DNA from: a virus | IMG/VR virus record: IMGVR_UViG_3300050821_008083 | Location: 1 to 34,405 of that record | Direction: 5' to 3' (one strand) | DNA length: 34,405 bases | Part shown: positions 1-34,405 of the stretch, in pieces | Numbering within the stretch: position 1 is the first letter of the stretch | How the letters are laid out: every line of letters begins with the position of its first letter | Made by a program: the position numbers and the translations under genes | Notes under the pieces: model-generated | Seen by the model: the letters and a program-made list of their open reading frames with translations, nothing else | Database searches by the model: none | Told to the model about the DNA's origin: nothing

Positions 1-20
1 AAGGTTACTGTGGAGTAATC

Positions 21-179
21 ATGAAGCGCCTGTCCACCGCCGACATCGTCCGCTCCTGGAGGAAAGAGGAGCAGCTCTGGAAGGAGCGCGAGGCCCGGCT
101 CATGAAGCGCATCAAGCAGCTCCAGCAACGCGTCCGGTATCTCGGCAAACTGTTGGAGTATGCGAGGAAGGGAGAATGA
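21..179 (+). CDS. Small charged helical protein
   Basis: This 52-residue protein is not recognised. It is rich in Lys, Arg, Glu and Leu and should form one long amphipathic helix or coiled coil (about residues 10-50). The ATG is preceded by GGAG at 12-15 with a 5-base spacer; that site overlaps the TAA at 16-18 which closes a reading frame entering from the left edge (KVTVE then stop), so an upstream gene probably ends here. The stop codon overlaps the ATG of the next gene as ATGA, a sign of translational coupling. The ORF is short, but start signal, spacing and overlap all agree. Confidence 0.65.
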   Translation: MKRLSTADIVRSWRKEEQLWKEREARLMKRIKQLQQRVRYLGKLLEYARKGE

Positions 180-655
180 AAGAACTGCGCGGCTCCATCT
201 GGGTCCATTTCCTCGTCGCCGGTCATTTCGTCTGCATCACGACGAACGGCACGGTGAAGAAGGATGGCCGCGCGGTGATGGGCCGTGGCAACGCGAAGCA
301 AACGACGATTGTAATTCCGGGGATCACTGAGCGAATGGGAAGTTATCTTCGCGAGATCGGCAATCGCGCGGGGTACTTGGAGTTCGATGCCTACGGGAAC
401 AAACTTGTGGTATTCCCGGTGAAAAAGCAGTGGTGGGAGGACGGCCACGTTCCCTTGATCGCCGATAGTCTCGGGTGGCTCAAGGGCGAAGCGGAGAGCA
501 AGCCATCCGCGACGTTTCACCTTCCCCGCCCCGGCTGCGGCAACGGCAAGCTGAATTGGGAAAAGATCGTGAAGCCTTTGGTGGAGAGTTTTCATCTGCC
601 GGACAATGTGATCGTGCATCACATCGAGGCGGTGGAATTCAACACAGGAGAATGA
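176..655 (+). CDS. Macro-domain-like ADP-ribose-binding protein
   Basis: This 159-residue single-domain protein resembles the phage and Poa1p-like branch of macro domains, which bind ADP-ribose and can hydrolyse ADP-ribose-1''-phosphate or remove ADP-ribose from targets. The first loop signature lies at residues 20-41 (CITTNG, then a VMGRGNAKQ stretch matching the usual VMGxGxAKQ pattern). A central FPVKKQWWED segment (80-89) and the LPRPGCGNGKLNW phosphate-loop signature (116-128) follow in the family order. Length is typical of a stand-alone macro domain. It overlaps the genes on both sides by ATGA or a few bases, so it belongs to this plus-strand operon. Substrate and direction of action (metabolite clearing, tRNA-splicing by-product, reversal of host ADP-ribosylation defence) cannot be told from sequence. 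The family assignment is fairly secure; the biological role is inference. Confidence 0.82.
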   Translation: MKELRGSIWVHFLVAGHFVCITTNGTVKKDGRAVMGRGNAKQTTIVIPGITERMGSYLREIGNRAGYLEFDAYGNKLVVFPVKKQWWEDGHVPLIADSLGWLKGEAESKPSATFHLPRPGCGNGKLNWEKIVKPLVESFHLPDNVIVHHIEAVEFNTGE

Positions 656-657
656 AC

Positions 658-1110
658 ATGCCCGAAGAAATTTTCAATCGCGAGGGAACGAAAATCGAAC
701 GCCCGAAATTCCTAACCGATCTGCTCGCCGAGGTGGACAGCTTCGATGAGTCGCTCTTCCCTTGCAATTACAAAAGGGAGGAAGGCGAGCCAGTCTTGGG
801 CATGGTGTCGCCCTGGGTGCGCAAGCTGTATTCCATTCAGCGCTATTACCACCGGCAAATGAAGCTCACGGCGGTGGACAGGGAATACACAAATCCTTCA
901 GAGTGCGCTGGGGATTGCGATCTTTGTGAGTTGAAATACAAGTACGGAATCCTGAACGAGATGATGTGGACGCTCATCCGCGCCGAATCAAATCTTTGGT
1001 CCGAGCCAAGCGTCGGCATTCGCGAGAACTGGCAAGTAGTCCGTTCCCAGCCGGACGACGACGAGGACGGCTTCAAGAAGTTCATTCTCGGCATGATGCG
1101 GGGGAAATAA
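658..1110 (+). CDS. Hypothetical protein with central Cys cluster
   Basis: This 150-residue protein is not recognised. The ATG at 658 is preferred because AGGAG at 646-650 lies 7 bases upstream; the in-frame ATG at 652 sits almost on the ribosome site. A CAGDCDLCEL segment near residues 81-90 gives three closely spaced cysteines that could bind metal, followed by a helical stretch. The C-terminus is acidic (DDDEDG) then basic. It follows the macro-domain gene with effectively no gap, so the two are probably co-translated. No catalytic motif is visible. Confidence 0.7.
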   Translation: MPEEIFNREGTKIERPKFLTDLLAEVDSFDESLFPCNYKREEGEPVLGMVSPWVRKLYSIQRYYHRQMKLTAVDREYTNPSECAGDCDLCELKYKYGILNEMMWTLIRAESNLWSEPSVGIRENWQVVRSQPDDDEDGFKKFILGMMRGK

Positions 1111-1153
1111 GAGCGCGCGGGACTGCGCAGAGAGTCCCGAGAAAGGGGCTCTC

Positions 1154-1363
1154 GTGGTTCGGAAGCGCAAGGAACGCAAGGACAAGAAAAAGTGCTGGTG
1201 GGTGTTCTGTAAGCGTGCGGCCATCATGCTCTTTGTGATCTTCCTCGCCGCGAGCCTCATGGCCGTCGTCGGCTGGGAAGCGATCAGCGCCACGGGGCTT
1301 GTGAAAGAAGCCTTCACCGCCTTGGCTGACGCTGCGGCGGATGCGTTTGGAGGGGATGCATAA
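1154..1363 (+). CDS. Small single-pass membrane protein
   Basis: This 69-residue protein has a very basic N-terminus (MVRKRKERKDKKK), then a hydrophobic stretch at about residues 21-43 that should cross the inner membrane once, then a short alanine-rich acidic tail. The charge pattern predicts the N-terminus in the cytoplasm. The start is a GTG with a purine-rich AAGGGG a few bases upstream. Not recognised; a membrane-anchored early phage protein such as a superinfection-exclusion or host-takeover factor is possible but not shown. Confidence 0.55.
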   Translation: MVRKRKERKDKKKCWWVFCKRAAIMLFVIFLAASLMAVVGWEAISATGLVKEAFTALADAAADAFGGDA

Positions 1364-1386
1364 TTCTCTATCGAGGAGAAAAGACA

Positions 1387-1788
1387 ATGAAAATGAGCAC
1401 GGCAATGGCACTGGGCAGCACCATGATGCACCCCATTGCGGGGGTGTTTTACACGGGACACGCCGGTTGCGCGCTTGGCATGGTATCGCAGGCCGCTCCG
1501 AGTGATTGGAATCGCCTCTATGAAATGTCTCGCAAGTTAAAGGTCTCCCGCCCTTGTCTTTGCAAGGACGACTGTTTCGTGTACGGGTCGGGAATGATGC
1601 AGGTTCGCGCAGGGGAAATCGGACACCTTGGGCATTGTATCGTCCACCTCTTTAACCATCACGTCATGACCCGCAAGGACTGGACAATGGAACAATTGAT
1701 CGATTGGGTGGCTTCCGTTGAACCTCCCGATCCCGAGGAAGCCGAGGTGCGCAAGGAAATCCACGAGGAGGTTCTCGCATGCCGATGA
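1387..1788 (+). CDS. Hypothetical protein, Cys/His rich
   Basis: This 133-residue protein has a GAGGAG ribosome site about 8 bases before the ATG. It has a Met- and Gly-rich N-terminus, a CLCKDDC group in the middle, a CIVHLFNHH stretch, and an acidic C-terminus. The Cys and His spacing could hold a metal ion but fits no family I know. Its 3' end overlaps the next gene by 10 bases, and the ribosome site of that gene lies inside its coding sequence, so the pair is likely translationally coupled. Confidence 0.65.
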   Translation: MKMSTAMALGSTMMHPIAGVFYTGHAGCALGMVSQAAPSDWNRLYEMSRKLKVSRPCLCKDDCFVYGSGMMQVRAGEIGHLGHCIVHLFNHHVMTRKDWTMEQLIDWVASVEPPDPEEAEVRKEIHEEVLACR

Positions 1789-2348
1789 CCATCACGGAGG
1801 CGCTCGCCGAAATCAAGACTATCGGTAAACGCCTCGAAAAGAAAAGAGCGGCAGTCATCGCGAACATTGGCCGGGACTCCCGCTTAAAGGACCCGCTCGC
1901 CGATGCCGAGGGGATGACCAGCACGAAGTATTTAGCCCAGGAGCGCCAGGCGATCAATGATCTCGAACAGCGGATCGTGAGGATTCGCACCGCGATCCAG
2001 GAGAGCAATCTGTCCACCCCCTGCACGGTCGGCGCAACGAGCATGCCCGTGCAGGACTGGCTCAACTTTCGCCGGGAAATTTCCGCAGGTCGGCAGACTT
2101 TCTTGAACCAGATGAACAATTCCATCCGCAATATCCGCGCGCAGGCACAGGCCAAGGGTGGCCGCGTCACGATGGCGGGGGTGGCGCAGCAAACGAATGT
2201 CACGACCGGTGACAATCCGCCCATCGAAATCCTGCTCCATGTGGATGAAAAGTCTCTCCTCGAAGAGCAGGAGGGGTTGGAACAAACGCTCGGCGAGCTG
2301 GACGGGAAACTTTCCCTCCTGAACGCCACCACTGTGATTGATGTCTAA
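1779..2348 (+). CDS. Coiled-coil hypothetical protein
   Basis: This 189-residue protein has two long helical segments (about residues 1-75, with heptad-like spacing in TITEALAEIKTIGKRLEKKR, and 150-180) around a central region starting near STPCTVGA. The layout, a short helical ALAEIK-type opening followed by LEQRIVRIRTAIQ, resembles DIP1984-like phage proteins, but the match is weak. GAGGAG at 1765-1770 supports the ATG at 1779. It overlaps both neighbours. Structural or regulatory function unknown. Confidence 0.7.
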   Translation: MPMTITEALAEIKTIGKRLEKKRAAVIANIGRDSRLKDPLADAEGMTSTKYLAQERQAINDLEQRIVRIRTAIQESNLSTPCTVGATSMPVQDWLNFRREISAGRQTFLNQMNNSIRNIRAQAQAKGGRVTMAGVAQQTNVTTGDNPPIEILLHVDEKSLLEEQEGLEQTLGELDGKLSLLNATTVIDV

Positions 2349-2496
2349 AGGACCTGCCTTCGGTAGCGAAACGGGAGAACGCGAGGAAACTAAAACGCTA
2401 GTGGTCTTAAAAACCACCGAGCACTCGATCTGTAATCGAGACTGGGCTCGCAACGCCCATATTGATGCGATTCAGAAGCTCAAAGCTGAACACTAA
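2341..2496 (+). CDS. Possible small protein overlapping hairpin cluster
   Basis: This 51-codon ORF starts at an ATG that overlaps the end of the preceding gene by 8 bases. The product (opening MSKGPAFGSE) is not recognised. Its middle part coincides with three back-to-back perfect hairpins (2401-2459), so part of this stretch may be selected for RNA or DNA structure rather than protein. No strong ribosome site is visible, and translation would rely on coupling to the upstream stop. Kept because overlap and length fit the operon, but it could be non-coding. Confidence 0.4.
   Translation: MSKGPAFGSETGEREETKTLVVLKTTEHSICNRDWARNAHIDAIQKLKAEH
2401..2459 (+). other. Three consecutive 5-bp-stem, 7-base-loop hairpins (tRNA-like)
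   Basis: Three perfect hairpins follow one another: GTGGT/ACCAC with loop CTTAAAA (2401-2417), CTCGA/TCGAG with loop TCTGTAA (2424-2440) and TGGGC/GCCCA with loop TCGCAAC (2443-2459). The first loop has the layout of a leucine UAA anticodon loop (pyrimidine, U33, UAA, A, A), and the third resembles a T arm in size. No acceptor stem or normal D arm can be found around them, so this is not a canonical tRNA gene. It could be a degenerate tRNA, a structured RNA leader or chance. Confidence 0.35.
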
Positions 2497-2535
2497 AAGT
2501 TCCTTCGCTCAAACTTGAAACCGGAGAATTGAAAG

Positions 2536-2910
2536 ATGCATAAAACCATTCGCCATCGTGATCGTCCGGGAGACCGGCGAGACGGGCAAACCAAGCGGCC
2601 CGTTCCCCACGAGGATGCTGCGACTGGGAGGCAGATCATTATTTGCATTCAGTGCGAGGAAGAAATCCGCCCCGAGGATGAATTTGAAGTGTATGTGAAT
2701 AAGGTTGTATCGCACCGCGAATGCTTCCTCCGCGCGATCCTCGGATCGGTCGCGCATCAAGAGGGACGGTGCGGATGTTTTATTCCAGGATCGACCGCCA
2801 CGGATGATCCGCGTTTGACGAAGAGGGAGGCCGCGCGTGCCGCAGTCCGCTACTTCAAAGAGCATCGTAGGGAGCCGTTGGATACAGAGAGACGGTTACG
2901 AAGAAATTGA
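2536..2910 (+). CDS. Zinc-ribbon-like phage protein
   Basis: This 124-residue protein starts at an ATG with GGAG about 9 bases upstream. It contains CIQCEEEI (residues 37-44) and, about 20 residues later, a SHRECFLRAILGSVAHQ segment, then GRCGCF. This is the pattern of small phage proteins with a CxxC zinc knuckle followed by an HRECFLR-type helix. N- and C-termini are basic, consistent with nucleic-acid contact. The next gene begins inside it in another frame (74-base overlap). Function unknown beyond probable metal binding. Confidence 0.68.
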   Translation: MHKTIRHRDRPGDRRDGQTKRPVPHEDAATGRQIIICIQCEEEIRPEDEFEVYVNKVVSHRECFLRAILGSVAHQEGRCGCFIPGSTATDDPRLTKREAARAAVRYFKEHRREPLDTERRLRRN

Positions 2911-3124
2911 GGGCCTCGATTGCCTCGTCTGGGTTTCCAAGCGCCCCAACTACTGCGACAGGGGAAACTTCTGGGCGCAGGTGGATGTGAAATCGGGAGG
3001 CAATGCCGCGCGCTTGAACATCGATGCCGCCGACGCCTGGCCGCGTTACTATATGAACCTCGACCGCGCCAAGCTGGAGATCGAGGAGTGGCTCAAGAAA
3101 CGGAGACAGTGGATTGAATCGTAA
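2837..3124 (+). CDS. Hypothetical protein with long upstream overlap
   Basis: This 95-residue protein starts at a GTG with a strong GGAGG at 2826-2830 and a 6-base spacer, which makes the long 74-base overlap with the preceding gene credible. The product is mixed alpha/beta with a Trp-rich core (FWAQVDVK) and a basic C-terminal helix (EEWLKKRRQW). Not recognised. The next gene probably starts at TTG 3114, within its last codons. Confidence 0.65.
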   Translation: MPQSATSKSIVGSRWIQRDGYEEIEGLDCLVWVSKRPNYCDRGNFWAQVDVKSGGNAARLNIDAADAWPRYYMNLDRAKLEIEEWLKKRRQWIES

Positions 3125-3284
3125 GGCCAGGCTCGGGATCGGCAAGTCCAAGGTTCTCATCGTTCGCATTCCGACCGAATGGTGGGACGCGCTGGAGGGG
3201 ATGCACAGGGACGGTGCGCCCCCTCCCCGCGATCTCATCCGTGAGGGCGTCGAGTCTGTCTTGCGAAAGGCGAAACGAATATGA
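3114..3284 (+). CDS. Ribbon-helix-helix DNA-binding protein
   Basis: This 56-residue protein has the size and layout of a ribbon-helix-helix (MetJ/Arc type) regulator: a basic N-terminus, a beta strand KVLIVRIP (residues 13-20), helix A TEWWDALEGM and helix B PRDLIREGVESVLRKAK. Such proteins dimerise through the strand and bind operator DNA. The start is TTG 3114, supported by GGAG at 3102-3105; no ATG or GTG is available in frame. It overlaps the preceding gene by 11 bases and the next by ATGA. It is a candidate local repressor. Its operator was not found. Confidence 0.6.
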   Translation: MNRKARLGIGKSKVLIVRIPTEWWDALEGMHRDGAPPPRDLIREGVESVLRKAKRI

Positions 3285-3517
3285 CCCAGCGCGAACAAAT
3301 TCAAGCGCTCCTGGATCGCGTCCTGGTCCTTAAGGAGAAAATGGACTGTGCGCACGTCCGTAAAGCGGCCCCCCAGGGTTGCGCCTGCCGTCGCTGCAAA
3401 ACAGCAAGAGGTGTTGCGAAGCGTAGCAAATCTTCTGGAGACGGTTACACTACGACACTACGCGACCCTAAAAATCGATTACCTGTGGAGACTCAAAAGC
3501 GCAGTGAAGCTGCTTAG
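3281..3517 (+). CDS. Small Cys-motif protein, overlapped by a second frame
   Basis: This 78-residue ORF begins at an ATGA overlap with the preceding gene. Its first 22 residues form a plausible helix (REQIQALLDRVLVLKEKMD), followed by a CACRRC knuckle. The last half is low in protein character. From about 3400 the frame that is open from 3348 to 3539 (GTG start) reads far more protein-like, with an amphipathic helix EVLRSVANLLETV. Either two genes overlap or a frame change joins the first half of one to the second half of the other. The stop at 3515-3517 adjoins the AGGAG of the next gene, as expected for a real gene end. Confidence 0.45.
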   Translation: MTQREQIQALLDRVLVLKEKMDCAHVRKAAPQGCACRRCKTARGVAKRSKSSGDGYTTTLRDPKNRLPVETQKRSEAA

Positions 3518-3526
3518 GAGTAAGTC

Positions 3527-3724
3527 GTGGCCCCAATGACGTTCCAGGAACACCGGCAGCGGCATATTGAACTCCATCGCGCCTTGGATGAACTCTACGC
3601 GGATTTCCTGTCCCATAATCTTCGTCCCGGCCATAGCGCTAACTTTTTCCCGGTGACGATGGATCGCTTGATGGAATGGTCCTACCGGCAAACCCAATCC
3701 CCCGACGAGCTGCCCCATGATTGA
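3527..3724 (+). CDS. Small helical hypothetical protein
   Basis: This 65-residue protein starts at GTG 3527 with AGGAG at 3516-3520 and a 6-base spacer. It contains a helix with a QEHRQRHIELHRALDELYAD pattern and a short C-terminal segment (MDRLMEWSYRQ). Not recognised. It overlaps the next gene, a glycosyltransferase, by 8 bases and may be co-translated with it. Confidence 0.6.
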   Translation: MAPMTFQEHRQRHIELHRALDELYADFLSHNLRPGHSANFFPVTMDRLMEWSYRQTQSPDELPHD

Positions 3725-4253
3725 CGTGTTCCTGCGCTACTACCCGCAAAGCGAGCTGCGGCGCTATTTGGCGCTTGCGGTCATTGCCCGGCTCGCCCAA
3801 ATACAAGGGATTCATGTTACGAAAATCCTTGGCGGCGAATTTCCAGGCTATCACCGAACATCTAAGATAGACGCCGAAACTCTGGCCCGGAGCGAAATCT
3901 ATTGTGTCATGGATGATGACCAACTCCCCCTTCGCGATAATTTCTTTTCACTCGCCGTCGCCGAACTGGAGGCCCATCCCGAGTACGGCATGCTCGCGGG
4001 TTTCCCGATGGAGTACGGCCTCGCAGGCCAGCCTTACGCCCTGCGCACGGAGCGAGTGGTGGAAGCCCACTCCATCGGCTGCCCCTACTTCGTGCGCAAG
4101 GGCACGCTGAAACATTTCCCGGATTCGCCGATCCACATGTACGACGGCGATCTCTCGAAGGTGGTAACGGATCAGGGTCTCAAGACCGGCTTCGCGCGCT
4201 ACGCGATCTACAATCACCTCGGCTACGGATTCTCCCAAGTGGAAAAACTATGA
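3717..4253 (+). CDS. Glycosyltransferase, GT-A-like
   Basis: This 178-residue protein resembles short phage glycosyltransferases with a GT-A fold, which transfer a sugar from a nucleotide sugar. It opens with strand MIDVFLRYY; a nucleotide-binding-type segment SKIDAETLARSEIYCVMDDDQLP (in two parts, residues 49-71) carries a DDD triad at 66-68 in the position of the DxD metal site. Later, GCPYFVRKGTLKHFP fits the acceptor side. It is shorter than full GT2 enzymes (about 250 or more residues), so it is a minimal catalytic domain. ATGA overlap with the downstream methyltransferase suggests a joint task. The sugar donor and acceptor (virion protein, host surface or DNA) are unknown. Confidence 0.7.
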   Translation: MIDVFLRYYPQSELRRYLALAVIARLAQIQGIHVTKILGGEFPGYHRTSKIDAETLARSEIYCVMDDDQLPLRDNFFSLAVAELEAHPEYGMLAGFPMEYGLAGQPYALRTERVVEAHSIGCPYFVRKGTLKHFPDSPIHMYDGDLSKVVTDQGLKTGFARYAIYNHLGYGFSQVEKL

Positions 4254-4804
4254 GCGTACTGACGGACTTCACCGGCATCGAGCGCGAGGTGTTCATCGAG
4301 ACCGGCACGAATGTGGGCGACACACTGTGGAACGCCAAGGATCATTTCAAGCTATGCTTTAGCATGGAAGTGGACGGCGAAACGGCCTTGAAAGCCCGCA
4401 GGCGTTTCGAGAACATTCCAAACGTCCTAATTCTGGGTGGGAACTCCCAATTCTGGCTCCCGTTTCTCCTACGCGATGCGCCCACGACCTTTTGGCTGGA
4501 CGCGCATTATTTTTACGGCCTGGGCGATGCCTCAGAGCCGCAGTGCCCGCTCCTTGCCGAACTGAAAGCGATCACAAATTTCCAGTGGACCGTTCCTCCC
4601 ATCATCCTCATCGATGATGCGCACATGTTTGACGATTCCATTTCCATCCCCAGCTACGGCCCGTTTTGGAAAACGGACCACCCCCAAACCCAAGGCTGGC
4701 GCAAACAGGACTGGCCGCGCATCGAGACGGTGGACCAGCTCCTTCCCGGATTCACCCGCACGCTCTGCCCCGGTCCTTACTTCAAGTACGAATCCCTGCA
4801 ATAA
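4250..4804 (+). CDS. SAM-dependent methyltransferase, class I
   Basis: This 184-residue protein has the class I motif ETGTNVGDT (residues 17-25) for S-adenosylmethionine binding, an acidic residue after the second strand (SMEVDGE), and FWLDAHYFYG followed by ILIDDAHMF, an arrangement seen in FkbM-like and Methyltransf_24-like sugar or small-molecule methyltransferases. It overlaps the upstream glycosyltransferase by ATGA, and a pairing of this kind commonly makes a methylated sugar. It is the last gene of this run; about 70 bases without a gene follow. The target is inferred only from context. Confidence 0.72.
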   Translation: MSVLTDFTGIEREVFIETGTNVGDTLWNAKDHFKLCFSMEVDGETALKARRRFENIPNVLILGGNSQFWLPFLLRDAPTTFWLDAHYFYGLGDASEPQCPLLAELKAITNFQWTVPPIILIDDAHMFDDSISIPSYGPFWKTDHPQTQGWRKQDWPRIETVDQLLPGFTRTLCPGPYFKYESLQ

Positions 4805-4848
4805 CTAGCAATAAAAGTCAACATTCGTGACAAACGCTTGATTTAGGT

Positions 4849-4873
4849 GGACACTCTCCCGCGAGAGGTGTCC
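4849..4873 (+). promoter_or_regulatory. Hairpin enclosing the ribosome site of the next gene
   Basis: GGACAC pairs with GTGTCC, and after one bulged G a further CTC-type 4-bp stem closes on a short loop. The AGAGG that serves the GTG at 4875 lies inside the 3' arm, so folding would hide the ribosome site. The rest of 4805-4874 is comparatively AT-rich; a GTGACA at 4827-4832 could be a -35 element but no convincing -10 follows. It may act as a translational switch or a weak terminator; there is no T tract. Confidence 0.4.
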
Positions 4874-4874
4874 C

Positions 4875-5237
4875 GTGCCTTCCACACCGAAGAATCCCCT
4901 AGATGGCGGCGGCTCGATCCAAGGAGCGCCGAATCGTACCTTGATGCCGACCGTCCCGCCCTATGACGGCGGACAGTTCGCGCGCGACTCGATGACTCCC
5001 TCCGAGATCGCCATCACCCGCGACCGGTATCAGGATGAAATTCCGACCGACCGCCCGTATCACATGGATGTCACGCCCGGCCACACGAATCCCCTGTACG
5101 TCGGTCGCCAGTACTCGGACGACTTCATGGGCGGCTATCAGGCCTACGGCGTGACCGTCGCGGATCGCGGTCAGTCTCCTTCCAAGGAACAGGTCAGCGT
5201 GAATCCGAACAGCGCGGATCGCGGCAAGGCCGCCTAA
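4875..5237 (+). CDS. Hypothetical virion-region protein
   Basis: This 120-residue protein starts at GTG just after a hairpin. It is Pro, Gly, Asp and Tyr rich with little predicted secondary structure (PPYDGGQFARDS, YVGRQYSDDFMGGYQAYG), in the style of small phage structural or scaffold-associated proteins. Not recognised. The TAA overlaps the ATG of the next gene. Confidence 0.65.
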   Translation: MPSTPKNPLDGGGSIQGAPNRTLMPTVPPYDGGQFARDSMTPSEIAITRDRYQDEIPTDRPYHMDVTPGHTNPLYVGRQYSDDFMGGYQAYGVTVADRGQSPSKEQVSVNPNSADRGKAA

Positions 5238-5464
5238 TGATCCCCACCAAACCCTTCGGCAAGCCAGGCGGCACGCCCGGTGTCATGGTCGGTGCCGGGG
5301 CTACGAAAGCGCCCATGACCGCCGCGTCCGATGGCCTCTCGGCTCTCCAGGCGCGCCTCGCAGGCTCCAAGAAAATGAAGGCCATGAAGCCGCCCATTAA
5401 GAAGGGACGGCAGAAACAAGACATTTCGATGGGCAATGGGCTTGCGCCTGGGAAGGAAGCCTAA
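5237..5464 (+). CDS. Small basic protein, tandem paralogue A
   Basis: This 75-residue, Gly-, Ala- and Lys-rich protein carries SDGLSALQARLAG in its middle, followed by a cluster of lysines. The neighbouring downstream gene has the same SDGxxxALxxRLA element and the same basic tail, so the two look like diverged tandem duplicates. Small, basic and flexible proteins beside virion genes could bind DNA or the capsid interior, but that is inference. Confidence 0.6.
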   Translation: MIPTKPFGKPGGTPGVMVGAGATKAPMTAASDGLSALQARLAGSKKMKAMKPPIKKGRQKQDISMGNGLAPGKEA

Positions 5465-5465
5465 C

Positions 5466-5681
5466 GTGGCCATCAATAGCGGAAAGATTCAGGGCGGATC
5501 GGACGGCACCTTCGCCGCGCTCAAGTCTCGTCTCGCGCAAGGGCGCGGCAAGATGAGCACGGCTCCCGCGAAATCCTTCAAGAACAAAACTTCCTGGTCC
5601 AAGGGTGCCACGCGCGTCGGCAAAGGCACGCTCGCCGTCTCGGGCGCAACGCCGGGCGGTTTGAAGAAGCGGGGCGTATGA
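5466..5681 (+). CDS. Small basic protein, tandem paralogue B
   Basis: This 71-residue protein starts at GTG 5466, chosen because GGAAG lies about 8 bases upstream; an in-frame ATG at 5436 lies inside the preceding gene. It contains SDGTFAALKSRLAQ, matching the motif of the gene before it, and a Lys/Arg-rich C-terminus. It overlaps the next gene by ATGA. Function unknown. Confidence 0.6.
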   Translation: MAINSGKIQGGSDGTFAALKSRLAQGRGKMSTAPAKSFKNKTSWSKGATRVGKGTLAVSGATPGGLKKRGV

Positions 5682-6169
5682 GCCAGATCAACACACGCGA
5701 AATAGTGCTACTTGCTCCAACGGTTCTCACGACCTCTGGAACAGGTCCCGACATTAATGCAATTCAGGCTTGGCAGGCGGCTGTCATCTCGATCAATGCC
5801 AGTACGATCTCTGGGACGCTCCCTACATTCAATTTTTTCATCCAGAAGAAACTTGGCCAGGCGCAGGCAAGTGATCTAGTGGGGAATCCCCCCACCGGCA
5901 CCGCAATCTACGATGACCTTTTGGCGTTCACGACCATCACCACGAATACCACTAGGATCACACAGGTTTGCACAAGTGCGCAGACGCCCACCGCCAATTC
6001 CACACTCATCACCACGGCGGATTGGGCGCAATCGGACGCGGCGATGACCGCAGGCGATATTCGAGTGGGTCCTTTGGGGGGCCTGTGGCGCGTGAAGTTT
6101 GTGATGGGCGGCACGACACCGCAAGGAACTTTTACGGTCACAACGCAACTGATTCCATTTAGCACGTAG
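5678..6169 (+). CDS. Beta-rich virion protein, paralogue of the 17631-18089 product
   Basis: This 163-residue protein is Thr-, Ser- and Gly-rich and beta-rich, like a phage decoration or tail-associated protein. It shares landmarks with the product of 17631-18089: SGTLPT at residues 45-50 (46-51 in the other) and a C-terminal strand set WRVKFVMGGTTP versus IKIRWVISGTTP. The other copy sits two genes behind the capsid gene, so a virion location is reasonable. The ATG overlaps the upstream stop. Exact role unknown. Confidence 0.7.
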   Translation: MSQINTREIVLLAPTVLTTSGTGPDINAIQAWQAAVISINASTISGTLPTFNFFIQKKLGQAQASDLVGNPPTGTAIYDDLLAFTTITTNTTRITQVCTSAQTPTANSTLITTADWAQSDAAMTAGDIRVGPLGGLWRVKFVMGGTTPQGTFTVTTQLIPFST

Positions 6170-6177
6170 GGGGGGCG

Positions 6178-6453
6178 ATGGCAATTGTTTCGAGCCTTTC
6201 AATTGTAGTCGATGTTATCTGCGACGGCACCTCGACCACACTTACCGTTGATCTAAATGCTGCGCCTGTGATCTTGGCAGCCGACGTACAAACACATTTT
6301 ACGTTTGGCAGCTTCCATCCCAAATCGGTTTTTTCAATCTCAAGTCAGCAACAAACTGGAGTGACGGGATCGGTTTCAGGATCAATGCTGACTGTTACCT
6401 ATAAGTCAGCTCCCACTGGAACAGATCAACTTTCGGTTGTGCTTGGCTTCTAG
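6178..6453 (+). CDS. Small beta-rich virion-region protein
   Basis: This 91-residue protein is nearly all alternating hydrophobic and Ser/Thr residues (LSIVVDVICDGTSTTLTVDL), so a small beta sandwich is likely. A run of G residues just before the ATG serves as ribosome site. It lies between two genes that have paralogues behind the capsid gene, but has no counterpart there itself. Not recognised. Confidence 0.62.
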   Translation: MAIVSSLSIVVDVICDGTSTTLTVDLNAAPVILAADVQTHFTFGSFHPKSVFSISSQQQTGVTGSVSGSMLTVTYKSAPTGTDQLSVVLGF

Positions 6454-6461
6454 GAAAACGA

Positions 6462-7013
6462 ATGCCCTCGTCCGCAACTTTGTACCGCGCGCCGCTCCTG
6501 CCGGGCAACGACTTAGGGAACCAGACGAGTGAGACGCAAATGCCGAACGGCAGGGGCGCTTCACTCGTGCTGCCCCTCCCCTCGAATGGTTCGCTCGCGC
6601 AGCGCCGCTTCCGCGTGGTCATCGCTGGCCGCGTACAAACCACCATTACCACCACCTTCACGCTCAATCTCTATTTCGGATTTTCGCCAATCCTAGCCTC
6701 AAACACACTGATCTTTTCCTCTGGTCCGAACTCCGTCAACAACGTCAGCTCGAATTTCTCGATCACGGTGGACATGTTCTGGACGGCAGCGGGCCTCACC
6801 ATCTGTGGAGCGCCGGGCGACGGGCAAATGAACAACAATCCCATCGGTCCTTCCTCGCTCTCCAATGTCATCACGAACGTGGACCCGAATCGTGACTCGA
6901 ATAGCTTTCTGCAGTCCGGTGCGACCTATGGCTTTACGGCGACCGGGACCTTTGGATCGACCTCGGCGGGCAATCACGCCTTCGTGGACCTTTTTGAACT
7001 GGAGGCTCTATGA
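6462..7013 (+). CDS. Beta-rich virion protein, paralogue of the 17029-17619 product
   Basis: This 183-residue protein matches the 195-residue product of 17029-17619 in layout: a short N-terminal arm starting MP, then a strand pair RFRVVIAGR with TTTFTLNLYFG (versus PFKVRAAFK with TSTIIFNIYAN), then VDMFWTAAG (versus AYLIWDSIG), and a C-terminal FVDLFELEAL (versus LTEFVVETV). A beta-sandwich head or tail accessory protein is likely. AGGA before the ATG supports the start. It overlaps the next gene by ATGA. Confidence 0.7.
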   Translation: MPSSATLYRAPLLPGNDLGNQTSETQMPNGRGASLVLPLPSNGSLAQRRFRVVIAGRVQTTITTTFTLNLYFGFSPILASNTLIFSSGPNSVNNVSSNFSITVDMFWTAAGLTICGAPGDGQMNNNPIGPSSLSNVITNVDPNRDSNSFLQSGATYGFTATGTFGSTSAGNHAFVDLFELEAL

Positions 7014-8983
7014 AGCGGATCGCCCTCCTTCTGATATTTCTATTCTTTGCCGCCCCGAAAGCCGGGGCGCAAACGCAGATTCAGAGCTTTGCCGCCGATC
7101 CCGCGACGTGTGATCCGACGCGAGGTCTCCAATATTACAACGTGCCCACAAAAACCATGAAATTTTGCTCGGCCTTAAATGTGTGGTCGCCGATAAATTC
7201 CGCCCCCGGTGCGGGGACAAACCAATTAGGTGCCACGTTTAACGTAAAGTCCATGATCCCCCCTGCTATCGGTGACGCAAAAAAAACGATCACTGCCGTG
7301 ACCTCGAACGGCAGTGCGTCCGTCACGGACGCAACCAACACTCCCTGGCTCGTGAGTGATGTGGGCAAGAATATTTATTGCACCAATGTCGTCGGCGGCA
7401 CCAATTTCGTTTCGCTAAATTTAACAATTGCCAAGATAGCGACATTTGTAAACCCAGGGTCTATTACGGTCAATACCACTGGAAACGGAAACGCTGGAGG
7501 AAGCGCGATTTGCGTGTGGTTTACGCAAAAGGAAACAACCTCATTTCTTGCCGCAAATACATTGGCCATTCAGGCACTCACGGGAGTTGCTCCCTATCTC
7601 GGCCCTGCCCTTGCCTATCCATCGAATGTTTATTGCCCCGGCGGCGGTTATGTAGTGGACGGGCCGTTCTTTATTCAAGTGAGTGCCGCCAACAACACAC
7701 TGGGGGCCGGGTTTCTCGGGAATGGTCGCAGTTCTTGCGTGATTTATATCAGCCCGGACGTGACTGTTTCCAATACCTCCTGGATTTTGAACAGTACGCA
7801 GAATACAGGGACGACTTTTGCCGACTTCACGGTGGATTGCAGCCTGCAAAATTTGAGCGTTGCCGCGCCGGGCATGAGGTTTAATGCCTTTGGAAATTCA
7901 ACACTCCGAAATATCGAAATCGACGGCTGTGGCACGACAGGTGACAACAACGGACTCATTCAAATCACCGGGGGTGCGAACGTAATTATAGATGGGTTGA
8001 TTATCAACAATGCTCCACTCAACAGTGCTGAACCCCCGCTATCGATTAGCGGGAGCGCTGGTATCACGGTGCGGAATATGCGCACTACTAATCCGGGTCC
8101 AGTGCCGACGCAAGTCTCTAATTCCGGAAGCACGTCCAGCCCGAGCGCTGGAGGTCCCCGGCAACTTACCGGAATCGGCGTGACCTTTGAGAGCAGTATT
8201 TTTGATGAAGGCGCAACTCCGGGTGCAATTGCATTGACGGCATCTTCGGTGAACTTCATTAGCGACGTGATTCTGGACGGATTAAATACAGCTCTGAGCG
8301 TGGACGCGAATTCCAGCGCTTATCTCGATCTCGTCACATTAGGCCCATTTGCAGGCGGATGTAGTGGAGGGAGTCGGCAGGCTGTCACGATTGCCACAAC
8401 GGGATATGTCTACGCGACAGGCTCAGACTTTGAGGGATGCGGATCAGACGGCACCGGTCTCAGCGCCGCAGTGAAGGGGACTTCATCCGGCACGTTTGTC
8501 AGCGCAGGCGGGAATACATGGCGTAATTGTTCCGGCACCCTTCCGTGCCCCTTGGTGACTGTGGCGAATTATGGAACGCAAGCGTTTAACGGCGGCATTG
8601 TTCCGAAATCATCCGAAACACATACACCCAACACTTGTTACGCGCTGACCGGCACCCTGGTCGCCACGCAGAATCTTTGCACGTTTCTCAATGATCAAAA
8701 CTATCAAGTGATTAACATTACCGCACAGTCCGGGGGGAACGCTCCGGCGAATTCCAGTTGCGCCACCCCTCCGGTTATCACTCTTTCGGACGGGACGCGT
8801 TCGGCAACATTGACGCTTACGAGCGGGAAAACACAGTGGTCAAGCGCCGTGGACTCTTCGACAGTCAACAGTATATTTGCGGGCGGGACAACCTTGACGA
8901 TTAGTGTCGGGACGTTTACTTGCGTGACGCCGCCGTCAACTCTGGGCGTCAGTTATGTTTTGCAATCGGTTTTGAATCCCTAA
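7010..8983 (+). CDS. Right-handed beta-helix protein with signal peptide
   Basis: This 657-residue protein starts with a classic Sec signal peptide (Lys-Arg, then LLLIFLFFAAP, then an AGA-Q cleavage site near residue 20). Next comes a CDPTRGLQYYN segment with paired cysteines, a domain of short beta strands, and from about residue 250 to 480 a right-handed beta-helix with repeated rungs (for example NIEIDGCGTTGDNNG and VIIDGLIINN). The C-terminal 120 residues form a separate beta domain with four cysteines. Beta-helices of this kind bind or cut polysaccharides, as in tailspikes and pectate-lyase-type enzymes. A signal peptide is unusual for a virion protein, so it may be exported before lysis or acquired from a host secreted protein. 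No catalytic residues can be assigned. Confidence 0.75.
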   Translation: MKRIALLLIFLFFAAPKAGAQTQIQSFAADPATCDPTRGLQYYNVPTKTMKFCSALNVWSPINSAPGAGTNQLGATFNVKSMIPPAIGDAKKTITAVTSNGSASVTDATNTPWLVSDVGKNIYCTNVVGGTNFVSLNLTIAKIATFVNPGSITVNTTGNGNAGGSAICVWFTQKETTSFLAANTLAIQALTGVAPYLGPALAYPSNVYCPGGGYVVDGPFFIQVSAANNTLGAGFLGNGRSSCVIYISPDVTVSNTSWILNSTQNTGTTFADFTVDCSLQNLSVAAPGMRFNAFGNSTLRNIEIDGCGTTGDNNGLIQITGGANVIIDGLIINNAPLNSAEPPLSISGSAGITVRNMRTTNPGPVPTQVSNSGSTSSPSAGGPRQLTGIGVTFESSIFDEGATPGAIALTASSVNFISDVILDGLNTALSVDANSSAYLDLVTLGPFAGGCSGGSRQAVTIATTGYVYATGSDFEGCGSDGTGLSAAVKGTSSGTFVSAGGNTWRNCSGTLPCPLVTVANYGTQAFNGGIVPKSSETHTPNTCYALTGTLVATQNLCTFLNDQNYQVINITAQSGGNAPANSSCATPPVITLSDGTRSATLTLTSGKTQWSSAVDSSTVNSIFAGGTTLTISVGTFTCVTPPSTLGVSYVLQSVLNP

Positions 8984-8987
8984 AGAG

Positions 8988-9362
8988 ATGGAGCTGATCG
9001 ACAAATCGACGGCGCTGTACTTCGAGCCCGAGTCCATCGGATCGCCGGACGGGGCGCGCTGCAACATTTGCTGGAAGTTCAACCCGATAGAGAAGTCCTG
9101 CATCGAGGTGGAGGGAAAGATTGACGGGCCGCGCGGTATCTGCGGCCTGTATATGAACGGCGCTCCAGCCGGGCATTACCTCGTTCTCAAGTTGTCACGC
9201 AAGGTGACTAAAGCCGAGGCCGGTTACTCCGAGAATGGTCCGACCCACTGCGGAAATTGCGATGAGATGGTCGTGCGCAAGGTCTACGGTTCAAGCCCCT
9301 GCAAGAAAGTAAAGGGCCTCGTGGACGGACGCGCGTGTTGTGGACTATGGGAGCCGGTGTGA
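8988..9362 (+). CDS. Protein with duplicated four-Cys motif
   Basis: This 124-residue protein has two copies of one motif: C25, C28, C38 and C52 ending ICGLY, and C88, C91, C105 and C117/C118 ending CCGLW; each also has a V-x-G-x-(I/V)-D-G element between the third and fourth Cys. Phages often encode a single such unit near the terminase, resembling HiPIP-like or zinc-binding Cys motifs. The duplication inside one chain is notable. Its stop overlaps the probable GTG start of the terminase gene. Metal type and role are unknown. Confidence 0.7.
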   Translation: MELIDKSTALYFEPESIGSPDGARCNICWKFNPIEKSCIEVEGKIDGPRGICGLYMNGAPAGHYLVLKLSRKVTKAEAGYSENGPTHCGNCDEMVVRKVYGSSPCKKVKGLVDGRACCGLWEPV

Positions 9363-11029
9363 GTGCGCCAGTAAAGCAACAAATCACGATGGAAGAAATC
9401 CTGCGCCGCTGGGAGGGCGTGAAGATTTGCCGGAACAAGGCGCGCAGGAGCCTGCACTACCTGTGCGTCAAAATCCTGGGTTACGCCGATGTCACCGAGG
9501 AAGTCCACTGGGACATCATCGATCATTTACAGAGATTCAAAGGTGGCACGGATGATGCCGACGCGCACGGCGTCGTCACCTACACGCCGAACGTGGACCT
9601 CTGGCACCTGGAGGGTCCGCGCAACACCCTGATCCTGTATCCGCGCGGCCATCTCAAGACTTCGATCATCACCATCGCCCACACGATCCAATGGATCATC
9701 AACTATCCGAATATCCGCATCCTGATTTCGACCGCCACGGGCGACCAGTGCAAGGGCATGATGGACGAGATTCGGAAGCATTTTCAGTTCAACAAGCAGT
9801 TCCGCTATTACTTCCCGGACTACTGCCCGCCCGCGAAGAAAGCGGCGGAATTCGGAAACCAGGAATCGTTCACCGTTCCGAACCGCACGGTGTACCGCAA
9901 AGAACCAACGGTTTCCACTTGTTCGGTCGGGAAGGTGATCGCGGGAGCCCACTATGAAGTCATCAAGAATTCGGACTTGGTTGATAAAGAGAACGTCAAA
10001 ACTCCTGGCCAGATTGCTGATGTCATTGGGCACTTCGGTTACCTCAATCCGCTCCTCGAAAGGAGCGAAGTACCTCCTCATAACGGATGGATTGACGTGG
10101 AAGGGACTCGATACGACTTCGGGGATTTATACGGACGACTTCTCGACTCGGGGACTTATCGAACTGTTGTCCGCCCTCGACTTGGAGAAGAGACCGTTTG
10201 GCCGTCCCGGTTCCCCCCTTCCGAACTAGCGCGGATCGAGAAGGAAGTCGGCCCGTACATTTTTTCCTGCCAGTACCGCAACCGTCCGATCCCGCCCGAG
10301 GGAGGTCTGTGTGATCCAAAGGATATTGTATTTCTCCCCCGATCCGTCATCGGTCAAATTTTCCCCACGCTCCGACTGCACTGCACAATTGACCTGCACG
10401 GCCTGGAGCCAGCCCGAAATGATAATGACGCCACCGCGCTTACGGTTCATGGTTTCGACCGTGATGGGCGCTTGTACGTCCTCGACATTCGCCACGGACG
10501 GTTCACTCCCGACAAGGTGATCTGGCACATCTTCAACATCTACGCGATGTATCCCGGCATTGTGGATTTCAAGATCGAAAAGGATGCCCATGCGCGAGTA
10601 CTACTGCCTTTCCTGCAACGAGAAGCATCTAAGCGGCAGCGTTTTCCTTGCATGGTCCCGATCAAGCGCGATACGCACGTTTCTAAACAACAGCGGATTC
10701 GTGGTCTGCAGCCTTGGTTTAAGGCAGGCATTGTGCGGTTTGCCGATGACCTATCGTGCAAGACCGATCTTATCCTTGAGATTATGCAGTTCCCCTCGCA
10801 GTCCGCAGGGGTCCATGACGATATTCTCGATACCCTCGCCGACGCCATGCAAAACCAGGAGGGAGGAGTCACCGATGATGTCATCGCCTCCCCATTCTTC
10901 GATTCCCGACAATTGTTTGGTGCTGAAAAGCCCAAAGACCGGTTCATGGGATTTGGTCCAGGTGGCGAGGAAGAATGGCTCTACGGAACGATGAGTAAGA
11001 CGGTGGATTCGCCTACGGGGGTCTTGTGA
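9359..11029 (+). CDS. terL: Terminase large subunit
   Basis: This 556-residue protein is the ATP-driven DNA-packaging motor and headful or cos nuclease. The Walker A-type motif YPRGHLKTS is at residues 94-102, after a typical TLIL strand; the ATPase acidic region lies around NSDLVDKEN (204-212). The RNase H-like nuclease begins at TIDLHG (D345), followed by ALTVHGFDRDGRLYVLDIRHGR and the final acidic pair in VHDDILDTLADAM (D487/D488/D491). Length is usual for the family. The start is set at GTG 9359, which overlaps the upstream stop as GTGA and has GGGAG about 6 bases upstream; the in-frame GTG at 9335 lacks this. It is followed directly by portal. No small subunit gene was recognised beside it. 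Confidence 0.93.
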   Translation: MSAPVKQQITMEEILRRWEGVKICRNKARRSLHYLCVKILGYADVTEEVHWDIIDHLQRFKGGTDDADAHGVVTYTPNVDLWHLEGPRNTLILYPRGHLKTSIITIAHTIQWIINYPNIRILISTATGDQCKGMMDEIRKHFQFNKQFRYYFPDYCPPAKKAAEFGNQESFTVPNRTVYRKEPTVSTCSVGKVIAGAHYEVIKNSDLVDKENVKTPGQIADVIGHFGYLNPLLERSEVPPHNGWIDVEGTRYDFGDLYGRLLDSGTYRTVVRPRLGEETVWPSRFPPSELARIEKEVGPYIFSCQYRNRPIPPEGGLCDPKDIVFLPRSVIGQIFPTLRLHCTIDLHGLEPARNDNDATALTVHGFDRDGRLYVLDIRHGRFTPDKVIWHIFNIYAMYPGIVDFKIEKDAHARVLLPFLQREASKRQRFPCMVPIKRDTHVSKQQRIRGLQPWFKAGIVRFADDLSCKTDLILEIMQFPSQSAGVHDDILDTLADAMQNQEGGVTDDVIASPFFDSRQLFGAEKPKDRFMGFGPGGEEEWLYGTMSKTVDSPTGVL

Positions 11030-13107
11030 GCTACGGCGACATGGGCGTAGCGCCGGTTCCGGAGGCGCTCCCGCTCGCACAGCAAAATAAAATCACCCAA
11101 GACTGGTCTGACAAAACGGCCCTGAGTGTCGTGCGCTCGGATTTTGCCTATGCGGAAGCCTATCGCACGCACGCGCACGACTGGCGCTACCGGAACGCAA
11201 TGGAACTCTATCTCGCCTGGGCCGGGCAGCGCTATTGGGACGGCACGCGCGTTCCCCGCAGCTCGATTGGCATTTACGCCTGCTTTGAGCAGGTGGAATC
11301 GATGCTCCCGAAGATCGTGCGCATGATCTGCGATCCCGATACTTACGAGTTCTACGCCGAGGACCCCGACGCCGCCGAGCTGTGGAAAGAGCATCTCGTC
11401 GGGCAGCTCAAGGAAGCAAAGTACAGGGAGCAAATTCGCCTCTGCGCCAAGTCCTCGCTCGTGTACGGCAACGGCATCCTTGAATGGGGCATGGAGGATT
11501 ATGAGGATGATACGGTCACCATCGAGGAGACCCGCAACGTAAAAAGTTACCAGATGGCTTACCACCCGCAGGTCGGACCCGTGGCCGTTCCGGGCGAAAC
11601 GGAAACCAATTACAAGCGCAAGATCACGAGCGAGACGAAGCGCCGCCCCTATGTGCGCTACCGCTCGATCATCGATTCCTACGTGGACCCCAACAACGAA
11701 TCGACGCAGATCGAGAAGGGCGGCTACTTCATCTTGCGCACCTACATGCGCGCCGAGGAACTCAAGGCCCTGCGCGGCAAAAAAGATTTCATGATCCCGG
11801 ACGACCGCACGCTCTCCGAGTATTCCAAGGCCAAGACGACCTCGAACCAGGATGTCACGAAATTGTCGGCGGAACTCTTCCGCTACAACATGTGGAATCC
11901 CTCGCAGGATTACACCGCAGACCCCGCGCAGAAGCGGATCGAGGTCATTGAATACACCAAAGCCGAGCGCAAGGTCTGGATGCTCAACCGCGAGCACATC
12001 GCCTACAACCGGCCCAACAAGTACAAGCGCATCAATTTCCTCTCGATGTGCTATGCGGATGTCCTGGATCGCTGGCATGCGCTGGCGATCACCGACGTGG
12101 CCGAAGGCGAGCAACGCCTGCAGCAAGGCATCATCAATGCCAGGGTGGATGAACTGGCGCTCTCGATTCACCGTCCCATGATTAAGCGGCGCGGTGTTAC
12201 AGTTCCCCCCTACCAGCTCAAGGTCCGTCCGGGGGTGGTCATTGAGGTCGAAAATCCAGAAGGGGACATCAAGCAGCTCGAAGTCCAGAACATCACGCAG
12301 CAAGCGTTCATCGAGGTCGAGGCGAGTGAACGCCGTGTTCAAAGAATTACGGGAATGTCTGACCTTGCTGCTCTTGGTTCGCCGACCTCGGGAGGAAATT
12401 CGGCTAATCGAACGGCTGCGGGGATTAATACGCAAGTTGGAGCCACTCAAGACCGCACGTCCTACTACATCCAAAACGCGGAAGATCACGTCATCGAGCC
12501 GCTCCTCAATATTTTCATTGAGCTGAACAAGAAATTCGGCGACCTGAAAGTTGCCGCCGCCTGGATCAAGCTCCATCCCAAATACTCGAACAAAAAGCCC
12601 GTGGACATCATGAACGCGCACGTCTACGCCGAGTGCTGGGGCGCGGTGCGGGCGCAGGCGAGGAGCGGCTTCCTGCAGCTCTTCCCCACGATTGCGCAGA
12701 CCATTTTCAATCCCGAGATGCTGCAGCTCCTCGCGCAACAGCAACAGAAAACCATGTCGGTCGAGGTGTTCCAATCGATGATCTGGGACAGTTTGGGATA
12801 CCGCCCGCGCGATCCACTCATGATCGACATGACGCCGCAGCAAAAACAGGCCATGCAACAGCCCCCGCCCGAGGTTAAGGCCAAGGCCCAGATGCAGCAA
12901 ACGCAAATCCAGGCCGACCAGCAAAAGCATCAACAGGCCAACATGACCAAGCTTATCAACACGCTCGTCCAGGTCATTTTCAAGCACGCGGGAACGCTCT
13001 CCCAGCTTGACGATTCGCACCTGGAGCATTTGCAACAGCTCGCCTCGACGCATCTTTTGGCTGAGCAATCCCAAGATCAGGAGCCCGACAATAGTGCAGC
13101 CGCTTAA
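11026..13107 (+). CDS. Portal protein
   Basis: This 693-residue protein forms the twelve-part ring through which DNA enters and leaves the head. Size and content fit large podovirus portals (P22-like, about 700 residues): an N-terminal region YRNAMELYLAWAGQRYW, the crown and wing region with SSLVYGNGILEWGM, a stem-like region, a conserved RITGMSDLAALGSP stretch with an Asn/Thr-rich loop, and a long Gln-rich helical C-terminal barrel (from about residue 570). It starts at GTG overlapping the terminase stop (GTGA). The antisense strand holds an 804-residue open frame, a shadow of this GC-rich codon use. Confidence 0.88.
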   Translation: MSYGDMGVAPVPEALPLAQQNKITQDWSDKTALSVVRSDFAYAEAYRTHAHDWRYRNAMELYLAWAGQRYWDGTRVPRSSIGIYACFEQVESMLPKIVRMICDPDTYEFYAEDPDAAELWKEHLVGQLKEAKYREQIRLCAKSSLVYGNGILEWGMEDYEDDTVTIEETRNVKSYQMAYHPQVGPVAVPGETETNYKRKITSETKRRPYVRYRSIIDSYVDPNNESTQIEKGGYFILRTYMRAEELKALRGKKDFMIPDDRTLSEYSKAKTTSNQDVTKLSAELFRYNMWNPSQDYTADPAQKRIEVIEYTKAERKVWMLNREHIAYNRPNKYKRINFLSMCYADVLDRWHALAITDVAEGEQRLQQGIINARVDELALSIHRPMIKRRGVTVPPYQLKVRPGVVIEVENPEGDIKQLEVQNITQQAFIEVEASERRVQRITGMSDLAALGSPTSGGNSANRTAAGINTQVGATQDRTSYYIQNAEDHVIEPLLNIFIELNKKFGDLKVAAAWIKLHPKYSNKKPVDIMNAHVYAECWGAVRAQARSGFLQLFPTIAQTIFNPEMLQLLAQQQQKTMSVEVFQSMIWDSLGYRPRDPLMIDMTPQQKQAMQQPPPEVKAKAQMQQTQIQADQQKHQQANMTKLINTLVQVIFKHAGTLSQLDDSHLEHLQQLASTHLLAEQSQDQEPDNSAAA

Positions 13108-13453
13108 AGATGTATTCCGCCGCCTGATCCCCAAACTACGGGCCGATGTTCCGCAGCCGGAACAGACCACACCCGAGCAAATGAAGGCGGTGATTGATCT
13201 CGCCGAGGAGTTCGACAAGCTGCAGAACTTGCCGGTCTGGGAAAAAATCCTGCGGCAAATGGGAGCGGAAGTGCAGGGCGAGCTGATCGAAGCGACCAAG
13301 TTCAAGTATGAGCCGGTTCGCCAGGTCGCGCACACGACGAGGTGGGACGCGAAACGGGAACTTTTGGACAACGTGCTCGGCTGGATGGAAGCCACTCAGA
13401 ACGAGCGCACAAGAATCATCAATGACTTTAAGGAAATGAAGGGAGTGGGCTAA
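13094..13453 (+). CDS. Small helical protein between portal and scaffold
   Basis: This 119-residue protein probably starts at GTG 13094 inside the last codons of portal, with AGGAG at 13079-13083 and a 10-base spacer. It is all-helical and charged (AVIDLAEEFDKLQNL, RELLDNVLGWMEATQ). Its place between portal and scaffold suggests an assembly chaperone or head-completion factor, but no family is recognised. Its TAA overlaps the ATG of the next gene. Confidence 0.65.
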   Translation: MQPLKDVFRRLIPKLRADVPQPEQTTPEQMKAVIDLAEEFDKLQNLPVWEKILRQMGAEVQGELIEATKFKYEPVRQVAHTTRWDAKRELLDNVLGWMEATQNERTRIINDFKEMKGVG

Positions 13454-14169
13454 TGGCGGAAGAGATTAAAACGGGATTTGAGTACAAGCTCGCGGACGGC
13501 AGCGTCGTGAAGGCCGAGAACGTGGAGGAGGCGTTCAAAAACGTCGCCAAAATGAAAGAGGACACGAGCGCGGCCCTGCGGGAAGAACGCGCCAAGCGTG
13601 AGGAAATGGAAGCGCGCATCAACACCATGCAAGCGGAGATCAATCAGCGCCCGCGCCCCGTTGAGCGCGACGAGAACGGCTTCAATAAGGATCACTACTT
13701 TCGCTTGGTGGGCGAGGACCCCATCTCGGCGCAGAACTATTTGGATGCGGCGCGCTTTGGTATCGGCGATCCGAACCAGGTTCCGGGTTATTTCCAGGGC
13801 ACCTTTCAAAAGGTATCGAATCTGGAGCAATCGACGCTCGCGGCGACCTTCGTGAACTCGCACCCGGACTTTCCGGGGGGCAATGACAACGCGCAGCAAT
13901 TGACGAAGGAAGTGATGCGCCTGCAGCAAGCCGGGCATCCTGTGAACATGGACACAATGGACCTCGCCTGGCGCAATTGCGTTGAGAACGAAACGATCAA
14001 GCCCATCGAGCCTCCGCAGGAACAAGAGGAGCCGAATCCCTCGCTCTCGGGCGGCGGGGCTGGCACGCTCGATGCCGAAACGACACGAGTCGAGGCCGAC
14101 GTGATGAGCGGCAAGATGAGCATGGCCGACTTTGAAAAATACCTCCGGTCCAAGGGAGCACTCAGTTGA
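13453..14169 (+). CDS. Probable scaffold protein
   Basis: This 238-residue protein has a charged coiled coil at residues 20-60 (AALREERAKREEMEAR), a central helical part, a flexible Pro/Glu/Gly linker (PPQEQEEPNPSLSGGG) and a small C-terminal helical end (MSMADFEKYLRSKG). Size, charge and position between portal and the capsid region fit a capsid assembly scaffold, whose C-terminal helix usually contacts the coat protein. Scaffolds share little sequence, so the call rests on architecture and context. The stop overlaps a TTG start of the next gene. Confidence 0.68.
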   Translation: MAEEIKTGFEYKLADGSVVKAENVEEAFKNVAKMKEDTSAALREERAKREEMEARINTMQAEINQRPRPVERDENGFNKDHYFRLVGEDPISAQNYLDAARFGIGDPNQVPGYFQGTFQKVSNLEQSTLAATFVNSHPDFPGGNDNAQQLTKEVMRLQQAGHPVNMDTMDLAWRNCVENETIKPIEPPQEQEEPNPSLSGGGAGTLDAETTRVEADVMSGKMSMADFEKYLRSKGALS

Positions 14170-14612
14170 TCGAGGTGTTTGTCGCATTCACGCGGGAATC
14201 GAATATCAGCGATCTGGAGAAAACGCTGGAGGCGTGGAATCTTCCGGGCCTGGAGCCCATCGCCATCCAGATCAAGCAGGGGAAAAAGTTCGAGCTGCAC
14301 CGCCGCGTGACGGCTGAAAGTGTTTCACGTGGAACATACATTCTGAGCGATATGATGTTCGGCCCATGCGAGGTGAAATTTGCGGAACTTGCCGAGCAGG
14401 CGCTTGGCGACAATCCCGACGCCGGGATGATTATCCCGAACGGAATTGTCATGGCGCGTGTCTGCAGGAAGGGGATCATCACGCACTGGCCGACTCCGCG
14501 CACAGTCACCTACACCGAGGAGCACGCGGAAGCCTATAAGCACGCGGGATATAAAGTCATTCCATGTCCATCAATTCACTGCCTCCCGTTAGCCGAGTCC
14601 TTGCCGTCGTAG
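14166..14612 (+). CDS. Glycosyltransferase-like protein, possibly degenerate
   Basis: This 148-residue protein starts at TTG, overlapping the scaffold stop as TTGA. It opens with strand IEVFVAFTRES and contains RRVTAESVSRGTYILSDMMFG, which lines up with the segment before and over the DxD site of the glycosyltransferase at 3717-4253, but with SDMM in place of DDD. That suggests a GT-A-like fold with a changed or lost metal site. Its 3' end overlaps the phosphatase gene by 49 bases. Function uncertain; it might assist the neighbouring transferase. Confidence 0.5.
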   Translation: MIEVFVAFTRESNISDLEKTLEAWNLPGLEPIAIQIKQGKKFELHRRVTAESVSRGTYILSDMMFGPCEVKFAELAEQALGDNPDAGMIIPNGIVMARVCRKGIITHWPTPRTVTYTEEHAEAYKHAGYKVIPCPSIHCLPLAESLPS

Positions 14613-15211
14613 TCCGTCACGGCAGGACCGCTTACAACGACCCCAAGCGCCCGAAGTTGCGCGCCTGGGACAACGTGCCGCTCAAAGAGGAAGGCCAGGA
14701 GGATATTCAGCTCACCGCCAATAAGCTGAAAATCTACAATCCGAAGCTCGTTTATTCCTCCGATCTCGCGCGGGACAGCCAAAGCGCCATCTTGATCGCC
14801 GAGATTTTGGGAAACATTCCGTTTGAGATCGACTACGCGCTGCGCACCGCCGACATGGGGACGCTCGCCGGGATGCTCGATGAGGATGCCGCGCCGCGCG
14901 TCTTGCGCTGGTATCAGAATCCGGGCGAGCCCGCGCCATCTGGAGAGACACGTTATGAATTTGAAAAGCGCATCTGGAAATTCATGGAACCGAAGCTGGA
15001 CCTCGCGCGCAGTGTGGCGGCATTTCGCCCGGTGATCTTTGTGACGCATGGCCGCGTCCTCGCGATGCTCGACTCGTTCTACAACATGAAGCTTCCCGAG
15101 GACGGCAGTATGCCCTTCCCTGGCGGCTTTGGCGTCATCCGCTGCAACATGGATGGCGTCGATACCTTTGAACTCATTGGAGAAAGTGAGCCTGTGCATT
15201 TTGACACCTGA
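14564..15211 (+). CDS. Histidine phosphatase superfamily protein
   Basis: This 215-residue protein belongs to branch 1 of the histidine phosphatase (phosphoglycerate mutase-like) family, which moves or removes phosphate through a phospho-histidine. VVRHGR places the nucleophile at H19 with R18; YSSDLARDSQSA supplies the second Arg near residue 70; GETRYEF gives the general acid near E128; and THGRV gives the second His at H162. All core residues are present, so it should be active. Such enzymes are uncommon among virion genes. Lying between two glycosyltransferase-type genes, it may dephosphorylate a sugar or nucleotide-sugar precursor. The ATG lies within the upstream gene and has no clear ribosome site. 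Confidence 0.8.
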   Translation: MSINSLPPVSRVLAVVVRHGRTAYNDPKRPKLRAWDNVPLKEEGQEDIQLTANKLKIYNPKLVYSSDLARDSQSAILIAEILGNIPFEIDYALRTADMGTLAGMLDEDAAPRVLRWYQNPGEPAPSGETRYEFEKRIWKFMEPKLDLARSVAAFRPVIFVTHGRVLAMLDSFYNMKLPEDGSMPFPGGFGVIRCNMDGVDTFELIGESEPVHFDT

Positions 15212-15965
15212 ACCGCTGAAAATTGTTTGCGGCATTCTCTCGACCTATGAACGGAACGGCTGGCACCATCCCTCAATCACTCAATTCTTCGCCGATCTGC
15301 CGTTCAAGACCGGCTACGGATTCCGCGTAGTTCCCATCAACAATTTCGTTCCGGCTGCGGCGGGGCGCAATGTGTTCTGCAGAAATTTCAAGGACACGGA
15401 TGCGGACTGGCTCTGTATGATCGACAACGACATGGCGCTCCCGGAGAATCTGTTTGACGCAATCAAGGACGCGCCCGCCGATGCGGGGATCGTTGTGCCA
15501 TCGTTTTACCTGTGGGACCAAACGAAATCAAGGCTCGTTCTGTGTTGGGGTTTGGACAACGAACCGGAAAGAACGACGCCGACCGCGAGGTTCGGTCCTG
15601 GCTTCCACGAATTGTCGAAATGCGGCACGGGCGTGATCTTCATCAAGCCGTCTGTTCTGCGCGCCATGACCTATCCCTACTTCCGCTATCTCTACAATGA
15701 GGATCAAGGAATGGCCGGGACGGAGGATATTCAGTTTTGCCTCACCGCCCGCTCGGGCGGCGCGAAGATTTACGGCAACGCTTCCGTGACGGTCGGCCAT
15801 TATCACAGCGTGGAACTGAGCACCCTTTGGAGTTGGGCCGAAAGCGTATACGGCGAGAAAAAGATTGACACGCAGAGTGACACGAGCGTAGAGTCCTCGC
15901 ATCTGGACGCGGCAAGTCCTGCCGTCCCGCAAGAAGCAAAAGCGAGTCCCGCACAAGCTTCTTAG
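15186..15965 (+). CDS. Glycosyltransferase, GT2-like
   Basis: This roughly 259-residue protein is a GT-A-fold glycosyltransferase. It opens with KIVCGILSTYER, has AAAGRNVFCRNF before the core LCMIDNDMALPENL with a DND metal site at residues 80-82, then GTGVIFIKPSVL, and GTEDIQFCLTARSGGAKIYG, the usual EDxxF(C/W) base region of GT2 enzymes, followed by GHYHS. The C-terminal 40 residues are a flexible Ser/Ala/Pro tail. The start is uncertain: GTG 15186 is given, but TTG 15201 or TTG 15177 are possible. It overlaps the phosphatase gene and directly precedes the capsid region, so it may act on virion or host-surface glycans. Confidence 0.75.
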   Translation: MSLCILTPEPLKIVCGILSTYERNGWHHPSITQFFADLPFKTGYGFRVVPINNFVPAAAGRNVFCRNFKDTDADWLCMIDNDMALPENLFDAIKDAPADAGIVVPSFYLWDQTKSRLVLCWGLDNEPERTTPTARFGPGFHELSKCGTGVIFIKPSVLRAMTYPYFRYLYNEDQGMAGTEDIQFCLTARSGGAKIYGNASVTVGHYHSVELSTLWSWAESVYGEKKIDTQSDTSVESSHLDAASPAVPQEAKASPAQAS

Positions 15966-16035
15966 CGAAACTGCTCTCAAACGAAAGTCCTTCCGGCGAG
16001 AGACGGTCCTAGATCAGAAACTCTAGGGGTGTCTC
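15966..16035 (+). promoter_or_regulatory. Leader of the capsid gene with small hairpin
   Basis: This 70-base gap precedes the major capsid gene. CTAGA (16009-16013) pairs with TCTAG (16022-16026) around an 8-base loop, and the 3' arm touches the AGGGG ribosome site at 16025-16029. A GCGAGAG stretch is shared with the leader before 4875. No clear -35/-10 pair is visible. It may set the translation level of the capsid gene. Confidence 0.35.
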
Positions 16036-17016
16036 ATGGCCTATTCGCCTGCTGGGAATACCACCCAGACTGCGGGTTTAGCGCATCTAGCAACGGTTTG
16101 GTACAACCGGCGCGCCCTCGATCAGCTCAAAAAGCGCTTCCGCTTCTACAACGCCTGCGAACCGGACATGGTTCCGCGCAGGTCGGGCAAGACGGTGCAG
16201 TGGTTCCGCTACCAGCTCCTTGGTGCGAACACCACGCCCGCGCCCGAAGGGACTGTCAGTAACTCCAACACCCTCGGCTCGATCACGCTCTCCGGTACGG
16301 TGTCCGAGTATTCGGACTTCATTACCGTCTCCACGCTCCTCGATGAAACCGCCATCGATCCCATCGTACAGAACGCCGCCGAGCAGCTCGGTTATTCGGC
16401 TGGCCTGTCCGTGGACACGATTATCAAGGCGGCGTTTGACGGCCAGGCGAGCGCCGTCCTTTCCCCGGCCACGCTCGGCACCTTCGCGACGATTGACGAC
16501 CTGCGGCGCTGCAAGGCGCTCCTCGAAGGCGTGGATGTGCGCCCCAAGGACGACAAGTACTACTACTGCATCATGCACCCGTACATCATCTACGACATTA
16601 AGAGTGACAACACGGCGGGCGGCTTTATCGATCTCATGAAGTGGGCCGATCCGAAAGTCTTTTTGGAACCGCCGAATCCGTTCGATGATCCGGTGGGCGT
16701 GGTCGAGAACATCAAGATTTGGGCCACCACCAATGTCACAACGAGCGGCTCTGCCCCCAACGTCCTGTACTCGGCCTATGTGGTCGGGCGCGGCGCTGCG
16801 GGCGCGGTAGACCTGCAGGGCTCCGGTCCCTCGCGCGTAGAGGACCCCTCCAAGCAGCAATTCCGAATCAACGTGATTCGCGGCGGCCCGCAGATCGCGG
16901 ACCCTGCCGGAATGATCGGCGCGGCGGTTTCCTACCGCTACGTGTTCCTCACGCAAATTCTGGATACGGTCAACCTGCGCTACCGGATTTTCAAACCGGA
17001 CGCGAGCCTCGTGTAA
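16036..17016 (+). CDS. Major capsid protein, N4-gp56-like
   Basis: This 326-residue protein resembles the N4-gp56 family of major coat proteins, which form the icosahedral shell with an HK97-type fold. Recognisable parts are the N-terminal ATVWYNRRALDQLKKRF, the QWFRYQLL stretch, a flexible E-loop-like TPAPEGTVSNSNTLGSI, TVSEYSDFITVSTLLDETAIDP, and the long alpha helix with GYSAGLSVDTIIKAAFDG. The C-terminal part (MHPYIIYDIKSD, SYRYVFLTQILD) is typical of the P-domain and final strand. AGGGG 6 bases before the ATG and the position after scaffold support the call. Confidence 0.88.
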   Translation: MAYSPAGNTTQTAGLAHLATVWYNRRALDQLKKRFRFYNACEPDMVPRRSGKTVQWFRYQLLGANTTPAPEGTVSNSNTLGSITLSGTVSEYSDFITVSTLLDETAIDPIVQNAAEQLGYSAGLSVDTIIKAAFDGQASAVLSPATLGTFATIDDLRRCKALLEGVDVRPKDDKYYYCIMHPYIIYDIKSDNTAGGFIDLMKWADPKVFLEPPNPFDDPVGVVENIKIWATTNVTTSGSAPNVLYSAYVVGRGAAGAVDLQGSGPSRVEDPSKQQFRINVIRGGPQIADPAGMIGAAVSYRYVFLTQILDTVNLRYRIFKPDASLV

Positions 17017-17028
17017 GGGAGACGACGA

Positions 17029-17619
17029 ATGCCGAACGCAAATGTGATTCAACGGTTTGTCGGGGCCAACTCCCCGGCGCAGGGCGCGAACGTCATTCCC
17101 TCGATCACGCTCGTCACCACCACGGAGCAGCTCTTCGCCGTGCAATCGGGCGGCACGGCCATTATTGCGCCATTCCCTCCCGGCCAACTCCTCGGCGCGA
17201 CCGCTGCACCGAGCTTCGCATCGGGGTATGACGGCTTCCCGTTCAAGGTCCGCGCGGCCTTTAAGACCACCACGGCGGGCACCTCCACGATTATTTTCAA
17301 TATTTACGCGAACCAGGTCGGCACCACCATCACGGCGGGTAACAAAGTCGCGACCATTACGAGCCAATCGCTCGTGACTGCCTCGACTTCCGGGTGGTTG
17401 GAGGCGTATCTGATCTGGGATTCCATTGGGAAAACGCTTTCCGGTGGCCAGCAAGGCGGATTCGGAACCACGGTCGTGACCGGCAACGCCGCGCTCACGA
17501 ACACGGCGATTTCCATCCCCGCGCTTTCCAATTTGAACTTTGCCGCGAGCGCCACGAACGGCTCCAGCGTCGTGGGCAATATCGTGACGCTGACTGAATT
17601 TGTTGTTGAGACGGTGTAA
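17029..17619 (+). CDS. Beta-rich virion accessory protein behind capsid
   Basis: This 196-residue beta-rich protein follows the capsid gene with GGGAGA before its ATG. Ser, Thr, Gly and Ala dominate, with strands PFKVRAAFK, TSTIIFNIYAN and AYLIWDSIG. It is a paralogue of the product of 6462-7013. Position suggests a decoration (cement) or head-vertex protein, or a small tail protein. No family is assigned. Confidence 0.72.
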   Translation: MPNANVIQRFVGANSPAQGANVIPSITLVTTTEQLFAVQSGGTAIIAPFPPGQLLGATAAPSFASGYDGFPFKVRAAFKTTTAGTSTIIFNIYANQVGTTITAGNKVATITSQSLVTASTSGWLEAYLIWDSIGKTLSGGQQGGFGTTVVTGNAALTNTAISIPALSNLNFAASATNGSSVVGNIVTLTEFVVETV

Positions 17620-17630
17620 GGAGACAGCCG

Positions 17631-18089
17631 ATGCCGAATTTTGGAATGCTACCTCTGGGCGGGACTCTTTTGGGTCTTGCCACTGTGACCACGACCGGAA
17701 CGAGCGCGGCCCTCACGCTTCCCCCGGCGTCGAGCTACCGTCTCATCATTCAAGCACAAACGGTTTCCGGGACGCTGCCGACGCTCGTCGCCATCGTTTG
17801 CACCTCAATGGACGGAGGCACGACCTACAACGAAATTCTCTCGTCCTCAACCATCACCTCTAGCGGCCTGGGACAGCAACTCATGGTCCGGCCTTACCTG
17901 GGGATCGGTGACGCGGCCACCTCGGCATCTTCGACCTTGCTCGGTACGGCGGATATGGGCGCAGCCATCGTGAACAATGGTCCGATCATTCCCGGTTTCA
18001 TCAAGATTCGCTGGGTGATTAGCGGCACGACGCCTTCAATTGCCTGGCAGGTGCAGTACGCCGCTGTCCCGCAGGACTTGAGCGACTAG
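17631..18089 (+). CDS. Beta-rich virion accessory protein, second behind capsid
   Basis: This 152-residue protein has AAGGAG before its ATG. It has alternating strands (YRLIIQAQTVSGTLPT, FIKIRWVISGTTP, WQVQYAAVPQ) and a MDGGTTYNEIL loop. It is a paralogue of the product of 5678-6169. It probably adds to the head shell or the head-tail junction, by position only. Confidence 0.72.
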   Translation: MPNFGMLPLGGTLLGLATVTTTGTSAALTLPPASSYRLIIQAQTVSGTLPTLVAIVCTSMDGGTTYNEILSSSTITSSGLGQQLMVRPYLGIGDAATSASSTLLGTADMGAAIVNNGPIIPGFIKIRWVISGTTPSIAWQVQYAAVPQDLSD

Positions 18090-18095
18090 GGGCCA

Positions 18096-18707
18096 ATGCT
18101 CATTCTCGATACGCCCGCGCAAGAGCGAGCGTCTCGCTCAGGGGCAAAGGAACGCACTCTGGCGCAGCGGAACGCGGCTCTTGCGCAGGAAATTCAATCC
18201 AATACCATCTCGGTTCGCACCGACGCGGGCCGCGACACAAGTTCGCTCCTCGAACAGATGGGCCGACCGCTGACCAGTACCGAGGTTCAGCGGCGGCTCC
18301 TTCTGTGCAACCCCCGGCTGATCTTTGAGCGCTCGATCCGCTATCCCTCCTTGACCGGCGTATACATCGAGAAGGATGAGCGCACGGCGGCGGGGACGTG
18401 GGGGAAACGGAAGATTCACTTGTTCGGGATGGAGAGCGGCATTCTCCCGGAATTTTCCGTGCTGCACCAAACAACCAAGCGCGTTCCGAATCCTGAATTG
18501 ATCGCCGCGATGGGAGACAAGAAACCTTTTCCGCGCGACGGCGTGAAGTGGGTGGATGTACCGACCTTTGAAGGCGAGACGCGCGGCTGGCGCACAGTCC
18601 TGATCCGCTTATTGCATCTCGAACTCATTACACGCGGCCAGGTGGATGAACATTTCGGGTGGACTCCATCGCGTCCCTCGGAGCGCTGGGCGGCGCTCAC
18701 CGAATGA
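18096..18707 (+). CDS. Hypothetical protein of the head-tail region
   Basis: This 203-residue protein has a helical, charged N-terminus with QERASRSGAKERTLAQRN, then a mixed region with RLLLCNPRLIFERS and GVYIEKDE, and ends with a helical LIRLLHLELITRGQVDEHF. The ribosome site AGGGG lies just before the ATG. The fold is not recognised; position suggests a virion or assembly protein. Confidence 0.65.
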   Translation: MLILDTPAQERASRSGAKERTLAQRNAALAQEIQSNTISVRTDAGRDTSSLLEQMGRPLTSTEVQRRLLLCNPRLIFERSIRYPSLTGVYIEKDERTAAGTWGKRKIHLFGMESGILPEFSVLHQTTKRVPNPELIAAMGDKKPFPRDGVKWVDVPTFEGETRGWRTVLIRLLHLELITRGQVDEHFGWTPSRPSERWAALTE

Positions 18708-18748
18708 GTAAGCCTTTTGGACGAGCAGCATCGAGAGAGGAAAGCGAA

Positions 18749-19324
18749 ATGCCAACAAACATGCAGCCCGGAAGTATTTCGATCACGCCGGAACAGCTCC
18801 AGGAACTTTTGCGCACGGCCATCGCCGAGGCTGTGGGCCAAGCAACGAAGCTCAACCCCATTGAGCAGCGCAGGCTCGATGAGGAACTCCAGAAGGATCG
18901 TCGGCGCAACATGATGATGATCCAGCTCGGCAAGATCGAGGAGGAATCCGCGCGCCAGAAACGCGACGGCTGCTCCCATATGCGCCATCCTGCCGGGGCT
19001 GGGAAACTCGCGGGTCACAGCGCGCCAAAGGGATCGCTCGGCGCGGAATGGTGTACGGGCGGGCAAGCCTATCAAGACGGCACAGCGATGATTATCTGCC
19101 TGCGCTGCAGCTCCACATGGCTCTTCCGCCCCGATCCGAACTACTACAACGCGATCCTGCAGAATGGGCTCCTTGGCGAAGCGCCGCCGCCAGAAGCGCA
19201 CACGATTTGTCCGGGATGTTTCAACCTAAAACCGGAGTGCCGCTGTAAGGAATTGTATTTGATCTCCAAGGCCGATGAAGCGGTCGCGCAGGCCATTCAC
19301 GGAGTTTCGGAAGTTGTCGCTTAA
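18749..19324 (+). CDS. Coiled-coil protein with C-terminal zinc-ribbon-like domain
   Basis: This 191-residue protein has an N-terminal helical part (TPEQLQELLRTAIAEAVGQ, then a charged coiled coil with EEELQKDRRR-like character) and a C-terminal domain with ICLRCSSTW and TICPGCFNLKPECRC, four or five metal-ligand cysteines. ATG 18749 with AGAGGAAAG upstream is preferred; ATG 18704, which overlaps the previous stop as ATGA, would add 15 residues. It ends just before a strong hairpin. Role unknown. Confidence 0.65.
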   Translation: MPTNMQPGSISITPEQLQELLRTAIAEAVGQATKLNPIEQRRLDEELQKDRRRNMMMIQLGKIEEESARQKRDGCSHMRHPAGAGKLAGHSAPKGSLGAEWCTGGQAYQDGTAMIICLRCSSTWLFRPDPNYYNAILQNGLLGEAPPPEAHTICPGCFNLKPECRCKELYLISKADEAVAQAIHGVSEVVA

Positions 19325-19331
19325 ATAAAAA

Positions 19332-19354
19332 GGGCCGCGCGCTCCGCACGGCCC
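19332..19354 (-). terminator. Hairpin with T tract on the minus strand
   Basis: GGGCCG (19332-19337) pairs with CGGCCC (19349-19354); after one mismatch three more pairs close a 3-base loop. Read on the minus strand the stem is followed by TTTTTATTT (complement of 19323-19331), the form of a rho-independent terminator. On the plus strand the stem is followed by only CTCTAT, so it would stop plus transcription weakly at best. There is no minus-strand gene nearby, so it may guard against antisense transcription or act in both directions. Confidence 0.6.
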
Positions 19355-19395
19355 CTCTATGTGCCGACCCTTAACTGCTCCGGGGATTCTAGCAC

Positions 19396-20658
19396 ATGCC
19401 GTCAACTTATTCGCCCCAAGACGCGATCAATCTCGTGCAGACCTACGCGCACGGCGCGCCTCTCGTCGTGCCTGCCGCGAATATCGTGGACATGATCTCA
19501 AGCGCGATCTGGCGCTACTACCCTTGGGGCTGGTCCATCAATTCCTTCACGCAAACGAACATGGTGCAGCTCACGCAAGGCGCGGGCGCGCCGCCGACCG
19601 GGGGAGCGCAATTTACCGGGAATCGCCAGGATTACACCATCACGGGCGCATGGTTTACATACCCGATCAACATCCAGTTCGGAGGCGTCACCAATAATAA
19701 TTTCGGCGGCGGTTTCATTGTGCAGACGACGCCTAATGGTCTCTCGGAAGTCGGCACGACGGTCACGATCAACACGCTCTATCCGCACAACCTGCCGACC
19801 GGCGCAACGCTCGCAGGAACGACCGGCACAATTGTTTGTGACGCAAACACTGCTTGGAACGGCTTGACGGTTACGATCACGACCGTTTCGACGAATCAAC
19901 AAATCGTCGGAACGGTCTCGCCGTCAGGGCTCCCCGCGTCGGGCGGATCGGGCGCTCCGCTTATCCTACGACCGCTCAAGATGCGCCTCGCGCGCCTGGA
20001 TACCAATCCCCCGGAATATCGGGAACTTGCCGCGCTTGCGAATCTCTCTCCCGAACTCTCGCGCACGGCGGGAATCGACACGATGGGCGCGGTCGGATGG
20101 TTCGCTTCGCAAAGTTTCTTCCGGCTCATGAATTCGCCGCAGGTTTCGCAGGGACAAATCATTCAGCTCCTTGGCGAATACCAAGCGCGGCCCGCGAAGG
20201 TGACGGCGGCGAACATGACGACCCCGTTCCCCTTTCCCGATGACTATTTCAACGTCATGGACGCGGGAGTCTTATGGAAGGTCTACCAGCTCACCGACGA
20301 TCCGCGCGCGGGCGGTGCGCAGCAATCGAAAAACGGATCGATGATCCAGCAATACACGGGACAGCTCGGACACTTTATGTCCCTACTCCTGGAGATGGCA
20401 AGGACTGAGGACTTAAATGCAGGAGACGAATTTATGTATCCAGAGTCTCCTTTAGGGGTAGGGCGCTCTTATTGGCCCGGACTTTTATGGTGTTTAGAAT
20501 CAGTAGGATACAAGTGTGTGTATACGTTTACTCCTTGCCTCGTTTTTCAGTTAAAAGATTGCGGTGCCTTACAAAGACCAGAATTCCGAAGCTGCAATTG
20601 CAAGCCGCCAGCGAACGTCAAGAACTTACGAGGCAAACCATCGCGAGAAGCGGCGTGA
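19396..20658 (+). CDS. Head-tail adaptor-like protein with altered 3' end
   Basis: This 420-residue frame holds an N-terminal helical region (DAINLVQTYAHGAPLVVPAAN), a beta insertion (about residues 60-190), and a helical region with ELAALANLSPELSR and QIIQLLGEYQARPAK. Position after the capsid genes and before the tail nozzle fits an adaptor or tail-tube-A type protein, by inference. From about codon 335 (base 20400) codon use changes sharply to AT-rich third positions (many TTA, GTA, TCT, GGA), and the last 95 bases overlap an HNH gene in another frame. The true ancestral C-terminus may have been replaced or moved by the HNH insertion. Confidence 0.65.
   Translation: MPSTYSPQDAINLVQTYAHGAPLVVPAANIVDMISSAIWRYYPWGWSINSFTQTNMVQLTQGAGAPPTGGAQFTGNRQDYTITGAWFTYPINIQFGGVTNNNFGGGFIVQTTPNGLSEVGTTVTINTLYPHNLPTGATLAGTTGTIVCDANTAWNGLTVTITTVSTNQQIVGTVSPSGLPASGGSGAPLILRPLKMRLARLDTNPPEYRELAALANLSPELSRTAGIDTMGAVGWFASQSFFRLMNSPQVSQGQIIQLLGEYQARPAKVTAANMTTPFPFPDDYFNVMDAGVLWKVYQLTDDPRAGGAQQSKNGSMIQQYTGQLGHFMSLLLEMARTEDLNAGDEFMYPESPLGVGRSYWPGLLWCLESVGYKCVYTFTPCLVFQLKDCGALQRPEFRSCNCKPPANVKNLRGKPSREAA
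20421..20451 (+). promoter_or_regulatory. Hairpin masking a Shine-Dalgarno site
   Basis: AGGAGAC (20421-20427) pairs perfectly with GTCTCCT (20445-20451) across a 17-base loop. The 5' arm contains AGGAG, spaced 8 bases from an in-frame ATG at 20434 that lies in the loop. Homing endonuclease genes in phages are known to be controlled by such ribosome-site hairpins, but here the ATG is in the frame of the upstream gene, not of the HNH gene at 20564, so the target is unclear. Confidence 0.4.
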
Positions 20659-21100
20659 AGAAAAACGAACCGCATACTGGAGCGATCCCGACGCGGAGCG
20701 TGAACGCAATCGCGATCTCAAAAAGCGCTGGCGAGTTGAGGGTAAATGCGTAAATTGCGGCAGCCTCAACGATCTATTGCCGAAAACGCTGTGCTCGGGT
20801 TGCGCTCCCAAAATAGCGGCAGCAACGAAAAAGTGGCATCTGCGCCTACGCCGCGAAGCGTTCAATGCCTACGGTGGCCCGCAATGTAAATGTTGCGGGA
20901 TTTTAATTGACGACTTTTTGACCATCGATCACATCAATGGCGGCGGAAATCGGCAAAAGGAAGAGCTTGGAGGCGGTGGCGTGAAACTTTACGCATGGCT
21001 GAAACGTGAAGGTTATCCGCCCGGTTTCCAAGTCCTCTGCATGAACTGCAATTTTGCAAAGGGCAAGTATGGCCAATGCCCGCACGAGCGTGGGGTCTAA
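20564..21100 (+). CDS. HNH homing-type endonuclease
   Basis: This 178-residue protein has a basic N-terminal region (RKEKRREEKR-like, residues 25-58), a first four-Cys knuckle (C62, C65, C77, C80), and a C-terminal HNH nuclease domain: CKCCG (108-111), LTIDHINGGG with the catalytic DH at 122-123, a helical LYAWLKREGYP segment, and LCMNCNFAKG (159-168), ending QCPH. Such free-standing enzymes cut DNA and spread by copying into cut sites. It starts at GTG with no visible ribosome site, a few bases after an in-frame stop, inside the end of the upstream gene. Its TAA overlaps the ATG of the next tail gene. Confidence 0.85.
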   Translation: MPYKDQNSEAAIASRQRTSRTYEANHREKRREEKRTAYWSDPDAERERNRDLKKRWRVEGKCVNCGSLNDLLPKTLCSGCAPKIAAATKKWHLRLRREAFNAYGGPQCKCCGILIDDFLTIDHINGGGNRQKEELGGGGVKLYAWLKREGYPPGFQVLCMNCNFAKGKYGQCPHERGV

Positions 21101-21435
21101 TGGCGACTAAGACAATCACCGCCTCTCAAGCCTTTCAAGACAGCGCGGGAAACATCCTCGCGAGTGGCACGCTCATTCTCCGCTTGAGCGCTCTCGCCAA
21201 TGCCCAGGCCGCAGGCGGCGGGCAGATCGAGCCCGTGGACATCGTGATTCCGCTCACCGCAGGAGGGCTTATCACTGGCGCTTCTCTGAATCTTTGGGCG
21301 AATGACCAGCTCGTCCCCGCTTCGACGTTCTACACGATGCGCCTCTACAACTCGAATGGTCTCCTCGTTGCCGGTCCCGCCAACTGGACGATTGCGGGCA
21401 GCTCGCCCATTGACGTGAGTGCGATCAGCCCCTAA
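21100..21435 (+). CDS. Small tail-fibre-like beta protein
   Basis: This 111-residue protein starts at ATG 21100, overlapping the HNH stop. It is beta-rich, with an ITASQAFQDSAGNILASGTL opening and a C-terminal GPANWTIAG strand, similar in style to small virion proteins placed before nozzle or fibre genes in podoviruses. Before the HNH insertion it probably followed the adaptor-like gene directly. It ends with a one-base overlap with the next gene. Confidence 0.65.
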   Translation: MATKTITASQAFQDSAGNILASGTLILRLSALANAQAAGGGQIEPVDIVIPLTAGGLITGASLNLWANDQLVPASTFYTMRLYNSNGLLVAGPANWTIAGSSPIDVSAISP

Positions 21436-23834
21436 TGCCCCAGGAAAACCAGCTCGCGCACCGCGTTTTGAGCAGCCTTGCGCTGCCGTATCAGACCAAT
21501 GTGTCACCAACGCTGACAGACCCGCATTTTATTTCCGGGTCCACCGATCTCCTCACGAGTATCAACGGTTACGCTGAACGCCGCCCTGGTTTTTCCACAA
21601 ACGTCGAAGCCACGCCCACGACGTTCAACAGCCTGCAGCGCTTGTTCTCCTGGGATCGGTTTGACGGCGTATTCATCATCATGGCCTGCGACATCAACGC
21701 CTCTGGATTTGCGGTGGTCTATAAGTTGCAAGTGGGGATGGACGCGAGCTTTGTATCTATTTACACCGAAGCAACCGCCACTGCCACGCCGTACGACTTC
21801 GTTGTTTCGAACAATACCGTCTATTTCTCAAACGGCTTCTACGTCCGCAAATGGGACCCCATAAACGGCCTCTCAAATTGGGGGATTGCTCAGTACGCGG
21901 CGAATGCCTCAAGCGCGGCCTTCACGGGAACAGGAGCGAATAACGCAAGCGTTGGCACAGTGGCTTGGGTGAATCCCACCAATGTTCAAGGCGCGCCCGA
22001 TACCGTCTACACGACCATGACAGTTCCCGCTGGCCCGACGTATTCCAACTACCTTTTTTGCACCAATTTCGGATTCACAATCCCCTCGGGAAATACAGTG
22101 AGCGGGATTCAAGGGGTCATTCGAGGGCACGTAACCAATGGATTCTTCCCGCCCTTAAACGGAGTGGGCGCATACCTTTTAATTGGAGGCAGCGTTTCAG
22201 GTTCGCCTCGATTCACTTCCATTGGTCTGACCGTGGATGCCAATGGAACGATTGGAGGGCCAACAGACCTTTGGGGCCTGTCTGCGATCAGCCCCGCTCT
22301 TACCAATGCGGTTACGTTTGGCTTGGCGATTTTTTGCAGCTCTACCGCCGCGCACGGTCAGGTGTTTTCGCTCGATTCCTGTCAAGTTACGGTTTTTAAT
22401 TCCGGCGCGCCCAATGTCACTTTTGTTGGCACGGGGCTGACGGCATCCACCGGCTATCAGTACGTTCTTTGCTATGGCAACTCGAACACTGGTCACGTTA
22501 GTTCGCCTTCCCCTGTCACGAATCTTGTCAAGCCGGTGAACCAAGGGATGTCCATTCCCGTGGTGGCGTCCAGCGATGCGCAAGTGAATCAAATTCGGAT
22601 TTTCAGGACCACGGATTCCGCCTCGGGCCTTGGAGGGCAATCCTACTTTGAAATTCCGAACTCCCCGGTTCCGAATACAACTGCGGCCATAACCGACAAC
22701 GCACCGGATATTTCCCTGAACGCACTCTCGATTGCGCCGACGCCGACGTTCAACGATCCGCCGACTCCGATTCAGGGGATGGTGTATTTCTCGGGCCGTA
22801 TCTGGGGCTTCACGGGGAACAAGGTCTGGTTCACGGGGCTAGAGGAAATCACGATTGGAGTACCCGAGGAGTGCATGCCTTCCGGGATCGCCGGGAACTT
22901 CTGGGCCTTCGATCAGCCGGTCCAAGCCCTTATGGTTGCCGGGATCGGCGCGAACCAGGGCCTTGCCGTGCTATGCGGTGGCCGCTTCTACGGCATCCAA
23001 GGGAACTCGCTCGACACCTTTGTGCGCTTTCAGCTCTCAAATCGCCGTGGCGCGCGGAATCGCACATGTGTCTCCGGTCTTGGCGGCATGATGGGCTGGC
23101 TCGATAGCGCGAACCAGGTATGGGCCACGGACGGCACGAATCTAAATGAGCTATCCACGCTCATCCGCAACGATCTCTCAGGGATCACCCAAGCGAGCTG
23201 TTCCTTGACCTTTCATACCGCTGGCCGCTTTCACTGGCTCGTGCTATCGACCGGCACAAAACTCTACGTGTATGATGTGGATCAAGACCAATGGATGCCG
23301 CCGTGGTCCTTCGCGGCGACGTATATCTACAGCGGCGAAATCTCGCCCGGCAATTATGTTCTCATGGCCTCGAACGGAACGAAGGCGCTGCAGCTCAACG
23401 TGGCCGGAACGGCTGGCACATTCAATGACAACGGCGCGACCTATCAGCCGGTCTTGAAATTCGGCCTCTTGTCCGTGGTCCCAGATTACGGATCACGCTT
23501 CTCCTACATCGGAGTCGGCAGTTACAACGAGCCGACGCGAACAGGTTATCCGTCCGTGTTCCAGCTCACCAATAACGGCAATGCGATCAGCGATTTCCTG
23601 ATCTGCCAGGATGACGATCCGACCGTTGCGACCTACCAATCCATCGTAGCGAATAAGGTGGATACGGTTGTGGCCTTCAACCGGCAGAACGGCACGACCA
23701 TGACCCAGCAAGTTTTCCCGACCATTCAACCTGCCGCGCGCTGGATCGGCATGGAAATCAAGCTCGCGAACGCGGATCAAGCTGATAATCTATATGAGCT
23801 GTTCATGGCGTACAAAGGAATCGGAGGCCGCTAA
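21435..23834 (+). CDS. Tail nozzle-like protein (tail tubular B type)
   Basis: This 799-residue protein has the size and tone of podovirus tail nozzle proteins (T7 gp12-like). It opens with a beta strand region and an INGYAERRPGF motif, the family's usual N-x-x-x-x-x-x-RPGF pattern, followed by LFSWDRFDGVFII and many short beta repeats compatible with a propeller (YFSGRIWGFTGN, WATDGTNLNEL, KLYVYDVDQDQW). The C-terminal part repeats strands with Asp and Gly loops. It would sit at the tail tip and channel DNA. The assignment is by motif and order, not by alignment. Confidence 0.72.
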   Translation: MPQENQLAHRVLSSLALPYQTNVSPTLTDPHFISGSTDLLTSINGYAERRPGFSTNVEATPTTFNSLQRLFSWDRFDGVFIIMACDINASGFAVVYKLQVGMDASFVSIYTEATATATPYDFVVSNNTVYFSNGFYVRKWDPINGLSNWGIAQYAANASSAAFTGTGANNASVGTVAWVNPTNVQGAPDTVYTTMTVPAGPTYSNYLFCTNFGFTIPSGNTVSGIQGVIRGHVTNGFFPPLNGVGAYLLIGGSVSGSPRFTSIGLTVDANGTIGGPTDLWGLSAISPALTNAVTFGLAIFCSSTAAHGQVFSLDSCQVTVFNSGAPNVTFVGTGLTASTGYQYVLCYGNSNTGHVSSPSPVTNLVKPVNQGMSIPVVASSDAQVNQIRIFRTTDSASGLGGQSYFEIPNSPVPNTTAAITDNAPDISLNALSIAPTPTFNDPPTPIQGMVYFSGRIWGFTGNKVWFTGLEEITIGVPEECMPSGIAGNFWAFDQPVQALMVAGIGANQGLAVLCGGRFYGIQGNSLDTFVRFQLSNRRGARNRTCVSGLGGMMGWLDSANQVWATDGTNLNELSTLIRNDLSGITQASCSLTFHTAGRFHWLVLSTGTKLYVYDVDQDQWMPPWSFAATYIYSGEISPGNYVLMASNGTKALQLNVAGTAGTFNDNGATYQPVLKFGLLSVVPDYGSRFSYIGVGSYNEPTRTGYPSVFQLTNNGNAISDFLICQDDDPTVATYQSIVANKVDTVVAFNRQNGTTMTQQVFPTIQPAARWIGMEIKLANADQADNLYELFMAYKGIGGR

Positions 23835-24178
23835 TGGCAAACATGAATTTCCCCGACGTGCCGCCCGATCCGAAACGCAACCCCCTCCCGCGCCTGGCTC
23901 AGACGATGGCTTACGGGAGCGGCACCCTCGCGCCAAATGGTCACATTATTTCGCAGCTCCACAGGTTGCGGCGGGGATTCCCTTATATGCGCGGGGGGCT
24001 GCCCGTTCCTCCGGTCCCACAGTTTAAGGGATTGAATCTGTATACGCAGGCAACGCAATTGCCGACCGCTGTGAATCCGGCGCTACGGGCTCCCCTGCAG
24101 CCTGCATTCCGCCAAACGCTTACTTCAACCCGTGTGCGCCGAACCGTGCAAAGCGTGCCGAACGTGGTGACGCCATAA
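23834..24178 (+). CDS. Small Pro-rich hypothetical protein
   Basis: This 114-residue protein is rich in Pro, Arg and Gln (NFPDVPPDPKRNPLPRL) with little regular structure. Its ATG overlaps the nozzle gene stop. A flexible linker or ejection-related role is possible. Not recognised. Confidence 0.6.
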   Translation: MANMNFPDVPPDPKRNPLPRLAQTMAYGSGTLAPNGHIISQLHRLRRGFPYMRGGLPVPPVPQFKGLNLYTQATQLPTAVNPALRAPLQPAFRQTLTSTRVRRTVQSVPNVVTP

Positions 24179-24198
24179 AGGAACAGCTTAAGCTCCGG

Positions 24199-24564
24199 GT
24201 GGCGAAACCGGAGGATTCTGCCCAGATCGTAGAGTGGCTGAATCTAAACAAGGGAAATCTGTTTGACCCGGACGTTCTCTCCTATCCGACCTTGCGCGTC
24301 CTTTGCGCCTACAACAAAGAGCCGGTGAGCTACCTACCAACGCAACGCGCCCTGGTTCTCGAATCGGTTGCCGTGAATCCCAAGGCGGGAGACCTTGACC
24401 GGGCGCAAGCGCTCCGCGATCTCGTGAAGGGATCGGAACTCCTTGCCTCATCGGACGGCATCCGGGAGATATTTCTCTTCGGCAAGGACACGGCAGTGCT
24501 CGACATTGCCGAGGCGCGCGGATTTGAACTCCTCCCCTGGCCCGTCCTGCGCATGAAATTATGA
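24199..24564 (+). CDS. GNAT acetyltransferase-fold protein
   Basis: This 121-residue protein resembles short GNAT-fold phage proteins placed before internal virion genes; T7 gp13 has been linked to the same fold. It begins with a LRVAKPEDSAQIVEWL-like first strand and helix, has RALVLESVAVNP in the place of the acetyl-CoA-binding strand, and ends with LDIAEARGFELLPW, which matches the last helix and strand of the fold. GTG 24199 is the only usable start; codons for KEQLKL, typical of the first strand, lie in frame just upstream without a normal start codon, so the true start may be non-canonical. Confidence 0.55.
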   Translation: MAKPEDSAQIVEWLNLNKGNLFDPDVLSYPTLRVLCAYNKEPVSYLPTQRALVLESVAVNPKAGDLDRAQALRDLVKGSELLASSDGIREIFLFGKDTAVLDIAEARGFELLPWPVLRMKL

Positions 24565-24582
24565 GCAATATCCTGCAATAAG

Positions 24583-24627
24583 TGTCTACTTTTACCCTTA
24601 GCAATTTAGGTATGATAAACCGGATGC
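24583..24627 (+). promoter_or_regulatory. Possible promoter before the internal virion genes
   Basis: TATGAT (24611-24616) in an AT-rich patch is a good -10 match, but the -35 side (TACTTT or CTTTTA) is poor. A start of transcription near 24623 would give an almost leaderless message for the GTG at 24628, which has no clear ribosome site. An ATTTAGGT stretch just before the -10 also occurs at 4841-4848. Confidence 0.3.
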
Positions 24628-25509
24628 GTGAATTCCCTCGTCCACACCCGCATTGTCATCGATATTGCCACAGGCAGGGTGATTGAGTGTGATTCCTTGG
24701 CGTACGAGGGAGCTTGGGAGTTGGCCAAGGGGGGCAACTCCCAATCAGAAATGCAGCAAGCGAATCAGGTAAGCCAGCAACAGCTCCAACTTCAGCAACA
24801 GCAACTCCAGATGCAGCAAAAGCAGCTCGGGATGGTGAATCCCTCCCTCCAGGCCATAATTTCCAATGGTGGGATGCTCCCCGCGCAGCAAGCCGCGATG
24901 ACCACCCAGGCCATGAACGGCCTCGGCCAGCAATACCAAAACCTCTATGGATCGCTCTCCTCAACGCTTGCTGCACGCGGCCTTACAGGCGGTCAAAACG
25001 CTGGGGGTGGCGGCATTGCGGCAAGCTTTGGTGCGCTCGGCGCGCAGCAAGCGGGGCAGGAATCGCAACTCCTGAACGACATCCAGCTCCAGAAGGGCCA
25101 GCAACTCCAAGGCGCTCTCGGCATGGGCCTTGGGGAAGGATCGATGTATGGGTCCCAAGCTGGGCAGGCGGGCGGTCTTGGCGTTGGCGCACTCGGCAGC
25201 GCCGTGACAGCGGCGAACAATGCCGACCAGGCGCAGACGGGATTCTGGGGATCGCTTGTCGGCGGTCTTGCTGGTCTCGGTTCAGCGGGAATTTTGAAAT
25301 GCTGGGTGGCCGCAGAGCTGTATGGCGGATGGTTCGCCCCGGAAACGGTCACGATTCGCGCGTGGCTTTTCTCCACATGGTACATGGCTCCATTTTGTTT
25401 CTTCTACCGGATCATGGGCCGACGCTGGGCGGAACTTATTCGCCAGAAGCCCATGCTAAGGCGCTCAACTAAATTACTTTTCGATCTGTTTTTGCGGTGC
25501 GCCGAATGA
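24628..25509 (+). CDS. Internal virion-type protein with Gln-rich coiled coil
   Basis: This 293-residue protein has an N-terminal RIVIDIATGRVIE segment of a kind seen in phage internal or tail proteins, then a Gln-rich coiled coil (about residues 48-75), a Gly/Ala/Gln-rich middle, a hydrophobic FWGSLVGGLAGLGSAGI patch, and a C-terminal domain of about 65 residues starting CWVAAELYGGWFAPET and ending in a helical LIRQKPMLRR stretch, a terminal module found in many phage proteins. It likely enters the host with the DNA. The start is GTG; its TGA overlaps the HNH gene ATG. Confidence 0.65.
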   Translation: MNSLVHTRIVIDIATGRVIECDSLAYEGAWELAKGGNSQSEMQQANQVSQQQLQLQQQQLQMQQKQLGMVNPSLQAIISNGGMLPAQQAAMTTQAMNGLGQQYQNLYGSLSSTLAARGLTGGQNAGGGGIAASFGALGAQQAGQESQLLNDIQLQKGQQLQGALGMGLGEGSMYGSQAGQAGGLGVGALGSAVTAANNADQAQTGFWGSLVGGLAGLGSAGILKCWVAAELYGGWFAPETVTIRAWLFSTWYMAPFCFFYRIMGRRWAELIRQKPMLRRSTKLLFDLFLRCAE

Positions 25510-25970
25510 TTCCCGCAACTGTAACTGGTCGCGCCCGGTCAGGCTACCGGCATGGAGACGCTCGCAGGAACCGGCAAGCTCCCGAACACCACACGTGGTC
25601 GATGATGAAATTCCGTTGCTGTAATCCCAAGGCGACCAGTTTTGAATATTATGGTGACCGAGGGATTAAAGTCTGCAAGCGCTGGCTGGACAGCTATGAA
25701 AATTTTCTAGCTGACATGGGACGTAAACCCTCTCCCAAACATTCCATTGAACGGATCGACAACGACGGGCATTACGAGCCTGGCAATTGCAAGTGGGCGA
25801 CTCGGGCAGAGCAAATGGGCAATCGTAGAGCATATAAAATCCGGGAATTTTGTACCAAGGGACACCGGATGAACCCCGAAAATACTTACATTTTTCCAAA
25901 TACGCACCGCAGAAGGTGTCGTGAATGTTTTAAGAATTGGCATAAAAATTGGTACGAGGGGGCACAATGA
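25506..25970 (+). CDS. HNH-type endonuclease with C-terminal zinc finger
   Basis: This 154-residue protein matches the common free-standing phage HNH family: EHHTWSMMKFRC, YYGDRGIKVCKRW (residues 48-60), then KHSIERIDNDGHYEPGNCKWAT (78-99), where H79, N86 and N94 supply the nuclease core, then AEQMGNRR. The last 40 residues form CTKGHRMN and RRRCRECF, a CxxxH...CxxC zinc finger used for DNA recognition. The start is ATG 25506, forming ATGA with the upstream stop, and its own stop forms ATGA with the next ATG, so the gene is inserted without disturbing either neighbour. Confidence 0.82.
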   Translation: MIPATVTGRARSGYRHGDARRNRQAPEHHTWSMMKFRCCNPKATSFEYYGDRGIKVCKRWLDSYENFLADMGRKPSPKHSIERIDNDGHYEPGNCKWATRAEQMGNRRAYKIREFCTKGHRMNPENTYIFPNTHRRRCRECFKNWHKNWYEGAQ

Positions 25971-27568
25971 GCGACGGAGCGCTTCCCCTCACCCCGCCCG
26001 ATCCTCAGGCGCTACAGCAAGCCTTGACGCAAATGTCACCGGCAGTGACAGGGCAGCAAGCGCCTCCGAACATGCCGCAGCAAACTCTTCCGCCTGCCAT
26101 GCCCCCGCCAGAGCAGGCCCAGCCGCCGCTTGATGTGAACCTTGGCACCGCGACCCAAGGACAACAGAAACCGCAGACAGCTCCTCCGAAGCAAAGCGCC
26201 GTTCCCGCGCTCGCTGGATTCCTGCAGCAAATGATTAAAGGTCCGGGATACGAGGGCGGTACGGGCAGTCCGGGCAGCGCTGGCTCGCAACCTGGCCGTC
26301 CCATCTCTCGCCTCGATAGCTTTGAAAGTTTCATCGGCAACTTCCTCAATTCTTTCTCGCAGGGAATGTCCAACGCTGGCACCGGTCCCGCAGCGAATGC
26401 GCGCGGCTTCGGCGCGGCAGTCCAGGCTCCCTACCAACGCGAACTGCAGCAATACCAACTCGGCCAGCAACAACAGGTTCAGCAAGCGCAGGTCGCGCAG
26501 ACGCAAGCGGAGACCGAGCGCACCCAGGCGCAGGCACAGAAAGTGCCAGTGCAGCCGTACGGGCCACAGGGGCCGACGATCTACATGTCGGCGCAGGAAG
26601 CTAAGGGCATCATGCAGGCTGGAGTGGCTGGCCAAGCGAAGGTCGCCGCGCAAAGCGTCAATCGATTCAAGATGGGGCCGTTTGGAATTTACGATACGCA
26701 AACGGGACAGAATGTAAGCGGTACGGGCGGTGGCGGGATGATGGGCGTTGCCAAAGTGACGCCCGACATGGTGTCACGAGGCGTGCCTCCCCAACTCCTT
26801 GGATCAAACCAAAAGAACTCCGACATCGCGTCCTACATGAACGCGCGGTCTCGTGGTGAAGTGATCGGACAAGGCGCGGAAGGACCGTCCCTCGTTGACA
26901 AGGGTCTCGCTGCGGCAACTGGAGGACAGCAAGGTGTGACCGGGCTTGGACTCGGCAATCCTGGGGCTGGCCGACCGATGGAAGTCGGCGATCCGAACAA
27001 TCCAGGGCAGACCAAGATCGTCTCTGGCGAAACCGCCGTCCGCCTCGGCATGCCTGGTCGCGGATCGGCATCTGTCACCATTCCTGCCAATACCCTGAAA
27101 TATTTTACATCCGGGGACGGCGGCAAGCTCCTCACTAATTTCAACACCGCAACGCAACATTTACAGCTCCTCTCGCGTCTGGGCAAGGCGCTTGAGGAGG
27201 GTGACTATCCTTCTATCAACAGCCTTTCCCAATCCTGGAAAACAGCAACCGGCCAGGCGGCACCAACGAATTTCCAACTCGTCCGCGAAGCGGTCTCGGG
27301 CGAAGTTGCCAAGACATTCGCGGGGACAGCCACCGTGGATGAGATTGGCCGCATCACTGCGGCGGTTCAGAAAGCGCCCTCCTCGGCTCAATTAGATGGA
27401 GCAGTGCAGACCGCGACTGATCTCATGCAAGGGAAAATTGACGCGCTTGCTAAACAATACAAGGGAGGCATGCAGTCGAAACCGGCATTTCCGACTCCTC
27501 CCAGCGCCACCGGAAACGTCTCAAGTGCCGTTCAGTCGCTTAAACAAAAATATGGGGCACCTCAGTAA
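25967..27568 (+). CDS. Internal virion / ejection protein
   Basis: This 533-residue protein starts at ATG 25967 behind GAGGGGG. The first 100 residues are Pro- and Gln-rich and unstructured; a helical Gln-rich stretch follows (ELQQYQLGQQQQVQQAQVAQ), then a Gly-rich middle. The C-terminal 150 residues form a helical bundle with LLTNFNTATQHLQLLSRL and QLDGAVQTATDLMQGKIDAL. This layout, flexible then helical and membrane- or DNA-interacting, fits proteins ejected with the genome. No enzymatic motif is seen. Confidence 0.68.
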   Translation: MSDGALPLTPPDPQALQQALTQMSPAVTGQQAPPNMPQQTLPPAMPPPEQAQPPLDVNLGTATQGQQKPQTAPPKQSAVPALAGFLQQMIKGPGYEGGTGSPGSAGSQPGRPISRLDSFESFIGNFLNSFSQGMSNAGTGPAANARGFGAAVQAPYQRELQQYQLGQQQQVQQAQVAQTQAETERTQAQAQKVPVQPYGPQGPTIYMSAQEAKGIMQAGVAGQAKVAAQSVNRFKMGPFGIYDTQTGQNVSGTGGGGMMGVAKVTPDMVSRGVPPQLLGSNQKNSDIASYMNARSRGEVIGQGAEGPSLVDKGLAAATGGQQGVTGLGLGNPGAGRPMEVGDPNNPGQTKIVSGETAVRLGMPGRGSASVTIPANTLKYFTSGDGGKLLTNFNTATQHLQLLSRLGKALEEGDYPSINSLSQSWKTATGQAAPTNFQLVREAVSGEVAKTFAGTATVDEIGRITAAVQKAPSSAQLDGAVQTATDLMQGKIDALAKQYKGGMQSKPAFPTPPSATGNVSSAVQSLKQKYGAPQ

Positions 27569-29109
27569 TGGCCCAGGCTCCCAACGTCGCCGGGATGATG
27601 ACCGATCCTGATTTTCAAGCACTCGCGCCATCCGACAAGCGGGCGGCTTTAACGGCTGTGACGGGCGATAAGTCCTTTGACTCTCTGGATGACGGCGAGA
27701 CGATGCAGTTTGTTTCCGGGTTTCCCTCCACAAAGGGCGGCAATCCACTCCTCGCCGCGCAAGGACTTGGCAACATCGATCCATCACAGCAAGCGCAACA
27801 ACAGCTTGCCACGCAAGACCAACAATTAATGCAGGGTGCTGCGGGTGCGAACGAAAAAGGTGCCACGAGTGCGATGCGCGCCGCCCGCCAAGGATTAACA
27901 CGGAAAGTTGTAGTGAGCGGCGCGAGCGCACTGCCAGCGGTCGGTACGGTTGTCGGCAGTGCGCTTGGATCAGAAGTTCCGGGCGCTGGCAATGTCGCTG
28001 GGGCCGCTCTTGGCGGTGCGGGTGGCGAGGCCGCGAAAAAAGGTTTCCTCGCTATGATCGGCCAGAATCAGCAAGCCCCATTTAGCGGGCAAAATCTGCA
28101 AGATATTGGCATGGCCGGTGCCCAAGGCGCGGGCGCTGAAATGGGAGGCCAGATCATAGGCAAAGGCTTGGAGGCGGTTTCTCCCGCAATTGGCCGGGGA
28201 ATTCAGAAATTGATGGGCGAGTCGCCCGAGCGCATCGCCGAGTTGCAATCTCTTTTCCCTAAAGAGCGAGCGCTGGAAGGAGCAGTCAATCAAGCGGAAG
28301 AGGGATCACGCACGGCATTCAAGGCCGCGTACGACAATATGGGGATCGATGCCGCCTCGGTGAATGTGGCGAAGTCGCGCAACCTGGCCAACAATGCAGC
28401 GGAGGAGCTTTCGAAATTCACGGGAGTTCCGCGACCTCTTAGCAAGGTCACGGACATTCCCAGGCCCTCCGAAAGCATGCTTGTCGGCAACGATCCGGGG
28501 ACGATCCTCGATCAGCTCGCCTCCTGGGATCAAGTCCCGTTTCGTGACGCGCAACGATTTCGCGAGGGACTTGAAACCTACATCTCGAAGTCGCGGCCAC
28601 CTGCGCAGGTCTACAACGCGCTCAAACAGGTCTCAGGCGCGCTCAGTGATGGCCTAAAAGCAACCGCAGATACCGAAGGAAAACTCCCGGAATATCTCGC
28701 GGCAAATAAAATGTTCAAGGAGCACGCGGCTGATTTCTGGAATAAAGGCGCGCCTCTGCGGGACTATTTGCCGATTCAAAAGGGCGGAAAAGTTGTGCCG
28801 GGCCAGGAAGGTGCAACGCTAAATCGTCTAACGCAGACCGCAAACCAAAGTCGGGCGCTTGATGCTCTACAGAGACGCGGCGTACCGACCGACACTATCA
28901 AGGCGATTTTGAGCCAGGGAACCGATGCAGTGAAAACGAATATTGCGGATGCGGTCACTTTGAAAAATATGGGACAGGGAGTGCTGGATCAGCAAGCAAG
29001 AGCGCCTGTGCGAGCTGCGGTTTTGAAGCGTGGAATGGAAGCTGTGGGCATTGGGAGTGGCGGGATTCTTGCCGACTATCTCGCTCGTAAGGTGGGGGCA
29101 AGAAAATGA
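27568..29109 (+). CDS. Internal virion protein with Gly/Ala-rich hydrophobic segment
   Basis: This 513-residue protein overlaps the preceding stop by one base. After a helical start it has a Gly/Ala-rich hydrophobic region (about residues 105-155: VVVSGASALPAVGTVVGSAL and AGNVAGAALGGAGGEAA) able to enter membranes, then a long helical C-terminus (RDAQRFREGLETYIS, VYNALKQVSGALSDG). This is typical of a DNA-ejection conduit or internal core protein. It is the last gene of the internal-protein run. Confidence 0.68.
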   Translation: MAQAPNVAGMMTDPDFQALAPSDKRAALTAVTGDKSFDSLDDGETMQFVSGFPSTKGGNPLLAAQGLGNIDPSQQAQQQLATQDQQLMQGAAGANEKGATSAMRAARQGLTRKVVVSGASALPAVGTVVGSALGSEVPGAGNVAGAALGGAGGEAAKKGFLAMIGQNQQAPFSGQNLQDIGMAGAQGAGAEMGGQIIGKGLEAVSPAIGRGIQKLMGESPERIAELQSLFPKERALEGAVNQAEEGSRTAFKAAYDNMGIDAASVNVAKSRNLANNAAEELSKFTGVPRPLSKVTDIPRPSESMLVGNDPGTILDQLASWDQVPFRDAQRFREGLETYISKSRPPAQVYNALKQVSGALSDGLKATADTEGKLPEYLAANKMFKEHAADFWNKGAPLRDYLPIQKGGKVVPGQEGATLNRLTQTANQSRALDALQRRGVPTDTIKAILSQGTDAVKTNIADAVTLKNMGQGVLDQQARAPVRAAVLKRGMEAVGIGSGGILADYLARKVGARK

Positions 29110-29110
29110 C

Positions 29111-29233
29111 TCAGCTTCTAAGTTTTCGTGCTTCGCTAGGCGACATAAAAAAGACCAGATAAATCATTTTGCCTACTGATCTGAGGCATTGCCAAAAACA
29201 GAGGGCAGCTACGATTTCAAGCAGTAAGGTCAT
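29111..29233 (-). CDS. Minus-strand small membrane ORF
   Basis: This 40-residue ORF is read against all its neighbours. Its ATG has a textbook ribosome site (AAAGGAG, 7-base spacer), and upstream on the same strand are a TTGACC and, 16 bases later, GATACT. The product starts MTLLLEIVAALCFW and contains a hydrophobic stretch broken by Gln, Arg and Lys, then a short basic tail (SPSEARKLRS), so it may be one or two short membrane helices. It ends just beyond the stop of the plus-strand gene, in otherwise empty sequence. Not recognised. Confidence 0.5.
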   Translation of the reverse strand: MTLLLEIVAALCFWQCLRSVGKMIYLVFFMSPSEARKLRS

Positions 29234-29243
29234 GGTCGGACTC

Positions 29244-29310
29244 CTTTGTTAGCAAAGTATCATAAATGTATACGTGGGGTCAATGTTTATGATTTGTGGG
29301 CGTCCTAACT
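29244..29310 (-). promoter_or_regulatory. Possible promoter for the minus-strand small ORF
   Basis: On the minus strand TTGACC is followed after 16 bases by GATACT, then about 20 bases to the ribosome site of the 40-residue ORF. On the plus strand the same AT-rich patch has TTGTTA and, 17 bases on, TATACG, which could start transcription of the lysis genes, so the region may be divergent. Neither pair is perfect. Confidence 0.35.
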
Positions 29311-29450
29311 GCCAATGCTATGAAATACTGCCGGGCATCCATCTCCATCCGCCCGTCACCGTCGAGGACAAGACCGACCGCAAGCCCAAGCGGAGAATGA
29401 AGCCTAAGAAGGAGGCCCGGCAATGGACGATGTTTCCGAATCCCACCTAG
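29289..29450 (+). CDS. Small basic protein before the endolysin
   Basis: This 53-residue ORF overlaps the endolysin gene by 28 bases and contains the AAGGAGG that serves it. The product has CxxxxCxC near its N-terminus (MICGRPNCQC) and a Lys/Arg-rich middle. A GTGGGG about 10 bases upstream could bind ribosomes. Not recognised; possibly a leader gene that couples endolysin translation. Confidence 0.5.
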   Translation: MICGRPNCQCYEILPGIHLHPPVTVEDKTDRKPKRRMKPKKEARQWTMFPNPT

Positions 29451-29929
29451 CGAGCGTGCATCCTGAACTCGCGCGGCGCGTGCGTGAGATGGCCGAGAAG
29501 GTTCGCCTGAACGGTCCCGTGATCCGCGTGACCTGCGGACTCCGCACTTGGGCGCAACAGGACGTGCTCTTCGACCAGGGCCGCACCTTGCCGGGGAAGG
29601 TGGTCACAAATGCTGCCGGTGGCCGCTCCGCTCATAATTTCGGTTACGCGGTCGATATAGCGGTCGAGGACGAAGCATTCCCAATGTTCAAGCCCGACTG
29701 GAATTCAATGGACATTCAATGGAAACAAGTCTTGGGGATGGCTCTTGGCTGCGGTCTCGCCGAGGGCGCGCAGTGGAGGAGTTTCCCGGATATGCCGCAC
29801 CTCTACCTCAATGAGCTGCCAGCGGACCCGACCGAAGAAATGCGATCCGTCCTGCAGCGAGGAGGCATGGATGCTTTATGGGCCTACTTCTCGGAGACCT
29901 ACAAGGTGCCACTTACGGAGGCCGTGTAA
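29423..29929 (+). CDS. Endolysin, peptidase M15 family
   Basis: This 168-residue protein is a zinc D,D- or L,D-peptidase that cuts peptide cross-links of the cell wall. The SAHNFGYAVD motif (residues 69-78) supplies ligands H71 and D78, and PDMPHLYL (123-129 region) supplies H126; the VTCGLRTWAQQDVLFDQGR segment before them is the usual substrate-side helix. Length suits a catalytic domain without a wall-binding domain, and no signal peptide is seen, so export needs a holin. AAGGAGG precedes the ATG. Small membrane protein genes follow. Confidence 0.88.
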   Translation: MDDVSESHLASVHPELARRVREMAEKVRLNGPVIRVTCGLRTWAQQDVLFDQGRTLPGKVVTNAAGGRSAHNFGYAVDIAVEDEAFPMFKPDWNSMDIQWKQVLGMALGCGLAEGAQWRSFPDMPHLYLNELPADPTEEMRSVLQRGGMDALWAYFSETYKVPLTEAV

Positions 29930-29931
29930 TT

Positions 29932-30186
29932 ATGAGCCCACACGAAATGCAAGACCTTGTTTTCCATGTGATCGTCGGCTGCTCGGTCGCTCATACACTC
30001 TTGCCGCCCTGGGATTTCCTGGATCAATTTCCCACCGCGCAGAAGTACTACAAGGTTTTCATCTATATCGTGGGTTACGTGGCGCTCAACGGTCGCAGCA
30101 CGGTCTATAAGTCCATCTCGGCTAGTAACGGGAATACGCCCGCGCCTCCAGCGCCGCCCGCTGCGCCCGTACCGCCAAAGCAATGA
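29932..30186 (+). CDS. Holin candidate, two hydrophobic segments
   Basis: This 84-residue protein has hydrophobic stretches at about residues 8-25 (LVFHVIVGCSVAHTLLPP) and 40-54 (YKVFIYIVGYVAL), followed by a Pro/Ala-rich tail. Placement directly behind the endolysin and before a membrane-anchored coiled-coil protein fits a holin or antiholin of the two-segment type. GGAGG lies 11 bases before the ATG. The second segment is short, so membrane topology is uncertain. Confidence 0.55.
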   Translation: MSPHEMQDLVFHVIVGCSVAHTLLPPWDFLDQFPTAQKYYKVFIYIVGYVALNGRSTVYKSISASNGNTPAPPAPPAAPVPPKQ

Positions 30187-30845
30187 ACTGGATAGAGCGT
30201 GTGTGTCTCATGGTAGTCACGGCATGTTTTGGAATTCTGCTCTTTGAGGGCGCTCTCCTCTTGCGCGAGGCGCGCCTGAAACTCGATGAGGTGGCCGGGC
30301 AATACGCTGGACTCGTGAGGCCGACCGAGCAAGCCATTGCGCAAGTTTCAGCGGCGGGAAAGACGCTGGCACAGATCGGCGCGAAGGAACGGAATGATTT
30401 CGACGCGCAGCAAGCGTACTACCAGAAGCTCACCCAGGATACGGATGCGCTACTTGCGAGTATGAATCGCACGGTGGGGAATGTGAACGATGTGGTTCTA
30501 CCTAAAGTGGGCTCTGATCTTGATTCCCTCGCTGGGGTTTCTGTACGTGCTGGCGATGATCTGGATCGTGTTGCGAAAACACTCGACGGAACCGTTGGAG
30601 CCGCAGAGCCCCTTCTCGTATCCGTCACGGAAGATGCCCAAGACGCCCGGCCCGCGATCCAAAACTTCGCGGCCATGACCGCGCACGGCGTGGGCATCTC
30701 GGCGAGCTTGGAGGATATTTCGCATCGTGTGGATGTTGCCGTGGGAAAGGCTCTCGCTCCGAAAAACAAGTTTCTGGCGGGGCTCAACGCGATGGCCAAG
30801 GGAGCGATCACCGTCGCCGAATTCATTTTTTACGTTACGCACTGA
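30183..30845 (+). CDS. Membrane-anchored coiled-coil protein of the lysis region
   Basis: This 220-residue protein has one N-terminal membrane segment (VCLMVVTACFGILLFEGALLL, residues 7-27) and then a long helical region with AKTLAQIGAKERND and TLDGTVGAAEPLLVSV, ending in a hydrophobic AITVAEFIFYV. The layout, anchored with a long periplasmic-type coiled coil, resembles an inner-membrane spanin or a DUF948-like protein. The ATG overlaps the previous stop. A second membrane ORF is nested in another frame at 30490-30678. Confidence 0.65.
   Translation: MNWIERVCLMVVTACFGILLFEGALLLREARLKLDEVAGQYAGLVRPTEQAIAQVSAAGKTLAQIGAKERNDFDAQQAYYQKLTQDTDALLASMNRTVGNVNDVVLPKVGSDLDSLAGVSVRAGDDLDRVAKTLDGTVGAAEPLLVSVTEDAQDARPAIQNFAAMTAHGVGISASLEDISHRVDVAVGKALAPKNKFLAGLNAMAKGAITVAEFIFYVTH
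30490..30678 (+). CDS. Possible nested membrane ORF (overprinted)
   Basis: This 62-residue ORF lies wholly inside the preceding gene in another frame. It starts at ATG with a G-rich GGTGGGG about 10 bases upstream and encodes MWFYLKWALILIPSLGFLYV, continuing to a clear single membrane helix, then RKH and a Pro/Ser-rich tail. Phage lysis regions often hold such nested genes (Rz/Rz1 is the known case), but it has no lipobox cysteine, so it would not be an Rz1 lipoprotein. A real product is possible, not shown. Confidence 0.35.
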   Translation: MWFYLKWALILIPSLGFLYVLAMIWIVLRKHSTEPLEPQSPFSYPSRKMPKTPGPRSKTSRP

Positions 30846-30855
30846 GGAGGATCAC

Positions 30856-31257
30856 ATGAGTTGGCTGAAAAAGATCGGAGCAGAAATTGCTAAAATCCTG
30901 GGGATCGTGCAGAAGGCCGAGCCGACCGTGGTAAGTTTCACGGAAGCGCTCTTGCCGCAATTCGCGCCCTTCATCGCGAGCGCGGATACCATCTTTCAGA
31001 ACATCGTCAAGGAAATCGTGGCGGCGGAAACGGCGGCTGCGGCTGCAGGACAGTCGGGAACCGGCCCCCAGAAGCTCGCCGCTGTGCTTGCTAACGTCGG
31101 TCCCATGCTGGACACCTGGATCGCGTCCAACTTCCCCGGCGCGGCCAAGCTCGCCGATGCGACGAAAGCAGGGCTCGTGAACGCGGTGGTGGCGGTGCTG
31201 AATGACGTACAGCCTGCAGCTCCCGCGACCACCGCGCCCGCAGCGCCAGCGGCTTAA
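30856..31257 (+). CDS. Small amphipathic protein behind lysis genes
   Basis: This 133-residue protein starts at ATG with GAGGAGG 5 bases upstream. It begins with an amphipathic helix (WLKKIGAEIAKILGI), has a GTGPQKLAAVLANV motif seen in many phage proteins of unknown role near endolysins, and ends in an Ala/Pro tail. It closes the plus-strand run; its TAA shares the TTAA with the stop of the integrase on the other strand. Confidence 0.62.
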   Translation: MSWLKKIGAEIAKILGIVQKAEPTVVSFTEALLPQFAPFIASADTIFQNIVKEIVAAETAAAAAGQSGTGPQKLAAVLANVGPMLDTWIASNFPGAAKLADATKAGLVNAVVAVLNDVQPAAPATTAPAAPAA

Positions 31258-32381
31258 TCGCCAACGCCTGAGAACCGATCAAATGCCGCCGTGGCGCGCT
31301 TGTGAACTTCCGCGTCGCGGATATTGGCTTTGGCCGCGTACCGCAGGAGCGTGTCCGGCGAGACGTGGCCCACCCATTTCATAACTTCGGGAACGCTGTG
31401 GCCGTCGCGCAGCCACCGGGTGATGCAAGTGGAACGGAACTTGTGATCGTCCACTCGGCCACCGATCTTTGCTTTATCGGCCACGCGCTTCACGATCCGC
31501 AAAAGATGCAGGTCGGCGTGCCCCTTGGAATTGGGGAACACGAGAGCGGTCCTTGCGAGCTTCATCCCCTCCATGCGGTCCTTGATCTTGATCGTAAGCC
31601 ACACCGGAACCGGAACGTCGCGCTGCGATTCGACCGTCTTGGTATTCCAGTCCGTTTTCGGTTGCACGGTCCAGACCGAATGCTTAAAATCAATGTCGCC
31701 AAAGCAAAGGTGGGCAAGCTCTCCAGAGCGGAGCCCGGAGCACAAGAAGGAGTTGAGCACCAAGCGCTCCTCGCCAGTCGCGTGGTTCAGGAGCGCATTG
31801 ATCTCATCGTCCGTGTACTCCTCGGGCTCCCGCTCTGGTTTCGGTGGCCAGTCGTCCGCGCGCAGTTTCGTTTGCACCCCGCACCACTTGAGGAAAACCA
31901 TCACATTGAGGAAATTGTTGTAGACGCTTCGTTCAGAAAGTCCCTCGCCCGTACGCAAGTAGAGTTTGAATCCAAGCATGGCTTCTCGTGTGAAGGACTG
32001 AACATCGGTCTTTCGTGTGGCCGCTTTGAAATAGCGGAGGCTGTTGGAATATGCCTGCCAAGTCTTACGCGCCTTGTTGGCCTTGATCTCTTCGAGGTAG
32101 TCATCGATCCGGCGCGTTAGGGAATTGTCTGGAGCGGTGAGTTCTACGGGAGCGGTGAGGCCGCGCCGCGTGTATTCTTTCGCGAGGTCCATCGATTGAA
32201 TGTCGGCAACGGCTTGGGCGAAATTCTTTCCGAGCGGCTTCACCTGGCGGTGGCCATCGGCGTCTGTATACCGCGCGTAGAACGATCCCGCGCCGTCCGG
32301 CATGAGGTAGTTCCCTTTTTTCTGTTGAACAGTGACGAAGCGCTGATTGATCCGGGCGAGTAGCGTGAACTTGGCTTTCAT
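31254..32381 (-). CDS. int: Tyrosine integrase
   Basis: This 375-residue protein is a tyrosine recombinase that would join phage and host DNA at att sites. The N-terminal part (about residues 1-75) is an arm-type binding region, followed by a SAM-like core-binding domain (ARKTWQAYSNSLRYF, 104-118 region) and the catalytic domain with all residues: R218 (CSGLRSGEL), a Lys in the NTKTVESQ hairpin near 248, H313 and R316 (HKFR), H339 (WVGHVS) and the nucleophile Y348 (LLRYAA). ATG 32381 is chosen because AAGGAG lies 8 bases upstream; an earlier start would add 9 residues. It runs opposite to the virion genes and implies a temperate ancestry. Confidence 0.92.
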   Translation of the reverse strand: MKAKFTLLARINQRFVTVQQKKGNYLMPDGAGSFYARYTDADGHRQVKPLGKNFAQAVADIQSMDLAKEYTRRGLTAPVELTAPDNSLTRRIDDYLEEIKANKARKTWQAYSNSLRYFKAATRKTDVQSFTREAMLGFKLYLRTGEGLSERSVYNNFLNVMVFLKWCGVQTKLRADDWPPKPEREPEEYTDDEINALLNHATGEERLVLNSFLCSGLRSGELAHLCFGDIDFKHSVWTVQPKTDWNTKTVESQRDVPVPVWLTIKIKDRMEGMKLARTALVFPNSKGHADLHLLRIVKRVADKAKIGGRVDDHKFRSTCITRWLRDGHSVPEVMKWVGHVSPDTLLRYAAKANIRDAEVHKRATAAFDRFSGVGD

Positions 32382-32427
32382 GGTGTTTCTCCTTGAGTTC
32401 CACGTCATTGGGAACTCTACTGAGAAC

Positions 32428-32454
32428 TGTATACCATAAGCCTTGTAATGTCAA
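32428..32454 (-). promoter_or_regulatory. Integrase promoter
   Basis: On the minus strand TTGACA (32454-32449) is a perfect -35 hexamer. TATACA (32433-32428) is a good -10 with an extended TGG before it, at a 15-base spacing; TACAGT at 17 bases is an alternative. The start of transcription would fall near 32421, giving a leader of about 40 bases with an AAGGAG ribosome site before the integrase ATG. The -35 abuts one of three CAGCTAT-like repeats. Confidence 0.6.
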
Positions 32455-32516
32455 TAGCTGACGGAGAGGGTGGGATTCTAGCTATGGATTTTGCGCGCAA
32501 CCACTAAACCAGCTAT
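32454..32516. repeat. Three CAGCTAT-like short repeats upstream of int
   Basis: ATAGCTG at 32454-32460, TAGCTAT at 32479-32485 and CAGCTAT at 32510-32516 are one heptamer theme, the first inverted relative to the last. They lie next to the integrase promoter in the 200-base gap 32409-32609, the place where arm-type integrase sites, Xis sites or operators are expected. A further tandem pair, TGGCAACT at 32595-32602 and 32604-32611, lies at the other end of the gap. No att core can be named from one side only. Confidence 0.4.
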
Positions 32517-32609
32517 AAACAGCATGTTTATTGGTTTTCTTACTTCTTGCAAGTGGGACGCATGGGACTCCTGGGGCCATGTTTTACGCTTTACTGGCAA
32601 CTTTGGCAA

Positions 32610-33152
32610 CTAGGCATAGTAATCGTCCTGGCGTTTCCAGCGGTCAAAGATCGAGGGGTCATGTTTAAGCAAGAGGATCGCTGAGGCGATAAATTCGGAC
32701 GCGGGGACATTGGCAGCGGGGTTGTTGTTGAAATGGATGCAGGTGCGGTCAACCTCAAAGCCAACCGGATCGTATTTGCGGATGTATCCATTCTCGATGA
32801 AGTATTTGAAATTGCCAACTTTTGTGATTACGCCGCCCCCGTGGCCAACTGTACCGGTCGCCTTCATGACCCGCTTCAAATTCTCCATCGCTTTGGTCTC
32901 CGCTGCAAATTGGTCGAAAACGGGCATTTGCCGCCTCCTTTCTAATTCTTCACGTACTTCAGCCTGGATTCTCTTGCCATACTTGTAGGACCGCGCTGTG
33001 AAATATCCCAAACCAACAGCCAGGCCCACATCGAGCCCGCCAATGAAAAAATGGTGCCGATGAAAACTGTAGAGCCCGATCCCGAAGTCATACGCAATGA
33101 CGATTCCTTGGATGACATACACGACCGGGCTCAACCAGTTTATAAATCGCAT
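32610..33152 (-). CDS. Membrane protein with soluble C-terminal domain
   Basis: This 180-residue protein has two likely membrane segments (about residues 9-27, VVYVIQGIVIAYDFGIG, and 34-52, with GGLDVGLAVGLGYF), then a charged helix (EVREELERRRQM) and a C-terminal part with FKYFIENGYIRKYDP. AGGAGG precedes the ATG on the minus strand. It is unrecognised. In a temperate phage such a gene near int might act in exclusion or lysogenic conversion, but this is a guess. Confidence 0.65.
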   Translation of the reverse strand: MRFINWLSPVVYVIQGIVIAYDFGIGLYSFHRHHFFIGGLDVGLAVGLGYFTARSYKYGKRIQAEVREELERRRQMPVFDQFAAETKAMENLKRVMKATGTVGHGGGVITKVGNFKYFIENGYIRKYDPVGFEVDRTCIHFNNNPAANVPASEFIASAILLLKHDPSIFDRWKRQDDYYA

Positions 33153-33374
33153 CTAGCCTCCTGCGATGGGCCGAACGATGACAACATCTTGCGTGTCCCG
33201 CGTGACCTTTTCGACCGCTTCCCCGGTGTTCAGGCTGAACGCCCGGCCCCCGGTCTCCTTCTCCAAGTTATCCACAAACGCATTCACCTCGGTCATGTCT
33301 GCGGTTTGCGGATCATAATCGAGGAGCACATCGTCGCCCCTCGGACTGAACATCTTCACCTGCACGTTTGGCAT
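33153..33374 (-). CDS. Small alpha/beta hypothetical protein
   Basis: This 73-residue protein has GAGGAGG before its ATG. It opens with strand VQVKMFSPRGDDVLLDY, has a helix TEVNAFVDNLEKET, and ends with strand DVVIVRPI, a compact mixed fold. Its stop directly adjoins the start of the membrane protein gene, so the two are probably one transcript. Confidence 0.62.
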   Translation of the reverse strand: MPNVQVKMFSPRGDDVLLDYDPQTADMTEVNAFVDNLEKETGGRAFSLNTGEAVEKVTRDTQDVVIVRPIAGG

Positions 33375-33426
33375 TTCATCCTCCTCGAAGAGAATTTAGA
33401 CACCTGCGGGAAAGTTCGGTCGCCTC

Positions 33427-33810
33427 CTATGCTGCGCGTGTTTTCTTCCCTACAAACCTCGTCTCGCTCATCTTGGCCGCTCCGCGCTTGATCGCCTGGC
33501 GGTGCCGATTGGAAATGGCCGCGCTTCGGCAGTGGTCGGCGACCAGATGGTTCGCAAGCCAGCGCCACTTACGGTAGCCGTACCAAACGAAGTCCTCGCG
33601 TTCGCGTTGGACGGGTGCTTCGGCGTTACAGACGGGACATTTAATTCGCAGGCCCAGATGCGCCCCGAATTGGCGAACGTCCCAGAAGTTCTGAAAGTCG
33701 CGATCTAAGAAAGTCTGCAGGGACGCCAAGTCTTTGCGCGAGAACTGCGACAAATCGTTCGGTCTCGGCGTAGGCGATGCCGGTCGCAACGTGCTTGTTG
33801 ATGTGGCCAT
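33427..33810 (-). CDS. Hypothetical protein with CPxC zinc motif
   Basis: This 127-residue protein has a helical first half (KDLASLQTFLDRDFQNFW) and IKCPVCNAE followed by NHLVADHC, giving Cys and His ligands for zinc, then a basic C-terminus (RHRQAIKRGAAK). GGAG lies about 9 bases before ATG 33810. The first 170 bases are shared with the helix-turn-helix gene in another frame; a later TTG start in the LASLQTF region would shorten this overlap. Role unknown. Confidence 0.58.
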   Translation of the reverse strand: MATSTSTLRPASPTPRPNDLSQFSRKDLASLQTFLDRDFQNFWDVRQFGAHLGLRIKCPVCNAEAPVQREREDFVWYGYRKWRWLANHLVADHCRSAAISNRHRQAIKRGAAKMSETRFVGKKTRAA

Positions 33811-34168
33811 TGGGTAACGCTCCTTCTGAACTAGACGTGTTGGGCCTCTTATAGAGATGATAATTCACCGCGCCTGTGGGAATGTTGAGCTTTTGGGAGA
33901 TTTCCTTAACACTATATTTTTGTTCGCGAAGAGCATGTATTTGAGGGACGAGGCCGGTGTACTTGCTTCCCCCTCTCGGCCTTAACATACTGGACGCGGG
34001 GACGGCGGGGGGCAGTGCCCTCTTGCCGATTATCCCGCGATTGATTTTACTTACGCTGGAGGGATGAATCTGATGTCTCGCTCCAATCGCCTTATGTGTG
34101 AGCCCTAGCGCGATGTCTGCTTTAATCGCGGCGACCTTCTCTGGGGTGAACGCTTGGTGTGTGGGCAT
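33641..34168 (-). CDS. DNA-binding protein with two helix-turn-helix units
   Basis: This 175-residue protein contains two resolvase- or sigma-like HTH units: VAAIKADIALGLTHKAIGAR with HQIHPSSVSKI (residues 12-42) and ALREQKYSVKEISQKLNIP with TGAVNYHLYK (79-107). Both resemble helices that bind DNA in recombinase-like or transposase-like regulators. The C-terminus (ERFVAVLAQRLGVP) is helical. GGAG lies 9 bases upstream of the ATG. It is the best candidate in the window for a regulator of the minus-strand genes. Confidence 0.7.
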   Translation of the reverse strand: MPTHQAFTPEKVAAIKADIALGLTHKAIGARHQIHPSSVSKINRGIIGKRALPPAVPASSMLRPRGGSKYTGLVPQIHALREQKYSVKEISQKLNIPTGAVNYHLYKRPNTSSSEGALPNGHINKHVATGIAYAETERFVAVLAQRLGVPADFLRSRLSELLGRSPIRGASGPAN

Positions 34169-34180
34169 AAAGGACAGCTC

Positions 34181-34405
34181 CTATTTGACAACTAGAATCA
34201 TACGCGAGTGAGTCTTTTTGAGAAAAGCGCGGATCGGGCCTCGTTCAATCTCCGCGCCGCCGACGACGAGCGTGCGAAGCTCTTTCCACCTATCTTTGAA
34301 CTCCTGCCGATAGAAATCCAAAGTTCTCTCCAGGATGTTCTTTCGCGAGCGTGTCTGAGCATGCCGGACTTCCTCCTGATAGTACCGCACCGCGCTTTCG
34401 AGTTG
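34181..34405 (-). CDS. Hypothetical protein, cut by the window edge
   Basis: The frame stays open to the right edge of the window (QLESA then VRYYQEE), so the 5' end is missing or the start is GTG 34390. The visible part is a basic helical region (RKNILERTLDFYRQEF) followed by LRTLVVGGAEIERG. It precedes the HTH gene by 12 bases on the same strand. Not recognised. Confidence 0.5.
   Translation of the reverse strand, partial: QLESAVRYYQEEVRHAQTRSRKNILERTLDFYRQEFKDRWKELRTLVVGGAEIERGPIRAFLKKTHSRMILVVK

Follow-up and report, generated by a model that had tools for sequence, protein, structure and literature searches.

A sugar-modification gene block between the scaffold-position and capsid genes in a clade of uncultured phages: a candidate virion-glycosylation cassette

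The locus analyzed here raises the question of what two glycosyltransferase-like genes and a histidine phosphatase gene, lying between the scaffold and capsid genes of a phage, would act upon. The DNA is an IMG/VR virus record of 34,405 bases, the full length of which is referred to as the window. Its genes run in the order terminase (phrog_38), SU10-type portal, a scaffold-position gene, A, B, C, and major capsid protein. The first-pass annotation had described A, B, and C as an overlapping three-gene block between scaffold and capsid genes; this description was accurate, coordinates included, and the block recurs in 10 related contigs.

Locus layout and the products of A, B, and C

The scaffold-position gene (13453..14169, + strand, 238 aa) lies between the portal and capsid genes and is kept in relatives; it was labeled "scaffold" from its position, and family profile searches gave no convincing match for its product. 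It is followed on the same strand by gene A (14166..14612, 148 aa, TTG start), gene B (14564..15211, 215 aa), gene C (15201..15965, approximately 254 aa, TTG start), and the major capsid protein gene (16036..17016, + strand, 326 aa), the product of which matched the phrog_1357 major head protein with an E-value of 2.1e-28. Directly 3' of the capsid gene, and adjoining it in relatives too, is a small Ser/Thr-rich gene (17029..17619, + strand, 196 aa) whose product had no family match in the family profile searches. The reading frames of A, B, and C are all open in the window. The scaffold stop and the A start overlap by 4 nt, as they also do in L005, L008-L010, L027, L031, and L058-L060, and the A/B overlap is 49 nt. 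With C starting at the TTG at 15201, the B/C overlap is 11 nt, which is the same as in L010, L013, and L015. Based on the starts used by relatives, TTG 15201 is the most likely start of C, the earlier starts at 15186 or 15129 being possible. These overlaps suggest that A, B, and C are translationally coupled with one another and with the head genes.

Gene A had been read as glycosyltransferase-like and lacking the DxD triad, and the absence of the triad was confirmed: the position is occupied by D62-M63-M64 in the window, and the triad is lost clade-wide except for DID in L012. An AlphaFold2 model of A (pLDDT 92.6) was compared by Foldseek and matched GT-A enzymes in the PDB (best E-value 1.1e-3, which is weak) and viral glycosyltransferase models (2.8e-5), with STIV A197 as the second structural match. 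The protein is predicted to form a small GT-A-like domain and is classed as GT-A-like rather than as an active enzyme. It had no match by tblastn in phage records, nor in Pfam, PHROGs, or NCBIfam. Profile comparison related it to longer, DDD-bearing proteins (HMM E-values 4.7e-18 to 8.7e-12). Compared with these long forms, the clade A proteins have lost the DxD, the acceptor part, an insert before a conserved CRKG stretch, and a C-terminal His-Gly-Arg; A is shortened to 89-92 aa in L010 and L013. For A, dN was 0.25-0.46 while dS was saturated, and third positions accounted for about half of the changes, a pattern of purifying selection that rules out a decaying pseudogene. A is probably a non-catalytic partner, a pseudo-enzyme that keeps a binding role. 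The change presumably ran from an intact ancestor to the degenerate A, a direction proposed without a rooted tree of A.

Two other identities for A were considered and rejected. A duplication of C is not indicated, since the A-C profile comparison gave a probability of 0.25% and no sequence relation was detectable. A nucleotidyltransferase was suggested by the top PDB match (7p97), the E-value of which is only 1.1e-3; the long relatives have the glycosyltransferase-type DDD, and by our own reading no N-terminal nucleotidyltransferase signature is present.

The first-pass annotation had reported a clear DND site in C, and this was upheld. The motif, of the DxD type associated with metal and nucleotide sugar, is D80-N81-D82 (numbered from the start at 15186), and it is invariant in 10/10 sequences together with an ED (TED) and an HxH (GHxH) motif. 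C matched phrog_1574 (E-value 2.8e-9). In the window it has no Pfam family, and PF00535 was matched only weakly and only in relatives, with no match in the window record; since the Pfam GT2 models were not reached, C is named GT2-like and not GT2. The predicted model is of medium confidence (pLDDT 74), with a confident core, and returned 229 matches in the PDB at E <= 0.001, with glycosyltransferases and nucleotide-sugar enzymes at the top. The best solved match was STIV A197 (PDB 2c0n; E-value 2.8e-10, 18% identity), followed by Mimivirus R699 and then by protein glycosyltransferases such as COLGALT1. The fold of the predicted model is GT-A, a fold that matches many enzymes, so that the structural match cannot name the acceptor. 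A homolog of C (32% identity) is located at L047:7863-8702 in an acidobacterial metagenome-assembled genome with no recognized phage structural genes nearby, and may represent a remnant or a cellular relative.

Histidine phosphatases act on small phosphate esters. B is a member of this superfamily (His_Phos_1, PF00300, E-value 4.5e-25), and the phosphate pocket formed by R18, H19, R70, and H162 (RHG motif, second Arg, and second His) is invariant in 10/10 sequences. The earlier description of B as an intact histidine phosphatase holds for the family and the pocket and fails for the catalytic residue: the position of the canonical Glu of PhoE and GpgP is Thr95 in 10/10 sequences, with Asp97 two residues on in 9/10. 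The nearest solved proteins were GpgP (4pz9, E-value 1.1e-15) and the PhoE-type 1ebb at equal score, with many phosphoglycerate mutases next. Approximately 160 residues of B align with GpgP and PhoE-type phosphatases and share both phosphate-binding Arg and both His, whereas the catalytic Glu is theirs only. Proton donors vary across the histidine phosphatase superfamily (PMC12051542), and B may therefore be active on an undemanding substrate, or weakly active. Judged by sequence, its membership in branch 1 of the superfamily stands despite the missing Glu. The suggestion that B recycles sugar phosphates gained no direct support.

Conservation of the block and contents of the same site in relatives

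IMG/VR contigs were scanned using the capsid protein as the single query, which imposes no selection for the presence of the cassette. Nine contigs were retrieved with capsids 79-96% identical to that of the window, and A, B, and C were found in the same order in 9/9, as far as each contig reaches (L007 starts just upstream of C). Scanning with C brought in one more contig, L005, which has the same order and ends within C. The order scaffold-A-B-C-capsid is therefore present in 11/11 clade contigs (the window and 10 others), as far as each reaches. A scan of viral contigs with the B sequence alone found no relative; a B profile found nine contigs, every one from the cassette clade. The cassette clade forms one branch of the capsid tree, with a support of 100/100. 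The proposed check, of whether the trio occurs as a unit at the scaffold-capsid position in related phages, thus came out positive.

The identity of A, B, and C to the window is mostly 30%-73%, and up to 85% for one partial C; the capsids are far more similar across the clade than these three proteins. All three genes are under purifying selection. This, together with the recurrence of the arrangement in 10/10 related contigs as far as each reaches, indicates that it is not due to chance. Two side observations were made within the clade. The capsid protein is much better conserved than the terminase or portal (84% vs 55% and 52% in L012), which is unusual. Homing-endonuclease-like ORFs lie between C and the capsid gene at L008:7446-7988, L012:7461-7982, and L013:7354-7881; the L008 ORF is a weak LAGLIDADG match and the L013 ORF belongs to the endonuclease VII family.

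A capsid profile scan yielded eleven further contigs with capsid identities of 41-58%, and the A-B-C trio was present at the site in 0/11. In six of them (L028, L029, L033, L035, L036, and L037; capsids 41-57% identical), no sugar gene lies between the scaffold and capsid genes, and the gap holds at most one small or endonuclease-like ORF. In three others (L027, L031, and L034), the A relative is longer (194-213 aa) and its ADDDCLP triad is intact; a further glycosyltransferase-like gene comes after it, and L031 has a nucleotide-sugar epimerase gene as well. The remaining 2/11 stop short of the site. Scanning with the long form of A gave 13 contigs. In most, the scaffold gene is followed by long A and by GT2, epimerase, or methyltransferase genes, with the capsid gene next wherever the contig extends to it. 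In L062 the sugar set is three genes downstream of the capsid gene, and in L069 the long A is in a different gene context. Tunturi 3, an isolated Acidobacteriota podovirus with a 27% identical capsid, has an acetyltransferase in the scaffold-capsid slot. These varied contents at one site mark the slot as a recurrent home of sugar enzymes and other group-transferring enzymes. The six relatives with no sugar gene at the site, together with the downstream set of L062, show that the cassette is not required for this capsid fold.

Several unusual arrangements were recorded among the more distant contigs. At L034:8238-9795 (also in L066), an insert with a LAGLIDADG-like ORF (8444-8998 in L034) interrupts the capsid gene, as would be expected of an intron or an element of that kind. 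In L037, a histidine-phosphatase ORF at positions 1968-2678, upstream of the terminase gene, is apparently circularly permuted; it begins at the RGQxDxPLT region and has its RHCSTRLN (RHG-type) motif at the C-terminal end. At L046:7715-9456, two C-like proteins are encoded on either side of a methyltransferase-like ORF shortly after the gene in the capsid position.

The earlier note had drawn on glycosylated virions of actinobacterial phages, and nothing was found that supports such a link; among named phages, the closest capsid belongs to an Acidobacteriota phage and is only 27% identical. The capsid profile had no match in GTDB genomes or in 396 genomes from the phylum of the acidobacterial genome L047. 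Two HNH-endonuclease genes are also present in the late region of the window, at 20564-21100 and 25497-25970 (phrog_2255 and phrog_3377).

Proposed role of the block and competing explanations

We favor, at slightly better than even confidence, the view that the block is a virion-glycosylation cassette co-expressed with the head genes, in which C would glycosylate the capsid protein or another head protein. This proposal is built on the gene order, co-conservation, motifs, predicted folds, the relatedness of A to a form with an intact DxD, and purifying selection. It is further favored by the relatives that fill the same slot with other sugar genes (long A with DDD, GT2, epimerase, methyltransferase) or, in Tunturi 3, with an acetyltransferase, by the structural match of C to STIV A197, and by the lack of thymidylate-synthase family and GtrA matches in eight records. 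Weighing against it are the six relatives with no sugar gene at the site, the displaced set of L062, the missing Pfam GT2 match of C in the window, the wide range of enzymes matched by GT-A folds, the medium-confidence model of C, and the absent canonical Glu of B. A, B, and C would be translated together with the head proteins, and late, presuming the usual late expression of such operons. C would bind a nucleotide sugar and metal at the DND motif and transfer the sugar onto a head protein during head assembly; the capsid protein would be the first candidate acceptor and the small Ser/Thr-rich head protein (17029-17619) the second. A, as a GT-A core with its catalytic site lost, may persist as a partner of either C or the acceptor, serving in binding or specificity. 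B probably hydrolyzes a phosphate ester made or needed in the pathway, and would thereby clear or make a phosphate compound. A more elaborate proposal, which we regard as doubtful, is that A presents head proteins to the active C and that B is adapted to a readily cleaved phosphate of this pathway; the three would then form a dedicated protein-glycosylation machine, coupled to assembly and belonging to the core of the phage clade.

The main rival is modification of the host surface, in which the enzymes would alter a host glycan and block superinfection or change the receptor, perhaps in lysogens too. A tyrosine integrase is encoded in the window (31254-32408, - strand) and in 4/7 related records searched, all four of the clade, which makes the phage probably temperate, and phage glycosyltransferases are described as changing the host serotype in work cited in PMC12619734. 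Host-surface modification is nevertheless unlikely, as the three genes are tied to the head operon and not to the lysogeny region. Neither component of Gtr-type O-antigen conversion, a GtrA flippase and a membrane-bound GtrB, was found: a search of 8 records with PF04138 gave no GtrA match, and none of A, B, and C showed a clear membrane segment in a simple hydropathy scan.

In the pathway to which glucosyl-3-phosphoglycerate phosphatase belongs, its step follows that of a GT-A enzyme, and the tie of this enzyme (4pz9) for best solved relative of B raises the possibility that C, or an ancestor together with A, and B make a soluble compound, such as one of a glucosyl- or mannosyl-glycerate type, with the phosphate removed after sugar transfer. 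Such a small-molecule pathway is quite unlikely: the equal score of the PhoE-type protein and the many phosphoglycerate mutases next in order make the 4pz9 match nonspecific, B is without the catalytic Glu used by those enzymes, and a metabolic role leaves the fixed scaffold-capsid slot unexplained. A similarly low probability is assigned to the view that the scaffold-capsid gap simply tolerates insertions and gathers unrelated accessory genes with no role in the head. Homing-endonuclease-like genes in the same gap of L008, L012, L013, and L065 and the empty gap of some relatives fit this view, but the trio is kept clade-wide under purifying selection and sugar genes recur at the slot far beyond the clade.

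Modification of DNA or nucleotides, in which C would glycosylate a hypermodified base of the phage DNA and B would handle a nucleotide-type phosphate, agrees with the action of histidine phosphatases on small esters and is very improbable. DNA-modifying virus glycosyltransferases are known (Pyle et al. 2024, as cited in PMC12619734), but the genes here are coupled to scaffold and capsid genes and not to replication genes, and DNA glycosylation would need a modified base, so that the lack of any PF00303 (thymidylate-synthase/hydroxymethylase family) match in 8 clade records counts against it; the search worked in control genomes, but the negative is weak since the records may be incomplete.

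Relation to known systems

Phage virion glycosylation is already known, and some uncultured phages have glycosyltransferase genes next to the capsid gene. The closest structural parallel to C is STIV A197, an essential small viral GT-A enzyme for which glycosylation of the STIV capsid protein has been proposed (PMC10551542). STIV itself is an unrelated archaeal virus with a different capsid fold and no scaffold-A-B-C operon, and A197 and C share no common sequence family. In the mycobacteriophages Che8 and Rita, the capsid protein is the presumed target of phage-encoded glycosyltransferases (cited in PMC11256854). Unlike the cassette, their genes are described there as near the 3' genome end and not between scaffold and capsid, the host is actinobacterial, and the accessible text describes no histidine phosphatase partner. 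The uncultured phages MW202711, MW202496, and MW202801 resemble the clade in having putative glycosyltransferase genes close to the capsid gene, the MW202711 protein being a distant relative of C, but these genes lie a few genes after the capsid gene instead of before it, and A and B are missing.

Searches of open-literature text, which left most subscription papers outside their coverage, returned no description of the trio or of a scaffold-capsid sugar slot, and a DNA search of a phage collection with the 4-kb region gave no match. The genomic part of the present account is solid, and the chemistry is predicted. Virion glycosylation in tailed phages is known from few cases, and in the mycobacteriophage case consulted the enzymes are encoded a long way from that of the capsid. 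Here, diverse uncultured phages place sugar genes in one recurrent scaffold-capsid slot whose contents are interchangeable, which makes the acceptor guessable and directly testable. If A is a kept remnant of an active transferase, it would be an uncommon viral pseudo-glycosyltransferase with a retained role. A separate gene set was observed in MW202801 (L071:6398-10732), a podovirus with a distantly related capsid, where Fe-S oxidoreductase, two glycosyltransferase, PhyH, methyltransferase, and NodB-like genes are located shortly 3' of the capsid gene.
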